From contig NZ_CP047602.1 in NCBI RefSeq assembly GCF_009905255.1, positions 1,723,501-1,787,500 of the forward strand: a stretch of DNA of 64,000 bases. Reading direction: 5' to 3'. The notes under the pieces were generated by a model. That model was not told the DNA's origin. It worked only from the letters and a program-made list of their open reading frames with translations, and made no database searches. This DNA is from Thermoanaerobacterium aotearoense. Its GTDB lineage: Bacteria > Bacillota > Thermoanaerobacteria > Thermoanaerobacterales > Thermoanaerobacteraceae. Positions 1 through 64,000 of the stretch are shown here, piece by piece; positions within the stretch are counted from its first letter, which is position 1; each line of letters begins with the position of its first letter. The position numbers were made by a program, and so were the translations under genes.

Positions 1-41
1 CTTACAATTATATCACATTTGCTTCAAAACAACAACACAAA

Positions 42-851
42 TCATTTAAGGCCTGTTGTGGAAATCCCCTTGACAAATTGTTTTTGGAAAATGAGAAATA
101 TAAGTATCATAGGCAACGTTAAAAGTATAGCACCTGCCATAACTTGATTCCAAAATTGATAATACTGCCCGTAAAATGAATTTAATCCAACTGGCAGTGT
201 GTACATATTATCGCTGGTCGTCAAAAGGCTGGGCCACAAAAAGCTGTTCCAATTGCCTGTAAACATGAATATAAACTGTGTTGTAAGAGCAGGCTTTGAC
301 AATGGCAAAACTATTTGTAGAAAAATCCTAAATTTAGACAAACCGTCTATTGTGGCAGCTTCTTCCATCTCCTTCGGAATAGATAAAAAGAACTGCCTCA
401 TTAAAAATATACCAAAACTACTGGTTAAAAACGGTATTGTGAGTCCCCAATACGTATTCACCCAGCCCAGTTTGCTCAATAAGATATATGTTGGCACCAT
501 TACAACCTGCCCAGGAACCATCATAAGCGCTAACACAATAATGAACAAGAAATTGCGGCCTGCAAAATTAATTCTGGCAAGAGCATATCCAGCCATTGAA
601 TTAAACAATAAATTTCCAAATGTAACTGCGGCAGCAACGATCAAACTATTAAAGAACCATCTCAAAAACGGAAACTGGCTTACAATCATACTATAATTGC
701 TAAACGTCAAATTTTTTAAATTGACACTTAAACTATCTAATTCACTTGTAGGTTTGAGTGAAGTTATTATAGACCAAATAAACGGCCCTAATGTGATTGC
801 AGCATAAACTATGGCTACCAAATAGAGAACAAATCTAAATACTTTAGTCAT
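42..851 (-). CDS. Carbohydrate ABC transporter permease, MalG type
   Basis: Inner-membrane subunit of a binding-protein-dependent sugar importer. The 269-residue protein has about six hydrophobic segments. The cytoplasmic EAA loop reads EEAATIDGLSKF and is followed by LPLSKP, the surface that docks the ATPase. It begins 13 bp after the preceding permease gene with a good AGAGGTGAT ribosome site. It is the last gene of the lacI, GH65 phosphorylase, binding protein, permease, permease run, so its substrate is probably the disaccharide cleaved by that phosphorylase. No ATPase gene is present in the operon. The family is clear; the substrate is inferred from neighbours only. Confidence 0.9.
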   Translation of the reverse strand: MTKVFRFVLYLVAIVYAAITLGPFIWSIITSLKPTSELDSLSVNLKNLTFSNYSMIVSQFPFLRWFFNSLIVAAAVTFGNLLFNSMAGYALARINFAGRNFLFIIVLALMMVPGQVVMVPTYILLSKLGWVNTYWGLTIPFLTSSFGIFLMRQFFLSIPKEMEEAATIDGLSKFRIFLQIVLPLSKPALTTQFIFMFTGNWNSFLWPSLLTTSDNMYTLPVGLNSFYGQYYQFWNQVMAGAILLTLPMILIFLIFQKQFVKGISTTGLK

Positions 852-864
852 TATATATCACCTC

Positions 865-1764
865 TTAATACATTTCTTCTTTAAATAATACTCGCTGCAA
901 TAGTGTTAAAATCAGAATAATCAGAAATAGTACAAAAGCCATAGCTGATGCGTAACCCATGTTAAAATCTTTAAATCCTGTTTTATATATGTCAAGAACC
1001 ACCGTCATCGTCGCATCAAGTGGCCCTCCACTTCCCCCTGACACAACATAGGCCTGGTCAAAGATTTGAAACGTACCTATCAACGAGACTACGAGATTGA
1101 AGAACACAACGTGCCTCAACAACGGAAGCGTTATTTTTATAAATCGTTGAAATTTATTTGCGCCATCTACTTCTGCCGCTTCATACAATTCCGCAGGGAT
1201 GTCTTGAAGTCCTGCCAAGAATATCACCATATAATTTCCAACTGATGACCAAATTGCCATCATCATGATTGACGGCAAAGCAAAGTTGACATTGTTAAAC
1301 CATGCCTGACCATGTATTCCGATTTTAGACAGAATCGTGTTGACTAATCCATCTGCTTTAAATAAATACAAAAATATGACTGATACGGCAACTGTCGATG
1401 TTACAGTAGGTATATAATACGCAACCCTAAAAAAAGTTTTCCCTTTAATATCAGAATCAACGACTAATGCAAGGACTAATGCTATAAATAATTGTGTAGG
1501 TACCACAAACAATGAATATATCGTTGTGTTAAGCAATGCCCTTTTAAACGTTTGATCGTTTAACAAACCTATATAATTTTTAAATCCTACCCAGTGACTC
1601 AAAGAAGGATTTAAGTATGAAAAATCTTTAAAGCTTATTATAAATGCATAAATTAATGGTCCAATAATAAACACAGAAATAGAAACGACAAAAGGCATCA
1701 TAAAGGCGTATCCCGAAATAGCTTCATTTACATATCTTTTCTTTGAAATTGAATGAGCTTTCAT
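865..1764 (-). CDS. Carbohydrate ABC transporter permease, MalF/UgpA type
   Basis: First of two inner-membrane permeases of the sugar importer. The 299-residue protein has six predicted membrane segments and the EAA loop YEAAEVDGANKF followed by TLPLLRH near residue 205. An AAAGGAAGAG ribosome site precedes the ATG. It lies downstream of the binding-protein gene, separated by a perfect hairpin that probably lowers permease expression relative to the binding protein. The transported sugar cannot be read from the sequence; the operon context suggests an alpha-linked disaccharide. Confidence 0.9.
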   Translation of the reverse strand: MKAHSISKKRYVNEAISGYAFMMPFVVSISVFIIGPLIYAFIISFKDFSYLNPSLSHWVGFKNYIGLLNDQTFKRALLNTTIYSLFVVPTQLFIALVLALVVDSDIKGKTFFRVAYYIPTVTSTVAVSVIFLYLFKADGLVNTILSKIGIHGQAWFNNVNFALPSIMMMAIWSSVGNYMVIFLAGLQDIPAELYEAAEVDGANKFQRFIKITLPLLRHVVFFNLVVSLIGTFQIFDQAYVVSGGSGGPLDATMTVVLDIYKTGFKDFNMGYASAMAFVLFLIILILTLLQRVLFKEEMY

Positions 1765-1820
1765 ACTAAGACTCTTCCTTTCAATCCATTAATTGCAAAA
1801 AAACAAATAGTAAAATCTTT

Positions 1821-1844
1821 ATGCAGCACCTTAAGGTGCTGCAT
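1821..1844 (-). terminator. Intercistronic hairpin between binding protein and permease genes
   Basis: Perfect palindrome with arms of GCAGCACC around TTAA, lying 5 bases past the binding-protein stop. There is no continuous U run after it on the transcribed strand. It is more likely a partial terminator or 3'-end stabiliser for the binding-protein mRNA than a full stop. Confidence 0.7.
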
Positions 1845-1848
1845 AACA

Positions 1849-3120
1849 TCATTGTCCAAGCTGCTTCTGCGCATTATCAAGTGCTTCTTGAGCATTTTTT
1901 GCCTGCTTCATTATAAGTGAATCTGAAGCTTTATTTGCAGCATCAGATACTTTTGTCCCAAGAAGTCCAAACTGCCATGGATAAGAATAAGCCGCGCCAT
2001 CTATAAATGCTACTCTATCTGGATATTTTGTCCTAAATCCTTCTTCCATAGACTTTCTTGATGGAAGAGCAAGACCTGAATCAACAACAAATTGTTGCCC
2101 TTCTTTTCCAGTTAAAAACTCCAATAATTTAAATGCATCATCTTTATTTTTGCTGTTTTTATTCATTACATAAGCAACGGTAAAAGCTAATGTTGCCTTT
2201 TGTTTGCCTTCAGGAAGCTCTGCTATTCCGTAATTAAGGTTTGGATCCTTATCCTTTAAAAATGGTATCATCCATCCTCCCTCTATCGCCATTGCGGCTT
2301 TTTTAGCTGCAAATACATCACCATTCCATCCTCCACCTAAATTCTGTGGCGTATCTGCTACCTTGTCCTTTGTAATAAGCCCTGTGTAAAAATCAAGCGC
2401 TTGAGCATTTTCTGGAAGATTTAAAGTCACCTTACCATCTTTATATACTGAGCCACCATTTTGAAGCATAAAAGCTTCGAACCTTGCAAGATCTGACGAT
2501 AAAACCAAGCCTTTTACACCATTCTTAGTCAATTTTTGAGCATCTGCTTTTAATTCATCCCATGTCTTTGGAGGCTCACTAATACCTGCAGCATTAAACA
2601 TGTCTTTATTATAGAATAGCGCTAATGTGTTATAATCCTTCGGAAGACCGTACGTTTTTCCTTCCCACTGAAAAGCTGAAAGCAACGATGGTTCGAAATC
2701 ATTTACATCTACATTGTATTTCTTAATATAATCATCTAATGGTTCCAAAACTCCTGACGACATAAGCTGTGGTGCAGGCATACTATCAAGATAAAAAATG
2801 TCTGGAGCTACATTTGCAGCAATTTCTGTTTGCAGTTTCTGCATGTAATCGCCTACTATTGTTTCAATTTGTACATTAATATTAGGATATTTTTTCTTAA
2901 ATGCAGCTAACTGGTCATTTACAATCTTCGTTTCAGCAGGCGAAGAAGACCACATTCCAAGTTTTAAAGTTACAGGTTTTGAAGTGTCTTGTTTCTGAAC
3001 AGAGTTAGTTTTATTATTGTTGTTGGTGGAAGCAGTGTTTTGTTTTGTTGAACATCCAGAAAGCAAAGCAGCTATCAAAAGTATTGTGACAACAAAAATG
3101 CTTATAAATTTTTTACCCAT
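1849..3120 (-). CDS. Sugar-binding lipoprotein of ABC importer (family 1 solute-binding protein)
   Basis: Extracellular lipoprotein that captures sugar and delivers it to the two downstream permeases. The 423-residue protein has a type II signal peptide with lipobox LLSGC (Cys23). An S/N/T-rich tether follows, then a MalE-like binding domain with typical segments such as APDIFYLDSMPAPQL and AAKKAAMAIEGGWM. An AGAGGGG ribosome site precedes the ATG. It lies downstream of the GH65 phosphorylase and upstream of two permeases. The ligand is probably a disaccharide such as trehalose, maltose, kojibiose or nigerose, inferred from the phosphorylase. Confidence 0.9.
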   Translation of the reverse strand: MGKKFISIFVVTILLIAALLSGCSTKQNTASTNNNNKTNSVQKQDTSKPVTLKLGMWSSSPAETKIVNDQLAAFKKKYPNINVQIETIVGDYMQKLQTEIAANVAPDIFYLDSMPAPQLMSSGVLEPLDDYIKKYNVDVNDFEPSLLSAFQWEGKTYGLPKDYNTLALFYNKDMFNAAGISEPPKTWDELKADAQKLTKNGVKGLVLSSDLARFEAFMLQNGGSVYKDGKVTLNLPENAQALDFYTGLITKDKVADTPQNLGGGWNGDVFAAKKAAMAIEGGWMIPFLKDKDPNLNYGIAELPEGKQKATLAFTVAYVMNKNSKNKDDAFKLLEFLTGKEGQQFVVDSGLALPSRKSMEEGFRTKYPDRVAFIDGAAYSYPWQFGLLGTKVSDAANKASDSLIMKQAKNAQEALDNAQKQLGQ

Positions 3121-3226
3121 TTTTATTTAACCCCTCTCCTATAAATATATAATCTTAAACAAAACCAAGCCTTATTAAAGATATTAAAGTAGTCCTAAAT
3201 CCCCCCTATTCACATTATTTATCTTT

Positions 3227-3261
3227 AATAGGCAAAGCAGCAATTTCTGCTTATGCCTATT
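3227..3261 (-). terminator. Hairpin downstream of the GH65 phosphorylase gene
   Basis: Inverted repeat AATAGGC/GCCTATT, with further pairing of AAGCAG and CTGCTT inside it. It lies just past the phosphorylase stop and before the binding-protein gene. The U run on the transcribed strand is weak, so read-through into the transporter genes is likely. Confidence 0.55.
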
Positions 3262-3267
3262 ACACAT

Positions 3268-5592
3268 CTAATTAACTTCAACATCTTTTCCTTTTATTTT
3301 TACTTTTATCTTCTTTCCATTGCTTTCGAGAATTTTTACATCAACGTTATCTTTAACAATATTGATTTGAAGCAAATTGCCTTTCCAATAAATTTGATAT
3401 GACAACTTTCGCCATTTCTCTGGCAACCATGGATTGATATTCAAGGCACCCTCTTTGTCCACATACAAACCGCCAAATCCAAATACGGCAACTTGCCATG
3501 TACCTCCAGCAGAAGCAGCATGGAGACCCTCTTTTGTGTTGCCTTGATTATCTACAAGGTCAACATTAGCACTCCTTAAGAAGGAATAATATGCGTTCTT
3601 ATAATCCCCAACTTTCAGTCCCATGATAGCATACATGCTGGGACCTAACGAAGATTTATGCATTGTTCTCTTCTGATAGTATTCGTAGTTTATCTTTTTC
3701 GTCTCATAATCAAATTCTTCACCTAATAACAGCATAAGCATCACTACATCAGCCTGTTTTACAAGCTGCGTATCATTTAATTTTGTAATATCTACACCGT
3801 CAGGCCATATCGGCATATTATTCTCATCAAATTTATCTATTACGTAATCTTTTCTTTTAAAATAACCTTCAAACTGCTCTAAAATCTTTTTTTCTTTATC
3901 AAATGGTATATAAATTTTAGGAATAATATCTCCCCAATTTTTCAGTTCATCTTCTGTCAAACAAATCTTAGATGTCAACATTTCGTACGTTGATGGATAT
4001 TCCTTTTTCAAAAACTCAACGAATTCAATTGCTTTTTGAATATTCCACCGCGCGAGAAAATTAGTATATGAATTATTGTTTACATGTTCATGAAACTCAT
4101 CAGGTCCAATTACATCATTTATTTCATACCTATCTAGAGAACTATTGTACTCACATCTTGATACCCAAAATCTGGCAGTTTCTAATATCATTTCTATCCC
4201 GTATTTAAGCATAAAATCTATATCATCTGTAGCTCTATAGTATTCAAAAACAGCGAAAGCAATATCAGCAGTTATATGGTACTCTATATCTCCTGTCCAT
4301 ATTCTTACAGGATTGCCTTTATAATCAACACCCCATTGTGGTGTCTCTTCATTTCCTGTATCAGCAGATTCCCATGGATATTGAGCTCCTTTATATCCAT
4401 TTCGTATGGCATTTTGCCTTGCTGCATCCAAAAGATTGTATCTATACATAAGAAGTGTCTTAGCTGCTTTTGGATACACGTATATGAAAAATGGAAGCAT
4501 AAATATTTCTGTATCCCAAAAAACATGACCCTTGTACCCTTCACCGTGGAGAGCTTTTGCTGCAATGCTTACCCTATAATCGCTTTCGCTGACAGAGCTC
4601 ATCAGATGAAATATATTGAACCTCAAAGCTTTATCTGCCTCATCATCGCCCTCTATTTTAATATCTGCAACATTCCAAAGTTTCTCGTATATCTCAATAT
4701 GCTTTAAAAGTTCTTTATCTATGCCCTCTGAAGCAAAATTGTAAACATCTTTTTCGACTTCACTTTTAATCTTTTCCTTTGATATATCCCTTGATGTATA
4801 AGTTGAAACAAATTTATCTACTTCGACAGTTTTATTTTCAGTTACATCAAACTCATAGTATTCTGAAGATATTTCACCTAATGGAGCAAATCTTTTATGC
4901 TTTACAATATTGTTTCCATCATCACTGCGATAAACTTTTACATAAAAGCCTGTTCCAATCCTTGTATCATCATCTCTTGTGGCTGTCTCAAGGTAACAAC
5001 CGCCATTGACAAAGTTAGTATTTTCAACAATGCGTAAATGCTTTGTCTTGTAGGCTGGATTCTCTTTCGAATTCAACACAGAACCATCTATTATGCTTTC
5101 TACAGCAATGGCACCATTATAATTCACAGGTGTTATGAATAGTTTTATGGCAGCTCGATGAACGTTATGTTTGCTTAAAAATCTGTATCCTTCTATGCGG
5201 GTAATCATTCCAGAATCATCTTTTAATGTAATGCCTCTAAACAAGATTCCATGTTTCATATCTAAAATTCTGATAAAATCTAAGATTTCGCATTTATCAA
5301 GATTTAGATTCTTGCCATTAACATATACTTTTATGCCAACCCAATTTTGTACATTGACCAATTCCCTTACTTGAGCTTCTGACTTATCAAAAATTCCAGC
5401 AATAAAGTTGCCTGGACATTCATCATCAGAGCCTTCTTCAAAGCTTCCTCTTAGTCCCATATATCCATTTGCAAGCGTGAAATTCGTCTCATATCTCTGA
5501 TTTAATTTTTTATCATATCTTTCCTGTAAAATAAGCCATTTATCATCGCTTAATAATTTATTTATATCGTCAACAAATGTAAATTTAGCCAC
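3268..5592 (-). CDS. GH65 disaccharide phosphorylase (trehalose, kojibiose, nigerose or maltose type)
   Basis: Cytoplasmic inverting phosphorylase that splits an alpha-linked glucose disaccharide with phosphate into beta-glucose 1-phosphate and a sugar. I place the start at a GTG in an AGGAGGTATACAT context, giving 774 residues. The longer reading frame to 5640 would run through an operator. An N-terminal beta-sandwich is followed by the (alpha/alpha)6 barrel, with GYKGHVFWDTE near residue 353. The proton-donor glutamate is E499 in GPDEFHEHV. Length and the FHEH motif seem closer to trehalose or nigerose phosphorylases than to maltose phosphorylase, but specificity is unresolved. The gene sits between the lacI-type regulator and the importer. 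Confidence 0.88.
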   Translation of the reverse strand: MAKFTFVDDINKLLSDDKWLILQERYDKKLNQRYETNFTLANGYMGLRGSFEEGSDDECPGNFIAGIFDKSEAQVRELVNVQNWVGIKVYVNGKNLNLDKCEILDFIRILDMKHGILFRGITLKDDSGMITRIEGYRFLSKHNVHRAAIKLFITPVNYNGAIAVESIIDGSVLNSKENPAYKTKHLRIVENTNFVNGGCYLETATRDDDTRIGTGFYVKVYRSDDGNNIVKHKRFAPLGEISSEYYEFDVTENKTVEVDKFVSTYTSRDISKEKIKSEVEKDVYNFASEGIDKELLKHIEIYEKLWNVADIKIEGDDEADKALRFNIFHLMSSVSESDYRVSIAAKALHGEGYKGHVFWDTEIFMLPFFIYVYPKAAKTLLMYRYNLLDAARQNAIRNGYKGAQYPWESADTGNEETPQWGVDYKGNPVRIWTGDIEYHITADIAFAVFEYYRATDDIDFMLKYGIEMILETARFWVSRCEYNSSLDRYEINDVIGPDEFHEHVNNNSYTNFLARWNIQKAIEFVEFLKKEYPSTYEMLTSKICLTEDELKNWGDIIPKIYIPFDKEKKILEQFEGYFKRKDYVIDKFDENNMPIWPDGVDITKLNDTQLVKQADVVMLMLLLGEEFDYETKKINYEYYQKRTMHKSSLGPSMYAIMGLKVGDYKNAYYSFLRSANVDLVDNQGNTKEGLHAASAGGTWQVAVFGFGGLYVDKEGALNINPWLPEKWRKLSYQIYWKGNLLQINIVKDNVDVKILESNGKKIKVKIKGKDVEVN

Positions 5593-5620
5593 ATGTATAC
5601 CTCCTGCCAAATAAACGCAT

Positions 5621-5634
5621 CCGAAACGTTTTGG
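5621..5634. promoter_or_regulatory. LacI-family operator upstream of the GH65 gene
   Basis: CCGAAACGTTTTGG differs by one base from the perfect palindrome upstream of the regulator gene at 6679. It lies between the regulator stop and the phosphorylase ribosome site. The local regulator probably represses here by blocking an internal promoter or read-through. Confidence 0.7.
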
Positions 5635-5651
5635 TAACATCTTAAAAAAAA

Positions 5652-6662
5652 TTATATTTTTTTTGCCGATTGCCTAATAATAAGTCGATGTGGTATTATT
5701 ATGTGCCTCGGTTTTTCGCCTTTTATTATCGACACAAGATGTCTGGCCGCCATATAACCTATTTTGTAATTTTCCTGCCTTATTGTTGTCAAACCTGGAG
5801 TTATCAATGATGATAATTCAATATCATCAAAACCAACTATAGATACATCGTCAGGAACCCGCATGCCAAGATCTTGTGCAGCCTTTAATGAACCTATGGC
5901 CATCAAATCTGAAGCATGAAAAACTGCTGTGATTTCAGGATTTTCAAAAATCATCTTTCTGAAACAATTATATCCTCCATCTTGAGTAAAATCATCAAAG
6001 ACAACATATTCGTCTTTATAAGGAATGTTGTTTTTGTAAAGAGCTTTTTTATATCCTTCCAATCTTTCAAAACTCACTGCAGCATCATTATGCCCATTTA
6101 TAAAACCAATATTTTTGTGTCCCAATTTTATTAAATAGCTTGTTGCCTCAAAAGCAGCTTGCACGTTATCTGAACTTACATAGCCTACTTTATCATTTAA
6201 TATAGGGATATCTATTAATACAGTTGGAATCTCTGTGTTTTTTATCTCCTCTATATACGGATCGCTTAATTTTAGCCCTTCCACAATTGCGCCATCAACT
6301 TTTCTGTCATTGCATAATTTTTCATAAGGCGTCACATCTTGTGAAGTCGGATCAACTGTATACAAAATGAGATCATACTTATCTTTTCTTAAACCTGCCT
6401 TTATGCCTGCTAATATCTCCAAAAAAAACGGATGGTATGCACCAGGTTTAATAAGTTCTGAAACAACCAGACCAACTGTGTGAGTCCTATTGGTCACTAA
6501 TCCTCTTGCAATAGAATTAGGAGAGTAATTTAATTCTTCGGCTATCTTCTTGATTTTTTCTCTTGTTTCTTCGCTTACATCCGGATATCCGTTTAAAGCT
6601 CTGGAAACCGTAGTTACAGAAACACCTGCGTATTTTGCAATATCTTTTATAGTAACTGCCAT
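5652..6662 (-). CDS. LacI/GalR-family transcriptional regulator of the disaccharide operon
   Basis: DNA-binding repressor of the local sugar operon. I start it at the ATG after an AAAGGTGG site, giving 336 residues. The N-terminal helix-turn-helix has the LacI signature TIKDIAKYAGVSVTTVSRAL, followed by the hinge helix and a periplasmic-binding-protein-like effector domain. That domain ends in the usual GFDDIELSSLITPGLTTI region. A strong promoter and a perfect palindromic operator lie directly upstream, which points to autoregulation. It is the first gene of the five-gene operon. The inducer is probably the sugar metabolised by the GH65 enzyme. Confidence 0.92.
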   Translation of the reverse strand: MAVTIKDIAKYAGVSVTTVSRALNGYPDVSEETREKIKKIAEELNYSPNSIARGLVTNRTHTVGLVVSELIKPGAYHPFFLEILAGIKAGLRKDKYDLILYTVDPTSQDVTPYEKLCNDRKVDGAIVEGLKLSDPYIEEIKNTEIPTVLIDIPILNDKVGYVSSDNVQAAFEATSYLIKLGHKNIGFINGHNDAAVSFERLEGYKKALYKNNIPYKDEYVVFDDFTQDGGYNCFRKMIFENPEITAVFHASDLMAIGSLKAAQDLGMRVPDDVSIVGFDDIELSSLITPGLTTIRQENYKIGYMAARHLVSIIKGEKPRHIIIPHRLIIRQSAKKI

Positions 6663-6678
6663 TACATATCCACCTTTT

Positions 6679-6692
6679 CCAAAACGTTTTGG
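6679..6692. promoter_or_regulatory. Palindromic LacI-family operator upstream of the regulator gene
   Basis: Perfect 14-base palindrome CCAAAACGTTTTGG with the central CG typical of LacI/GalR sites. It lies between the -10 element and the ribosome site of the regulator gene, so binding would block its own transcription. A one-mismatch copy sits at 5621. Confidence 0.8.
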
Positions 6693-6701
6693 TTTAATTT
6701 T

Positions 6702-6730
6702 ATTGTATACCATTTCTTTTTATATGTCAA
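6702..6730 (-). promoter_or_regulatory. Sigma-A-type promoter of the lacI-GH65-transporter operon
   Basis: On the minus strand TTGACA (6725-6730) and TACAAT (6702-6707) are separated by 17 bases. The palindromic operator begins about ten bases downstream of the -10. Confidence 0.75.
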
Positions 6731-6788
6731 GATACATAATAATAGCTTTCTTAAAATAAATTTTTAAAGAATTTAAGTCATACAATAA

Positions 6789-7184
6789 TTATCTAGATGT
6801 ATATCTGAAAATATATTTTATGCCAAGCGAAAATAATATTAACATAGAAACAAGTCCTATAAATCCAGCAATTGTTGTAAGAACTTCATTTTTATACCTA
6901 AAACTGTCTAATATAGAAACTATCCATAATATAGATAAAACACTTTCTTCAGCAAACAAAAGATAAGTCATAATAAAATTCATTAATATTCTCTTCGCAA
7001 ATATATTGTTTAAATATACAGATAGACAAACCAAAATAGATAAAAATATAAATACGCAAAATTCTTGAACTGTCATATGTGTAGAATGACTTCCAACAAT
7101 AACTGCATGCCAAACATACTGTATGCATAAAATTAAAGAAATAAAAATATATATAAAAATATTAATTAAATTCCTTGTAATCAT
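6789..7184 (-). CDS. Small multi-pass membrane protein of unknown function
   Basis: I do not recognise this 131-residue protein. It has four hydrophobic stretches, at about residues 5-27, 42-58, 64-90 and 101-125, with short charged loops and a basic C-terminus (YIFRYTSR), as in a small integral membrane protein. A good AAGAAGGTG ribosome site precedes the ATG. It is divergent from the small gene at 7341 and appears monocistronic. The base composition is very AT-rich even for this window. Confidence 0.6.
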   Translation of the reverse strand: MITRNLINIFIYIFISLILCIQYVWHAVIVGSHSTHMTVQEFCVFIFLSILVCLSVYLNNIFAKRILMNFIMTYLLFAEESVLSILWIVSILDSFRYKNEVLTTIAGFIGLVSMLILFSLGIKYIFRYTSR

Positions 7185-7340
7185 AAAAACACCTTCTTAA
7201 AGCAATGCATAACTGTTTTTATTTTAACAAAATTAATGAAATTTTTCAACTTTAAAACACAAAATTCTATTCAATGTAACAAAAATTTAATAATTTCATA
7301 GAATTATTAATATAAAAAATAACTATTAGGAGATGATATT

Positions 7341-7706
7341 GTGGTAAAAAGAATATTATCAGAGCCAGGTTCTTATAAAATAACTGTGAATTTTGAAGAA
7401 AAGTGGGCTCATATATTAAATGATGATGCTTTAAAAGCTTTTTATAATGAATACGAACAAGCTGGGATAGCGCGATTATCATTAGATATCTTGATAAACT
7501 ATAAAGAAATATTCAAAAAAACACTTTATATAACTCCCCAATCGTTAATGATAGAAATTATGGCACATTTAGATGTTGAATCTATTGCATCAAAATTCCC
7601 GATAGTAAGAAATTATGTAACTTCACATACTAAAATAATAGATTGTGGAGAAGAAGACGTCGATAATAATAGATGGCTATGGGATCTAATATCAAAAAGT
7701 TTTTAA
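7341..7706 (+). CDS. Hypothetical 121-residue cytoplasmic protein
   Basis: Unrecognised. The protein starts with GTG eight bases after TAGGAGATG. It is soluble and acidic, with no membrane segment or signal peptide. A SYKITVNFEEKW segment near the N-terminus suggests a beta-hairpin, followed by mostly helical sequence and a charged C-terminal third (CGEEDVDNNRWLWDL). It stands alone between a divergent membrane-protein gene and a convergent lipoprotein gene. A small stand-alone regulator or immunity-like protein is possible, but nothing in the sequence decides this. Confidence 0.6.
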   Translation: MVKRILSEPGSYKITVNFEEKWAHILNDDALKAFYNEYEQAGIARLSLDILINYKEIFKKTLYITPQSLMIEIMAHLDVESIASKFPIVRNYVTSHTKIIDCGEEDVDNNRWLWDLISKSF

Positions 7707-7808
7707 GTAATAATATACTAACAAATGTTTTTTATCTGAATTTATCTTATTATTTCAGTTAAGATACAATATAATAAGCCTGAAAATAATTTTTAACTAT
7801 GTTTTACA

Positions 7809-7857
7809 ATTCCAATTGCCTACAAAGCAATTATTTGCGCTTTTCGACAATTGGAAT
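7809..7857. repeat. Inverted repeat in the convergent intergenic gap
   Basis: ATTCCAATTG at 7809-7818 pairs with CAATTGGAAT at 7848-7857. The loop holds a second small repeat (GCAATTATTTGC). It sits between two converging genes, so a shared 3'-end structure is the simplest reading. No clear T run follows on either strand. Confidence 0.5.
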
Positions 7858-7869
7858 ACATATTACCTT

Positions 7870-9687
7870 TCAATTTTCTCTCATCGATACTGCCATTTGC
7901 AATGCGTCAACAGGTTTAAAATTGTAATTTATATAGTATACACTTGATTCTTTTGTCCAGTAAATGTTAGTTGTAGTTTTATTTTTGGACACATTTACAA
8001 CAATCAAACCTTTGTTTAGCGGAACAGGCAAATTGTAGTTTTGTAAGTATTTCACCATCTGCTTTGCCAAATCAATCTGAGGCTTGTCAGTAGAGTCTAC
8101 TTCAACAGTCCACCTGCCCTCTCTCCACTGTACGCTGTACTTGCCTTTCCCATAATAAACTTGACCCCATATAAAATCTTTGTAATTTAGATTTCTACTC
8201 TCTTTATCGACTATGAAGCCATTATTCTGACGGATTGCATTTACATAATTTTCAGCATCAACATCTGACCCAAAAAGAAATCCTCCAAAATCTCCTAAAA
8301 TATCGTTGGCACTAATATTATTTAAATCTATCTTTGTGTTTTTTAAATCATACGGTTTATCAGATATGATTAAATCGACATTGTAGCTGTTGTTAAACTT
8401 CCCCATTTCAGGCACAGCAGTTATATACATGCTTTTTTTATCTTCTGGCAAAGGTACAACTGCAGGAGCATAAATCTTAATTATCGCATTGCTTTCAATG
8501 TCTTTTAAAGCATCTATGATAATCGGATTTACATATTCAATATTTTTTTGATTATTGTCTTTTCTCACAGGATACTGCTGTTGCCATGTTTGGCCACCAT
8601 CAAGAGTGCTTAATATTAGCCCATTGCCATTCTTCGTAGATGCAATCCAACCATTGTAAGTGTCTACGAATGTCATCGGAATAGGTCCTTCAATAACGCT
8701 TTCTAAGTCAAATTGCGGAACAGGATAGCTGCTCCACGTATTTCCGCCATCGGTAGTTCTGGATATTAAAATCTTATCGCTATCATTTTTCGGATTCAAT
8801 CCAATAGCAAAAGCAGTTTCTTTGTCGACGATGTTTATTGAACTTAAATAATAACCCAAAAAATTGTTGGTTTTATGACTTCCGTAAAAACTGCTAAAAT
8901 TTTTTTCCTCTGCTAAAGCAGTCCAACTTTTCCCACCATCTGCAGTTTTTAAAATAAGATATGGCTCTTCATTTTCTGATGTCCATTTCCCTCTATAAAT
9001 AACCCATATATTGTTTATATCTAATGCAGAGATCTCTACATTCCACTGACCTTGCAAATATGGGTTGTAAATAAAATTCCATGAAATTCCACCGTCTCTC
9101 GTATAATATATACTATTATTGTACGATGCGAATCCATGATATTGATCGACGAAATCATACGAATCAATTTTAATTTTTGTATTTATGCTTTCCCACGTCC
9201 GACCTCCGTCGTTAGTGATGTAGAGCTTGCCTTCATGTGTACCATAGCCTCTGTCTACCGTTACAAACTTTATATTTTCGATGTTCTCATTCATTTTAGG
9301 CAATTCAATCCACGTCTTACCGCCATCTGTCGTCTTCAAAATAGATTTATCAGATGATATAGCCCAACCATAAATAGAATTGACAAAATCAAACCCTATT
9401 ATATTAAAAGAACCTGTATGTTCAACTGTCCAGTTTTTGCCTCCATCATTTGTAGACAAAATGATTCCTTGTCCCCCAGCCCATCCATCTTTTCCATTTA
9501 TAAAGTAAATCGCCTGAAGGCCAAATTTGGGAGCATTATTTAGATTATAGCTGAATTCAATATTCCTATTTATTTTATACGTAGTATCGTTAATGCCATT
9601 TTCCTGAGTTTTGCTTATACCACAGCCAGTTAGAAAAACCGTTAAGATCGCTAATGGCATTATCATTTTATATAGTAATCGCCACAT
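7870..9687 (-). CDS. Lipoprotein with Asp-box (BNR) beta-propeller repeats
   Basis: Probable surface lipoprotein of 605 residues. A signal peptide ends in the lipobox LTGC. At least seven Asp-box motifs of the form (S/T)x(D/N)GGxxW follow, for example STNDGGKNW, KTTDGGKTW, ITNDGGRTW, KTADGGKSW, RTTDGGNTW and STLDGGQTW. They lie between about residues 75 and 380 and resemble sialidase or Ycf48-type propellers. The last 200 residues form a separate domain without such motifs. No sialidase catalytic set is visible, so a carbohydrate- or protein-binding scaffold is more likely than an enzyme. The gene is monocistronic. Confidence 0.8.
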   Translation of the reverse strand: MWRLLYKMIMPLAILTVFLTGCGISKTQENGINDTTYKINRNIEFSYNLNNAPKFGLQAIYFINGKDGWAGGQGIILSTNDGGKNWTVEHTGSFNIIGFDFVNSIYGWAISSDKSILKTTDGGKTWIELPKMNENIENIKFVTVDRGYGTHEGKLYITNDGGRTWESINTKIKIDSYDFVDQYHGFASYNNSIYYTRDGGISWNFIYNPYLQGQWNVEISALDINNIWVIYRGKWTSENEEPYLILKTADGGKSWTALAEEKNFSSFYGSHKTNNFLGYYLSSINIVDKETAFAIGLNPKNDSDKILISRTTDGGNTWSSYPVPQFDLESVIEGPIPMTFVDTYNGWIASTKNGNGLILSTLDGGQTWQQQYPVRKDNNQKNIEYVNPIIIDALKDIESNAIIKIYAPAVVPLPEDKKSMYITAVPEMGKFNNSYNVDLIISDKPYDLKNTKIDLNNISANDILGDFGGFLFGSDVDAENYVNAIRQNNGFIVDKESRNLNYKDFIWGQVYYGKGKYSVQWREGRWTVEVDSTDKPQIDLAKQMVKYLQNYNLPVPLNKGLIVVNVSKNKTTTNIYWTKESSVYYINYNFKPVDALQMAVSMREN

Positions 9688-9759
9688 AATCGTGACTCCC
9701 CTTTTTATCTTTCTAAGTAAATTTTATCAGACATTTAAAAGAATTTCATAAAAAAATTA

Positions 9760-10437
9760 TTAAATTTTGATGCCGTATGGACATACCCTGATACATATTC
9801 CGCAAACAGACCCTCGTCCTATGTGTTTAAAGTTTTTATTCATATATTCGCTGCATGCGTGAGCATCAACAATTTCCTTTCTGTCTATACCAGCTTCCCA
9901 CAGTCTGCCGTGTAGCGCCATTGCTGGGCAGCTTGTTACGCACAAGTTACATTCCCCACATTTGCTTTCGCTAATAGGAGTGCCTGGCTCCAATTCAAAA
10001 TCGGTCAATACTGTCCCTAGCCTTACTCGAGGCCCATATTTTTCAGTGACTAAAAGCCCGTTTTTCCCTATCCATCCTAATCCAGCCATTGTTGCAGCAG
10101 TTTTATGTTGAAATAATCCTCTGTACTCTCCAAGCTCCTTTATAGACTGAGAGGCGGGTACAGCTAATGCATTGTATCCCCATTTTTCTAATAAAAGTAC
10201 AGTTTTCAGTGTGATTTGGTCTATCAATGTATTCACAGAGCGATAATGATGAAAGTAAGTATAAGTTGGTTTATCATCAATTTCATTAATTATTCTATCT
10301 GACAATTTTATCAAAACACTTATACCATATTTCAAATCCTGCAAACTTTCAGGAAGCACATCACCAAGGTAAGAGAAGCCAACTTCTGATGCACCCCATT
10401 CTTTAATTTTTTCTAAAATAATCTTCTGCTTATCCAT
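9760..10437 (-). CDS. Short QueG-like (epoxyqueuosine-reductase-related) double 4Fe-4S protein
   Basis: A 225-residue cytoplasmic redox protein. Its C-terminal half carries two ferredoxin-type clusters: CGECNLCVTSCP near residue 160 and CGICIRVCP near the C-terminus. The stretch GLGWIGKNGLLVTEKYGPRVR just before them is typical of the QueG family. True QueG proteins are about 300-390 residues long with a cobalamin-binding N-terminus. This one is shorter, so it may be a paralogue acting on another substrate. No queuosine gene is adjacent, and the gene is monocistronic. Confidence 0.75.
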   Translation of the reverse strand: MDKQKIILEKIKEWGASEVGFSYLGDVLPESLQDLKYGISVLIKLSDRIINEIDDKPTYTYFHHYRSVNTLIDQITLKTVLLLEKWGYNALAVPASQSIKELGEYRGLFQHKTAATMAGLGWIGKNGLLVTEKYGPRVRLGTVLTDFELEPGTPISESKCGECNLCVTSCPAMALHGRLWEAGIDRKEIVDAHACSEYMNKNFKHIGRGSVCGICIRVCPYGIKI

Positions 10438-10560
10438 TCACATCACCTTTTTGCTTTTATTCCAAAATAATTTTAACACATTATTGTTAAGCAAAAAAAG
10501 AATAAATTGCACATTTTTACGCAAAATTAGATGTGGGAATAATTTTGAGGAGGTAAAAAC

Positions 10561-10857
10561 ATGGCAAGAGGAAGTTGGAATGATAAAACAAAAGTAGTGC
10601 CTGAAGCGCATCAAGCACTTGATAATTTAAAATATGAAATAGCAAAAGAATTAGGTTTGCCAGTAAAACAAGGCTCTGAAGATTATTGGGGTACACTTAC
10701 ATCTCGTGATTGCGGCGCTGTTGGAGGACACATGTTAAAAAGAATGGTACACTACGCTGAATCCGCCATGTCAAACGGCGTCAGCATAAGCGGTGAAAAG
10801 ACAACAAAAATCGGAAACGGCGCAGCAGGTAGCGAAGCAGAATACATGAACAAATGA
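10561..10857 (+). CDS. Small acid-soluble spore protein, alpha/beta type
   Basis: DNA-coating protein of the forespore that protects spore DNA and is degraded at germination. The 98-residue protein has the two conserved family blocks: NLKYEIAKELG near residue 23, and LTSRDCGAVGGHMLKRMV near residue 47. It is longer than the usual 60-75 residues because of a Gly/Ser/Ala-rich tail (SGEKTTKIGNGAAGS). The ribosome site GAGGAGG is strong. A loose sigma-G-like arrangement (GAATA at 10500, CAAAATT 17 bases later) precedes it, but I rate that weakly. A strong terminator follows. Confidence 0.92.
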   Translation: MARGSWNDKTKVVPEAHQALDNLKYEIAKELGLPVKQGSEDYWGTLTSRDCGAVGGHMLKRMVHYAESAMSNGVSISGEKTTKIGNGAAGSEAEYMNK

Positions 10858-10863
10858 TACTTT

Positions 10864-10891
10864 GAGAGTATTTAAAATACTCTCTTTTTTT
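10864..10891 (+). terminator. Intrinsic terminator of the spore-protein gene
   Basis: GAGAGTATT and AATACTCTC form a stem with a tiny loop and are followed by seven T residues. It lies six bases after the stop. Confidence 0.85.
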
Positions 10892-10924
10892 GATATATAT
10901 TTTGTGGTAGAATATAAATAGTAT

Positions 10925-10936
10925 ACAACATGTTGT
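10925..10936. promoter_or_regulatory. Perfect palindrome upstream of the DUF4364 gene
   Basis: ACAACATGTTGT is a 12-base perfect palindrome. It lies between a TAGAAT-like -10 at about 10907 and the ribosome site. The position suits an operator, but the protein that would bind is unknown. Confidence 0.4.
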
Positions 10937-10950
10937 GAGAGGTGTGAAAG

Positions 10951-11466
10951 TTGAGTTATGAGATTCAAGAATTAGCAGAAAACAAACTGATAATTTTGTA
11001 CATTTTAAATAGAATAGATATGCCTATCACAGGCGAGCAGATAAACAGAATAATTTCCGACAACAACCTTATGAATTACTTTTATCTTCAGCAATACCTA
11101 AATGAATTAGAAGAAAGCAATTTTGTAGATCTTAAAGAAAGTAAATATATATTAACTGAATTCGGTTTAAATGCATTAAAGCTATTTTTTAAGCACATTC
11201 AGGAGGACACAAGGAAGAAAATAGATGAATACATAGTCATAAATAAGGAAAAATTCAAGCAAGAATCGCAATATATAGCCACGTATTATAAAAAATCTGA
11301 CAGAGAATACATTGCAAATTTGCAAGTTGTAGAAAACGACATAGTTCTTATAGAAATAAATTTAAATTTAGTAAATGCTCAACAAGCAAAGATCGTATGT
11401 GACAACTGGAAGCAAAAGTCAAATGATGTATACAATTATATTGTAAAAGCCCTTACGCCTCAATAA
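10951..11466 (+). CDS. DUF4364 family protein
   Basis: A 171-residue cytoplasmic protein that begins with TTG after a GAGAGGTG site. The N-terminal 70 residues look like a winged helix: ENKLIILYILNRIDMPITGEQINRII, then YLQQYLNELEESNFV and a wing-like YILTEFG. This matches the DUF4364 family of clostridia, thought to be PadR/MarR-like regulators. A perfect palindrome lies just before the start, so autoregulation is possible. Its 3' end overlaps the convergent YncE-like gene by 14 bases. Confidence 0.78.
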   Translation: MSYEIQELAENKLIILYILNRIDMPITGEQINRIISDNNLMNYFYLQQYLNELEESNFVDLKESKYILTEFGLNALKLFFKHIQEDTRKKIDEYIVINKEKFKQESQYIATYYKKSDREYIANLQVVENDIVLIEINLNLVNAQQAKIVCDNWKQKSNDVYNYIVKALTPQ

Positions 11467-12364
11467 TGAGACCATCGGGCTCTTTCCCAACTTCTATTTT
11501 CCTTTCAATTTTAAGATTCTCTATATCCACTAAAATTAGCTTATTTTCACCAGAAACAGTTATTAATGCATAGTTCTTAAACACCCTTACAAAAACCGGC
11601 ATATAGCCGCAAAAAAGTTCTGTACGCTTTTTTGTACGCAAATCAATCTTCATCAAAGTGTTAGAACACGAATTTACAACAAGTAAAGAGCTTTTAAAAA
11701 ACGCAACAGATATTGGCAATTTACCGCACTTAATATCGTCGTCAAATGTATCATTAATTATGTCATACACAGATATAGAACCATCAAGCCCTGTCTCTAA
11801 ATACGAATTTGCCACAAATAAAAACTTTTCATCGTCTGATAAACACATTCCAAATGGTTTTGACTTGACAAACAATGTTTTTTCTACACACAAATCAATT
11901 GGATTTATCAACGAAACCGAGTCAGAATTCGTATTTGAAACAAAAATTTTATTGCGCTTTTTACTGTATATTATAGATTGTGGCTGAAAGCCCACATTAA
12001 CCTGCTCTATTATCTTACCTGTCATTATGTCAAACACGGTTAGACAATCTGCATCTCCATTTAAAACATATATGAGATTATTTAAAATCATACCATCGTT
12101 TGGAGATGGCCCAATATATACAGTATCTTGCAGGTGAAAATCATCAATGTCAATAATACTTATTGAATCATCAAACACATTTAGAGAATAAAGTTCTTTT
12201 CTTATGCTATTAATAAGCAATCTATGGGGTCCCTTCTGTGGAATGTGCAATTTATCACTTTTATAAGTAAAGTCATCATCAATCAACTTGAGAAATGTCC
12301 TTGTATGATTATCGCTTATATAGCTTATGGTGTCATCGCCTTTGTTGGCAACGAATATTTTCAA
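11453..12364 (-). CDS. YncE-like beta-propeller protein (YVTN-type repeats)
   Basis: A 303-residue seven-bladed-propeller-like protein without a clear signal peptide. Repeats of the form KIFVANKGDDTISYI, KIFVSNTNSDSVSLI and FLFVANSYLETGLDGSISVYD recur about every 40 residues, each followed by a KxxxVGxxPxG/F turn. Family members bind DNA or metal-related ligands, or serve as scaffolds; the biochemical role is often unknown. It is convergent with the DUF4364 gene and overlaps its end. No export signal is seen, so a cytoplasmic location is inferred. Confidence 0.78.
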   Translation of the reverse strand: MKIFVANKGDDTISYISDNHTRTFLKLIDDDFTYKSDKLHIPQKGPHRLLINSIRKELYSLNVFDDSISIIDIDDFHLQDTVYIGPSPNDGMILNNLIYVLNGDADCLTVFDIMTGKIIEQVNVGFQPQSIIYSKKRNKIFVSNTNSDSVSLINPIDLCVEKTLFVKSKPFGMCLSDDEKFLFVANSYLETGLDGSISVYDIINDTFDDDIKCGKLPISVAFFKSSLLVVNSCSNTLMKIDLRTKKRTELFCGYMPVFVRVFKNYALITVSGENKLILVDIENLKIERKIEVGKEPDGLIIEA

Positions 12365-12427
12365 TGTTCATCCCCCCATGCATATGCTAATTTATAATAT
12401 GCACGGAAGGTATTAATGTCACAAAAA

Positions 12428-12502
12428 TGGTCGGGGCAACAGGATTTGAACCTGCGACCTCACGGTCCCGAACCGCGCGCGCTACCTCTGCGCCATGCCC
12501 CG
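12428..12502 (-). tRNA. tRNA-Pro (anticodon CGG)
   Basis: On the minus strand the acceptor arms CGGGGCA and TGCCCCG pair over seven bases. The D stem is GCGC/GCGC and the anticodon stem CGCGG/CCGTG. The loop TTCGGGA gives anticodon CGG, which reads the proline codon CCG. The T arm is GCAGG TTCAAAT CCTGT. The CCA end is encoded and a T5 run follows. Confidence 0.93.
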
Positions 12503-12573
12503 ACGCATTTACAATTTTATCATAAACAAATCATTATATCAAGTACAATTTAATAATTCGAATTCTTGCCTTA

Positions 12574-12807
12574 TCAAATATCTATGATCTTTTTATATAA
12601 GTCCTTCATGTCGTACTTTATATGTTCATCTCTGGCAATTCTCAAAAGTCTTAAGTATTCTTCCCTCGCAAAATCATATTTTAATTGTGCAAGCTTTGTT
12701 TTAAGGTAGTTGTCTTTCTCCACCCTTTCAAGGTATAATTCGCTCTCTTTAAGTCTCTTTAGTGCATTGTCTATCTCCTGTAAAAGATCTGCACTGTTAT
12801 ATTCCAT
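12574..12807 (-). CDS. Small helical protein, possibly DUF2508/YaaL-like
   Basis: A 77-residue, highly charged protein predicted to be almost wholly alpha-helical and coiled-coil forming (EIDNALKRLKESELYLERV). The segment KLAQLKYDFAREEYLRLLR resembles the conserved part of YaaL/DUF2508 proteins, but the match is from memory and modest. An AAGGTGG ribosome site supports the start. It follows folC on the same strand with about 50 bases between them, so the two may be co-transcribed. Function unknown. Confidence 0.6.
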   Translation of the reverse strand: MEYNSADLLQEIDNALKRLKESELYLERVEKDNYLKTKLAQLKYDFAREEYLRLLRIARDEHIKYDMKDLYKKIIDI

Positions 12808-12857
12808 ACAACCACCTTCTGGAGACTGTAGTTTTGTATATTATATTATTGTCTTTA

Positions 12858-14135
12858 TTATTTTATTACCCTTTTCAAATATGTTCTTACATGTCCTATC
12901 ATATAAAGTGAACCACAGAAAAGTATCAAATCTTTTTCACTGGCTTTTTTCAAAGCTTCATCAATAGCATCATCTATATCTTCAAAATGTAACGGATTCA
13001 CATTTTTAATCTTTTCAGCCAATTCTTCTGCCGTATAAGCTCTGTCGCTTATAGGCTTTGTCGTTATTACAATATCTGCCATAGGTACTATTAGCTTAAG
13101 CATTTTGTCAGTATCTTTGTCTTTCAACATACCGATGACAAGCACCAGTCTTTCATAAGAAAACAAGCTTAAAGCCTCTTTTAATACTGCCATGCCTTGA
13201 GGATTGTGGGCACCGTCTATCACGATAAATGGGCATCTGTTTAATACTTCAATTCTGCCAGGCCATCTCGCATAGGTAAGTCCAGCTCTTATAGCTTCTT
13301 CACTTATAGTTATGCCTTGGGATTTAAGTTTTTCTACAGCCATTAAAGCCAATGAGGCATTGTAAATCTGGTGTTTGCCAATTATACATATCTTAAGATT
13401 TCTATAATCTTTGTAATTAAAAATCTGATAATCGCTGTTGGACTCTACTATTTCAACATCGTTAATATCCAAAATATCCAAAGATGCTTTTTTAAGGCTT
13501 GCTGCTCTTTTAATCACCTGCAGTGCTTCATCTTTTTGATAAAAACTTACTACAGTTCCATTCTCTTTTATTATTCCTGCTTTTTCATAGGCTATTTTTC
13601 CCAAAGTATCTCCCAACTTGTCCATGTGGTCATAGTCTATCGTAGAAATCACAGATACTAAAGAATCGTCAATGACATTGGTAGCATCAAAGCGTCCACC
13701 TAATCCCACTTCCAGCACCACAAAATCGACATTTTCATCGCAAAAATACTTAAATGCAATTGCGGTAATCAATTCAAATTCTGTCGGATGATGATACCCA
13801 TCAGCTAACAGCCTGTCAACAACGCCCTTTATATATTCAACGTAATCTGTCAATTTATCCTTTGGAATATTTTCATTGTTTATTCTCATTCTTTCTTCAA
13901 ATTCTTCCAAATATGGTGACGTGTAAAGTCCTACTTTAAACCCAGCACTGATTAAGATACTATTTATGAAAGCACATGTAGAACCCTTTCCATTTGTACC
14001 TGCTACATGAATGAATTTGAGATTTTTTTGAGGATTTCCCATATACTCAAGAAGGCGTCTTATGTTATCAAGTCCCAATTTTATGCCAAATTTATTAGTA
14101 TTGTGAATGTATTCCATTGCATCACTGTAATTCAC
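12858..14135 (-). CDS. folC: Bifunctional folylpolyglutamate/dihydrofolate synthase
   Basis: Mur-ligase-family enzyme that adds glutamate to folates with ATP and may also make dihydrofolate from dihydropteroate. The 425-residue length is normal. The P-loop GTNGKGS is at residues 46-52, the Mur-type VLEVGLGGRFDATN follows, and DGAHNPQGM marks the start of the C-terminal ligase domain. It lies downstream of valS and a GNAT gene on the same strand, but a terminator separates it from the latter. This valS-folC order is common in clostridia. Confidence 0.92.
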   Translation of the reverse strand: MNYSDAMEYIHNTNKFGIKLGLDNIRRLLEYMGNPQKNLKFIHVAGTNGKGSTCAFINSILISAGFKVGLYTSPYLEEFEERMRINNENIPKDKLTDYVEYIKGVVDRLLADGYHHPTEFELITAIAFKYFCDENVDFVVLEVGLGGRFDATNVIDDSLVSVISTIDYDHMDKLGDTLGKIAYEKAGIIKENGTVVSFYQKDEALQVIKRAASLKKASLDILDINDVEIVESNSDYQIFNYKDYRNLKICIIGKHQIYNASLALMAVEKLKSQGITISEEAIRAGLTYARWPGRIEVLNRCPFIVIDGAHNPQGMAVLKEALSLFSYERLVLVIGMLKDKDTDKMLKLIVPMADIVITTKPISDRAYTAEELAEKIKNVNPLHFEDIDDAIDEALKKASEKDLILFCGSLYMIGHVRTYLKRVIK

Positions 14136-14159
14136 ATTATCATCCTCCGAAATTCAAAA

Positions 14160-14187
14160 CCCCAGACAAGACATCGATTGTCTGGGG
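14160..14187 (-). terminator. Intrinsic terminator of the GNAT gene
   Basis: CCCCAGACAA and TTGTCTGGGG form a perfect 10-bp stem with an 8-base loop. TTTT follows on the minus strand. It separates the GNAT gene from folC. Confidence 0.85.
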
Positions 14188-14192
14188 ATATT

Positions 14193-14732
14193 TTATAAAA
14201 ATAATCCCATCATTATTTCATCTACGTATTCATTTCCGATTTTAAATTGTTTCTTTCTGCGGCCTTCTTCTTCAAATCCGTATTTTTGATACAGATGGAT
14301 GGCATTGGCATTAGAGCTAAATACACTTAAACACAGCTTTGAATAGCTTCTCTTTTTGGCCCAATCGATGGCATATTCAAACAGCTTCGAACCAATGCCT
14401 ATATTTCTGTATTTAGCATCCACGCTTATACCAATCTCACCTACATGTTGAACTTTGGAAGATCTGCCACCATAATATCTAAAAAGCGTAAGGCAACCAA
14501 CTATTTGTCCACCATAATCAGCAACCAAAATCAAGTCTTTCCCACGATCAAGCCGCTTTATCATTTGCCTTTCCTCTTCTTCCGTCCATCCCGGCTCTTC
14601 TGAAACCATGTATATTTTTTCTTTTCCAACGCTTTCGATTAGCTTCACTATTCCTTTGGCATCCTTGATATTTGCTTCCCTTATGGTTAAAGTCGGATTT
14701 TTTTCTACCCTTTTGAATAGTGTAAACACCAT
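14193..14732 (-). CDS. GNAT-family N-acetyltransferase
   Basis: A 179-residue acetyl-CoA-dependent acetyltransferase. The fold is recognisable from IVGCLTLFRYYGG, then VGEIGISVDAKYRNIGIGSKL (acetyl-CoA pyrophosphate loop R/QxxGxG) and the C-terminal SSNANAIHLYQKYGFEEEGRR typical of RimI-like and peptide-acceptor members. It follows valS with 25 bases between, so it is likely read from the valS T-box transcript. A terminator follows. Substrate unknown. Confidence 0.85.
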   Translation of the reverse strand: MVFTLFKRVEKNPTLTIREANIKDAKGIVKLIESVGKEKIYMVSEEPGWTEEEERQMIKRLDRGKDLILVADYGGQIVGCLTLFRYYGGRSSKVQHVGEIGISVDAKYRNIGIGSKLFEYAIDWAKKRSYSKLCLSVFSSNANAIHLYQKYGFEEEGRRKKQFKIGNEYVDEIMMGLFL

Positions 14733-14757
14733 ATTACCTCCTTCAGAGGCATCAAAA

Positions 14758-17394
14758 TCATTTTAGCAAATACTCGATGCGTTCATCAAGATTCTTAAGC
14801 ATTTCACTGTATTTTTCATATTTCTCTTTTTCAGCGTCCACTACATGCTTTGGCGCTTTGCCTACAAACTTTTCATTTTTAAGCATTCCTTCGGCTCTCT
14901 TTATCTCGCTTAAAACTTTCTCTCTTTCAGATTTAAGCCTTTCTATCTCGTCTTTTATGTCGATCAAGTCTTCAAGAGGCATTACGACCAATGCACCTTC
15001 GATTGAACCTGACACAGCTTTTTGAGGCAACACATCTTTATCTTTAATATACATCACTTCGCTGGCACCAGCAAGTTTAGTAATATAATTCTCTCCATCT
15101 TTAAATATTTTTATAACATCTTCTTTGTCTGTATTTATTATAACTCTCGCCTTTTTTGACGGTGCTACAGAAGCCTCTGCCCTTAGATTCCTTATTGTCT
15201 TTATTGCATCCATTATTAACATAGTATCTTTTGCTTCTTTTTCAAAAATCAAATCTTCTCTGTACTCAGGCCATTTGCTAAGCATAATCGTATCGCCTTC
15301 ATGTGGTATATTTCTAAATATCTCTTCTGTTATAAACGGCATAAAAGGATGCAACAGTCTCAATGTGTTATCCAACACATATCTTAAGACAGACTTCGTT
15401 ACCTTCTTTGCTTCCAAATCATCACCATAAAGGACAGGCTTGCTAAGTTCTATATACCAATCACAGAACTCACTCCAGAGAAAATCGTATAACTTTCCGG
15501 CAGCTATACCTAATTCGTACTTCTCCAAGTTTTCTGTCACTTCTTTTATTACACCGTTTAACCTTGTTAAAATCCATTTATCAGCTATGTTGAGATTTTC
15601 CAAATAAAGCGTCGTATCATCACTTGTAAGGTTAAGCATCACATACCTTGATGCATTCCAAAGCTTGTTAGCAAAATTTCTACTGGCTTCCACTTTATCA
15701 TCGCTAAATCTCATATCGTTTCCTGGAGCATTGCCAGTGATAAGAGTGAATCTTAACGTATCAGCACCATACTTATCTATTATCTCCAGAGGATCAATGC
15801 CATTACCTAAAGATTTACTCATTTTTCTTCCTTGCGAGTCTCTTACAAGCCCGTGTATCAAGACTCGCCTAAAAGGCACTTCTTTCATGAATTCCAAGCT
15901 CATGAAAATCATCCTGGCAACCCAGAAAAATATTATGTCATAACCTGTAACCAGCACATCGGTTGGGAAGAAGTATTTAAGATCATTTGTTTCTTCTGGC
16001 CAACCCATAGTCGAAAATGGCCATAATGCTGAACTAAACCATGTATCAAGTACATCTTCATCTTGATGTATGTTTTTGCTGCCACATTTTTCACAGCATG
16101 TAGGATCGTCTTTTGAGACATTAACATGACCACAATCATCGCAATACCATGCTGGTATCCTATGACCCCACCATAGCTGCCTTGATATACACCAATCTTT
16201 GATGTTTTCAAGCCAATTAAAATATATCTTTTCAAATCTTTCAGGTATAAATTCTATTTTACCTGTCCTTACCGCATCCAACGCCGGCTTTGCAAGAGGC
16301 TCCATCTTGACAAACCATTGTTTTGACAAAAATGGTTCAACTGTTGTATGGCATCTATAACAGTGTCCTACGCTATGATTTAGATCTTCAACTTTTACCA
16401 AAAGTCCCATATCCCTTAGCTTTTCGACTATCTTCTTTCGCGCCTCATATCTATCCAGTCCAGAGTATTCTCCACCATTTTCATTTATCGATGCGTCTTC
16501 ATTCATTATATTTATGAAATCAAGGCCATGTCTTATGCCTATTTCAAAATCATTTGGATCATGTGCAGGAGTAACTTTTACAGCTCCTGTTCCGAATGAA
16601 GGATCTACGTAATCATCACCTACGACCGGAATTTCCCTTCCGACGATCGGCAATATGAGAACTTTGCCTATAAACTGTTTGTACCTTTCATCATTAGGAT
16701 TTACAGCTACAGCCACATCTCCTAACATTGTCTCAGGTCTTGTAGTAGCTATTGTTATATATCCTTCTTCACCTTTTACAGGATATTTTATGTACCAAAG
16801 ATGTCCTTGTTCATCTTCATGTTCTACTTCTGCATCTGATAATGCGGTTTTGCAACTGGGACACCAGTTTATTATCCTGTCTCCACGATAAATAAGCCCT
16901 TTCTCATAGAGAGAAACGAAGACTTCTCTTACGGCTTTCGACAGCGCTTCGTCCATTGTGAACCTTTTTCTCGTCCAATCGCATGAAGATCCTAATTTTT
17001 TAAGCTGATCCAAAATCCTATTTTCATACTTTTCCTTCCACTGCCATGCTCTCTCTAAGAATTTTTCTCTTCCTATGTCTCTTTTGGTAAGCCCTGTTTC
17101 TTCTCTGATTTGGTCAAGAACTTTAACTTCTGTAGCAATGCTGGCGTGGTCTGAGCCTGGTATCCATAAAGTGACGAAGCCCTGCATTCTTTTCCATCTG
17201 ATTATTATGTCCTGCATCGTATTGTCTAAAGCGTGACCCATGTGCAGTTGCCCTGTGATGTTTGGAGGTGGTATTACAATAGTAAATGGCTTCTTGCTTA
17301 AATCAATCTTTGGCGTAAAATAGCCTTTTTCCATCCATTCGCTGTATATTCTATCTTCAAATTCCTTAGGATTGTACGTCTTAGAAATTTCCAT
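14758..17394 (-). CDS. valS: Valyl-tRNA synthetase
   Basis: Class Ia enzyme that charges tRNA-Val and edits mischarged threonine. The 878-residue protein has HMGH (residues 51-54, in [13 protein letters not shown]) and KMSKS (in [11 protein letters not shown], around residue 525). It also has the CP1 editing domain with [11 protein letters not shown], zinc-ribbon-like pairs (CDDCGH, CEKCGS) and the C-terminal coiled-coil arm ([20 protein letters not shown]). A T-box leader upstream would control expression by tRNA-Val charging. Confidence 0.97.
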
Positions 17395-17414
17395 CTTTAT
17401 CTCCTTTCGATTTT

Positions 17415-17640
17415 ATGTTTTGATAAAATAAAAAAAACCTTTCCCAAAAGGGCGAAGGTTTTCCGCGGTACCACCTTATTTTATAACTTAAGCTGTATCG
17501 GGCATACCCGTTTAAGCCTACTTATGTTTCAGCTTACTTGCTCCAGTGCTACCTTCAATGTACTCAACAATAAGGAAACCTTTCAGCCTTGGGAATCCAT
17601 CTCTTTTATCTGGTACATTTACTCCTCACTATCACAGCAA
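17415..17640 (-). promoter_or_regulatory. T-box riboswitch leader of valS
   Basis: The conserved T-box GGTGGTACCGCGG lies at 17463-17475 on the minus strand. Directly after it comes a terminator (AACCTT...GGG..AAGGTT, 17434-17462) with an eight-T tail. Upstream is a stem I region with AGTGAGGAG and a candidate specifier codon GTA (valine) at 17550-17552, within GAAGGTAGCACTGG. Uncharged tRNA-Val would favour the antiterminator. The valine identity agrees with the downstream valS gene. Confidence 0.92.
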
Positions 17641-17696
17641 AATATTTTATTAATATTAATATATACATTAACATACAAATTGTCAATATCGCTTAT

Positions 17697-17728
17697 TTGT
17701 TAACTAAATTTAAATATCAGGTTGACAA
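17697..17728. promoter_or_regulatory. BirA-type biotin operator upstream of bioY
   Basis: TTGTTAAC (17697-17704), then 16 bases, then GTTGACAA (17721-17728) form an inverted repeat like the Firmicute BirA box. The right arm covers the -35 element, so biotinyl-AMP-loaded BirA would block transcription. Confidence 0.7.
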
Positions 17729-17751
17729 ATATCTGTCGCATTTTGTATAAT
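17722..17751 (+). promoter_or_regulatory. bioY promoter
   Basis: TTGACA (17722-17727) and TATAAT (17746-17751), both perfect sigma-A hexamers, are separated by 18 bases. The -35 is embedded in the BirA-like operator. Confidence 0.8.
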
Positions 17752-17780
17752 ACAAATAAATTATGTTGGAGGTGAATCTT

Positions 17781-18359
17781 TTGAATAACTACAATTCAAA
17801 CAAGTCTTTATCTTTACATTTAAAAAAGCTGACATTAGCATCTATGTTTGCATCAATCACTGTAGTGCTAAGCTTTATAAGTATACCACTTCCTTTCTCT
17901 CCTGTGCCAATAACAGGTCAAACATTGGCATTAATGTTGTCTGGAAGCCTTTTAGAACCAGCAACAGCTTTTTTAAGCATGATCATTTATCTGGCACTTG
18001 GCGCAATCGGAATACCTGTTTTTGCAGGATTTCACGGTGGCATAGGAATACTTATGGGCCCTACAGGTGGATATTTATTGGCTATGCCAATCGCATCATT
18101 TGTCACATCTACAGTATTAAAATATGGAAGGATTAGCTTTTTGAAGCTGATTGTTTCTAATATAATCGGCGGCATAGTGATAGTCTATCTTTTGGGAGTT
18201 CTACAATTAGGTATTGTAGCACAATTAAATTTAAAAAAAGCAATTTTATTAGGTGCACTGCCATACATACCTGGTGATTTTATAAAAGTTTTACTGTCTT
18301 CATACTTAGCTTTAAAATTGATGCCGATATTAAAAAAGCACATAAAAACTGAAAGATGA
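17781..18359 (+). CDS. bioY: Biotin transporter substrate-specificity subunit BioY
   Basis: Membrane S-component of an energy-coupling-factor importer for biotin. I place the start at TTG 17781, seven bases after GGAGGTG, giving 192 residues; an ATG at 17763 has no site. About six hydrophobic segments are present. The family signature runs through PFSPVPITGQTLALMLSG and GGIGILMGPTGGYLLA. No ECF ATPase is adjacent, so a shared module elsewhere is implied. An upstream BirA-like operator supports biotin as the substrate. The 3' end forms one arm of a hairpin shared with larC. Confidence 0.93.
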   Translation: MNNYNSNKSLSLHLKKLTLASMFASITVVLSFISIPLPFSPVPITGQTLALMLSGSLLEPATAFLSMIIYLALGAIGIPVFAGFHGGIGILMGPTGGYLLAMPIASFVTSTVLKYGRISFLKLIVSNIIGGIVIVYLLGVLQLGIVAQLNLKKAILLGALPYIPGDFIKVLLSSYLALKLMPILKKHIKTER

Positions 18360-18379
18360 TGCTTTCAGTTTTTATGTGC
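18338..18379. terminator. Bidirectional terminator overlapping both bioY and larC stop codons
   Basis: An 18-bp perfect inverted repeat (18338-18355 with 18362-18379) around a six-base loop. The inner stem ACTGAAAG/CTTTCAGT is flanked by A5 and T5, giving a U run on either strand. Both coding regions end inside it. Confidence 0.82.
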
Positions 18380-18806
18380 CATCATACTGACGCAAAACAT
18401 TTAAAACAGCCTGCACAGAAAGGCCTGTTTTTTCGGCTATTATTCTTACGTCATCTGACTCTATATGGGATTTTATGAGTTTCCCATCAAGATAACCCAT
18501 TTTGACTCTTACATCACCAAAAGGTGTCCTGATGACCTTGAAATTTCTTTCAAGAGCATATCTATCCACTTTATACTGCCTTAAACCAAATGTAGATGTT
18601 TCTTCGAAAATCACTTTTCTTAAAATATCCAAATTTTCTTCCTTGCAAAGCACAGAAAGCATATTGGCCGGTCTTTGTTTTTTCATAAATATGGGAGTAG
18701 CATAGACATCCAAAGCTCCACTTTTTAAAAGCCTATCAAATATGTACTGATAATACTCCGGGCTCATGTCATCGATATTTGTCTCGAGGATATAAACGGT
18801 CTCTAC
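18372..18806 (-). CDS. larC: LarC C-terminal part, reached by -1 frameshift (nickel insertion protein)
   Basis: Second part of the nickel-pincer cofactor chelatase. Open reading in this frame continues upstream of any start codon to the slippery run at 18806-18812, giving about 144 residues that begin VETVYILETNIDDMSPEYY. ILETNIDDM is a conserved LarC motif and lies before the first ATG (18767), so internal initiation would lose it. Translation therefore most likely arrives from the upstream frame, as reported for larC1/larC2 in Lactobacillus plantarum. The combined product would be about 387 residues, a normal LarC length. The stop is inside the shared terminator with bioY. Confidence 0.85.
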   Translation of the reverse strand, partial: VETVYILETNIDDMSPEYYQYIFDRLLKSGALDVYATPIFMKKQRPANMLSVLCKEENLDILRKVIFEETSTFGLRQYKVDRYALERNFKVIRTPFGDVRVKMGYLDGKLIKSHIESDDVRIIAEKTGLSVQAVLNVLRQYDGT

Positions 18807-19534
18807 TTTTTTTTTAATTCTACAGTACCTATAATCGTCCTCAAAACATTTGGCACTTCAAAATCTTTATTCCCTGCTCCATATCCTATAGATTCAAATT
18901 CACATTCTGGTATCGCTCCAAACTCATGAGCCAATGTTTTAGCTATTGCCGCACCTGTAGGCGTCACAAGCTCACCGCGTACTCCATTATCGTATACAGG
19001 TATGCCTTTTAATAATTCTGCTGTAGCTGGTGCCGGAATAGGTATCAAACCATGCTGGCTTTTCACAAATCCAGACCCTAAAGGCAATTTCGAAAAGATG
19101 ATTTTATCAGGTTTTATCATGTCTACAAGCACAGATGTCCCAACTATGTCAATGATGGAATCTACTGCTCCCACTTCATGGAAGTGAACTTCATGAGGCG
19201 GCATGCCATGGACTTTTCCTTCGGCATCTGCCAAATTGCGAAATATTTTAAGGCTCATCTCTTTTATGTTATCATTTAACAAACTGCCATTTATTATGTC
19301 TTCAATGTCCTTCATGGTCCTGTGATGGTGATGTTCTTCATCAAAGTCGACTTTAAAAGTATTTGCAGTTATCCCATTCTTCTTAGCTGTTCCAAATTTC
19401 AAGCTGTATCCACTTAATGAAAGCTTATTCAGCTCCTCTTTAAATTTGTCTACATCTATGCCATGTCCTAAAAGAGATGAAATAGTCATATCTCCTGAAA
19501 TTCCCGCGAAACAGTCAAAGTACAAAAGCTTCAT
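18803..19534 (-). CDS. larC: LarC N-terminal part (nickel insertion protein)
   Basis: LarC inserts nickel into the pyridinium bis-thiocarboxylate mononucleotide to make the nickel-pincer cofactor of lactate racemase and related enzymes. This 243-residue part starts with the family sequence MKLLYFDCFAGISGDM and contains the metal-type stretch DEEHHHHRTMKDI and PPHEVHFHEVGAVDSI. It ends in KKK then TAG, directly after A_AAA_AAG. The remaining conserved C-terminal domain lies in the -1 frame. It starts four bases after larB with a GGAGAG site, as the last gene of larE-larB-larC. Confidence 0.93.
   Translation of the reverse strand: MKLLYFDCFAGISGDMTISSLLGHGIDVDKFKEELNKLSLSGYSLKFGTAKKNGITANTFKVDFDEEHHHHRTMKDIEDIINGSLLNDNIKEMSLKIFRNLADAEGKVHGMPPHEVHFHEVGAVDSIIDIVGTSVLVDMIKPDKIIFSKLPLGSGFVKSQHGLIPIPAPATAELLKGIPVYDNGVRGELVTPTGAAIAKTLAHEFGAIPECEFESIGYGAGNKDFEVPNVLRTIIGTVELKKK
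18806..18815 (-). other. Programmed -1 ribosomal frameshift site in larC
   Basis: On the minus strand TTA AAA AAA AAG TAG contains the heptamer A_AAA_AAG, the same slippery sequence as E. coli dnaX, abutting a stop. A -1 slip continues as GTA GAG ACC into the conserved C-terminal LarC domain. I saw no convincing downstream stem or close upstream Shine-Dalgarno-like stimulator. Confidence 0.78.
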
Positions 19535-19538
19535 ACAT

Positions 19539-20294
19539 CTACTCTCCTATCCTATTTATCAAACTTGCGGAGTACGCTGCACCAAATCCATTATCAATAT
19601 TGACAACACTGACACCACTTGAACATGAGTTAAGCATCGCGAGAAGAGCCGAAAGCCCATGAAAATTAGCTCCATATCCTACACTTGTGGGTACCGCAAT
19701 GATTGGACATGCGACAAGCCCTCCTACAACGGTAGGCAAAGCACCTTCCATTCCGGCAATGCATATTATGACTCTAAAACTCCTTAGCTCATCCACTTTG
19801 CTCATCAATCTGTGTATTCCAGCAACACCTACATCATATATGCGCTTCACAGTATTGCCCATCAACTCAGCAGTTACAGCCGCTTCTTCCGCAACAGGAA
19901 GATCTGATGTGCCTGCTGCAACAACTCCTATTACACCTTTTGTCTTTTTTGCCTCATTTGCTCTTATTGATATTATCCTCGCCACATCGTAATAAACAGC
20001 ATTATCGCATACTTCCTTTACTGCCTTAAAATGATCCAATGATGCTCTCGTACCTAAAACATCACTGCCTTTTTCGTACATTCTTGCTGCTATTTCTCTT
20101 ACTTGTTCAGGGGTTTTACCTTCGCAGTATATGACTTCAGGGTATCCGCGCCTGACTTCTCTATTGTAGTCTATCTTTGCAAAGCCTAAATCTTCATAAG
20201 GAAGTTTTTTTAACTTTTCTAAAGCTTCATCTAATTTCATGATTCCGCTATTGTACTTTTCTAATACATCTTTTATATAATTATCGTACATCAT
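19539..20294 (-). CDS. larB: LarB, pyridinium-3,5-biscarboxylate mononucleotide synthase
   Basis: First enzyme of nickel-pincer cofactor synthesis: it carboxylates and hydrolyses nicotinate adenine dinucleotide. The 251-residue protein has the PurE-like C-terminal half with GVIGVVAAGTSDLPVAEEA, MEGALPTVVGGLVACPIIAVP and the glycine-rich GYGANFHGLSALLAMLNSC. Its start overlaps the larE stop by 14 bases, indicating translational coupling. The gene order larE-larB-larC differs from the L. plantarum larABC(MN)QO-E cluster, and no larA is in view. Confidence 0.93.
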   Translation of the reverse strand: MMYDNYIKDVLEKYNSGIMKLDEALEKLKKLPYEDLGFAKIDYNREVRRGYPEVIYCEGKTPEQVREIAARMYEKGSDVLGTRASLDHFKAVKEVCDNAVYYDVARIISIRANEAKKTKGVIGVVAAGTSDLPVAEEAAVTAELMGNTVKRIYDVGVAGIHRLMSKVDELRSFRVIICIAGMEGALPTVVGGLVACPIIAVPTSVGYGANFHGLSALLAMLNSCSSGVSVVNIDNGFGAAYSASLINRIGE

Positions 20295-21114
20295 TTATCA
20301 ACTCCGCTACGGCTTCATTCATGCTGCCTGTCCTATACCCTTCAAGATCAAGAGCTACATATTTAAACCCTATCTCTTTTAATTTTGAAACTACATTTTT
20401 TCTCACAGATTCATCCAGCATCATGTTAATCTGTCTTTGGTCAAGTTCTATTCTGGCAATATCCCCATGATGTCTTACTCTAAAACCTACAAAGCCTAAA
20501 TTCAAAAGATATTCCTCCGCTTTATCCACCATAGACAATTTTTCATCTGTTATTTCCTGCCCATAAGGAAAGCGAGAAGAAAGACATGCATAAGCAGGTT
20601 TGTTCCAAGTCGGAAGTCCCAAAATTTTAGACATCTCTCTTATATCGTTTTTCGTAAATCCGCACTCCAATAAAGGACTTTTTACGCCTAATTCCCTTGC
20701 TGCGCGCCTTCCAGGTCTGAAATCTCCTGTGTCATCGTAGTTTGTGCCGTCAAGAACATACTTAATGCCTTCCTCATCTGCCACATTTTTTAACTTTGAA
20801 AACAATTCGCTTTTGCAATAATAACACCTATCTATAGGATTTTTTGAAAAGCCTTCTATCTCCAACTCCTCAGATCTTATGACTTTATGCCTTATACCAA
20901 TTTCTTTGGCCAATTCTTGCGCTTCTCTAAATTCTCTTTGCGGATATGTAGAAGATGTAGCAGTAACAGCTAAACATCTATCCTTAAGAACATCATAGCA
21001 GACTTTTGCAAGAAAAGTGCTATCAACTCCTCCGGAAAAAGCTATGACAGCACTTCCAAGTTTTTCTATGTACTTCTTTAAATTTTCGTATTTTTCTTCA
21101 AGTTTCATAGCCAT
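20281..21114 (-). CDS. larE: LarE, ATP-dependent sulfur transferase for nickel-pincer cofactor
   Basis: PP-loop ATPase that adenylates the cofactor precursor and adds the sulfur atoms. The 277-residue protein has the loop SGGVDS at residues 27-32. Three cysteines stand out: Cys97 and Cys100 (CYYC) and Cys177 (AYACLSSRFP). Cys177 corresponds to the sacrificial Cys176 of L. plantarum LarE. With the CxxC pair the set resembles the 4Fe-4S-type LarE of Thermotoga maritima, which could work catalytically. A second ATG two codons in is better spaced from GAGGGGG, so the true start may be 21108. Confidence 0.92.
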   Translation of the reverse strand: MAMKLEEKYENLKKYIEKLGSAVIAFSGGVDSTFLAKVCYDVLKDRCLAVTATSSTYPQREFREAQELAKEIGIRHKVIRSEELEIEGFSKNPIDRCYYCKSELFSKLKNVADEEGIKYVLDGTNYDDTGDFRPGRRAARELGVKSPLLECGFTKNDIREMSKILGLPTWNKPAYACLSSRFPYGQEITDEKLSMVDKAEEYLLNLGFVGFRVRHHGDIARIELDQRQINMMLDESVRKNVVSKLKEIGFKYVALDLEGYRTGSMNEAVAELINDVR

Positions 21115-21143
21115 ACCCCCTCAAAAAAATATAACACAAAAAA

Positions 21144-21165
21144 CTCGAAAAACAAAACTTTCGAA
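21144..21165 (-). terminator. Probable terminator of pgsA
   Basis: CTCGAAA and TTTCGAA pair (one G-U) around an eight-base loop. A six-T run follows on the minus strand, before the larE ribosome site. Confidence 0.6.
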
Positions 21166-21173
21166 TTAGAACA

Positions 21174-21689
21174 TCATTGCTTTTTATTGTAAAGCCTAAA
21201 CTCTATCGAATAAATAAAAAAGGCTACAAGTGCTAAAAGCAAGGCTATTATCATAAGTGTAAGACCGTAGGGCCAATCAAATATAGAAAAAATTATAGCT
21301 ACATAAAAAAGAAGTGTCGCAGTCTTTCCAAACCTGTTAGCAGGTATTGTGATATCTCTCCTTTTGTACAAAATAAATGCACCTATTATCATCGTCACTT
21401 CTTTTATAATGACGATCAATATTATAAAAAATGGTATTACTCCTTTTGCCCAAAGGCTCAACAGGACAGTTATAATCATCAACTTGTCCGCCAGCGGATC
21501 CATCAATATGCCTACCTTCGTTATCTGATTATAATGGCGAGCAATATACCCATCAAGCACATCAGTAATACCAGATATTAAGAACACGACTGCAGCATAA
21601 ATATTACCGTTGTTTATGTAAAAAAAACTGTAAACAAAAACAGGTATAAGTACAAACCTAATCAAAGTCAGTGTATTCGGTATGTTCAT
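21174..21689 (-). CDS. pgsA: CDP-diacylglycerol--glycerol-3-phosphate 3-phosphatidyltransferase
   Basis: Membrane enzyme that makes phosphatidylglycerol phosphate, the committed step to anionic phospholipids. The 171-residue protein has the CDP-alcohol phosphotransferase signature DVLDGYIAR, then GILMDPLADK with the four metal-binding aspartates, near residues 42-70. Four or five membrane segments are present and the start MNIPNTLTLIRF is typical. A hairpin with a T run separates it from larE. Confidence 0.92.
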   Translation of the reverse strand: MNIPNTLTLIRFVLIPVFVYSFFYINNGNIYAAVVFLISGITDVLDGYIARHYNQITKVGILMDPLADKLMIITVLLSLWAKGVIPFFIILIVIIKEVTMIIGAFILYKRRDITIPANRFGKTATLLFYVAIIFSIFDWPYGLTLMIIALLLALVAFFIYSIEFRLYNKKQ

Positions 21690-21755
21690 AAAAGCACCTC
21701 TTAAACAATTATCGCTTGTATTGTATTATATTATTTATTTGACAAAAAGTAAATA

Positions 21756-21772
21756 AAGGCCTTCAAGGCCTT
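21756..21772 (-). terminator. Terminator of the GNAT-like gene at 21772
   Basis: AAGGCC and GGCCTT form a six-bp stem with a five-base loop, overlapping the end of the upstream gene. A T-rich tail (TTTATTTACTTTTTG) follows on the minus strand. Confidence 0.65.
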
Positions 21773-22242
21773 CACACAATTTTACCGTTTAATCCTATCT
21801 CAAAAACAGACTCGTTGTCGCATTTTCTACCATCGTTCATTTTTTCTATATACTTTTTCAATATATCAGCTTTAGCGTGAACTTCTAATATCCTGAATTT
21901 CTTCAAAAGACCTATGCTTTTTACAATAGAATTCATAGCATCGCTAATCACATCATCGCTTACATTTTCATAATCATCGATGTAAACATACATGCTGCAT
22001 CTTTTAAGCTGCCAATTGATATTGTAAAGTCCACAAAAGCCTATGTTTTCTCCCTCATTTGTCTGCAATATAAATATTTTTCTGTTTTTCCCAAAGGGAA
22101 TATTCAATACATTTTCACTTTTTCTTGAGACCTTAAACATGTCTATCAAGAATTTCACTACGTCAACATCTTTAAGCCATATAGAAAATGACTTTTTGTC
22201 CCTCTTTTCCACATCTCTCAAAAATACTTTTTCAGCTTTCAC
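21772..22242 (-). CDS. Divergent GNAT-like acetyltransferase
   Basis: A 156-residue cytoplasmic protein. The N-terminus KVFLRDVEKRDKKSFSIWLKD has the RimJ/RimL-type opening, and GENIGFCGLYNINWQLKRCSMYVYIDD matches the central strands of the GNAT fold. The usual acetyl-CoA loop R/QxxGxG is not obvious (YENVSDDVISDAM takes its place), so the enzyme may be diverged or inactive. It appears monocistronic, upstream of pgsA with a terminator between them. Confidence 0.55.
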   Translation of the reverse strand: MKAEKVFLRDVEKRDKKSFSIWLKDVDVVKFLIDMFKVSRKSENVLNIPFGKNRKIFILQTNEGENIGFCGLYNINWQLKRCSMYVYIDDYENVSDDVISDAMNSIVKSIGLLKKFRILEVHAKADILKKYIEKMNDGRKCDNESVFEIGLNGKIV

Positions 22243-22358
22243 ATTAACACCACCTATATATTATTATTCTTTATAAATTTTAAAAATCCTTCTTTTTAAA
22301 GGAAAATAATTTTCGACAAAAATGATTCTAAATAATTTTATAAATTACTGATTTGATA

Positions 22359-22387
22359 TTGAAGGAAGATTTCTAAACTTGTAGAAT
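22359..22387 (+). promoter_or_regulatory. Candidate promoter of the PAP2 phosphatase gene
   Basis: TTGAAG (22359-22364) and TAGAAT (22382-22387) with 17-base spacing. The ribosome site GAGGTG and ATG follow closely. Confidence 0.5.
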
Positions 22388-22407
22388 ATATATATCGAGG
22401 TGATAAA

Positions 22408-23271
22408 ATGCAAGCAGCTATTATAAAGGATATTCAGCTTTTAACAAATCCAATTTTAGATTATTTTTTTATCGGTATAACGATGATGGGAAGCTCATTC
22501 TTTTATTTTTTAGCATTGCCTCTATTTTATTGGTGCATTGATAAAAGATTTGGGCTTAAATTAGGATTAGTGCTTTTGTCATCTATATACGTCAATACAG
22601 TAATAAAAAACGTGACGATGGTTCAAAGACCGATTGGATACCCTGGCATCAGATCGATTTTTACACAATCCGCTGGTGGGTATTCATTTCCCAGTGGCCA
22701 TGCACAAGGCACAACTACGTTTTGGGGCACAATGATGTTTAAATACAATAAAAAAATCACAAAAATTTTAGGCGTAACTGCAATAATATTGGTCTCTCTT
22801 TCCAGGTTGTACCTCGGTGTTCACTGGCCTGTCGATATAGTTGGTGGAATTTTAATCGCTTTATTAGTGGTGATAGTCGCAGAGCTTGTAGACAGCATAA
22901 TTATAGAAAGCAAGTACGACACGAAGCTTGTATACAAAATAATTCTTTCGCTAATTGTGCCTTTAGGATTGATAATTCTATTTCCATACAATGAAAATTT
23001 CGAATACATGGCATTAGCATCAGGCACAACGATAGGATATTTTATCGACGACCATTACTTTAAATTTACCGTAAATAACACAATCAAAGGTCAAATAGCA
23101 AAGTTGATAATTGGTTTATCGATTTTTGCTGTAATACTAATCGTTTTAAAATACTTGATGCCATATACCGATATCTTTAATGGTTTAAGATATTTCGTTG
23201 GAGGACTATGGATTTCAATTGGTGCACCATTTCTATTCAACAAACTTAAACTTAATAAAAAGCTCTTATAA
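22408..23271 (+). CDS. PAP2-family membrane phosphatase
   Basis: Integral membrane phosphatase acting on lipid phosphates such as undecaprenyl pyrophosphate or phosphatidylglycerol phosphate. The 287-residue protein has the three family motifs: KNVTMVQRP (Kx6RP) near residue 70, PSGH near residue 97, and SRLYLGVHWPVD (SRx5Hx3D) near residue 131. About eight hydrophobic segments are present; the C-terminal 120 residues add extra membrane spans. It is monocistronic with its own promoter and terminator. Substrate undetermined. Confidence 0.88.
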   Translation: MQAAIIKDIQLLTNPILDYFFIGITMMGSSFFYFLALPLFYWCIDKRFGLKLGLVLLSSIYVNTVIKNVTMVQRPIGYPGIRSIFTQSAGGYSFPSGHAQGTTTFWGTMMFKYNKKITKILGVTAIILVSLSRLYLGVHWPVDIVGGILIALLVVIVAELVDSIIIESKYDTKLVYKIILSLIVPLGLIILFPYNENFEYMALASGTTIGYFIDDHYFKFTVNNTIKGQIAKLIIGLSIFAVILIVLKYLMPYTDIFNGLRYFVGGLWISIGAPFLFNKLKLNKKLL

Positions 23272-23300
23272 TACTTAGATCTCCAAGTATTATATTTTTT
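23267..23300 (+). terminator. Terminator of the PAP2 gene
   Basis: TATAATACTT and AAGTATTATA pair over ten bases with an eight-base loop, followed by TTTTTT. It overlaps the 3' end of the converging flavoprotein gene. Confidence 0.8.
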
Positions 23301-24483
23301 CTAATACCTCCTTGGCATCTTTCGCTGAAATTAAAAGTTCTTTTAAATCAACTCTGGAATCAATAGCTTTCTTCGCTTTTGCAGAATAAGTTATATCGCC
23401 TATGAGAATCGCTCCTATCAATTTATTTTCTTTTACAAACAATTTATAATAAACATTTCCATTTTTATATCTGTAAGTTGCTGCAGCTTCATCGAAAATA
23501 TCTCCCGACGAAAAAACATCCACGCCAGTTATCTTCAATGTGCTTGATGGAAGGACTTCTTTGTATGCCGTCTTAACGCCAACGGCATTTAAACCTGCCG
23601 TCCTTCCTTGTGCTAAAGCGACGGTCCAAAGCCCATATATTTTCCCATTGTGCTCAGCAACATCACCTGCCGCGTATACATCATCAATACTTGTCTTCAT
23701 AAAATCATCAACTAATATCCCTTTGTTGATTTTAATGCCCGAACCATTTATTGCATCTAAATTAGGTCTTACGCCTGCTGAAAATATCACAAAATCAGCA
23801 TCGACTTTGTCTTTATTTTTAAGCACAACACCATCTGCTGGATCACCGGTTATCTCATCTACTTCTGCACCTAACACGAGTTTTATGCCGCTATCTTCAA
23901 TAATCTTTTCAATAATCCTCGAACCTTCTTCATCAGACTGTTTAGGCAACAATCTTGGGAAAAATTCTATAACTGTCACGTCATAACCAATTTGCCTTAA
24001 CGACCACGCCGCTTCAAGTCCTAACAATCCACCTCCCACTACTACACCTCGTTTTTTGCCATTTATATACTCGTTTAATTTTTCCACATCGTCAAGGCTT
24101 CTTACAGCGTAAACACCCTTTTTATCGTTTCCTTTAACTGGAGGAATAAAACTATAGCTTCCAGACGCAATTATTAAAATATCGTATTCTAAAATGCTGC
24201 CGTCGTCCAATTTCACAATTTTTTTATCTGTATCCACTGACGTCACATTTCTCTTAAGCAAAACATCTATATTGTTGTCTTCATACCATTGGTTAGGTTT
24301 TACATATAATTTTTCTAAATCAAATTGCTGTCCAAGCAAATGCGACAATTTTACTCTGTAGTATGTGTTGTATTTCTCCCTCGAGATCATCGTGATCTTT
24401 GATTCACTGTCATTTTTTCTGATGTTTTCAGCAGCTTGAAGTGCAGCGATTCCATTTCCAATGATCATAAATTTCAATATCAT
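23290..24483 (-). CDS. FAD-dependent NADH:rubredoxin oxidoreductase-like protein
   Basis: A 397-residue cytoplasmic flavoprotein of the pyridine-nucleotide-disulfide class without the redox-active CxxC. The FAD site is GNGIAALQAAENI at residue 8. The NAD(P)H site is VVGGGLLGLEAAWSL near residue 150. The second FAD motif is VYAAGDVAE near residue 270. It follows the flavodiiron gene on the same strand, separated by a hairpin. In Clostridium acetobutylicum NADH:rubredoxin reductase feeds electrons through rubredoxin to FprA to reduce oxygen. That role fits here, although no rubredoxin gene is in view. Confidence 0.82.
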   Translation of the reverse strand: MILKFMIIGNGIAALQAAENIRKNDSESKITMISREKYNTYYRVKLSHLLGQQFDLEKLYVKPNQWYEDNNIDVLLKRNVTSVDTDKKIVKLDDGSILEYDILIIASGSYSFIPPVKGNDKKGVYAVRSLDDVEKLNEYINGKKRGVVVGGGLLGLEAAWSLRQIGYDVTVIEFFPRLLPKQSDEEGSRIIEKIIEDSGIKLVLGAEVDEITGDPADGVVLKNKDKVDADFVIFSAGVRPNLDAINGSGIKINKGILVDDFMKTSIDDVYAAGDVAEHNGKIYGLWTVALAQGRTAGLNAVGVKTAYKEVLPSSTLKITGVDVFSSGDIFDEAAATYRYKNGNVYYKLFVKENKLIGAILIGDITYSAKAKKAIDSRVDLKELLISAKDAKEVLEKI

Positions 24484-24512
24484 CAGTCCTTTCTATGTAA
24501 AAATTTAGCTAC

Positions 24513-24539
24513 GTGTTATATGCATGACGCATATAACAC
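24513..24539 (-). terminator. Hairpin between the flavodiiron and flavoprotein genes
   Basis: GTGTTATATGC and GCATATAACAC form a perfect 11-bp stem with a five-base loop. Only a short T5 run follows several bases later, so termination is probably partial. Confidence 0.6.
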
Positions 24540-24546
24540 TTTTATG

Positions 24547-25734
24547 TTATACAAGCGATGAAGCAAATATTCTTCCAAAATCTCTGCATCTTTCAATATC
24601 GTCATCGCTTGGAATAAAATTAACTTTAAGACCCGGTTCAACTAAATTTAGCCTAAGGCTTTTAAGCCTTTCTTCCATCAGTGGTATTGCTTCACCACTC
24701 CATCCATAAGATCCAAAAACAGCAGCAGGCTTATTTTTGTTCTTTATCGGATTTATTTTATCTATGACATTCCATATAGGTTCCACAGCATCGCCGGTAA
24801 TTGTAGGTGATCCAAACAAAAGTCCATCCGCCTTTTCCATTTTATCCCTTGCATTATCTAAGTCGACAGCTTTTGCATTATATATTTCAACATCTATGAC
24901 TCCAGAATCTCTTATGCCATTGCCAATCTCCTCTGCCATTTTTCTCGTATTTCCATATGCAGAAACATAGTATATAAGCACTTTCTTCTTGTGAACGCCA
25001 TCTTCTTTGCTCCACTCTTTATAATCTTGCAAATATTTATCGATATTTTTCCTTAAGACAGGTCCATGTCCTACAGCTATAACATCGAGAGGAATATCCT
25101 TAATTTTTTCCAATGCTTCTAAAACCTTTGGCTTAAATGGACTTATGATGGAATCAAAATAAAGTTTGTACGCTTCTCTAAAATCATCTTCAAGATCATT
25201 AAAAAGATGTTTAGGAGTATAATGGCAGCCGAAAGCATCACATGTAAACAAAATCTTTTCTTCTTCTAAATACGTGAACATCGTGTCTGGCCAATGAAGA
25301 AACGGCGCCATGATGAATTTTAATGTCTTACCGCCTAAATCGATAGAGTCACCATCATTCACGATCCTAAATTTAAAATCGCGGTTTATCTGTCCTTTCA
25401 AAAAAGTTATAGCCGTTCTGCTGCCGATAACCTCTGCATTTGCCGCCTCTCTAAGAAGTTTTGGCAATGCACCTGAGTGATCAGGTTCCGTATGATCTAC
25501 AATGATGTAATCAATGTCCTCTAAGTTTACAAGACTTTTTATCTTATCAACGTACTCATCGTAAAACGGCTCTTTTACCGTTTCAATCAATGCTATTTTT
25601 TCTTTTCCTTTTACAAGATATGAATTGTAAGAAGTTCCCCACGGTGTCCTCCATATTATATCAAAATATTCAAGATCAGGATCTAAAACGCCTACCCAAT
25701 AAACGTCATTTTTTATTTTTACAACTTTATCCAT
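24547..25734 (-). CDS. fprA: Flavodiiron protein (FprA-type oxygen/NO reductase)
   Basis: Soluble enzyme that reduces oxygen to water (or NO to N2O) in anaerobes. The 395-residue protein has an N-terminal metallo-beta-lactamase-like diiron domain. Its ligands are His81, Glu83, Asp85 and His86 in HTEPDHSG, then LHWPD, CDAFGCH and VGHGP. The C-terminal flavodoxin domain begins near residue 255 with IYYVSAYGNTRKMAEEI for FMN. A clear promoter and a PerR/Fur-like inverted repeat lie upstream, suggesting induction by oxidative stress. The downstream flavoprotein is its likely electron donor chain. Confidence 0.93.
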   Translation of the reverse strand: MDKVVKIKNDVYWVGVLDPDLEYFDIIWRTPWGTSYNSYLVKGKEKIALIETVKEPFYDEYVDKIKSLVNLEDIDYIIVDHTEPDHSGALPKLLREAANAEVIGSRTAITFLKGQINRDFKFRIVNDGDSIDLGGKTLKFIMAPFLHWPDTMFTYLEEEKILFTCDAFGCHYTPKHLFNDLEDDFREAYKLYFDSIISPFKPKVLEALEKIKDIPLDVIAVGHGPVLRKNIDKYLQDYKEWSKEDGVHKKKVLIYYVSAYGNTRKMAEEIGNGIRDSGVIDVEIYNAKAVDLDNARDKMEKADGLLFGSPTITGDAVEPIWNVIDKINPIKNKNKPAAVFGSYGWSGEAIPLMEERLKSLRLNLVEPGLKVNFIPSDDDIERCRDFGRIFASSLV

Positions 25735-25750
25735 AATATCACCTCTTGTG

Positions 25751-25763
25751 GATAATAATTATC
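25751..25763. promoter_or_regulatory. PerR/Fur-like box upstream of fprA
   Basis: GATAATAATTATC is a perfect 6-1-6 inverted repeat, close to the Fur/PerR consensus TTATAATNATTATAA/TGATAATNATTATCA. It lies between the promoter and the ribosome site, where a repressor would block transcription. Confidence 0.6.
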
Positions 25764-25790
25764 AACTAATATTATATTTCTTTTAATTTA

Positions 25791-25818
25791 ATTATACCAC
25801 TTGCTGCCAATATTGCAA
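25791..25818 (-). promoter_or_regulatory. fprA promoter
   Basis: On the minus strand TTGCAA (25813-25818) and TATAAT (25791-25796) are spaced by 16 bases. Confidence 0.7.
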
Positions 25819-25874
25819 TAGTTAAAAAAATAATTTTTCAAAATTTAAAATGAAATTTGCTGCTAAAAAAATAA

Positions 25875-25892
25875 AAACCTCAAAAGAGGTTT
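25875..25892 (-). terminator. Terminator of the YkuK-like gene
   Basis: AAACCTC/GAGGTTT stem with a four-base loop, followed on the minus strand by TTTTATTTTTTT. Confidence 0.8.
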
Positions 25893-25906
25893 CCGTTGAA
25901 CATGAT

Positions 25907-26392
25907 TTACATTGACTTTGTGTGTTTATCAGCTACTTTGCTTGCTCCGTATGAATCAGGTTTTACCTGTGCATCAAAGCCACAGCCAGTAACCATACCT
26001 ACTACTTCTTTTATAATATCTTTCGTCATGCCATTCTCTCCAACATCAAGGTGTATCTCTATATTAAAATCTTTCTTACCCATTTTTTCAAATTTTGATG
26101 ACAATATATTTGCAAGCTCTATGCTGTAATTAGCCTCCATAAAAATCCTTTGTCTTAGAGATGGAATCTTTTTATGTTGAAACTTCCTATAGTAATACCT
26201 GGCACCTTTTCCTTCGCGATATATGATTACTGCAGAAACAAAGCATATGACTTTGCCAGGCTGTGAATCAGTCCCTATCATAAGCTTGTACTTGGAATTT
26301 TTATCACTTTTTATAAACTCTACAATATCATTAAACATCTTATCAATATCCAAAACGCCTTTTGTTGGATTTACAAAATTCAAGGCACCCAT
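25907..26392 (-). CDS. YkuK-like RNase H-fold protein (DUF458)
   Basis: A 161-residue cytoplasmic protein of the YkuK family. MIGTDSQPG near residue 39 provides the first acidic residue of a ribonuclease H-like fold, and EIHLDVGENG near residue 110 the second. IFMEANYSIELANIL forms the helix between them. Family members are widespread in spore formers and lack a firmly established substrate. It is monocistronic with a terminator downstream. Confidence 0.82.
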   Translation of the reverse strand: MGALNFVNPTKGVLDIDKMFNDIVEFIKSDKNSKYKLMIGTDSQPGKVICFVSAVIIYREGKGARYYYRKFQHKKIPSLRQRIFMEANYSIELANILSSKFEKMGKKDFNIEIHLDVGENGMTKDIIKEVVGMVTGCGFDAQVKPDSYGASKVADKHTKSM

Positions 26393-26464
26393 CTCCTTTG
26401 ATTCCTATAAGAACCTTTTTTATATATTATACACTATTTTCGTTTCTTCTGTGTTAAATTTTCA

Positions 26465-27280
26465 TTAAACAATCAATTTTGTGACAAATAGGATCAAATG
26501 AGATGCTGGCACAAAGACTATCTGCGCCAATAGCGTACCTATTATTTTCCCAAACACCAATAATATCACCATTGTATTTACGTCTTGCTGTGTCCTTTTC
26601 CCTGCCAGTGCTTGATCCGTAATAAGCGCTGCAACAGGATCGACAATAACTGTCAAAAGGATTGTGGCGAATCCATTGACTATTCCAGAAAGCAGACTTG
26701 CTGTAGTCCTAAACTCAGGCAGCAATGCGCCTGCATACAATGACGATATAATGCCTGTTGTGTATATAGAAGTTATCACCACATTGTAAACCAAAAAGCT
26801 TTTAGGTATTTTCGTCTCTTTAATGCCCCTTAGCATACTAATCTTAGGTAAGACTATCTTAGTCCCTATTTTCTTTATATTGCTCCACTTTAAAGACATA
26901 AGTACAAGTTTCGGCACAGATCCGGCTTTCTCCATGCCGTTTATAGCAGATGAAAACACTGAAACAAATGTAGGCATTAACGGTGCACCTATCAAAGCGC
27001 CTAATGTAGCCGACAACAAGACAAATCTCATATCAACGCTTAATGCTGAAACCATTTTGTACTTTATGGATATATCAACAAGGCTTCCTAAAAACGGCCC
27101 TTGAATCATGTTTGACAATCTGGAAATTACAGCCATTATGTTAAACAATGACAGTGATACTGCCAGTTTCCTGGTCCTTACACCGGATGGCCTTATGGAA
27201 TACGATAGTGTATCAATCAAATTTATTATCATTGTGAAAAAGCAAACGATTAATAGCCTCTTTACATCTACCATCTGCAC
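26465..27280 (-). CDS. amj: Lipid II flippase Amj family protein
   Basis: A 271-residue integral membrane protein. The N-terminal region (LIVCFFTMIINLIDTLSYSIRPSGVRT) and the central KIPKSFLVYNVVITSIYTTGIISSLYAG match the Amj (YdaH, DUF2837) family. In Bacillus subtilis Amj flips the peptidoglycan precursor lipid II across the membrane, redundantly with MurJ. About six to eight hydrophobic segments are present. It is divergent from the MFS exporter at 27449. The assignment rests on remembered family features. Confidence 0.8.
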   Translation of the reverse strand: MQMVDVKRLLIVCFFTMIINLIDTLSYSIRPSGVRTRKLAVSLSLFNIMAVISRLSNMIQGPFLGSLVDISIKYKMVSALSVDMRFVLLSATLGALIGAPLMPTFVSVFSSAINGMEKAGSVPKLVLMSLKWSNIKKIGTKIVLPKISMLRGIKETKIPKSFLVYNVVITSIYTTGIISSLYAGALLPEFRTTASLLSGIVNGFATILLTVIVDPVAALITDQALAGKRTQQDVNTMVILLVFGKIIGTLLAQIVFVPASHLILFVTKLIV

Positions 27281-27390
27281 ACATCCTAAGCTAAAATATA
27301 CAGTTAAATTATAGACATATTTAACAAAAAAAGCAATACATGACCATGATCCTTAAAATCACTCTTCATTTCGTTTTTAGGTAAAAACTG

Positions 27391-27399
27391 TGTTATAAT
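27391..27399 (+). promoter_or_regulatory. Extended -10 promoter element of the MFS gene
   Basis: TGTTATAAT matches the extended -10 consensus TGnTATAAT. The -35 region is poor, as usual for extended -10 promoters. Confidence 0.5.
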
Positions 27400-27448
27400 T
27401 TTTTATGTCAAAACCACTATAAAAACTACAAGAAAGGAAAAGGCACGT

Positions 27449-28858
27449 ATGGAAAAACTTCGCACTAATAAATGGATAATCTTATCTGCCGTATTAATAG
27501 GTACAGTCATGGGTCCTATAGACGGCAGCGTGACAAATATTGCAATGCCACAACTGGCAAAAATTTTTCACACGGATATTACCACAACCAGTTGGATTTC
27601 CATGACATACTTGTTGATGCTTTCAAGTCTTATGCTGACATTTGGCAGGCTTGGGGACATGGTAGGCTATAAAAAGCTATATCAGTACGGTTTAATAACT
27701 TTTTCCGTTACATCAGCCATATTAAGCATGTCTAACAACATTTACATGCTTATTATCGTAAGAGCTTTTCAAGCTGTTGGTGCAGGAATGCTTATGTCAA
27801 TGGCTCCAGCTATAATAACTGCTACATTTCCCCCAAGCGAAAGAGGTAAAGCATTAGGTTTTAATGCAATGGCCGTGTCAGTCGGTCTTTCGATAGGGCC
27901 TACATTAGGCGGTTTCTTGCTTACGTACTTAGGATGGAGATCTATATTTTATATAAACATACCAATAGGCATAATTGGATTTATATGGGCTCAAATAGTG
28001 GTTCCTGACAACAAAGGAGTGCCAGAAAAATTTGACCCATTTGGAGCACTATCAGCGTTTATCTTTCTCACGGCTCTTCTTATGTTTATATCCGAAGGCG
28101 GTACTTGGGGTTGGACGTCTATTTTAAGCATCATATCTCTATTAACATTTATTGTATTTTTTATAGCATTTGTGATAATAGAGTACAAAGTAGAATTTCC
28201 GATGCTTGACTTGAGCTTATTTAAAATAAGGTTATTTACATTTGGAAATTTAAGCACATTAATAAATTTTATGGCACAAAACACCATGACATTTTTGACA
28301 CCCTTTCTTTTGCAAAAAATCGGATATTCTACAGATTTGTCCGGTATCATAATGACGTCTTTTCCTCTTATAATGCTTGTTGTCGCACCGTTAAGCGGCA
28401 TTTTATCTGACAGATATGGAGCGCAAATTCTATCTACTATCGGTGCTTTGATTACAGCGGTGGCACTTTTTTCTATGTCAACGCTGACATTGCATTCATC
28501 AATGTCATCAATAATGTTAAGATTAGGTCTTTTCGGCATTGGCAACGGAATCTTTCAGACGCCTAACAACAGCTCTATAATGGGCAGTGTTTCAAAAAAT
28601 AGACTTGGCATTGCGTCTGCCTTCTTAGCTACAATGAGAAATGCAGGAATGGTTCTTGGTATAGCCATGGGAAGTGCAATATTTACCAACAGGCAGATGT
28701 TTTATGAATCGCTTAAAATAAATAGCAGCAGCGCATTTTTACTTGGATTGAGAGATGCTTATATAGTCGCAGGAATATTTTCCATAATCTGTGCATTAAC
28801 ATCCCTTGTTAGGGATAAAATTAATAAAAAGAATAATTTAGAAAAGGATGGAATGTAA
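27449..28858 (+). CDS. MFS multidrug exporter, DHA2 (EmrB/QacA) family
   Basis: A 469-residue proton-driven exporter with about 14 membrane segments. The N-terminal GPIDGSVTNIAMPQLAK is the DHA2 motif D1 (LDxTxVNVALP-like). TFGRLGDMVGYKKLYQYG is motif A, and SVGLSIGPTLGGFL is motif C, typical of antiporters. The stop abuts the ATG of ndk, so the two genes are probably co-transcribed. Substrate unknown; drugs or a metabolite are possible. Confidence 0.88.
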   Translation: MEKLRTNKWIILSAVLIGTVMGPIDGSVTNIAMPQLAKIFHTDITTTSWISMTYLLMLSSLMLTFGRLGDMVGYKKLYQYGLITFSVTSAILSMSNNIYMLIIVRAFQAVGAGMLMSMAPAIITATFPPSERGKALGFNAMAVSVGLSIGPTLGGFLLTYLGWRSIFYINIPIGIIGFIWAQIVVPDNKGVPEKFDPFGALSAFIFLTALLMFISEGGTWGWTSILSIISLLTFIVFFIAFVIIEYKVEFPMLDLSLFKIRLFTFGNLSTLINFMAQNTMTFLTPFLLQKIGYSTDLSGIIMTSFPLIMLVVAPLSGILSDRYGAQILSTIGALITAVALFSMSTLTLHSSMSSIMLRLGLFGIGNGIFQTPNNSSIMGSVSKNRLGIASAFLATMRNAGMVLGIAMGSAIFTNRQMFYESLKINSSSAFLLGLRDAYIVAGIFSIICALTSLVRDKINKKNNLEKDGM

Positions 28859-29275
28859 ATGGAAAAAACATTTGCTATGGTAAAGCCAGACGGTGTAAAG
28901 AGAGGGCTCATAGGCGAGATATTAAAGAGGTACGAAAGCAAAGGACTTAACCTTGTAGCCGCAAAAGTCATATGGCCTTCATTGGATTTACTTCAAAAAC
29001 ATTATGAAGAACACAAAGACAAACCTTTTTACAATGATCTCATCCGCTACATGATGTCTGGCCCCGTCTTCGCCATGGTTTTAGAAGGCGATAATGCTGT
29101 TAAAATAGTAAGGCTTTTAAACGGCCCTACAAAAATTGAAGATGCTCAGCCAGGTACAATACGAGGAGATTTTTGCACAAATACGACATTCAACATAGTG
29201 CACGGCTCTGACAGCTTGGAAAGTGCAAAAAGAGAAATACTTTTATGGTTTCCAGAATACGCGAATAAAATTTAG
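28859..29275 (+). CDS. ndk: Nucleoside diphosphate kinase
   Basis: Cytoplasmic enzyme that moves the gamma-phosphate of ATP to NDPs by a phospho-histidine intermediate. The 138-residue length is normal. The opening [18 protein letters not shown] is typical. The catalytic His115 lies in NIVHGSDS, and [10 protein letters not shown] precedes it. It starts on the base after the MFS stop codon, so translation is coupled or at least operonic. Confidence 0.96.
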
Positions 29276-29328
29276 GACAAGTAAATAAACTCTAATAGAA
29301 GAAAAATTCTATTGGAGGAGAATATTCA

Positions 29329-29661
29329 ATGATCAAAGTATACAGCAAAACCAACAAGTATGGAATTATATATGGAAAGATAGACGACTACAATTGGTAT
29401 GCTTTAGTGCAAGCTGATGTCGTCGATTACGGAATAAATCCAAAGACATTGTCAAAAGGTGCTGGAAGGGTTTCAAGGCTTTTTATATACAAAGACATTG
29501 AAAGAGATGTGTTAAATCAAAGTACAATATCGGAATCCATCATTGCAGACTACAGACATAAATGGAATTTCATAAATGACGATAAGAAAGACGTAGTAAA
29601 AAAACTTGTGAATTATTTAGAACTTAGATATTCTTTGAAAGTTTTAAAAGAGGCGAAGTAA
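29329..29661 (+). CDS. Hypothetical 110-residue protein downstream of ndk
   Basis: Unrecognised. It has a strong GGAGGAG ribosome site. The N-terminal half looks like a small beta domain (KYGIIYGKIDDYNWYALVQADVV) and the C-terminal half is helical and charged (DKKDVVKKLVNYLELRYSLKV). No signal or membrane segment is present. It is the third gene of the MFS-ndk transcript and ends inside a shared terminator. Confidence 0.65.
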   Translation: MIKVYSKTNKYGIIYGKIDDYNWYALVQADVVDYGINPKTLSKGAGRVSRLFIYKDIERDVLNQSTISESIIADYRHKWNFINDDKKDVVKKLVNYLELRYSLKVLKEAK

Positions 29662-29683
29662 AATTTACTTCGCCTCTTTTTTT
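29645..29683. terminator. Bidirectional terminator between the 29329 gene and the calcium ATPase
   Basis: AAAAGAGGCGAAGTAAA and its complement form a near-perfect hairpin, with A residues on the left and a seven-T run on the right. The stop codons of both converging genes lie in or next to the stem. Confidence 0.85.
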
Positions 29684-32364
29684 GGCAACACAAAGGCAGT
29701 ATATAGATTGTTAAAAACAAATTCTATAGATGAAAAAAATACCACTACCAGCCAGTCAAACCAAGTCAAAGGTACAGTCCTGAAGACAGCGCTTAAAAAT
29801 GGTATGTATATAGTTGAGAGAAAAAGCAAAAATGATGCAGCAACTGCAACTACCAAATATTTATTTGTGAATAAGCCTAACTCAAATATCAAATGCCTCT
29901 CTGATCTACATTCAAACGAATGTATGAGCTCCACCATGACTAAAGTCGAAAACGCAATTGTTCTTGCCCTGTCCAATGTGCCGTAAGTCAAAGCAAATAT
30001 GTACGATGACAACGTGCAAACAGCCATTAATGTTCCAACGATGCCTATTCTTATCCCAAGGCCGTTTGCAAAGATGCTTTCATCTGCCTTTCTCGGCTTT
30101 AAATTCATTATGTCTTTATCAGCGGGATCAAGCCCCAATGCCAATGCAGGCAGCCCGTCTGTCACAAGATTTACCATCAAAATTTGTATAGGAACAAGCG
30201 GAAGCTCCAAAGATGACAAAGCAGCCAAAAACATCGTTATTACTTCTCCAATGTTGCACGACAATAAATACCTTATAAATTTTCTTATGTTGTCGTATAT
30301 AATTCTCCCTTCTTCAATTGCCGCTACAATGGTGGCAAAATTGTCATCAGTCAAAATCATAGAAGATGCCTCTTTAGCCACATCAGTACCGCTTTTTCCC
30401 ATAGAAATGCCAATATCAGCTTCTTTAATGGCAGGTGCATCATTTACCCCATCTCCAGTCATGGCTACAACATATCCCCTGCTCTTTAAGGCTCTCACAA
30501 TCCTCAATTTGTGTTTTGGAGAAACTCTCGCGTAAACCGTGGTATTTTCCACTGCTTCATTGAGTTTCTTATCATCCATCTTGTCTATATCATCACCCGT
30601 CATGATATTATCAGTCTTTGAATGCATATTTAATTCATCTGCAATGGCTGCAGCAGTCAACTTATGATCGCCTGTTATCATTATAGGTTTGATACCTGCT
30701 AATTTGCACTTTAACACAGCATCGTATGCTTCTTTTCTTGGTGGATCTATCATTCCTTCTAATCCGACAAAGACCAAATCCCTCTCAATAAATGATGGAT
30801 CACCGTATCCAACTCCTTTAGGAAGCCTCCTATAGGCAAATGCCAACACTCTAAGAGCTTCCCGGCTAAACCTTTCGTTTGCATCAAGTATTCTTTTCTT
30901 TTCAATTTGACTTAAAGAAACCTCCCTACCGTCTTTCAAAATCCTATTGCAAAGCTCTATTACCACATCAGGCGCACCTTTTGTAAATGCGTAAATCAAT
31001 CCACCTTCTTCAATTATCACGCTCATCCTTTTTCTATCTGAATCAAATGGAATTTCTTCAATGCGTCTCATATTTTTCTCTGCGTACTCTTTAGATACGC
31101 CTCCTAAAACTGAAGCATACATGATAGCAGCTTCTGTAGGATCTCCAACGTATTTTACATCTTCCACAACTTCATTTCTTACTTTGACCTTTTCTATTTT
31201 TACATCTGCATTATTGCATACACAACCTATTTCTAATAGCCTTTTCAATGCAGGATCGTAAATAGGTTCTACTTTTCTACCATTCAATGTGAATTTAACA
31301 TTGTTTGACTTGCCTTCAATCTCCACAATGCCATCATTTACAAAAATCTTTTTAACTGTCATCTTGTTTTCCGTCAAAGTGCCTGTTTTATCGGTGCAGA
31401 TGACGTTAGTACATCCAAGAGTTTCTACAGCCGGCAGTTTTCTGACAATCGCATTTCGCTTTAACATCCTTTGTACTCCTATTGCAAGCGACACTGTAAC
31501 AACGGCAGGAAGCCCTTCAGGTATGGCAGCCACTGCAAGGCTGACTCCAGATAAAAACATATAATAGATAGATTCGCCTCTAATGATTCCCATTACCACT
31601 ACAAGAGCGCAAATTAATAAAGAACCTGTTACAAGGATCTTGCCTAATTTATCAAGCCTTCTCTGAAGCGGTGTCATGTTATCGTCGATATCTTTAATCA
31701 TACCTGCAATTTTGCCCATTTCAGTCCTCATGCCTACATCAACAACTAAAGCTTTGCAGCGTCCGCTTGTGACTACAGTACCCATGTATATGAAGCTGTT
31801 CTTTGAAGCGGCCTTTCTATTCCCTATTTCTGCAGGTTCTTTTGTCACAGGAATAGATTCACCAGTCAGAATGGATTCATCCAATCTAAGGTTGTATGAT
31901 TCAAATACAATAGCATCTGCTGGGACTTTGTCGCCTGCTTCGAGGACTATGACATCATCAATTGTTATTTCTTCTGAAGGAATTTCTTTTAAAGCGCCAT
32001 CTCTTAAAACCTTTGAAGATGGAGCGGAAAGCTTTTTTAAAGCGTCCAGCGACTGTTCAGTCCTGTATTCTTGCACAAAACCAAGAATCGCATTAAGGAT
32101 GATGATAACCGTAATCGTCACTGCATCGGCTATTTCACCCATAAGAGCAGAAATCAGCGTTGCAATCAGCAAAACCATCACAATAAAATCTTTAAATTGG
32201 TCTAAAAAAATATCGAAAGCAGTCAACTTTTTACCTTCATCAAGAACATTTGGACCGTATTTCAATAATCTTTTCTGTGCTTCTTGCTGACTTAACCCAT
32301 TTTTAGCGGATTCAGCATTAAAAAAGTAGATTGTACTATTTTCTGGTTTCTTTGTCTGAAACAT
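29665..32364 (-). CDS. Calcium-transporting P-type ATPase, SERCA-like (type IIA)
   Basis: Membrane pump that exports calcium at the cost of ATP. I start it at the ATG after AAGGGGG, giving 899 residues. The actuator motif is [10 protein letters not shown], the phosphorylated aspartate is in [12 protein letters not shown], and the hinge is [18 protein letters not shown]. The ion-binding residues of SERCA are kept: [12 protein letters not shown] in helix 4 and [13 protein letters not shown] in helix 6. Ten membrane segments fit. It lies downstream of the DUF2225 gene, behind a terminator. Confidence 0.92.
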
Positions 32365-32400
32365 TTGTATCCCCCTTTGTACATTTCTCCTCATATAAAA

Positions 32401-32434
32401 ATATGAGGTCACATGTAAAAACATGACCTCATAT
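32401..32434 (-). terminator. Terminator of the DUF2225 gene
   Basis: ATATGAGGTCA and TGACCTCATAT form an 11-bp stem. TTTT follows on the minus strand, ahead of the ATPase ribosome site. Confidence 0.75.
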
Positions 32435-33082
32435 TTTTAGGCTTTGCCATTCATCTCTTGCAAAATCCACTATCATAGAATAATTGCTTCGCAATGGATG
32501 ATTTATTACTTTGTTAAACCACTTTAAAGCTTCATCTCTATTGCCTAATAGCTTGTTTAACTCACCTATCAGATATATAAGCTGTATCTCACCTTCAAAT
32601 GAATCATTTCCTGCATACGCTTTCTCATACTTGTCTAATGAAATTTTCAAAAACTTCATTTTATTGGCAGTATCTCCTAATATATCGTATATCCAACTTA
32701 TCCTTAAACATGTCTTAGCAAATATTATATCTTTATCGTTCTTTATTTCTGAACAATACAAAGATAAAAGATACGATTCTAAGGCCTTTTTAGGTGTCCT
32801 TTCACCAGAAAACTTTCTTTTCGTCCAGTTTGTGGTTATTTTTGAGAGAACTTCTTTTCTGCTTTCTTCGGTAATGCTGTCAAACGAATCGCTTAATGCA
32901 GCATACCCACAATTTGGGCATACAATAGGATCATAAAAAAAAGGCTCTATTCCATCATACTTAATATACAGATCCTTTCTGATTTCTACAGTTCTTAAAT
33001 GGGACATCCTAACTTTAGTATAAGTGAATTCCCTGCCACATACTGGGCATTTTGTTTTTGCATCGTACAAAAAAGAGTTCAT
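32429..33082 (-). CDS. DUF2225 zinc-ribbon/TPR-like protein
   Basis: A 217-residue cytoplasmic protein starting at the ATG behind ACAGGAG; the frame is open further but has no site. Two CxxC pairs (CPVC near residue 12 and CPNC near residue 56) probably bind one zinc. The remainder is helical and TPR-like (AKTCLRISWIYDILGD, EGEIQLIYLIGELNKLLGNRDEALKWFNKVI). This arrangement is that of DUF2225 proteins of clostridia and bacilli, whose role is not established. Confidence 0.82.
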   Translation of the reverse strand: MNSFLYDAKTKCPVCGREFTYTKVRMSHLRTVEIRKDLYIKYDGIEPFFYDPIVCPNCGYAALSDSFDSITEESRKEVLSKITTNWTKRKFSGERTPKKALESYLLSLYCSEIKNDKDIIFAKTCLRISWIYDILGDTANKMKFLKISLDKYEKAYAGNDSFEGEIQLIYLIGELNKLLGNRDEALKWFNKVINHPLRSNYSMIVDFARDEWQSLKI

Positions 33083-33179
33083 ATTTTCACTCCTGTCTAT
33101 GAAGTCTGCAGCAATACTATCTATCCAATATATATTTCGAATTACACACAAAAAATATTAGCAAAATAGCTTATTTACA

Positions 33180-34229
33180 TCATTTTTTCTTCATCAAACC
33201 ATATGTTATCCCAATCAACATCACAATTCCAGCATAGCCTGCAACTGGATACATGTAGTGCACTAATTTTGAAAATCCAAACCCGCTTAATATAAGTCCT
33301 ACGCCACCTGTTATTATTGTGCAGACCTTATACAATGTGCTTTTAACATCGGTCAATCTCGCCACAAAACCATAAAGATTCCCAACCGCTGTCGTATAAA
33401 TCTCTGCGATTAATATAAAGCTGTATATTAGCTTAAGCAATGTTGAGAATCTGCCAGCGATGTAAAGCATAGGTATCTGATAATTGGAAACCTGAGGCAT
33501 GTTCAAAAGAATTGCCACCAAGATCATTGTGGCACCAGCCCACAAACCTAATCCGCCAAATAAAGCGCCTAATTTTAAATCTGATTTATTCTTTGTTTGA
33601 TTTCCAAGAGGTGCTAATATTGCTACAGACATAAGCAAATTATATGAAGCGTAGATGATTCCAGATACGAAAAAGTTTTTGACAGCTGCATCGAACGGCA
33701 TAGATATGCGACTTAACACAGAAATATCTGGTGTATAAAGCAAAGCTAATACACTCACCAAAAATACTCCTACCAGCAAAATCGGCACCACAAAAGAAAT
33801 AGCAGAAATAACGCCTGCTATCCCTGTCAATACTGTCATGACAGATACTACAGCCATAAAAACAGCTCCAAATTGGGATGGCAACCCAAACTGTTCTTTA
33901 AAAATCGCTGCCGTTCCAGCCACCATTGCTGTAAAAGCTCCGAATAAAAAAAATATGATTACAAAGTCCATTATTTTGCCAAAATAAGGACCTCCAATAT
34001 TCATAATGACCTCATAATGGGAAGCAGCATTAAGCTTATTACCCAAAAGCAATATAAAATACCCGTATACAATAAATATAATAGCAGCAGCAAAAAGACC
34101 GACAAATCCTTTGACACCGTGATACCCAAAGAATTGCAGTACTTCCTGTCCAGATGCAAATCCAGCCCCCACCACAGTACCTATATATGTAGCAGCAATT
34201 GAAAATACCGACAATCCTTTATTCTTCAA
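33180..34229 (-). CDS. YkvI-like membrane transporter
   Basis: A 349-residue integral membrane protein of about ten segments. I start it at TTG 34229, seven bases after AGGAGG. The N-terminus AATYIGTVVGAGFASGQEVLQFF, with its broken first helix, is typical of the YkvI family of the APC/LeuT-like superfamily, which is related to spore germination permeases. Substrate unknown. It is downstream of wzz but separated by a strong terminator. Confidence 0.8.
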   Translation of the reverse strand: MKNKGLSVFSIAATYIGTVVGAGFASGQEVLQFFGYHGVKGFVGLFAAAIIFIVYGYFILLLGNKLNAASHYEVIMNIGGPYFGKIMDFVIIFFLFGAFTAMVAGTAAIFKEQFGLPSQFGAVFMAVVSVMTVLTGIAGVISAISFVVPILLVGVFLVSVLALLYTPDISVLSRISMPFDAAVKNFFVSGIIYASYNLLMSVAILAPLGNQTKNKSDLKLGALFGGLGLWAGATMILVAILLNMPQVSNYQIPMLYIAGRFSTLLKLIYSFILIAEIYTTAVGNLYGFVARLTDVKSTLYKVCTIITGGVGLILSGFGFSKLVHYMYPVAGYAGIVMLIGITYGLMKKK

Positions 34230-34343
34230 GATTACGCCTCCTAAGCACTTTTTCACTAATATATATATTCTCCAAAACGATTTTTATTTATATGTCACTT
34301 TTAATACTATAAAACCAATTGTAAAATTGTTCAACTAATGCAA

Positions 34344-34370
34344 AAATCCCGTCTTTACAAAACGGGATTT
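34344..34370 (-). terminator. Terminator of the loaP-galU-wzz operon
   Basis: AAATCCCGT and ACGGGATTT form a nine-bp stem with a nine-base loop, and TTTTTG follows on the minus strand. It ends the operon after only three genes. Confidence 0.85.
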
Positions 34371-34386
34371 TCATTGTTTAACTCTA

Positions 34387-35325
34387 TTATTTATTTTCAA
34401 CTTTGACACTGGTGCTTTTCCAATATTCCGCAAAAAATACTACAAACACACTTACCATAAGGCCTAATATAAAGGCAATTGCTATATTTAATGATTTCTT
34501 GGGCGATACAGGTTTATCAGGAACGATGGCTTTTGATGTAACCATTATGCCTTGTTCACCTAAGTTAGATGCTTTTACAAGTTGAAGCATGTTGTACTTT
34601 TCCATCATTATATCTCTCGTGCTTTTTAAAAGGTTCAACTTTGTCTGATTTTGTTCATATTCAGCTTTGTTTGCAGGATTTGTACTGTTTAATGCGTTTG
34701 TGGCTGTCTCAATCTTTGAATTTTGCAGATTTATAAGACTTTCTATCGTGGCTATAAGTTTATCTGTCTGCCTATTATTTCTTGATACTATGTAAGATTT
34801 AAAATTTGCTGCAATAGCATCAGCTATTTTAGCCGCTAATTTAGGATCTTTCTCTTTTACAGTAATTGTTATTAAATTAGTATTATCAATTGTTTGCACG
34901 TCAATTTCATTTTTAAAATTATCAAGCGTGTATCTTTTAGGGTCAAGCTTTAATTGTTTAATCGTATCTAACAATACTTGTGGATTCGTGACTTCCTCTT
35001 TATATGTATTTACTGTCATATCTTGATACTTTAAAATAGACGACAACAAATACGATAAATCTTTATCAGCTGTATCGCTTTGTATCATTGACCCATCATT
35101 GCTATTTTGATTAGGCAAAACAACTGTCGTATTTGAACCAAAAAATCCTGTTTGGGGCGTTATGTCTGATACACTTATAGTCGTAGTTGCTTCATAAGTA
35201 GGTTTTATCACAAAAAAGCTCAATAAACCAGCTATCAATACAGATGCAATAGTTATAATGGCAATTGTCCTTCGCCATTTCCATATAATCTCCAACAATT
35301 CTCTCAAAGAAATTTCTTCTTCCAT
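34387..35325 (-). CDS. Wzz/YveK-type polysaccharide chain-length protein
   Basis: A 312-residue membrane protein that controls polymer length, or activates a cognate tyrosine kinase, in exopolysaccharide export. One membrane segment near residues 18-38 and another near 282-303 flank a large extracytoplasmic domain with a coiled-coil part (IATIESLINLQNSKIETATNAL). The proline motif VPDKPVSPKKS just before the second segment is the Wzz signature. No tyrosine kinase tail is present. It follows galU and loaP in one operon. Confidence 0.88.
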   Translation of the reverse strand: MEEEISLRELLEIIWKWRRTIAIITIASVLIAGLLSFFVIKPTYEATTTISVSDITPQTGFFGSNTTVVLPNQNSNDGSMIQSDTADKDLSYLLSSILKYQDMTVNTYKEEVTNPQVLLDTIKQLKLDPKRYTLDNFKNEIDVQTIDNTNLITITVKEKDPKLAAKIADAIAANFKSYIVSRNNRQTDKLIATIESLINLQNSKIETATNALNSTNPANKAEYEQNQTKLNLLKSTRDIMMEKYNMLQLVKASNLGEQGIMVTSKAIVPDKPVSPKKSLNIAIAFILGLMVSVFVVFFAEYWKSTSVKVENK

Positions 35326-35347
35326 CTTATTCCTCCTATTTTGTTAT

Positions 35348-36256
35348 TTATTTTTCACTGTGTATAGCGACCTCTTCATAATATTTTTCGGCAGTAGCCG
35401 CAATTTCTTTTAAGTATTTTCTAAATTCATCCTTCAAATCATCTCGCTTTAAGGCGTACTCTATCGTTGCCTTCAAGTACCCCATCTTGTCTCCTACATC
35501 GTACCTTTTCCCTTCGAAATCATACGCGTATATGGCTTCATACTCCAATAGCAATTTAAGTGCGTCTGTAAGCTGTATCTCTCCTCCTGCTCCAGGTTTT
35601 ACATCTTCCAATATCTCAAATATCTTGGGAGATATTATATACCTTCCTAATATCGCCATGTTCGATGGCGCTTCATCTATCCTTGGTTTCTCTATTAGGT
35701 TGTTTACTCTATAAAGCCTATCATCAATCATATTGGCGTCTACTATGCCGTATTTGTCTACTTCGCTCTTTGGCACCTCTTGTACACCTATTATTGAACA
35801 GTTGTACCTTTCATACTGCTCTATCATCTGTTTTAATACTGGCACTTTTGCATCAACTATATCATCTCCTAATAAAACTGCAAAAGGCTCATCGCCTACA
35901 AATGTTCTGGCACAGTAGATGGCATGGCCCAATCCTTTTGGCTCTTTCTGCCTTATATAATGTATGTCAACCATGTTTGTTATGTCTTCAACGAGGCTTA
36001 AAAGATTTTCTTTGCCTTTCTTCTTAAGCTCTAATTCTAATTCCACTGATTTGTCGAAGTGGTCTTCTATGGCTCTTTTATTTCTTCCGGTTATTATGAG
36101 TATGTCTTCTATGCCAGAGTTTACAGCTTCTTCAACTATATACTGAATCGTAGGTTTGTCTACTATTGGCAGCATTTCTTTTGGCTGTGCTTTTGTTGCA
36201 GGCAAAAATCTTGTCCCAAGCCCTGCCGCAGGTATTATCGCTTTTCTTATTTTCAT
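35348..36256 (-). CDS. galU: UTP--glucose-1-phosphate uridylyltransferase
   Basis: Makes UDP-glucose, the glucosyl donor for exopolysaccharide, teichoic acid and glycolipid synthesis. The 302-residue protein has the nucleotide-binding start [20 protein letters not shown] and the catalytic [11 protein letters not shown] segment. [11 protein letters not shown] near residue 130 binds the metal. It sits between loaP and wzz, so its product probably feeds the polysaccharide made with the chain-length protein. Confidence 0.95.
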
Positions 36257-36274
36257 GCGTATTCCCCCATCATA

Positions 36275-36835
36275 TCACGAAACTTCTGACAGTTCATTTT
36301 CATCTTTGTCTAAATTCTCCACAATTCGGATGCCTAAATCAACCAGGTTGACATTTCCAGATACATTTAGCCTAACTTTTACCCTTCCTTTCCTTTTGTC
36401 AATTTTCTCGATAAGACCTTCAAAACCTTTAAGCGGCCCATCAATGATTTTCACCTTTCCACCTACTTTTATGCCTGTCGAAAATCCGACTATATCGGAG
36501 TCTCCTATAAGTGCCAGTATGATGTTTATTTCTTCTTCTTTTACCTCAGCAGGCTCTGCATCATCTTTTAAAAACTTCAAAAAACGCGGTAATCTCATAA
36601 AATCATTGTAAAGTTCATAGCTCATGCATGTCTTTATAAATACATATCCCGGAAATAAAAACTTTATCTTTTCTATTCGATTTTTCCCTTTTCTCTCTAT
36701 TATAGCTCTTTTAGGTATCAACACTTTAATAGATTTTCTTTTTAATTTGCAAAATACCAATTCAATTAACCTTTTGACTTTTAGTTCATCTCCTGTTTTA
36801 GTATAAATGACATACCATTTTTCATCATCCTCCAC
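36275..36835 (-). CDS. loaP: LoaP-type specialised NusG paralogue
   Basis: Processive antitermination factor that rides RNA polymerase and promotes read-through of long operons. The 186-residue protein starts with GTG after AGGGGG. The NGN domain is visible as KWYVIYTKTGDELKVKRLIE and FLFPGYVFIKT. A KOW domain near residue 120 reads VGGKVKIIDGPLKGFEGLIEK. A long basic insertion (CKLKRKSIKVLIPKRA) suits the LoaP group. It heads a short galU-wzz operon, unlike the long clusters where LoaP is usually found. No leader hairpin was recognised. Confidence 0.85.
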   Translation of the reverse strand: MEDDEKWYVIYTKTGDELKVKRLIELVFCKLKRKSIKVLIPKRAIIERKGKNRIEKIKFLFPGYVFIKTCMSYELYNDFMRLPRFLKFLKDDAEPAEVKEEEINIILALIGDSDIVGFSTGIKVGGKVKIIDGPLKGFEGLIEKIDKRKGRVKVRLNVSGNVNLVDLGIRIVENLDKDENELSEVS

Positions 36836-36940
36836 ATATGCTGCCCCCTTTTGACGTATTTAAAGATGTATTCGACACGACATATTAAAAATCCTTCTTT
36901 AGTGACCGTTTACAACAAAAAATAATAAAATTTTTCCATT

Positions 36941-36969
36941 AAAAAAGGGACGAACTATTTTATCGTCCC
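36941..36969 (-). terminator. Terminator of the phosphohexomutase gene
   Basis: GGGACGA and TCGTCCC form a seven-bp stem with a nine-base loop. TTTTTT follows on the minus strand. It separates the mutase from the loaP operon. Confidence 0.85.
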
Positions 36970-36979
36970 TCGTAAAATC

Positions 36980-38350
36980 CTATTTAAGCTCAACACCATA
37001 TTTTTTCAGCACATCTGCAAGTTCCGCTTTTATTTCTTCAAGCCGTTTTTCAGTATCAGCTTCACATCTTACAATCAATTCAGGGCCCGTATTTGATGCT
37101 CTGACAAGCCCCCATCCGCCGTCAAACATGACTCTTGCGCCATCAATATCAATCAATTCGTACCCTTTTTCTTTAAAATGTTCCGTTACACCCTTTACAA
37201 CGTCAAATTTCTTATCATCATCACAATGCAATCTCAATTCAGGTGTTGACGGATATTTTGGAACATCAGATAAAAGTTCCGACAATGTCCTATCCGTATT
37301 GGAAAGTATCCTAAGAAGCCTTGCTGCAGCATACGCCGCATCATCGTACCCATAATACTCATCAGCAAAGAACATGTGTCCAGACATCTCACCTGTAAAG
37401 ACAGCGTTGATTTCTTTCATCTTTGCTTTTATAAGGCTGTGACCAGTCTTATAGAAGATCGGATTGCCTCCAAGTTTCTTTATCTCCTCTGGCAGTGCCT
37501 TTGAACATTTTACCTCTACTATGGCATCCGAGCCTGGATGTTTTTTCATTATTTCTCTCCAGTAAAGCACCATAAGCATATCGCCCCAGATTATGTTGCC
37601 TTTCTCATCAACGACGCCAATTCTATCTCCATCGCCGTCAAAAGCTATGCCAACGTCTGCACCAAGTCTTTTTACCTCACTTATCAAGTCTTTCAGATTG
37701 TCTGCGTTGACTGGATCAGGAAAATGGTTTGGAAATGTTGGATCTGATTCACAGTACAATGGATAGACTTCACATCCTAATCCGTATATAATGTCAGGAT
37801 ATATGTTTGAACAGGTACCGTTTCCACAGTCTACGACAACTTTAAGCTTTTTATCACCAAGCTTTACTTTGTCCTGTATCATCTTTATATAGCTTTGTAT
37901 AGGATATGCGTATTTCAAAGAACCTGTCCCAGTCTTAAAATCACCTTTCTCAGCGATATGGTATAGTTTTTTAAGCTCATCACCATATATAGTAGACGGG
38001 CCAAATGCAACTTTAAAACCATTAAACTGTGGTGGATTGTGGCTTGCTGTTATCATAAGTCCTGCATCGTAATTATATAGTATACGGGAATAGTAAAAAG
38101 CAGGCGTCGACAGAACACCAATATCAAGTACATTACATCCGGTAGACATAAGTCCATCTACTACCGCGTTTCTTATGGGTTTTGAAGATATCCTGTTGTC
38201 CCTGCCTACAATTACATCCTTTATACCTTTTTCATTTTGAATATATGTACCGAAGGCCTTACCTATAAGTTCTGCTGTTTCCTCAGTAAGGTCATCATTC
38301 CATACACCTCTTATATCATACATTCTAAACATATTTTGATTTAGAGCCAT
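36980..38350 (-). CDS. Phosphomannomutase/phosphoglucomutase
   Basis: Interconverts hexose 6-phosphates and 1-phosphates, which supplies glucose 1-phosphate to GalU or mannose 1-phosphate to GDP-mannose synthesis. The 456-residue protein has the phosphoserine Ser103 in TASHNPP and the metal loop DGDGDR near residue 245. GEMSGHMFF for sugar recognition and a C-terminal RASNTGPELIVRCEA for phosphate binding are also present. It is of the ManB/AlgC type. It lies just upstream of loaP-galU but has its own promoter and terminator. Confidence 0.93.
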   Translation of the reverse strand: MALNQNMFRMYDIRGVWNDDLTEETAELIGKAFGTYIQNEKGIKDVIVGRDNRISSKPIRNAVVDGLMSTGCNVLDIGVLSTPAFYYSRILYNYDAGLMITASHNPPQFNGFKVAFGPSTIYGDELKKLYHIAEKGDFKTGTGSLKYAYPIQSYIKMIQDKVKLGDKKLKVVVDCGNGTCSNIYPDIIYGLGCEVYPLYCESDPTFPNHFPDPVNADNLKDLISEVKRLGADVGIAFDGDGDRIGVVDEKGNIIWGDMLMVLYWREIMKKHPGSDAIVEVKCSKALPEEIKKLGGNPIFYKTGHSLIKAKMKEINAVFTGEMSGHMFFADEYYGYDDAAYAAARLLRILSNTDRTLSELLSDVPKYPSTPELRLHCDDDKKFDVVKGVTEHFKEKGYELIDIDGARVMFDGGWGLVRASNTGPELIVRCEADTEKRLEEIKAELADVLKKYGVELK

Positions 38351-38387
38351 AAAACTCCCTCCTTTAAATTAGCGTTTCACAATATAT

Positions 38388-38415
38388 ATTATATACTAAA
38401 ATATTACATTCACAA
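38388..38415 (-). promoter_or_regulatory. Promoter of the phosphohexomutase gene
   Basis: On the minus strand TTGTGA (38410-38415) and TATAAT (38388-38393) are spaced by 16 bases. AAGGAGGGAG and the ATG follow. Confidence 0.65.
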
Positions 38416-38465
38416 GCCACATCATTAAAATTCTGTCAAATTAACAATTACATTTTAAATATTTC

Positions 38466-38849
38466 TTATATTATTGCCAATACATCTTTAATGATGTCAT
38501 CAACAATAAGCTCTTGATAGCCAGTTTTTCTCAATAATCTCATTTTATCTGTTAAAGGCTTTAATTGAACCGTATCGATTTTATCTATCATTTTAAGCCT
38601 TGATTCAAACAATGTTTTATCTGACAAAGCCTTTATATAATCTTCAACATCGTACCTCCAAAAATGAAATCTGTCAGGATATCTTTTAAAAAGCCTTTGG
38701 GCTATCTGTAATCCCTCCGGATCAAAATCACCTGAATAATATATATCTGTGTCGTTTTTATACAGCATATCTAAAAGGCTGGTCAGCTTTTTATCAAAGT
38801 ATGATTCTAATGTGTCGATTAATCTGTATTCTTCAAATATCGTATACAT
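38466..38849 (-). pseudogene. C-terminal remnant of JetD (DUF2399 Wadjet nuclease subunit)
   Basis: A 127-codon fragment. YYSGDFDPEGLQIAQRL is the Toprim-like core of DUF2399 proteins, and FHFWRYDVEDYIKAL follows it as in the family. Full proteins are about 400 residues, so roughly the first two thirds are missing. No good ribosome site precedes its ATG. It directly follows a 47-codon remnant of a DUF2397 gene in another frame. In Wadjet operons of this class DUF2397 is first and DUF2399 last, so the two pieces look like the ends of a deleted operon. Confidence 0.7.
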
Positions 38850-38850
38850 C

Positions 38851-38994
38851 CTATTTAGTTAGCCAGTATCTAAGCCGCTCATAATTTTGGTAAAAATATC
38901 GCATGATGAGGCGATACCTTGATGCATTATCAGCAGTAAGGTATCTTGCCTCATCAATAGGTCTTATGACATTAAAATCTATTTTATCAGACAT
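38851..38994 (-). pseudogene. N-terminal remnant of JetA (DUF2397 Wadjet subunit)
   Basis: A 47-codon frame with a proper AAAGGTGA ribosome site. It encodes IRPIDEARYLTADNASRYRL and then MRYFYQNYERLRYWLTK before TAG. This opening is typical of DUF2397 (TIGR02677-like) proteins, which are usually several hundred residues long. The frame stops where it meets the JetD-like remnant. It starts 12 bases after the tautomerase gene, so it may still be transcribed and translated. The family call is from memory of the motif. Confidence 0.62.
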
Positions 38995-39006
38995 AATTTT
39001 TCACCT

Positions 39007-39357
39007 TTAAAATGTACTGCCATTGTATCCCCAATTTTCACCAGCAAATTCTTGAATGACTATGTACACATTGTCCTTGGGATATTTTAGATTACTTTCA
39101 AAAATATCGCAGATTCTGGCTGAAATCTTCTCCTTTTGTCCTCTTGTAAGCTTTCCTATTAATTGTATCTCAACGATTGCCCCTTTGTCTAAAGGTTCTC
39201 CATGAAAGTATATGTCGTCACCTTCTGCAAATCTCACCATAAGCCAATTCTCGCTTTTACCAGCTACATCCATCATCATAGATGCAAACTCTGTCTTTAA
39301 AGTATTTTTCAAGTCGTCACTTAGTTTTTCCTTTGTTATAGAATTGATTATAGGCAT
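39007..39357 (-). CDS. MIF/tautomerase-family protein
   Basis: A 116-residue cytoplasmic protein. After removal of methionine, Pro2 (MPIINS) would be the catalytic base of the tautomerase superfamily. The middle NWLMVRFAEGDDIYFHGEPLDKGAIVEIQLIGKL and the later NVYIVIQEFAGENWGYNGSTF match MIF-like trimeric proteins (phenylpyruvate tautomerase type). A strong GGAGTG site precedes the start. It lies just upstream of the Wadjet remnants, which may be chance. Confidence 0.83.
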   Translation of the reverse strand: MPIINSITKEKLSDDLKNTLKTEFASMMMDVAGKSENWLMVRFAEGDDIYFHGEPLDKGAIVEIQLIGKLTRGQKEKISARICDIFESNLKYPKDNVYIVIQEFAGENWGYNGSTF

Positions 39358-39445
39358 ATAGATACACTCCTTTACAAATAGAGATTTAATAACTTATTAA
39401 CAATTATAAATTAATGTGTAAAATTCATCAACAGAAATAGAAAAT

Positions 39446-39486
39446 ATTGTGCTATCATTAAAATCTTCATTAGATGATAGCACAAT
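39446..39486 (-). terminator. Terminator of the ABC exporter operon
   Basis: ATTGTGCTATCAT and ATGATAGCACAAT form a perfect 13-bp stem with a 15-base loop. A T-rich tail (ATTTTCTATTTC) follows on the minus strand. Confidence 0.75.
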
Positions 39487-39494
39487 ACTATTCA

Positions 39495-42400
39495 TTAATC
39501 AATCTCTGGGCTTTTTAACGACTGCACCATATCGACTTTCTTAAGCTGGAAGTGCACTACGATGCTTACAAGGATAGAAAATCCCATTGTTATAAGTGCA
39601 GAATACAAGAAACTCATCGGTTCAATATTTCTTCCAAACATCAATATATCAACTTCTACTGTGGACATGAGATATCTGTGAAGAAAAACACCCATCACAA
39701 ACCCCAATAAAATCCCTATGATTGTCAAGATAAAATTCTCTCTCATGACGTACAGAGAAACTTCTTCATCATAAAATCCCAAAACTTTCATTGTAGCAAG
39801 CTCTCTTATCCTTTCGGTTATATTGATATTTGTCAGGTTGTAAAGAACCACAAAAGCAAGCGTACCTGCAGATACAATCAAGACTAACACGACTGACAGC
39901 AAATTGTTTACGACATCCTGAAACGTCTTTTTAACAGATGAAATAAAATTGACCGTCATTACAGCTTTTGATTTCAATATCTTTTGAGATATTTCATCTT
40001 CTTTCGTGCTTGAACTATCATTTATCTTCGACAGTATCTCGTTTGATTGCATCTTCTTATTAAATACTTTTTCATACAAAGATGAGCTCATATAAACGTA
40101 ATGCTGTAGATAATTTTCTGCTATGCCATCAATTTTAACTTTCACTTTTCCTCCACTGCCTGTATCCAAGTATATATAATCGCCATTTTTTATTTTTAGC
40201 ATATTAGAAAGTTTTTCCGTTATTACAACTCCATCATCTTTGAGGGGTATCTCTGTACCTGTATTTCTATTTCTCAAAACTATAAAATCTCTAAACTGGT
40301 TTTTATCTCCTGCGACGACGAGAAATGCACTCTTTTTCGCATTTCCTTTTATAACATCGACGCTGGATTGATTAAGCATGATGCTTTCTTTTATATTTTT
40401 GTCACTATTTATAACATTTGTAAGCTCTTTTAGATCTTCTTTAGAAGCGTCACTTTTAAAAGTCGTTATCATCTGATATTTGAAGATTTCATTAAACTGC
40501 TTAGACACAATGATATTTATTGAGTCTCTGATTCCAAATCCAGTAAGCAGCAGTGCGGTGCATCCACCTATCCCTATTACAGTCATTAAAAATCTCCTTT
40601 TGTATCTAAATATGTTTCTGGCAGTCACTTTCTGCATAAAATCGAGTCGAGACCAAATAAATCTCACGTTTTCCAACAGAACTCTTTTGCCTGCCATAGG
40701 TGCTTTAAGTCTCATCAACGATGCAGGAACTTCTTTTAAATCATTAAAGCACACAAGTGCCGCAACAGCAGTAGTAGACACAAGCGCAGCGGAAATTCCT
40801 ACAAAAGCATAATATGAATTAAATTCCGTAATCACAGGTGGCAATGTATACATCATCCCGTACGCATTGAAAATTATCTTCGGCAATATGTTAAAACCTA
40901 AAAGCAAACCTGCAAATCCGCCTAATATTGTCGCAACAGATGAATAAATGACGAATTTGAGCATTATGGCAAGCCTGCCATAACCTAAAGCTTTTAAAAT
41001 CCCCATCTGCGTCCTTTGCTCTTCAACCATCCTGGTCATAGAAGTTAAACTTACTAACGCTGCAACTAAGAAAAATATGGTAGGAAATACATTGCCTAAT
41101 GCCTTTATCCTGTCTGCTTCGTCCCCGTACTCCACATAGCCTATGTTAGATTTTCTATCTAATATATACCATGTAGGCTTTTTTAAATCTTTAAGTTTTT
41201 CTTCCGAAGATGCTATTTTTTCTTTTGCTTCACTTATCTCTTTGTCAAATTCTGCTTTATTGGCCTCATATTTCTTGTAATTATCATTAAGCTTTAATAA
41301 TGCATCATTTAGCTGTTTTGCTGCATTATCTATCTGCATTTGTCCTTGAACCTTGGCTTCGCTTAAAGCTAATTCCTGTTCTTTTATGCTTTCCTGTGAA
41401 GCAGCTAATTGTGCTTTTGCATTCTCAAGCTGCGACTTCTTTTGATTTAACTGGGCCATATTCTCATCCAATGCTTTTTTGCTGGCATTAAGTGTATCTA
41501 TTTGTTTTGATATGCTTGCGATTTGCCCGTTTAATTCATCTACCTTTGGTTTTAGCTGATCTTTCAAAGACGGGTTATTGTTTATCTCAGAATTCAATTG
41601 ATTCAGAGAACTATTAAGCTCATCGTACGTCGAACTTAATTTTTTCATGTTGTCATCATAATTTAATTCTTTTTCTTTTGCCTGTATCTCAGCTTCTGCA
41701 CTGTTTAATTCCACCTCATTTTGTGATATGGCAGCTTGAGTATTAGCAATCTGATTTTTCCCATCATCAATTTTTTTCTGGTTTAAAGCCATTTGCTCAT
41801 TAAAACTGGCTTGTCTTTTATTTAACTGGATTTGAGAATTTTGAAGTGTAGTTTTTGTTTCATCAAGCTTTGCTTTTGCATCAGATAATTCCTTGTTGTA
41901 CTTAGTTTCTTTATCCTCCAGAGCTTTTTTAGCATCGTCGATTTCCTTTTGTGCTTTATTTTTAATTTCTTCATATCTGATTTCACTTCGAGTTTTACCT
42001 AATTTTGTTAAATCATCTTTTACAGGTTGAATAAAATTGTAGTATTCATCTGAAAATGTAGAAAATTTCTTTGCGCCATCTACCAGCACATCTATTTCGG
42101 TGTAGGCATCCATTGAAAAGTTAGAATTAGGTACCATCATAAAAGCTTGTATCTGACCATTTCCCACATTGCTGGAACCTCTGTCTCTTGAAATATAGTA
42201 AGGTGTTTCCACTACACCTACTATTTTGAATTTTTTGTTTTTTATATTGTTTTGATTTTGAGAATCCAAATTTATGGTTACAGTATCGCCTATTGAAAAT
42301 CCTAAATCTTTAAGAAATTTTGTCTCAACGACACACTCAGAATTGTTTTCAGGAAATCTACCTTCTAAAAGTTTAGGTTTGTTTACATAATTTTTATCAT

Positions 42401-42746
42401 TATTAATTTTAACTGGATCTACACTTATGACTTTTACTACAAACCCTTTATTATTTTTATCAACCACAGCATCAACCGTGTAAAACGGGTATGCCGATAA
42501 TACGCCATTTACAGATTTGATGCTATTCAAATCATCATTTGTAAGACCCATTGTAGACAAAATTTGTACATCAAACAAATTATAATCAGCAGCGTATTTT
42601 GAGGCAGTAAGCTTCATGTCTTGGCTGGCTGCTTTTATTCCACCAAAAACACCAACACCCATCAACACGATGAAAAACAATGATAAAAATCTTTTTCTCG
42701 TATTAGATATCTCTCTAAGTATGTCTTTCATCAAAGATTTTCCCAT
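39495..42746 (-). CDS. FtsX/MacB-type ABC permease with long extracytoplasmic coiled coil
   Basis: A 1083-residue inner-membrane protein. One membrane segment near residue 25 is followed by a MacB-like periplasmic core domain to about residue 260. A heptad-rich region of some 260 residues follows (DAKAKLDETKTTLQNSQIQL, KEQELALSEAKVQGQMQIDNAA). A first FtsX domain with three membrane segments begins near residue 555, and a second sits at the C-terminus. The start abuts the ATPase stop. The layout suits a mechanotransmitting exporter or an envelope-stress ABC system; cargo unknown. A TetR gene lies upstream. Confidence 0.88.
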   Translation of the reverse strand: MGKSLMKDILREISNTRKRFLSLFFIVLMGVGVFGGIKAASQDMKLTASKYAADYNLFDVQILSTMGLTNDDLNSIKSVNGVLSAYPFYTVDAVVDKNNKGFVVKVISVDPVKINNDKNYVNKPKLLEGRFPENNSECVVETKFLKDLGFSIGDTVTINLDSQNQNNIKNKKFKIVGVVETPYYISRDRGSSNVGNGQIQAFMMVPNSNFSMDAYTEIDVLVDGAKKFSTFSDEYYNFIQPVKDDLTKLGKTRSEIRYEEIKNKAQKEIDDAKKALEDKETKYNKELSDAKAKLDETKTTLQNSQIQLNKRQASFNEQMALNQKKIDDGKNQIANTQAAISQNEVELNSAEAEIQAKEKELNYDDNMKKLSSTYDELNSSLNQLNSEINNNPSLKDQLKPKVDELNGQIASISKQIDTLNASKKALDENMAQLNQKKSQLENAKAQLAASQESIKEQELALSEAKVQGQMQIDNAAKQLNDALLKLNDNYKKYEANKAEFDKEISEAKEKIASSEEKLKDLKKPTWYILDRKSNIGYVEYGDEADRIKALGNVFPTIFFLVAALVSLTSMTRMVEEQRTQMGILKALGYGRLAIMLKFVIYSSVATILGGFAGLLLGFNILPKIIFNAYGMMYTLPPVITEFNSYYAFVGISAALVSTTAVAALVCFNDLKEVPASLMRLKAPMAGKRVLLENVRFIWSRLDFMQKVTARNIFRYKRRFLMTVIGIGGCTALLLTGFGIRDSINIIVSKQFNEIFKYQMITTFKSDASKEDLKELTNVINSDKNIKESIMLNQSSVDVIKGNAKKSAFLVVAGDKNQFRDFIVLRNRNTGTEIPLKDDGVVITEKLSNMLKIKNGDYIYLDTGSGGKVKVKIDGIAENYLQHYVYMSSSLYEKVFNKKMQSNEILSKINDSSSTKEDEISQKILKSKAVMTVNFISSVKKTFQDVVNNLLSVVLVLIVSAGTLAFVVLYNLTNINITERIRELATMKVLGFYDEEVSLYVMRENFILTIIGILLGFVMGVFLHRYLMSTVEVDILMFGRNIEPMSFLYSALITMGFSILVSIVVHFQLKKVDMVQSLKSPEID

Positions 42747-43451
42747 TTACCATTCTATCCTTTCTATAGGTACTGGAGCATCATTAATAGATATCTTATC
42801 GATACTGCCATTTCTAAGGCTTATAACTTTATCTGCCATTGGCGCAATCGCTTTATTGTGAGTTATTATTATGATGGTCATTCCCAATCTCCTGCAGGTA
42901 TCGTGCAATAGTTTTAAAATTGCCCTGCCAGTCTTATAATCTAATGCCCCCGTTGGTTCATCGCACAAAAGCAATTTGGGATTTTTAGCCAATGCTCTGG
43001 CTATAGCAACCCTTTGCTGTTCGCCACCTGATAATTGGGAAGGAAAATTATTTAACCTTTCAGAAAGTCCCACTTCTCTAAGCACTTCTACAGGATCCAT
43101 TGGATTATCGCAGATGTCCGTTGCCAGCTCAACATTCTCTAAAGCAGTAAGATTCGGAACCAGATTATAAAATTGAAATACAAACCCAATGTCCTTTCTG
43201 CGGTAAGTAGTCAACTGTCGCTGATTGTATTTGCTTATGTCATTTCCATCTACAATTATTTGTCCCTCATCACAAGTATCCATTCCACCAAGCATATTAA
43301 GAACTGTCGTCTTACCTGCCCCACTCTCACCTACTATAACTGTAAATTCCCCTTTATTTATATTGAAACTTACTCCAGATACAGCAGTGATGGTTATTTC
43401 TCCCATCCTATACCTTTTTACAAGGTTTGTAACTTCTACAAAGCTTCCCAT
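42747..43451 (-). CDS. ABC transporter ATP-binding protein, MacB/LolD type
   Basis: A 234-residue ATPase that powers the adjoining FtsX-type permease. Walker A is GESGAGKTT near residue 38, the signature is [15 protein letters not shown] near residue 140, and Walker B is [32 protein letters not shown] contains the Q-loop, and ITHNK holds the switch histidine. The subclass with PTGALD and an FtsX partner is that of MacB/LolD transporters. Expression is probably controlled by the upstream TetR gene. Confidence 0.93.
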
Positions 43452-43477
43452 TTACATCTACTCCCGCTCATATAATT

Positions 43478-43502
43478 AAACAACTGTTTAAAATGTTTGT
43501 TT
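43478..43502. promoter_or_regulatory. Candidate TetR operator upstream of the ABC exporter
   Basis: AAACAACTGTTT and AAATGTTTGTTT form an imperfect inverted repeat (AAACAA...TTGTTT outer arms) between the regulator stop and the ATPase start. Position and symmetry suit a TetR-family site. Confidence 0.45.
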
Positions 43503-43573
43503 TAAGTTTAGCACAACAAAACTATTTAATCAATATTATATGTTTAAAAATCAAAAAAATAACAATTGCGCTT

Positions 43574-44176
43574 TTACCTTAAAATACTTTCTATTAAAAG
43601 TACCAAATATTGTCTTAATTCTTCAGGATCGCCTAAATCTAAAATATTCTTTTCATCACCGTAAATACTTACTACAACGTGATTTATGACAGTGCCCAAA
43701 ATCCCTGAAAAAAGCTGAAGATACTTGAAATTTAAAATTCTACTGTCTTCTATTTTTGTTATATCTTTAATGATATTCTCAACTATCCTTTGCACTTCAT
43801 CATTAAAATATATTTTTTTAATGATCACCGGATTGTAGCTTTTATCATCATGTGTCAGTTTTACAATGATAGAAATCAATGCAGGATATTTGTACATGTA
43901 CTCTATTAAATTTAGTGCCCACTTAAAAAGCCTATTTTGAGGCGTCAAAGTTGTATCCAATAAAATATCATAACCTGATTTTAAAAGTTTCTCTGCGTAG
44001 TAGTTTTCTACTTCTTTTAGCAGGTTGTTTTTATTGCCAAAGTAGTAATTTATGGACGCGACATTGACACCAGCTTTTTCAGTGATCTCTCTGATTGTCG
44101 CCTCTCCTTTCATGCCAACTATGTCAATCGTCGCATTAAGTATCTTTTCTTTTGTCTCCAATTGTTCACCATTCAT
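43574..44176 (-). CDS. TetR/AcrR-family transcriptional regulator
   Basis: A 200-residue repressor. The N-terminal helix-turn-helix reads TIREITEKAGVNVASINYYF, followed by GNKNNLLKEV, as in the family. The rest is the helical ligand-binding and dimer domain. It is the gene just upstream of the ABC exporter on the same strand and probably represses it. A candidate operator lies between them. The inducer is unknown. Confidence 0.9.
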   Translation of the reverse strand: MNGEQLETKEKILNATIDIVGMKGEATIREITEKAGVNVASINYYFGNKNNLLKEVENYYAEKLLKSGYDILLDTTLTPQNRLFKWALNLIEYMYKYPALISIIVKLTHDDKSYNPVIIKKIYFNDEVQRIVENIIKDITKIEDSRILNFKYLQLFSGILGTVINHVVVSIYGDEKNILDLGDPEELRQYLVLLIESILR

Positions 44177-44274
44177 CAGTATTCACTCTTTCTCTAAAAT
44201 CTAAAAATATAGTATCATAATGTAAAACTGTGTTCAATAATTTATATAGTTCCAAAAATTCTTCAAAATAAAGT

Positions 44275-44316
44275 AAAAGTTGTAAATCCATTTTTTTAAT
44301 ATGGACTTACAACTTT
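44275..44316 (-). terminator. Terminator of the copper-amine-oxidase-domain protein gene
   Basis: AAAAGTTGTAAATCCAT pairs with ATGGACTTACAACTTTT with one mismatch around a nine-base loop. A-rich and T-rich flanks make it potentially active on both strands. Confidence 0.75.
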
Positions 44317-44328
44317 TTTGTGTGACGG

Positions 44329-44979
44329 TTAGTCCTGTTCGCCATATACACTATTTGTCACCGTATCATCAGAACCATAGACATCTTGCGATACAGTGTC
44401 ACTTGTCTGTCCATAAACACTTTGCGACACTGTACTGCCTTCTTGGCTTCCATCTTCCATATCGACGTCGCCTGTTTTATCGTCATAATTTATATTTACT
44501 CCAAGTGTTTCTGCTATAAATCTTATTGGCACAAAAGTCCTATTGCTTATTTCCATTGCCGGCATACTTAAAGTCGCTTCAGTACCATTGACGTACGTTT
44601 TTGAGCTGTTTAAGTCAAATACAATTGTCGTACCACCTTTTGTGATAGTAACAGTATTTGTTGCAGCATCCCAATTTACATTTGCACCTAAGCTTTCAAC
44701 AACAGCTCTGACTGGAATAAGCATCGTGCCGCTTTTGATTACAGGAGGAACATCAAACTTGATTTCTCTACCTTTGGCTCTGACTTTTCCACGATACAAT
44801 GTGTAAGTTGCCTCATTGGTTTTGCCAAAAGATACTTCTTCTCTACTTTCACTTTTTACAGTTATTGCACTTTCCTGTCTTAAAGCATTTCTATGATCTT
44901 CCCTCGGCTTTGCTGCAACAAGCGATATGGAACTTGCCACAATTGCCACAGAAAGTGCAATAGCCATCGTCTTTTTCAC
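44329..44979 (-). CDS. Secreted protein with copper amine oxidase N-terminal-like domain and VYG-repeat tail
   Basis: A 216-residue exported protein. The signal peptide ends near SLVAAKPR. Residues about 70-175 form the copper amine oxidase N-terminal-like (stalk) domain: GTMLIPVRAVVESLGANVNWD and RTFVPIRFIAETLGVNINYDD are its two repeats. This domain is common in secreted clostridial proteins and does not imply amine oxidase activity. The last 35 residues carry three similar units, TVSQSVYG, TVSQDVYG and TVTNSVYG, with acidic spacers. The function of the tail is unknown. Confidence 0.82.
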   Translation of the reverse strand: MKKTMAIALSVAIVASSISLVAAKPREDHRNALRQESAITVKSESREEVSFGKTNEATYTLYRGKVRAKGREIKFDVPPVIKSGTMLIPVRAVVESLGANVNWDAATNTVTITKGGTTIVFDLNSSKTYVNGTEATLSMPAMEISNRTFVPIRFIAETLGVNINYDDKTGDVDMEDGSQEGSTVSQSVYGQTSDTVSQDVYGSDDTVTNSVYGEQD

Positions 44980-45041
44980 ACTATCACCTCCTCAATCTAT
45001 ATATCGGATAAAAGGAATTTTTCTTAAACCGCAAAAAAATC

Positions 45042-45076
45042 ATCCACTATATCGTATTGCTATCGACATAGTGGAT
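45042..45076 (-). terminator. Terminator of the deacetylase gene
   Basis: ATCCACTAT and ATAGTGGAT pair over nine bases around a short loop. A seven-T run follows on the minus strand. Confidence 0.82.
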
Positions 45077-45092
45077 TGAACATAAATAAATG

Positions 45093-45899
45093 CTATTTTA
45101 ATTTCTTCATCTCACCAGAATCTATCTTAATCGCCTCACCGTCCACTTCAATCCATACAGGTATTGCTGATGGATTATATACAATGCTGCCATCAGCGCT
45201 AAACTTTAAGCTTTTTAGCGCATTTATATAATTCACAATCTCAATATTTGTAGCATACCAAACATCTTCGTCAAAGGCCGCCATCTTGCAAAATTCTTCT
45301 ATCAACTCCCAATTGCCATTTCTCTCAAATTCAAAACTGTGTCCCCAAACGTAGAATAAAGGCATCTGCTCCCACTTTGGAACATTTTTAAAATCCTTAA
45401 GTTTTTCTATTACATCTTGGTCATGATGACACGTTGGATGCCACTCTAAAAAATCACTTGGTATTCTAAAGCTTTTTGTAGAATTAACAGTCCTTGAATA
45501 CTCAATCCCAAATGATTTAAGCTTTTTTGCCACTTTATGGTTGTAATCTCCAAATGGATATGCCATACCTCGCACTTGATATCCTACCAATGTCTCAAGG
45601 TTCTTTCTATCTTCCATTATTTGATACACCAATTCTTCTTTTGGTATTAAAGTAAGGTATGGATGGTCTACTGTATGGACGGCAACTTCATGCCCATCGT
45701 ACAATTCTTTTATCTCGTCCTTTGATACATAAGGTTCAGCGTCAAACATACCTGAATTAAGATTGAATGTGCCTTTTATGCCGTATTTATTGAAGATATC
45801 AACCAGCCTTCTGTCGTAAACCTGTCCATCATCATAACTCATAGTCAAGGCTTTCTTCTTGCCGTCAGGATAATAACTGAAGCGTATTCTCACTTTCAT
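45093..45899 (-). CDS. Signal-less polysaccharide deacetylase (CE4/NodB-like)
   Basis: A 268-residue protein of the NodB fold with no signal peptide or membrane segment. The catalytic pair is in SYDDG (Asp23, Asp24), and zinc ligands are HTVDH (His75, His79). It lies 47 bases after a sugar permease, as last gene of the importer operon with two binding proteins. It also lies near an intracellular GH10 enzyme. A plausible role is removing acetyl groups from imported xylo-oligosaccharides. Peptidoglycan or chitin oligomers cannot be excluded. Its terminator closes the operon. Confidence 0.8.
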   Translation of the reverse strand: MKVRIRFSYYPDGKKKALTMSYDDGQVYDRRLVDIFNKYGIKGTFNLNSGMFDAEPYVSKDEIKELYDGHEVAVHTVDHPYLTLIPKEELVYQIMEDRKNLETLVGYQVRGMAYPFGDYNHKVAKKLKSFGIEYSRTVNSTKSFRIPSDFLEWHPTCHHDQDVIEKLKDFKNVPKWEQMPLFYVWGHSFEFERNGNWELIEEFCKMAAFDEDVWYATNIEIVNYINALKSLKFSADGSIVYNPSAIPVWIEVDGEAIKIDSGEMKKLK

Positions 45900-45946
45900 T
45901 ATCTCCTTTTAAAAATTTTTCTACTAATATGATCACTATTATAATT

Positions 45947-46807
45947 TTACCCCTTTACAGCTCCTACCACAAGGCTCTTTTGTACTTGCTCGCTTAATAA
46001 TACGTATATCAATATGGTTGGGATCGTAGCGATTACAAGACCAGCACCGATAGGCCCCCATTCCGTCTGATATTGTCCAGATAGGGACATTATGCCGACT
46101 GTCAATGTCTTTATGGCATCGCTGTTTATAAAAGTATTCGCAAACATAAGCTCATTCCACGTTGACAAATAGGTAAAAATCGCTATTGTCGCCAATGCAG
46201 GCCTTATAAGCGGCAGTATGATGTAATAAAACGACTTGTATATGCTGCATCCATCTAAAAAAGCAGATTCTTCAAGTTCTTTTGGTATCGTATAAAGAAA
46301 TCCAGTCAAAATGAATATGCCCATCGGTATAGCAAATGCCACATAAGGTATCACCAATGATGCATAAGTATTAAGCAAGTTCAAGTCTTTCAATATTATA
46401 AAAAGTGGAAGCAGTGTAGCATGTATCGGCACCATCATACCCATCAAAAATATGGTTAAAACCAATTTGCTGTACTTCCATTTCATCCTTACAATGGCAT
46501 AAGCACTTGTTGAAACTAAAATACTTGATATTACTATGGTCAAAATAGTGACGATAGAGCTATTTATAAAGTACCTTCCTACATTGCCGCTGGACAATGC
46601 TTCAGAATAGTTTGACCACTGCCATATTCGTGGAAAACCTAAAATATTGCCACCAAAAATCTCAGTATTGTTTTTAACAGAAAACAAAAACAACCAAAAC
46701 AATGGATATAGCTGTATTATAGCCCAAATCACCAACATAGCTTCCAATAGGTAAAAACCAATTTTTCTTCCGCCGCTTTTATTTTTCTTGTTTGCTATAT
46801 TCTCCAT
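45947..46807 (-). CDS. Carbohydrate ABC transporter permease, MalG type
   Basis: Second permease of the two-binding-protein importer. I start it at the ATG after AAAGGTGG, giving 286 residues; an open frame further upstream runs into the preceding gene. Six membrane segments and the EAA loop EESAFLDGCSIYKS followed by ILPLIRP are present. It starts 13 bases after the first permease. Xylo-oligosaccharide uptake is inferred from the nearby xylanases. Confidence 0.88.
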   Translation of the reverse strand: MENIANKKNKSGGRKIGFYLLEAMLVIWAIIQLYPLFWLFLFSVKNNTEIFGGNILGFPRIWQWSNYSEALSSGNVGRYFINSSIVTILTIVISSILVSTSAYAIVRMKWKYSKLVLTIFLMGMMVPIHATLLPLFIILKDLNLLNTYASLVIPYVAFAIPMGIFILTGFLYTIPKELEESAFLDGCSIYKSFYYIILPLIRPALATIAIFTYLSTWNELMFANTFINSDAIKTLTVGIMSLSGQYQTEWGPIGAGLVIATIPTILIYVLLSEQVQKSLVVGAVKG

Positions 46808-46820
46808 TTTTACACCACCT

Positions 46821-47705
46821 TTAATATGCTTCATCTTTTCCAAATAGTTTTTGTATGATAACTGTTCCAATCAGTGATTCCAATATGATAAATATAGCCA
46901 TAGCACTGCCATAACCATACTGATATCTGAAGAATATCATATTGTACATAAGTGTCGATGGCACTTCACTGGCATGAAGTGGTCCGCCGTTTGTAAGAAC
47001 GTATATTAAATCAAAAGCTTTAAAAGAACCAATTACTGCAAATATGACGCAGACTTTTAATATCGGCTTCATAAGAGGTATTGTTATTCTGAAAGCTATC
47101 TGCGATTCTGTCGCACCATCAATTTTAGCAGCTTCGTATATGTCAGTAGGTATGGATTTTGCTGATGCATACATTAAAAGCATGTGATAGCCAATGTACT
47201 GCCACAGTATGGGCACAAAAACTGCTCCCAGAGCCGTCTTAGTATTTCCCAGCCATTGATTCGTAAGTGATTGCAGCCCTATCTTAGTCAAGATAAAATT
47301 CAAAAGGCCGTAATTGGGATTGTATATTTTCATCCAAAGTTGTCCTATGACGACAGTAGACAAAATGACAGGTATGAAGTAAACAGTCCTGTAAAACTTC
47401 TCGCCTTTGATGCCTCTTGAGAGAATAAGAGCCAGCAAAAGAGAAATAGGTAGCTGAATAAAAACAGATAGCAAAGCTAAGATAAATGAATTTTTTACTG
47501 AAATAATAAATCCGTCTGTATTGTTTATAAATAGGTTCTTATAATTTTGAAGCCCAATAAATACACCTTTGCTGAATCCATCCCATTTTAGCAAGCTGTA
47601 GTAGAAAGAAAAAAATATGGGAAGCAATACGATGACTAAAAAGACTAAAAAAGCTGGAAACACAAAGAGGAATATAGCCTTCTTATCGCTTAAGATTTTT
47701 TCCAT
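46821..47705 (-). CDS. Carbohydrate ABC transporter permease, MalF/UgpA type
   Basis: First permease of the importer. The 294-residue protein has six membrane segments. The EAA loop is YEAAKIDGATESQIAFRITIP. GGAGG precedes the ATG. It is downstream of two binding-protein genes and a strong hairpin. The operon continues with a second permease and a deacetylase. No ATPase is encoded. Confidence 0.9.
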   Translation of the reverse strand: MEKILSDKKAIFLFVFPAFLVFLVIVLLPIFFSFYYSLLKWDGFSKGVFIGLQNYKNLFINNTDGFIISVKNSFILALLSVFIQLPISLLLALILSRGIKGEKFYRTVYFIPVILSTVVIGQLWMKIYNPNYGLLNFILTKIGLQSLTNQWLGNTKTALGAVFVPILWQYIGYHMLLMYASAKSIPTDIYEAAKIDGATESQIAFRITIPLMKPILKVCVIFAVIGSFKAFDLIYVLTNGGPLHASEVPSTLMYNMIFFRYQYGYGSAMAIFIILESLIGTVIIQKLFGKDEAY

Positions 47706-47755
47706 AGGAAACCTCCTAACAAAAATAGTAAAGCAAATAGTATTATAGCTAAATA

Positions 47756-47790
47756 ATTTCCTGCTAATTATGGAATAATTAGCAGGAAAT
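47756..47790 (-). terminator. Intercistronic hairpin between binding protein and permease
   Basis: A perfect 16-bp inverted repeat, ATTTCCTGCTAATTAT and its complement, with a three-base loop. No U run follows, so it is better read as an mRNA-stabilising or attenuating structure than a terminator. Confidence 0.75.
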
Positions 47791-47801
47791 TGAAGATATC
47801 A

Positions 47802-49127
47802 TTATTTGCCGTTTATCTTCTGTTGCATTTGTTTTGCATAGTCCTGAGGTGTGATCTGTTTTGCAAACAATTGTGCTACTAAATCTTTGTGAATCTGTGC
47901 AGCATCGCCACTAAGATAAATATCCCATGCAGGAACACTACCTTTAGCGTTTGCAACGATATTATTCATAATCTGTATTTCTAATGGGTCAACTTTTGAC
48001 TGATCTACACTATCGTATTTCCACTCTGGCAAACCAGCAGCTATCAAATATTCCATGTCTGATAACTGTTTTGCAAGATATTTTGCAGCTTTAACAGCTT
48101 CATCCTTATGCTTTGAATTTGCACTGACCATTAATGCTCCAACTGATCCTCCAATATACTCTGTAGGATCGCCTTTGCCACCTTCTATTGTCGGGAATCT
48201 CACCGCTTCAATCTTACCTTTTACAAGAGATGATGGATCTGAATCAAATGCTGCTGCATCAAAATTTCCTCCAAAGTACATAGCAGCTTTGCCTTGGTTG
48301 AATTCTGCTGTCGCTTCATCCCTTGTAAGCCCCATGACACCTTGGTCAAATGCACCAGCGTTTACCATCTCTTGAAGCTTCTCTGCAGCATCTATAAATG
48401 CTTGGTTGTCAAACGATGTTTTGCCATTTAAAGCATCTCTCGTAAGCTGCACGCCACCTTCGCGAAGCGCTATCATATCGTAGTACCACATTCCAGGCCA
48501 TTCATCTTTCTCGCCTAAAGCAAATGGAGTTATACCTTTAGACTTAAATGTCTTTATAGCATCGATAAGTTCGCTAAAAGTTGTTGGAACCTTTACATTG
48601 TATTTGTCAAAAAGCTCTTTGTTTATATAAAGTACACTCGCTTGTTGATCAAATGGAATGCCATATATTTTTCCATCATACGTAACATTGTCAAAAGCAC
48701 CTGATAACAATTGATCTTTTGTACCATCATTTAAATAACTGTCTAACTGAAGAATTTTGCCTGATTCTACAAAAGGTTGTGAAAATCCTCCAGCCCACGT
48801 CTCGAATATATCTGGCGCTTCATTTGCTGCTATTGCTGTCTTTATCTTCGTTTTGTATGCATCATTTTCTGTCACGCTTTCCACAATCTGCACATTTGGA
48901 TTTTCCTTATTCCATTGATCGATGATCTCTTTAACCTTTGTCTTTGCAGGTTCACCGGTATATAGATTCCAAAACGTAAGCGTTATCTTTTCGGATGAAC
49001 CAGACGGCTTCGATGAATTAGAGGCATTGGAACTACTTGAATTGTTTGAGTTAGTTCCACAAGCTGATGCCGAAATAATCAGAATCATCGATAGCAAAAC
49101 TAACATGAGTTTTTTTAATCTTTTCAT
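47802..49127 (-). CDS. Sugar-binding lipoprotein of ABC importer, paralogue A
   Basis: Extracellular binding protein. I start it at the ATG nine bases after AAAGGA, giving 441 residues; an in-frame GTG two codons earlier is too close. The lipobox is SASAC (Cys23), followed by an N/S-rich tether and a family 1 binding domain. It is closely similar along its length to the next gene upstream, for instance KTKIKTAIAANEAPDI and GKAAMYFGGNFDAA in both. A tandem duplication is likely. It sits directly before the permeases. Confidence 0.9.
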   Translation of the reverse strand: MKRLKKLMLVLLSMILIISASACGTNSNNSSSSNASNSSKPSGSSEKITLTFWNLYTGEPAKTKVKEIIDQWNKENPNVQIVESVTENDAYKTKIKTAIAANEAPDIFETWAGGFSQPFVESGKILQLDSYLNDGTKDQLLSGAFDNVTYDGKIYGIPFDQQASVLYINKELFDKYNVKVPTTFSELIDAIKTFKSKGITPFALGEKDEWPGMWYYDMIALREGGVQLTRDALNGKTSFDNQAFIDAAEKLQEMVNAGAFDQGVMGLTRDEATAEFNQGKAAMYFGGNFDAAAFDSDPSSLVKGKIEAVRFPTIEGGKGDPTEYIGGSVGALMVSANSKHKDEAVKAAKYLAKQLSDMEYLIAAGLPEWKYDSVDQSKVDPLEIQIMNNIVANAKGSVPAWDIYLSGDAAQIHKDLVAQLFAKQITPQDYAKQMQQKINGK

Positions 49128-49159
49128 TGCCACGCATCCTTTCTAAATTTGTTATTGTA

Positions 49160-49169
49160 ATGTTTACAT
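49160..49169. promoter_or_regulatory. Inverted repeat upstream of binding-protein gene A
   Basis: ATGTTTACAT (ATGT-TT-ACAT) lies upstream of the gene, followed by a TATGATAAA block. Nearly the same arrangement precedes paralogue B. It is a candidate operator shared by the two genes. Confidence 0.45.
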
Positions 49170-49274
49170 CTTACACTTATATGATAAAGCATCATTAAAC
49201 TTTATTGAATACAAATTTTTTACCACAATCTTTAATTTATTTACCTATTCATCATTTATACAAAAATTTAAAAT

Positions 49275-49302
49275 GCCGCAAAGCAGTCAAAAACTTTGCG
49301 GC
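49275..49302 (-). terminator. Terminator of binding-protein gene B
   Basis: GCCGCAAAG and CTTTGCGGC form a nine-bp stem with a ten-base loop. A T-rich tail (ATTTTAAATTTTTG) follows on the minus strand. Confidence 0.75.
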
Positions 49303-49311
49303 AAGCTGAAC

Positions 49312-50634
49312 TTACTTCCCATTGATTTTTTCTTGCATTTGTTTTGCATAATCCTGTGGAGTAATCTGTTTTGCAAATAATTGTGCTACCAAATCTTTAT
49401 GTGTCTGTGCTTGATCTCCTTCAAGGTACAGATCCCATGCAAGAACACTGTCTTTTGAATTAGCTACTATATTATTCATTATCTGTATCTCTAAAGGATC
49501 AACTTTTGACTGATCTACACTGTCGTACTTCCATGTGGGTAAAGCAGCTCCAACTTTGTAAAACTCAAGAGACATATTTTGAGCCAGATATTTTGCAGCT
49601 TTTACTGCCTCGTCTTTATATTTAGTATTGGCATTTACAAGTAAAACATCACTGCCACCGCCAATGTATTCAGTCGGATCTCCTTTACCTCCCTCGATGG
49701 TAGGAAATCTTACAGCTTCTACTTTGCCCTTGACTAATGAAGAATCTACTTCAAAAGAAGCTGCATCAAAATTTCCTCCAAAATACATAGCAGCTTTGCC
49801 TTGGTTGAATTCTGCTGTCGCTTCATCTCTTGTAAGCCCCATGACGCCTTGGTCAAACGCACCAGCATTAACCATCTCTTGAAGCTTCTCAGCAGCATCC
49901 ACAAATGCCTGATCCTCAAAAGAAGCCTTTCCATTTAACGCATCTCTACAAAGCTGTGCGCCAGCCTCTCGGAGAGCTATCATATCGTAGTACCACATTC
50001 CAGGCCATTCATCTTTTTCTCCTAAAGCAAATGGTGTAATTCCTTTTGACTTAAATGTCTTTATGGCATCGATTAATTCGCTAAAAGTTGTCGGTATCTT
50101 TACATTGTACTTGTCAAAAAGCTCTTTGTTTACATAGAGTACGCTGGCTTGCTGTGCAAATGTCAAGCCGTAAACCTTTCCATTGTACGTAATATTATTG
50201 AGCGCTCCAGGCAACATCTTATCTTTTGTTCCATCATTTAAATAATCATCCAAAGCCAATATCTTTCCTGCATCAACAAATGGCTTTGAAAATCCTCCAC
50301 CCCATGCGTATATAATATCAGGAGCTTCATTTGCCGCTATTGCAGTCTTTATCTTTGTCTTATACGCATCATTCTCTGTAATGCTTTGCTCTATCTGCAC
50401 ATTTGGATTTTCCTGATTCCATTTGTCTACTATATTTTTAACTATGGTCTTTTGCGGATCGTTAGTGAAGATATTCCAGAATGTAAGCGTTATCTTTTGT
50501 GGCGTACCAGATGAATTTGAAGACTTAGAAGCATTAGAATTACTGGAACCGCTTGAACCTGTACCACATGCCGATGCACTAACTATCAACATAATTGATA
50601 GCATGATCAACATGATCTTTTTAAACAACTTCAT
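49312..50634 (-). CDS. Sugar-binding lipoprotein of ABC importer, paralogue B
   Basis: A 440-residue lipoprotein (lipobox SASAC, Cys23), very similar to the downstream paralogue. Differences concentrate in the ligand region: LALDDYLNDGTKDKMLPGALN here against LQLDSYLNDGTKDQLLSGAFD there, and YAWGGGFSKP against ETWAGGFSQP. It has its own upstream inverted repeat and a hairpin behind it, so it may be expressed separately. The pair could bind oligosaccharides of different length with the same permeases. Confidence 0.9.
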   Translation of the reverse strand: MKLFKKIMLIMLSIMLIVSASACGTGSSGSSNSNASKSSNSSGTPQKITLTFWNIFTNDPQKTIVKNIVDKWNQENPNVQIEQSITENDAYKTKIKTAIAANEAPDIIYAWGGGFSKPFVDAGKILALDDYLNDGTKDKMLPGALNNITYNGKVYGLTFAQQASVLYVNKELFDKYNVKIPTTFSELIDAIKTFKSKGITPFALGEKDEWPGMWYYDMIALREAGAQLCRDALNGKASFEDQAFVDAAEKLQEMVNAGAFDQGVMGLTRDEATAEFNQGKAAMYFGGNFDAASFEVDSSLVKGKVEAVRFPTIEGGKGDPTEYIGGGSDVLLVNANTKYKDEAVKAAKYLAQNMSLEFYKVGAALPTWKYDSVDQSKVDPLEIQIMNNIVANSKDSVLAWDLYLEGDQAQTHKDLVAQLFAKQITPQDYAKQMQEKINGK

Positions 50635-50665
50635 GTCTCCACATCCTTTCTATTATTTTGATTAA

Positions 50666-50677
50666 ATTGTTTACAAT
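50666..50677. promoter_or_regulatory. Inverted repeat upstream of binding-protein gene B
   Basis: ATTGTTTACAAT (ATTGT-TT-ACAAT) followed by AATATGATAAAAT. It matches the site before paralogue A in sequence, orientation and distance to the start. Confidence 0.5.
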
Positions 50678-50890
50678 AATATGATAAAATACCATATAAT
50701 TATAATGAATATAATTTTTTTACTACAATCTTAAATATTTTTACTTGTTAATGTAAAAAAAAAACATAGTCAAATGCGACAAAAAAACGCCTTAATATTA
50801 TGTTAGTCTTATAAGTATGATTTATTGACTTATTCAAAGTGTGAGAGTAAATTTTATTTATAAACAATTACATATGTTGGAGGGATTATA

Positions 50891-52132
50891 ATGAATGCGG
50901 ATGCTGCAGATAAATTAAAACACCGCAAAGGAATCGCCAAAATAAAGTTAGTTAAGAAAGATGGTTCACCTATAAAAGATGCAGAAGTCGCTGTATCTCA
51001 GGTGAAGCATAAATTTTTATTTGGTTGTGGAGCATTTGATTCTCTTCCTCTTGCCAATGGTGAATTGAAAGAAAATGATAAAGAAAAAATTGAAGACCGT
51101 TTTGAGAAATTTTTTGACTTATTTAACTATGCTACGATTCCATTTTATTGGGGCAGGTTCGAGCCTGAAAAAGGAAAGCCAGACACAAATAGACTCAAAA
51201 AGGCTTCAGAATGGCTTGTATCAAAAGGTTGCCTTGTAAAAGGCCATCCACTTTGCTGGCATACTGTAACAGCACCTTGGCTCTTAGATATGAGCAATGA
51301 AGACATATTAAAGGCTCAGCTATCCCGCATAAAACGTGAAGCAAGTGATTTTAAAGGATTAGTGAATATATGGGATGTAATAAATGAAGTTGTCATAATG
51401 CCTATTTTTAATAAGTACGACAATGGAATAACCAGGATATGCAAAGAATTAGGACGTATTCGCCTCGTAAAAGAAGTTTTTAATGAAGCTAAAAAAGCTA
51501 ATCCTGAAGCAGTTCTCCTTATAAATGACTTTAATACATCAATTTCATATGAAATACTCATAGAAGGATGCCTTGAAGCTGGAATCCCTATTGATGCCAT
51601 AGGGATCCAATCACACATGCATCAAGGATATTGGGGAGTTGAAAAAACTTTAGAAGTACTCGAAAGATTTTCGCATTTCAATATTCCATTGCATTTTACA
51701 GAAAACACATTATTATCAGGGCATTTGATGCCACCTGAAATAGAAGACCTAAATGACTACCAGATAAGTGATTGGCCTTCAACACCTGATGGGGAAGAAC
51801 GACAAGCAACGGAAGTCGTAAAACATTATAAGACTCTCTTTTCACATCCAATGGTAGAATCAATCACATGGTGGAATTTCTGCGATGAAAATGCATGGCT
51901 TGGTGCGCCTGCAGGCCTTCTTAGAGAGGACAATTCATGCAAGCCATCATATTACGAATTAAAAAAGCTTATTAAAGACGAATGGTGGACACATCAAACA
52001 CGTCTTGTCACAAGCAATACAGGTGAATTCGAATTTACAGGCTTTTTAGGAGAATATGAATTAATCATTAATGATAGAAAATTTCATTTCAATTTAGATA
52101 AAAACGACATATCAATAGAAATAACAGTCTAA
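50891..52132 (+). CDS. Intracellular GH10 endo-xylanase-like enzyme
   Basis: A 413-residue glycoside hydrolase with no signal peptide, so probably cytoplasmic. A short N-terminal beta domain (GIAKIKLVKKDGSPIKDAEV) precedes the barrel. YWGRFEPEKGK, KGHPLCWHT, WDVINEV (acid/base Glu166) and HFTEN (nucleophile Glu271) mark GH10. The nucleophile motif lacks the usual ITELD, suggesting altered specificity. It probably trims imported xylo-oligosaccharides. It is divergent from the importer and convergent with xynA, with which it shares a terminator. GGAGGG precedes the ATG. Confidence 0.9.
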   Translation: MNADAADKLKHRKGIAKIKLVKKDGSPIKDAEVAVSQVKHKFLFGCGAFDSLPLANGELKENDKEKIEDRFEKFFDLFNYATIPFYWGRFEPEKGKPDTNRLKKASEWLVSKGCLVKGHPLCWHTVTAPWLLDMSNEDILKAQLSRIKREASDFKGLVNIWDVINEVVIMPIFNKYDNGITRICKELGRIRLVKEVFNEAKKANPEAVLLINDFNTSISYEILIEGCLEAGIPIDAIGIQSHMHQGYWGVEKTLEVLERFSHFNIPLHFTENTLLSGHLMPPEIEDLNDYQISDWPSTPDGEERQATEVVKHYKTLFSHPMVESITWWNFCDENAWLGAPAGLLREDNSCKPSYYELKKLIKDEWWTHQTRLVTSNTGEFEFTGFLGEYELIINDRKFHFNLDKNDISIEITV

Positions 52133-52141
52133 ATTATCACA

Positions 52142-52187
52142 AAGTAAAAAGGCAGAGGGAAGATTATTCCTCTCTGCCTTTTTACTT
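52142..52187. terminator. Bidirectional terminator between the GH10 gene and xynA
   Basis: AAGTAAAAAGGCAGAG and CTCTGCCTTTTTACTT form a 16-bp stem around a 14-base loop that itself pairs (GGAA/TTCC). A5 and T5 runs within the arms allow action on both strands. Confidence 0.85.
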
Positions 52188-55100
52188 AAAGATTATTTGT
52201 TTTTTCTAATAAGCCGTATATGATAGCTGCTGCTTCTGCTCTTGTGGCATTTCCTTTAGGTGCAAATACGTTATTTGGCTCACCATTTACTATTCCTAAT
52301 TTCGCTGCATTTGCCACTACATTTCTTGCCCAATCGCTTATGGATTTGTCGTCGCTAAATGTTGTCGCACCTATATTCTCTTCTTTGTACTGTGTCAGCA
52401 TCTCGTATGCCCTCATGGCTATTGCTGTCATCTCTTCTCTTGTTATGCTGTCATTTGGCCTTGCGTTCTTTCCGTCACCTTCGATTATCCCTGCTTTGTA
52501 TGCTGCTTCTATCGCGTTTGCATACCAGTCTCCACTTTTTACATCGCTAAATTCTCCACTGTATGCTTCTTCTTTTATGTTTAGAAGCCTCAGTATCATT
52601 GCTGTAAATTCTGCTCTCGTCACTGTCTTGTTTGGTTCATACTGTGTATCTGTCATTCCTTCTACTATATGCCTTGATGCTAATACTTCTATTACGTCTT
52701 TCGCCCAATTGTCTTTTATGTCATTAAATGTCTTGTCATACTCAAATGCTGCATATTGTGAAAAGTGCGTTGCATTGAATGTTATTGTTCCAGATGATGC
52801 GTCTACTTTACCCCCTACGTACTCCCATTGATTTGTTGTTGGGTTGTAGTAGTAAACTGCTACTTTTCTTGGATCGTTAGCTTTTGATATATTTAATGTC
52901 ACCTCTACTGGTTTTGCCAATGCTACATTCCCACTGCTACCGCTTATTGTTATATCTACTACATTAGAAAGCGTCACATAATTTGTCACATTAGGCTTTC
53001 CATTGTCTTTTATTGATACATTGACACCGTTTTGTATCTGGTTTTGATTAAGTGCATCTTTCGTGAGTGCTATCGATGCATTGTCTGATTTTATGACGAT
53101 GTCTTTGCCGTTGGCAGCACTTGTGTCTAAAATGTCCTTAGAAATCTGCACAACTTTCTGTTGTCCTTCACCTATTGTTGTTATGTCAAATACGACTTTC
53201 TTGTCCTTTGAATTTACTATAAGGTCTTTAGCTTTTCCTGCATCAAGTATCAATGTAATAACGTTGCCGTTCTTTGTGATTACACCTATTGTACTGCTTG
53301 TATTACTGCTACTGCTTGTAGTTCCCGAATTACTTGTACTGCCCCAAGATGGCTTACCTGTAAGCATCAAGTTTCCAAATCCAGAAGTATCTTGCCATGA
53401 ATTTCCGCTTGGATCACACCATGTGACAATACCTGTCCTCTTACCATTTTCATCTGCATCGTTAACTTGCAAGTCAAACCCTATGATAGTACCATTTAAC
53501 GGAGTAATACTCGTCCAAGGAATAGCTTCTTCTACAATATATCCATTTTGTGTAAGACTTGTTGCCGACTTAAATCCATTTGAATTAGTGCTTCCTCCAA
53601 AACTTTGTTCATTATCATAGTTAACTCTAAACTGCCCATCATCATTTTCATAATAAGTTGTCTTATCATTATTCTGATCTACAAAAACTTCCACAGAATC
53701 CTGTTCATAAGGATTTACACTGGATTTATTTAAATTGTTATCTGTTACATCTGCCAATATATAAAGATATTTATCGTCCCACATCATTTTTGCTGTTGCA
53801 GTAGCACCATTTGAACCCAAGACCCATGTATTTGTCGAAATAGCTTCAGCATTATTCCAAACGCCATCTACTTTACCGTCAATAACAGGAGTGCCATATA
53901 TAGCTGTTGCAATCTGTGCAGGTTTTGATAATACTAAATCTCCAAAATATGCCGTATTAGTATCTTGACTGTTTGTATAATCATTCCAAACTGTTATCGC
54001 ATTTACATTGCCACTGCCTTGGTCATCATTTATTCTGATATCAAATCCAATTTTATCATTCAGCACAGGACTAATGTCTTCAATTGGAATAGCTATCTGT
54101 GCTACATAGCCATCAGCATTAGACATTACATACTTTGTAATATTTGAACTCCCTGTACCATCCCTCTTAACTATATAATGTTCATCGTCACTTTCATAGG
54201 TAGTAGATTTGTTGTCATTCTTATCCACAAAAATCTCGATGCCATCATTATTAGATGGAGTATTGTCTGAAATTTGTACTAACAAATATAAGTTTTTAGT
54301 ATCCCACATAGATTTAACAGCAGCAGTTGCTCCAATAGTTCCTTTCACATAAGTATTAGCATACAATGGTTTTACAAGTTTCCAAGAACTATCAACATTT
54401 GCACCAATCGTCGGTGATCCTTCTAAAGCTTTTGCAGATTGAATGTCAGGTATGGCTTTGCCTGGATCTACAATTGCCCAGTATGCTGGCTTTGCCTGTA
54501 ACTTTGAATCAAAAAGTAGCGGAGCATTTGGCTTACTAAGCCAACTTACATCATCTGAAACTCCCCAAAAAACTACAGCAGTTATATATTGTTTTTCTGC
54601 TTTAAACAAGTCAAATAATTGTTTATACAATCTCGCTTGCTTAAGCAATGCGTCGTTAGATACATCACCATTCATGTTCATATCTAATTCAGTTACCTGT
54701 ATTTCCACACCTAATGATGCAAGTTTTTCTATAGAAGCTTTTATATTGTCTATATTTGAATTTATGCTTATGTGCATTTGCATGCCTATTCCGTTTATAG
54801 GCACACCTTCATTTTTTAACTTTTTCACTAAATCATACATTGCCTGTGTTTTAACGCCATTATTTTCGATGTTGTAATCATTAATAAACAATTTCATAGA
54901 TGGATCTGCCTCATGCGCATATTCAAAGGCTTTTTCTATATAATCAGGTCCTATAATTTGTAACCACTTAGAATTTCTTAAATTGCCATTATCATCAAGA
55001 ACCTCATTTACAACATCCCATCCGATTATTGGATTTTGAGAACCGTATTTTGTTTTAAAATGATCTAACACAGTTGTTATGTGCGTTCTTAATCTTTGAA

Positions 55101-56484
55101 GCAGCAGATCCCTTGAAGCTGGTTTAGACGGATCAGATGGGTCCTGGAAAAACCAATCCGGAACCTGATTATGCCAAAGCAATGTATGACCTCTCATCTT
55201 CATATTATGTGCTATTGCATAATCAACAATCTTATCAGCATTATCAAAGGTAAAGTTTCCCTCTGTAGGCTGCAAGCTTTCCGGTTTCATGGCATTTTCT
55301 GCAACAAGCATATTAAAATGTTTAGCAGTCAATTGAGCATGTGGATCAGCATCATTTAATCTACTCGGATCAACTGCAACACCGATGGGGAAATAATCTT
55401 TGAATACTGAATATAAATCCGGAATATCATTTTGTATTGTAATCTGATTATTTGAAATTTCACCTATTACAGAAAAATCATCAATGTAAAACTCTAAAGT
55501 AGGATTTTGAGATTCTACATAGATGCTGACACCGCTGTAATCTGCCACAGGTAAAGTAAAACTGCCTTTTATTTCTGTCCATTCGCCTTTATTTACATTT
55601 GCAAAATCATTAACTTGTATATAATTGTCTTTGTCAGAAGTCGCTTTAACAGTAGCCTTTATTTGTTCTGTATCATTGCCATTAACAAATTTCACCCAAA
55701 AATCAACATTGTATTGTTGACCTGGTACTATTTTGCCAGTCAAATCATAGCTAGGACCATTCCAATTAGCTGTTCTCCCTGTCGTCAATAAACTATAACC
55801 TCCGCTATGAGCCACTCCATACACTGCCTTAACAACAGATGAGCCTGTTCCAACCCATCCTGAAGTATTTCCATTTTCAAAAGTTCCATTGGTAATCACA
55901 TTTCCTACTTGTATTGGATTTTGTGGTGTCACTACAACATCATCAATATAGTATTCCAGCGTTGGATCGGGTGATTCTACATACATGTATAATGTTTTTA
56001 ATGTTCCAGTATAATCTAATGTATAAGTCCCGCTTACAGTAGTCCATGAATCTTCAGAAACTTGTTTTTGCCAAACTATTGTATCATAATGCTTGCCATT
56101 GTCATCTTCTCTAAACATAGTCACGGTAATAAAAGGATTAGATGAATTTTGTTCAGAAACAAGTCTAACTTTAAGCGATACATTATATGATTCACCTTTC
56201 TGCATTTTTCCTAAAAAGCTATATGCAGGTCCTTCATATGTCTGTGTTCTACCCGTAACTTTCATACTGTATTGCCCAATTGCTTGTTCAGTAGTTACTT
56301 CTAATGTAGGATTACCTTGCTTAATCCAGCCATCAATTGTGCCTGTCTCAAAGTCCCCATTAGAAACCAGATTTGTATTAGTGTCATCAGCAAATGCCCT
56401 TATGTGTTGTGAAAACAGTGATGTCCCAAAAATCATTATTAAAGCTGTAACGATAGATACAACTCTGTTTACAATACTCTTCAT
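52186..56484 (-). CDS. xynA: Cell-surface multidomain endo-1,4-beta-xylanase (CBM22x2-GH10-CBM9x2-SLHx3)
   Basis: Secreted xylanase anchored to the surface layer. I start it at the ATG after GAGGGAGGAAG, giving 1432 residues. The order is: signal peptide 1-32; two CBM22 modules (about 36-186 and 195-342); GH10 barrel (about 354-675) with acid/base Glu494 in WDVVNEV and nucleophile Glu599 in VTELD; two CBM9 modules (about 678-855 and 858-1043); an S/T linker; an unassigned module (about 1065-1250); three SLH repeats from 1253 with TRAE motifs. This is the classic Thermoanaerobacterium XynA layout. It follows the LplABC-like importer genes. Confidence 0.95.
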   Translation of the reverse strand: MKSIVNRVVSIVTALIMIFGTSLFSQHIRAFADDTNTNLVSNGDFETGTIDGWIKQGNPTLEVTTEQAIGQYSMKVTGRTQTYEGPAYSFLGKMQKGESYNVSLKVRLVSEQNSSNPFITVTMFREDDNGKHYDTIVWQKQVSEDSWTTVSGTYTLDYTGTLKTLYMYVESPDPTLEYYIDDVVVTPQNPIQVGNVITNGTFENGNTSGWVGTGSSVVKAVYGVAHSGGYSLLTTGRTANWNGPSYDLTGKIVPGQQYNVDFWVKFVNGNDTEQIKATVKATSDKDNYIQVNDFANVNKGEWTEIKGSFTLPVADYSGVSIYVESQNPTLEFYIDDFSVIGEISNNQITIQNDIPDLYSVFKDYFPIGVAVDPSRLNDADPHAQLTAKHFNMLVAENAMKPESLQPTEGNFTFDNADKIVDYAIAHNMKMRGHTLLWHNQVPDWFFQDPSDPSKPASRDLLLQRLRTHITTVLDHFKTKYGSQNPIIGWDVVNEVLDDNGNLRNSKWLQIIGPDYIEKAFEYAHEADPSMKLFINDYNIENNGVKTQAMYDLVKKLKNEGVPINGIGMQMHISINSNIDNIKASIEKLASLGVEIQVTELDMNMNGDVSNDALLKQARLYKQLFDLFKAEKQYITAVVFWGVSDDVSWLSKPNAPLLFDSKLQAKPAYWAIVDPGKAIPDIQSAKALEGSPTIGANVDSSWKLVKPLYANTYVKGTIGATAAVKSMWDTKNLYLLVQISDNTPSNNDGIEIFVDKNDNKSTTYESDDEHYIVKRDGTGSSNITKYVMSNADGYVAQIAIPIEDISPVLNDKIGFDIRINDDQGSGNVNAITVWNDYTNSQDTNTAYFGDLVLSKPAQIATAIYGTPVIDGKVDGVWNNAEAISTNTWVLGSNGATATAKMMWDDKYLYILADVTDNNLNKSSVNPYEQDSVEVFVDQNNDKTTYYENDDGQFRVNYDNEQSFGGSTNSNGFKSATSLTQNGYIVEEAIPWTSITPLNGTIIGFDLQVNDADENGKRTGIVTWCDPSGNSWQDTSGFGNLMLTGKPSWGSTSNSGTTSSSSNTSSTIGVITKNGNVITLILDAGKAKDLIVNSKDKKVVFDITTIGEGQQKVVQISKDILDTSAANGKDIVIKSDNASIALTKDALNQNQIQNGVNVSIKDNGKPNVTNYVTLSNVVDITISGSSGNVALAKPVEVTLNISKANDPRKVAVYYYNPTTNQWEYVGGKVDASSGTITFNATHFSQYAAFEYDKTFNDIKDNWAKDVIEVLASRHIVEGMTDTQYEPNKTVTRAEFTAMILRLLNIKEEAYSGEFSDVKSGDWYANAIEAAYKAGIIEGDGKNARPNDSITREEMTAIAMRAYEMLTQYKEENIGATTFSDDKSISDWARNVVANAAKLGIVNGEPNNVFAPKGNATRAEAAAIIYGLLEKTNNL

Positions 56485-56616
56485 TCTTACTTCCTCCCTC
56501 AGTAAATTTAATTTATTGAAAAATTTATTTACTATCACCTCGCAATTAAAAAATTTTGTCTAATAAGTATTTTTAAATTTCCCCCCTTTCAGCATTTATA
56601 AAAAACCAAAGATGTA

Positions 56617-57522
56617 CTAACCCTTAACACTGCCAATGGTTAAACCCTTTACAAAATACTTCTGCAAGAATGGATAAACCATCATAATAGGAACCACTGC
56701 CACTACCGTCATAGCAGCTCTTATGCTTTCCGGGGTAACTGAATTAGAATTATTTCTTAACCCCATATCAAAAGACGCTTGTTGTGTAAACTGTTGAGTC
56801 GACTGCAATACTTTTTGCAATTCATACTGTAATGTGCTTAAATTTGGATTCATGGAACAAAAAAGCATTGTATCAAACCACGAATTCCATTGTCCAACTG
56901 CAACAAAAAGCGTTATTGTCGCTAATACTGGAACACTAAGTGGAAATATGATAGAAAATATTATCCTCAGCTCACTAGCGCCATCTATTTTTGCCGATTC
57001 CACAAGACTGGCTGGCAAGCCATCAATATAACTCCTAACAACCATTATATTCCATGCGCTTACTATCCCTGGCAAGATGTAAACCAAGAAATTGTTCATA
57101 AGATGTAAATCTCTAATCAGCAAGTAATATGGAATTAAGCCACTTGTAAAATACATTGAGTAAGTAAATACTTTTGAAACTATACCTCTTAAAACAAAAT
57201 CCCTTCTGCTTATGGCATATGCAACTATTATGCTGGCAATCACATTTAAAACAGAACCTATAACAGCTCTTAATGCTGAAATGATTGTAGCATTGTAAAT
57301 CTCAGGATCGCTTAAAATTGAAACGTAATTAAAAGTCGTAAATTTTCTTGGAAATAGATAAATTCCACCCCTCACAGTATCTATAGCATCGTTAAATGAA
57401 ACTGCCAACACATGTACAAACGGATACAGGGTGACTATTATTACAATCGTGAGAAGAATGTAATTAATCGTGTCAAATACAATATCTTCTGTGCTCAACC
57501 TTATTCTATTATTTTTAGCCAC
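56617..57522 (-). CDS. ABC transporter permease, LplC/YtcP type
   Basis: Second permease of the putative xylo-oligosaccharide importer. I start it at GTG 57522 behind AGGGGGT, giving 301 residues. Six membrane segments are present, and the EAA loop is VESAKIDGASELRIIFSIIFP. It is the last importer gene before xynA, with 132 bases between and no clear terminator, so co-transcription with xynA is possible. The LplC class normally handles complex oligosaccharides. Confidence 0.9.
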   Translation of the reverse strand: MAKNNRIRLSTEDIVFDTINYILLTIVIIVTLYPFVHVLAVSFNDAIDTVRGGIYLFPRKFTTFNYVSILSDPEIYNATIISALRAVIGSVLNVIASIIVAYAISRRDFVLRGIVSKVFTYSMYFTSGLIPYYLLIRDLHLMNNFLVYILPGIVSAWNIMVVRSYIDGLPASLVESAKIDGASELRIIFSIIFPLSVPVLATITLFVAVGQWNSWFDTMLFCSMNPNLSTLQYELQKVLQSTQQFTQQASFDMGLRNNSNSVTPESIRAAMTVVAVVPIMMVYPFLQKYFVKGLTIGSVKG

Positions 57523-57553
57523 TTTATAACCCCCTGAAATCTTGTAAATTAGA

Positions 57554-58531
57554 TTAAAATGCACTTTCACCACTAAGTGCTTTCGATATTCTATTTGCTA
57601 ATGTAACCATTGCTAAAGAAACAACTGAGTTAAATATACCGGCTGCTGTCGCAAATGAAAATCTGCCCATTGGTATACCATAATTGTATACATACAATTC
57701 CAATGTCTGTGAATAGTCTATGACCATGGGATTTGACAATAGAAATACTTGTTCAAATCCAGCATTTAATATCCATCCTGCATTTAATATTAAAAGGATT
57801 TTTATGGTTGGCACTATTGATGGTAATGTTATGGAGAAAATTCTTCTTATCCTACCTGCTCCATCAATACTTGCCGCTTCATATAACTCACTGTCTATAG
57901 CAGTCATTGCCGCCAGATAAATAATTGAATTCCATCCAACTTCTTTCCACATGTCCGAAAGCGCCATTAAAGGCCAGAAAAGATGTGGAACTCCTATAAA
58001 GTTTATGGACTGCTTTATAATGTGAAATTTTAAAAGCAGTTGATTTATAACTCCATCCGGCGACAAGACATCGAGGACAATGCTTGCTGCAACAACCCAT
58101 GAAACGAAATGTGGCAAATATGAAATAGTCTGTACTGTCTTTTTAAACTTCATATTTCTAACTTCATTTATCAAAACCGCCAATGTTATTGAAGAAAAAA
58201 ATCCAATAAAATATTTTAAAATACTTATTCCTAACGTATTTCGTATTGACTGATAAAAAGTTGGATCTTCAAACAGCATTTTGAAGTTTTCAAGTCCAAC
58301 CCAAGGCGATTTGTTTATTCCAATAGCCGGATTAAAATTTTTAAATGCTATTATCCATCCCCACAACGGAAGATAGCTAAATATAATAAGCAATACAAGA
58401 AACGGCAATACAATCAATACCAGTTCTTTTTGTTGAACTAATTTTTTTAAAAATTTCTTTCTTTTATCTCTTTTATCATTTATCATTTTCCCTTCTGATA
58501 AAACTTCTACTCTAGCATCTGTAACAGCCAT
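57554..58531 (-). CDS. ABC transporter permease, LplB type
   Basis: First permease of the importer. The start is the ATG seven bases after GGAGGA, giving 325 residues. Six membrane segments follow a basic cytoplasmic N-terminus (KRDKRKKFLKKL region). The EAA loop is YEAASIDGAGRIRRIFSITLP. It lies between the LplA-type binding protein, with a hairpin between them, and the LplC-type permease. Confidence 0.9.
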   Translation of the reverse strand: MAVTDARVEVLSEGKMINDKRDKRKKFLKKLVQQKELVLIVLPFLVLLIIFSYLPLWGWIIAFKNFNPAIGINKSPWVGLENFKMLFEDPTFYQSIRNTLGISILKYFIGFFSSITLAVLINEVRNMKFKKTVQTISYLPHFVSWVVAASIVLDVLSPDGVINQLLLKFHIIKQSINFIGVPHLFWPLMALSDMWKEVGWNSIIYLAAMTAIDSELYEAASIDGAGRIRRIFSITLPSIVPTIKILLILNAGWILNAGFEQVFLLSNPMVIDYSQTLELYVYNYGIPMGRFSFATAAGIFNSVVSLAMVTLANRISKALSGESAF

Positions 58532-58559
58532 GTTCAATCCTCCAAATAATATTTTAAGC

Positions 58560-58590
58560 GTAATGAAGTACGGAACTCGTACTTCATTAC
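58560..58590 (-). terminator. Intercistronic hairpin between the LplA-type binding protein and permease
   Basis: GTAATGAAGTACG and CGTACTTCATTAC form a perfect 13-bp stem with a five-base loop and no adjoining U run. It is the third such structure at this position in the window. Confidence 0.75.
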
Positions 58591-58616
58591 AGAAAGTTTT
58601 TAATTATATTAATTCA

Positions 58617-60296
58617 TTATTTTGTACCCCAATGCTGTATTCTCCAATCAATTTGCTGTTGGATATATGGCACTTCAAGGTCGTAATGTGCTTTCTGCAT
58701 TTCAGAAACGTATTCTTTCCATATGCTTTCAAATTGATCCGGTTTTGCAGGTATCATTTGTGCTACATACTTTCTTGTAAGATCAGATGCCTTTTGATTT
58801 GCAACCTTAATCTGCTGTTCACTATCTGGTATGCTTATATCGTATACAAAACCGTAAGGTGTCTCAATTGGTGGTGCCATCATTTGTGATAGATTAGTTA
58901 TATTATATGCTTTTAATACTTCTTGTTCGTATGGCTTGTATGAACTTGCTATATATTCTGGAGTGTCTTGAGGTGATGCAAAATTGCCATCTGCAAGTTT
59001 TACACCGTCATTTGGATGTGGGAAATACCAATACTGTCCGATTCCTTCTTGTTTAGTATAATTGCTATCTTTATATTGAGTCAATTGTTCTGGTGTCATG
59101 TACATCTTTCCATCTTTTACTGAATAATCTTTACCTTCAATTCCCCAGTTTTCAAGCTTCAAAGCTTCATCACTGCACATGGCATCTAAAAATTTAAACG
59201 CAGCGACTGGATCTTTGCAGCTCTTTGTTATAACAATACCTGCACTATTGCCTGTCATATTCATACTATTATAGTCTTCTTTTGTAACACCATCGAAGGT
59301 TACAGGTAAAGCAAAAGGTACTCTGTCATAAAGTTTCTGTTGCTCGAGTGAATTAATTGCATTCTGTATGTCCCAACGTTGATCGTAAAATCCTAAAACC
59401 CTTCCTGATGAAATCAAAGATAGATATGAATCATAATTTCTGGTAAACATCTGCTTGTCGAGTATGCCTTTGTTCCATTCTTCGTTCAACTTCTTATAGT
59501 AATCATGTGCCCATTGGCTTATTGCAAATGGATGTGCTTTATTATTGTCATCAACCCATACATCGCCTGTATTAGCATTTCCAGCTAAGTAACTTGGAGC
59601 ACCAGTTAAAGTGAATATCTTCCAACTATCAGTGAGAGCAGTAAATCCTATTACTGGCTGTCCATTATATGTCGGATGTTTTTTTACATAATCTTCAATT
59701 ATGTTAAAATATTGATCAAGTGTTAATTTCTTAGGCCATCCAGCTTCTCTTAAAACCTCTAACGGTAGATAGAAACCAGAATATGGGTATAAGTATAATG
59801 TTTTTCTTGCTGGTGTCAAATAATAGATATGACCATCTTTCGGGTCTTTCATCTTGTTTAAATCTTCTTGAGAATACCATCTTTTTATGTTTGTACCGTA
59901 TTTGTCAATCAAGTCATCAAGAGGTACCAGATCATTAGCCTCTCTAAAAAGTTCAAATGTGTTATTACTTGCCACAATTAAATCAGGCAAATCGCCACCA
60001 CTTATCATAAGTGTCGCTTTTGATGTTTCATCTGTTCCAACAAGATAACTTACTTGTAAATTCACACCTGTCAATTCAGAAAGTTTTTTCCAGACAGGTG
60101 TTTTTGTATAGTCATATGGCGTAGCTGTTGATGTATCATAGAAAAGTGTGAATGTCTTCATTTGTTTAGTATTATTGTTAGATGTGTTTTTACTTGTATT
60201 ATTGCTGGTTGTTTTCGTGTTGCTACAGCCTGTCAAAAGCACTGAGATAACCATTACAATTGACAGAATTAGAATAAATACTTTTTTCCCTTTCAT
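58617..60296 (-). CDS. LplA-type extracellular oligosaccharide-binding lipoprotein
   Basis: A 559-residue lipoprotein, longer than MalE-type proteins and typical of the LplA/YtcQ class. I start it at the ATG behind GGAGGGG. The lipobox is LLTGC, followed by a T/S/N-rich tether. It is divergent from a YesM/YesN sensor pair. In Geobacillus stearothermophilus the similar XynE with XynFG takes up xylo-oligosaccharides under the XynDC two-component system. The same arrangement and the following xynA make that the best hypothesis here. Confidence 0.9.
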   Translation of the reverse strand: MKGKKVFILILSIVMVISVLLTGCSNTKTTSNNTSKNTSNNNTKQMKTFTLFYDTSTATPYDYTKTPVWKKLSELTGVNLQVSYLVGTDETSKATLMISGGDLPDLIVASNNTFELFREANDLVPLDDLIDKYGTNIKRWYSQEDLNKMKDPKDGHIYYLTPARKTLYLYPYSGFYLPLEVLREAGWPKKLTLDQYFNIIEDYVKKHPTYNGQPVIGFTALTDSWKIFTLTGAPSYLAGNANTGDVWVDDNNKAHPFAISQWAHDYYKKLNEEWNKGILDKQMFTRNYDSYLSLISSGRVLGFYDQRWDIQNAINSLEQQKLYDRVPFALPVTFDGVTKEDYNSMNMTGNSAGIVITKSCKDPVAAFKFLDAMCSDEALKLENWGIEGKDYSVKDGKMYMTPEQLTQYKDSNYTKQEGIGQYWYFPHPNDGVKLADGNFASPQDTPEYIASSYKPYEQEVLKAYNITNLSQMMAPPIETPYGFVYDISIPDSEQQIKVANQKASDLTRKYVAQMIPAKPDQFESIWKEYVSEMQKAHYDLEVPYIQQQIDWRIQHWGTK

Positions 60297-60837
60297 CTTT
60301 TCCCCTCCCACAAGATATTAAAAAATTCAGAAAATATCAGAAATATTTTTTATAATATCACCACCTCCGTATAGTTCAAATATATTTTTATATATGAGTA
60401 GAGAATTATTTTTAAATAATCAAACAAGTGTTTAAATATTCGCAACATATCTACCCATATATACCATCATTTTGCACTTAACGTTTACTAAAGCATTATT
60501 TAATGATTTCTCTGCTGAATAAAAGAAATTTAAAAGAAATTAAATAAAACAAAAGAATATAAAGGAATAAAATTAAGTTATTGTTAATACTTGTTTTTAT
60601 TTCTAACTTTTATTTATAAGAGAATTATATATCAAAATTTTTTTAAGAAAATAGAATTTTTTTACCTGATTCTTTAATTTTTTTACTTTGTCTAATCAAC
60701 AAATAAACTGGTTACTTTTTTTCTCAAGATGTGATAAAATATAATTAAAGTATTTCGTTTAAATGTCACAAAATCGATATTACACAGCTTTACTCGTAGA
60801 TGCGTTTAAAAAAATCAGCTCCAAAGGAGTAAATAAG
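60297..60837. other. Long AT-rich intergenic region between the importer and its sensor kinase
   Basis: 541 bases with no credible gene. It must hold the divergent promoters. A TATAAT at 60740-60745 could be the -10 of the kinase gene. A GGAGGTGGTG ribosome-site-like stretch on the minus strand (about 60359-60368) is followed by only three codons. A 7-2-7 inverted repeat ATTATTT/AAATAAT lies at 60405-60420. The binding sites of the response regulator are probably here, but I cannot define them. Confidence 0.5.
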
Positions 60838-62586
60838 ATGTTTGACAAGGTAATTAAAAAGTTTGGAGATCTAAGTATATCCTCTAAGATAGTGCTGTAT
60901 TACTTGTTTGTGCTTATTATTTCAATTTCTTTCCTTTCTATTGCGTACCAAGAAATAAACAGCAATATCACCAGCAACAAGGTGATGCAGGTTTCAAACG
61001 AAATTGTGTCTAATATTAATTCAAGCATAGAGTCGTTAATAAACACTGTAGACAATCAATCTAAAATATTAATATCAAGCCAGATTCTGCAATCAGCATT
61101 AGCAAACGGAAATGCAGGCAACTATGCAAGCTATATACAGCCAATGAGCAAATATTTGTCAGATTTTTTAAACTTTAACGACTTTATTTCTTCCATATAT
61201 ATTTTTGACAACCGAGGAAACGAATACTTTGTTGATAATGTTTCTTTTAAAAGCATAAGCTTGTCCACAATAAAGACAGCTAAATGGTATGATAGGCTTG
61301 TGAGTTTAAATGGAAAATATATACTGGAAGCAAATGATGGAGATCTCATAGATCAAAGCAGTGGAAATAAAGGATATGTATCATTTATAAGGGTCATAAA
61401 CGATATAAATAGCCAGAAGCCTGCCGGAATCATGATAATAAATATTTCTGAGTCCTATTTGTACAAGTATATAAATAGTTCAATAAATACCTATACATCC
61501 GGCATAATCATAAGAGACGAGAAAGGCAATACAATAATTAAACCGACAAACATCAGCAAAAATTTAAACAGCGAAATATATACATTCATCAATCCAAATG
61601 GTTCAACAGTTAAAAAGATAGATGGTAAAGTCTATATAATATCAGACTTGAAAAATGACTTCGGCTGGAATATCATCAGCATAACGCCGTTTAATGAGCT
61701 TAATAGCCAATTTTGGATCTACAACATAATACTTCTTTTTGTCATAATCATAAACATAGTGTTGCTTTTACTGGGTCTTCTCTTTATATCGCTTTTTATA
61801 TCGCAACCTATAGTAAAATTAGTAAACTCTATGAAAGGTATAAAAGATGGTAAATTTGAAAAAGTAGATATCGTCACAGGAAACGACGAGATAGGCATGT
61901 TAAAAGACGTGTACAACAAGATGATCGATGAGATAAAGAAGCTCATCGGTGATATAATAAATGAGCAAAAGATGAAAAGGAAATTAGAGCTGGAAGTAAT
62001 GCAATCACAGATAAAGCCTCATTTTCTGTTTAATTCTTTTGATGCAATAAGTGCGTTGATTTTGATGAATGACACGAAAAACGCCAGTAAAATCGTAAAA
62101 GCTTTAGGAAAGTTTTACAGATCTTTTTTGATGAACGGCAACGAGGAAATAACTATAAAAGATGAATTAGAAATAATAGACAATTATCTTACGATTCAAA
62201 AGATCCGCTTTGGAGACAAATTTGACATCATAAAAGAAATTGACGATAAGACGCTGCCATATAAAATACCAAAACTGATACTTCAGCCTTTAGTAGAAAA
62301 TGCATTGAATCACGGTGTAAGAGGAAAAGACGGCCAAGGCATAATAACAATAAAATCTCTTTACGCTTCAAATCAAATAACCCTTATTGTCTCTGACAAT
62401 GGAAAAGGCATGAGTGAAGAAAAGCTAAGGGAAATAGAATCCGGTCAATCAAAAGGAGTTGGACTTAGATCTACGATTGAAAGATTGAAAATCTACTATA
62501 ATTACAACGATGTTGTGAAGATTCACAGCAAACCAGACGAAGGTACAACCATAGTAATAACTATTCCAATAAATGAGGAGGACTAA
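60838..62586 (+). CDS. YesM-family sensor histidine kinase
   Basis: A 582-residue membrane sensor. The start is the ATG after AAAGGAGT; the frame is open upstream without a site. Two membrane segments (about residues 15-38 and 300-325) flank an extracytoplasmic sensing domain of about 260 residues, followed by HAMP. The kinase core has QSQIKPHFLFN with phospho-accepting His395, and the ATPase has NALNHGV and DNGKGM. This is the LytS/YesM class. It is followed within two bases by its response regulator. The likely signal is xylo-oligosaccharide bound by the adjacent importer protein. Confidence 0.93.
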   Translation: MFDKVIKKFGDLSISSKIVLYYLFVLIISISFLSIAYQEINSNITSNKVMQVSNEIVSNINSSIESLINTVDNQSKILISSQILQSALANGNAGNYASYIQPMSKYLSDFLNFNDFISSIYIFDNRGNEYFVDNVSFKSISLSTIKTAKWYDRLVSLNGKYILEANDGDLIDQSSGNKGYVSFIRVINDINSQKPAGIMIINISESYLYKYINSSINTYTSGIIIRDEKGNTIIKPTNISKNLNSEIYTFINPNGSTVKKIDGKVYIISDLKNDFGWNIISITPFNELNSQFWIYNIILLFVIIINIVLLLLGLLFISLFISQPIVKLVNSMKGIKDGKFEKVDIVTGNDEIGMLKDVYNKMIDEIKKLIGDIINEQKMKRKLELEVMQSQIKPHFLFNSFDAISALILMNDTKNASKIVKALGKFYRSFLMNGNEEITIKDELEIIDNYLTIQKIRFGDKFDIIKEIDDKTLPYKIPKLILQPLVENALNHGVRGKDGQGIITIKSLYASNQITLIVSDNGKGMSEEKLREIESGQSKGVGLRSTIERLKIYYNYNDVVKIHSKPDEGTTIVITIPINEED

Positions 62587-62587
62587 A

Positions 62588-64000
62588 ATGTTGGAAAATA
62601 GCATTAAGGTGTTTATAATAGATGATGAATATTTAGAAAGAAGTCTTTTGAAGCAATGCATAAACTGGGAATCGTTAGGAATGGAGATTGTGGGAGAAGC
62701 CTCTAACGCAAATGAAGGCATAAAATTAATCGACGAATTAAAGCCAGATATTGTATTTACCGATATAAAAATGCCTGGAATAGACGGCATCGAATTTAGC
62801 GAATTCATTTTAAAAAGACACCCATCCTTAATAATTATAGTTCTTACAGGCTACAATGACTTTAATTATGCCCAAAAATCTGTAAAATTGGGAATCTTTG
62901 ATTTTCTGCTTAAACCTATTGACGAAAACGAAGTCTTAACAACAGCAAAAAAAGTGAAATCATACATTGAAGGAAAGAAAAAAGAAAAGAAAGAGCTTGA
63001 TGATCTAAAAAAGCAACTATATGAGAATCTGCCTTATCTAAAAGAGCGTTTTTTAAATGAGTTGATTACTAACAACTTGTCTGAAAATTCTATAACTGAA
63101 AAGCTTAATTTTTTCAAACTTAACTTTAAAAATGGAAATTTTCAAATTGCTGCGATAGAAATTGCTAATTCAACGGACATGGGTGAAGAATCTCGCTTGA
63201 TTCAAAATTTTAAAGTCAACAACTACGTCAAAAGCTATTTTAAAAAGCTAAAAAATATCATTGTGTTCTCTGACCAGATGAATAGAATCGTCATCTTAAG
63301 CAATGACGAAAAGATAGATTTATATAAAATTTGCATGCGCCTTAAAAACAAAATAAATAAAGAGCTTTATTGTACTTTAAATATCGGCATCGGAAATATA
63401 AAAGAAAATATCAGCGAAGTTCGAGCATCTTATATGGAGGCCGTCGACGCATTAAACTATCACATTGCAGTCGGGAACAACAATATAATACATTATAGGG
63501 ACGTACAGTTTAGAGAAAGCAAATCAGACAGTGACACAATGCATCTCTTAAATGAATTAAAATTTTATTTAAAGTCCGGATTAGAAGATGATGCGATAAA
63601 AACTGTAAAAGAAGTTTTTTCTTTGATAGATGTTAAAAGTGAAAATGCACTTAAGTTGATACACGTAAGTGCATTAAACATTATTTCCGTTTGCTTCTCG
63701 GTTTCTCTTGAATTAAAAGAAAATTTTGACGATGTATATTTATCTGAAATAAACACGTATAACAAGATAGTTAATATAGAAACGTTGCCTGAAATGATAG
63801 AGTTTTTATCCTCCATAGTAACAAACACAATAAAAGCTGTCAACAAAGAACAGATTAGCAATATAAATAATTTAATTGATAATGTTAAAAAATTTATAGA
63901 AGAAAATCTTGGTGACAGCAATTTGTCACTATCATTTGTAGCAAAGCATTTTTACTTAAACCCCAGCTATTTAAGCCGTACGTTTAAAAAGGAAACGGGC
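62588..64000 (+). CDS. YesN-type AraC-family response regulator (partial, cut by window end)
   Basis: The first 471 codons are in the window and no stop is reached. The receiver domain reads FIIDDEYLERSLLK with acidic Asp12/Asp13 and phospho-accepting Asp59 in VFTDIKMPG, then the conserved lysine in FLLKPI. A middle region of about 280 residues is typical of YesN. Near the edge SLSFVAKHFYLNPSYLSRTF begins the AraC DNA-binding domain. It starts one base after the kinase stop with GAGGAG just ahead, so the two are coupled. It should activate the divergent importer and xynA. Confidence 0.93.
   Translation, partial: MLENSIKVFIIDDEYLERSLLKQCINWESLGMEIVGEASNANEGIKLIDELKPDIVFTDIKMPGIDGIEFSEFILKRHPSLIIIVLTGYNDFNYAQKSVKLGIFDFLLKPIDENEVLTTAKKVKSYIEGKKKEKKELDDLKKQLYENLPYLKERFLNELITNNLSENSITEKLNFFKLNFKNGNFQIAAIEIANSTDMGEESRLIQNFKVNNYVKSYFKKLKNIIVFSDQMNRIVILSNDEKIDLYKICMRLKNKINKELYCTLNIGIGNIKENISEVRASYMEAVDALNYHIAVGNNNIIHYRDVQFRESKSDSDTMHLLNELKFYLKSGLEDDAIKTVKEVFSLIDVKSENALKLIHVSALNIISVCFSVSLELKENFDDVYLSEINTYNKIVNIETLPEMIEFLSSIVTNTIKAVNKEQISNINNLIDNVKKFIEENLGDSNLSLSFVAKHFYLNPSYLSRTFKKETG

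Follow-up and report, generated by a model that had tools for sequence, protein, structure and literature searches.

The larC gene of Thermoanaerobacterium aotearoense, which is split between two reading frames, is probably a single gene, whose full-length product LarC would be made by a programmed slip at a conserved run of nine A's (A9) where the two frames meet. The stretch analysed, hereafter the window, comprises 64,000 nucleotides of the T. aotearoense genome (NZ_CP047602.1, 1,723,501-1,787,500), and positions given below are window positions unless a genome coordinate is stated.

A split larC within the lar operon

The lar genes and the larC split are on the minus strand throughout (Table 1). 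The gene order larE-larB-larC1 forms a tight operon, followed by larC2 and then by a terminator-like hairpin, and a LarA-like protein (Lar_N) is encoded elsewhere in the genome (G000:C1:339748-340329). Family membership (PF01969), together with this setting of larB, larE and a distant larA, places the predicted larC product in the LarC nickel insertion family, and CTP-dependent nickel insertion is the activity predicted for it from the family.

The 3' end of larC1 reads GAA TTA AAA AAA AAG TAG, with the TAG (18803-18805) abutting the run, and both A_AAA_AAA and A_AAA_AAG lie in the LarC1 frame at A9. The -1 frame is open across the run, where it reads KKKVETVYILETNIDDMSPEYY..., and extends to a stop at 18372; its first ATG encodes the M of NIDDM, and opens a reading frame of 131 amino acids (18767..18372). 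The reconstructed read-through product is 387 amino acids long, and the peptide spanning its junction, ELKKKVETVYILETNIDDM, includes KKKVETV. Against the PF01969 profile, LarC1 covers positions 1-235 (316 bits) and LarC2 positions 241-374 (165 bits), such that the two matches are consecutive and non-overlapping. LarC1 alone matches residues 19-255 of a full-length LarC chain in the PDB (12bi_D), while the read-through product aligns to nearly the whole length of that chain (299 bits), with the A-run falling between the parts that match LarC1 and LarC2. An earlier, sequence-only reading of this DNA had placed the split gene at 18372-19534, with an N-terminal frame ending TTA AAA AAA AAG TAG, a -1 frame running on into ILETNIDDM and the rest of LarC, and a first ATG too late to include that motif. 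Its coordinates are all confirmed, on the minus strand, and the profile and the 12bi_D alignment, nearly end to end, bear out the continuation into LarC.

Table 1. Features of the lar locus, in window positions.
Feature	Position	Strand	Basis
larE	20281..21114	(-)	NCBIfam TIGR00268, 349 bits
larB	19539..20294	(-)	NCBIfam NF033503, 307 bits
larC1, N-terminal part of LarC, 243 aa, end ...GTVELKKK*	18803..19534	(-)	ORF; NCBIfam TIGR00299 nickel_LarC1, 226 bits
A9 slippage run (putative) at the larC1/larC2 junction	18807..18815	(-)	sequence; conservation in relatives
larC2, C-terminal part of LarC, -1 frame, reading KKKVETVYILETNIDDM...	18372..18815	(-)	NCBIfam NF052512 nickel_LarC2, 157 bits
LarC2-frame stretch from the A-run to the first ATG, VETVYILETNIDDM	18765..18806	(-)	no ATG/GTG/TTG ahead of the final M
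Intrinsic terminator-like hairpin at the larC2 end, 19 pairs and T-tail	18337..18380	(-)	strong

Conservation of the A-run across larC genes

The junction was read at 81 larC loci, most of them belonging to one and the same phylum as the window; 40 are split and 41 fused. A run of A8 to A11 is found at the junction in 38 of the 40 split genes, and in the other two, both from Lachnospiraceae (L060 and L061), LarC2 has an ATG of its own. A run of at least eight is absent from 34 of the 41 fused genes (Fisher p 1.6e-13 against the split ones, kinship being ignored). Among the 38 split loci with an A-run its length is at least 8 and mostly 9, a check limited by having one genome per species, the longest run in a region also being the one likeliest to be mis-sequenced. 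The nucleotide 3' of the run is G, C or T in relatives, and on the evidence of these junctions what is conserved is a stretch of eight or more A's, not the A_AAA_AAG heptamer. Mapped onto a maximum-likelihood tree of LarC, the A-run split requires 14 changes, and well-supported branches force at least 10 of these. Gain or loss of the run must therefore have happened repeatedly; run-less fused relatives are interspersed among split ones, including two (G020 and G022) from the window's own order.

LarC2 lies in the -1 phase at 33 of the 38 loci, in nearly every lineage, and in the +1 phase at the other five, with A8 in T. wiegelii, T. thermocopriae, Caldanaerobacter subterraneus and the genome G029, and A11 in G021. 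The sequence-only reading had expected A8 or A10 to give one uninterrupted frame; A10 does, but A8 puts LarC2 in the +1 frame. For Caldanaerobacter and G029, comparison with a sister genome over 14-20 kb revealed no other frame-breaking homopolymer. The A8 of T. wiegelii and of T. thermocopriae is doubtful, because the first assembly carries several homopolymer frame breaks and dnaX is broken in the second. Some run-length differences may thus be assembly errors, which is suspected for these two genomes and demonstrated for T. saccharolyticum NTOU1 (see below). The T. wiegelii larE (L055, 1690-1705) itself loses its frame at an A7 where a close relative has A8, by assembly error or as a pseudogene. 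In a Caldicellulosiruptor-like genome (G027; L017/L093), A9 is kept yet larC is fused, with an extra A just 3' of the run that is apparently a natural compensating indel.

No ATG, GTG or TTG was found in the LarC2 frame ahead of LETNIDDM in any Thermoanaerobacterium examined. Between the run and the ATG, variable sites at codon positions 1/2/3 of the LarC2 frame number 4/2/11 in Thermoanaerobacterium and 2/0/7 in Thermoanaerobacter. This third-position bias, in a stretch where translation cannot start, implies that it is read in the LarC2 frame, and therefore that the two frames must be joined. It is well supported by these comparisons that selection acts on the LarC2 N-terminus despite its lack of a start, and that recoding joins LarC1 to LarC2.

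Sequencing error, chance and other explanations

A9 is present in identical phase in seven other Thermoanaerobacterium genomes (G001, G002, G004-G008), several of them single-contig. The length of the run, which the sequence-only reading had singled out for comparison across species, is thus constant among these congeners, but spans A8 to A11 in split larC genes more widely. The sole fused larC of the genus is that of T. saccharolyticum NTOU1 (G003), recorded with A10 and with a LarC1 that is 97% identical, and I considered this allele as a refutation of the split. Relative to the window, three long A/T runs within 7.5 kb of the NTOU1 assembly (in larC, larB and pgsA) are each one base longer; the extra bases break the frames of larB and pgsA, and dnaX and alaS are broken as well. 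The NTOU1 A10 is untrustworthy because its assembly carries many such homopolymer-length errors, and the allele was dropped as unsuitable evidence (L007, L050, L091-L092, L149, L179-L180). That the T. aotearoense gene is truly fused with A10, and that its split comes from a sequencing or assembly error, is a reading for which only the NTOU1 record speaks; set against the frame breaks of that assembly and the congeners' A9, it is extremely improbable. On this comparison the larC split in T. aotearoense is not a sequencing slip.

Nor is the presence of the run due to chance. The whole 2.67 Mb genome holds 28 distinct runs of at least nine A's on both strands, against ~316 expected from the dinucleotide content of the window, a depletion of ~11-fold, and larC has the only A9 within coding sequence of the window. 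Two other runs of the genome, the A9 in dnaX (L089, G000:C1:2594792-2594800) and the A10 in alaS (L077, G000:C1:1289030-1289039), served as controls: both sit in intact frames in T. aotearoense and are absent from congeners, whereas the larC run is kept across all the other Thermoanaerobacterium genomes. These two were tried as further slippage genes and, for want of conservation in congeners, treated as chance. Since both sit in frame here, slipping at such runs must be affordable, which counts against a programmed slip at larC. Outside any long reading frame, the genome also carries a run of 41 A's (G000:C1:584315-584355, L070), which is very unusual given how few long A-runs this genome otherwise tolerates. 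Within the window, a GH10 glycosyl hydrolase gene (50891-52132) is preceded, at a distance of ~130 bases, by an A10 (50755-50764).

A true split could also belong to a decaying or phase-variable gene, with DNA replication slippage switching LarC on (A10) or off (A8 or A9). Close sister species in the Caldicellulosiruptor-like group do show A9 and A10 (and A8), as such switching would produce. However, the eight credible Thermoanaerobacterium genomes are all A9, where a random phase would leave about a third at A10, and the LarC1 and LarC2 halves are both intact and conserved; a degraded second frame in related strains, which the sequence-only reading had named as evidence against recoding, was not seen. 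Phase variation or decay is highly improbable on these grounds. Only slightly better placed, and still very unlikely, is the proposal that LarC2 is a separate protein, started at the ATG at 18767 and acting with LarC1, with no need of a frameshift. It is favoured by the Lachnospiraceae loci L060 and L061, in which LarC1 and LarC2 are encoded apart, each with its own start and with no A-run, and by TTG or ATG codons just ahead of ILETN in some Thermoanaerobacter. In T. aotearoense, the first start follows LETNIDDM up to its last residue, and would cost LarC2 its most conserved motif, even though that motif evolves as codons of the LarC2 frame. Moreover, 20 of the 38 A-run split loci have a start-less LarC2, and the A-run would have no role. 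With no start codon before LETNIDDM, separate translation of LarC2 was rejected for T. aotearoense. The arrangement in L060 and L061 suggests in its own right that the LarC1 and LarC2 parts can work as separate chains.

Slippage by the ribosome or by RNA polymerase

Programmed slippage at the A9 would operate as follows. When no slip occurs, the ribosome would stop at the TAG after the run and release the 243-residue LarC1. When RNA polymerase stutters on the T9 template, one A would be added to the mRNA and LarC1 joined to LarC2; alternatively, at the same run, the ribosome would move back by one on A_AAA_AAA or A_AAA_AAG, joining the same frames. The joined product would be the 387-residue LarC, the protein that equips the nickel-pincer cofactor, itself a product of LarB and LarE, with its nickel. 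I infer from the DNA the level at which the slip takes place, its efficiency, and a separate role for LarC1; it is plausible that slippage sets the ratio of short to full LarC, as the sequence-only reading had proposed.

A ribosomal slippery heptamer is satisfied by 6-7 A's, and frameshift stimulators are common but not obligatory. Runs of about 8-9 A's are in the length range where RNA polymerase slips. At larC, the zero frame contains an X_XXY_YYZ heptamer, downstream of which the -1 frame is open and homologous, and -1 ribosomal slippage is possible because A_AAA_AAA and A_AAA_AAG are both correctly framed. Folding of the 60 and 90 nt downstream in T. aotearoense gave z-scores of -0.7 and -1.4, with no stimulator signal, and no consistent signal of a shared structure was found in the 60/90 nt downstream and 30/50 nt upstream of the run across the 38 loci. 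A purine-rich Shine-Dalgarno-like element at the usual spacing upstream of the run is absent in T. aotearoense. The lack of an obvious stimulator, remarked on by the sequence-only reading, therefore holds in the folding of all 38 loci. Runs of at least eight A's kept in 38 of 40 split loci are what is expected of transcriptional slippage, for which the run should stay at about 8-9 or more across relatives. The five +1-phase loci may reflect tolerance of either phase; of the four covered by the assembly checks, two pass (Caldanaerobacter and G029) and two are doubtful (T. wiegelii and T. thermocopriae), the fifth locus being that of G021.

That the frames are joined purely by -1 ribosomal frameshifting at A_AAA_AAG or A_AAA_AAA, with no slip at the RNA level, is a serious possibility, albeit one I regard as somewhat unlikely. 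Both heptamers are correctly framed with a stop immediately 3', the -1 phase of 33 of the 38 A-run split loci is a direct prediction of ribosomal slippage, which polymerase slippage fits only if insertions are favoured, and members of this family frameshift in E. coli reporters (Antonov et al., PMC3711429). Against it stand the missing downstream structure and upstream Shine-Dalgarno-like element, a run length of at least eight in all 38 loci, and +1-phase relatives that are unable to use a -1 shift. These features of the junctions would point beyond a -1 ribosomal slip, and it is rather likely that slippage by RNA polymerase contributes most or an equal share. For the +1-phase loci, one can imagine a ribosomal shift of +1 or -2 at the run, but it would be unusual. 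A bolder and doubtful extension is that larC in these thermophilic, Clostridia-like bacteria is indifferent to phase, with the run drifting between A8 and A11 in the DNA, and two-way polymerase slippage yielding a mixture of LarC1 and LarC from every phase. If true, split and fused alleles would be functionally near-equivalent, and what is conserved would be the mixed output and not full-length LarC as such.

Because the phase of the run varies among split larC genes, ordinary RNA-seq could decide between ribosome and RNA polymerase, and the matter is relevant to a possible independent function of the short LarC1 in making the nickel-pincer cofactor. It also touches annotation, where such larC genes appear either as a pair of genes or as broken ones.

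DUF111 is, in Pfam naming, the same family as PF01969, namely LarC. A DUF111 cluster was reported in 2013 by Antonov et al. to undergo programmed frameshifting, which reached 39% at most when measured with reporters in E. coli, and is described as two adjacent annotated genes with poly-A sites and fused homologues elsewhere (PMC3711429); its main text leaves the species tested unnamed. The larC described here has the same protein family, paired-gene annotation, poly-A site and fused homologues. Recoding of T. aotearoense larC is thus known in kind, frameshifting in the family being already published. The comparison adds the A-run of at least eight as the conserved element, the 10 or more changes of the split on the tree, and the variable phase: a run-length threshold, repeated gain and loss, a change of phase and a role of RNA polymerase were not found for larC in the portions of the literature consulted. 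The larC of Lactiplantibacillus plantarum is reportedly read by -1 frameshifting, in work by Desguin et al. Its larC1 and larC2 are named in the lar operon (PMC3496567), a split larC in the same setting as in T. aotearoense.

The sequence-only reading had likened the site to the -1 signal of E. coli dnaX. Recoding and the in-frame heptamer stand, and like dnaX the gene would yield a short and a long product from A_AAA_AAG; the specificity of that signal is not supported, with a variable G, runs of at least eight and +1-phase relatives. Unlike E. coli dnaX, larC has no Shine-Dalgarno-like element and no 3' stem-loop, and its A-run is longer than needed, with a G that is not conserved in relatives. 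Other parallels are the dnaX of Thermus thermophilus, where transcriptional slippage takes place on an A9 (PMC5009743), and the IS1447 element of C. thermocellum, where cDNA contained ~16% A10 and ~16% A8 from an A9, a slip at the mRNA level (PMC6211511); both share with larC an A9, a thermophilic host, and no need of a ribosomal stimulator. The IS1447 host is another thermophilic clostridial species, and its measured slip is a precedent for RNA-polymerase slippage at larC. IS1447 requires a +1 shift and larC here a -1 shift, and in T. thermophilus dnaX the unslipped product is the long one, whereas in larC it is the short one.

LarC1-like genes without an adjacent LarC2, and with no terminal A-run, were also found (L096, L098, L099, L100, L106, L107 and L108). 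Among the genomes with such lone LarC1-like proteins, G145 and G153 possess a second, full-length LarC.
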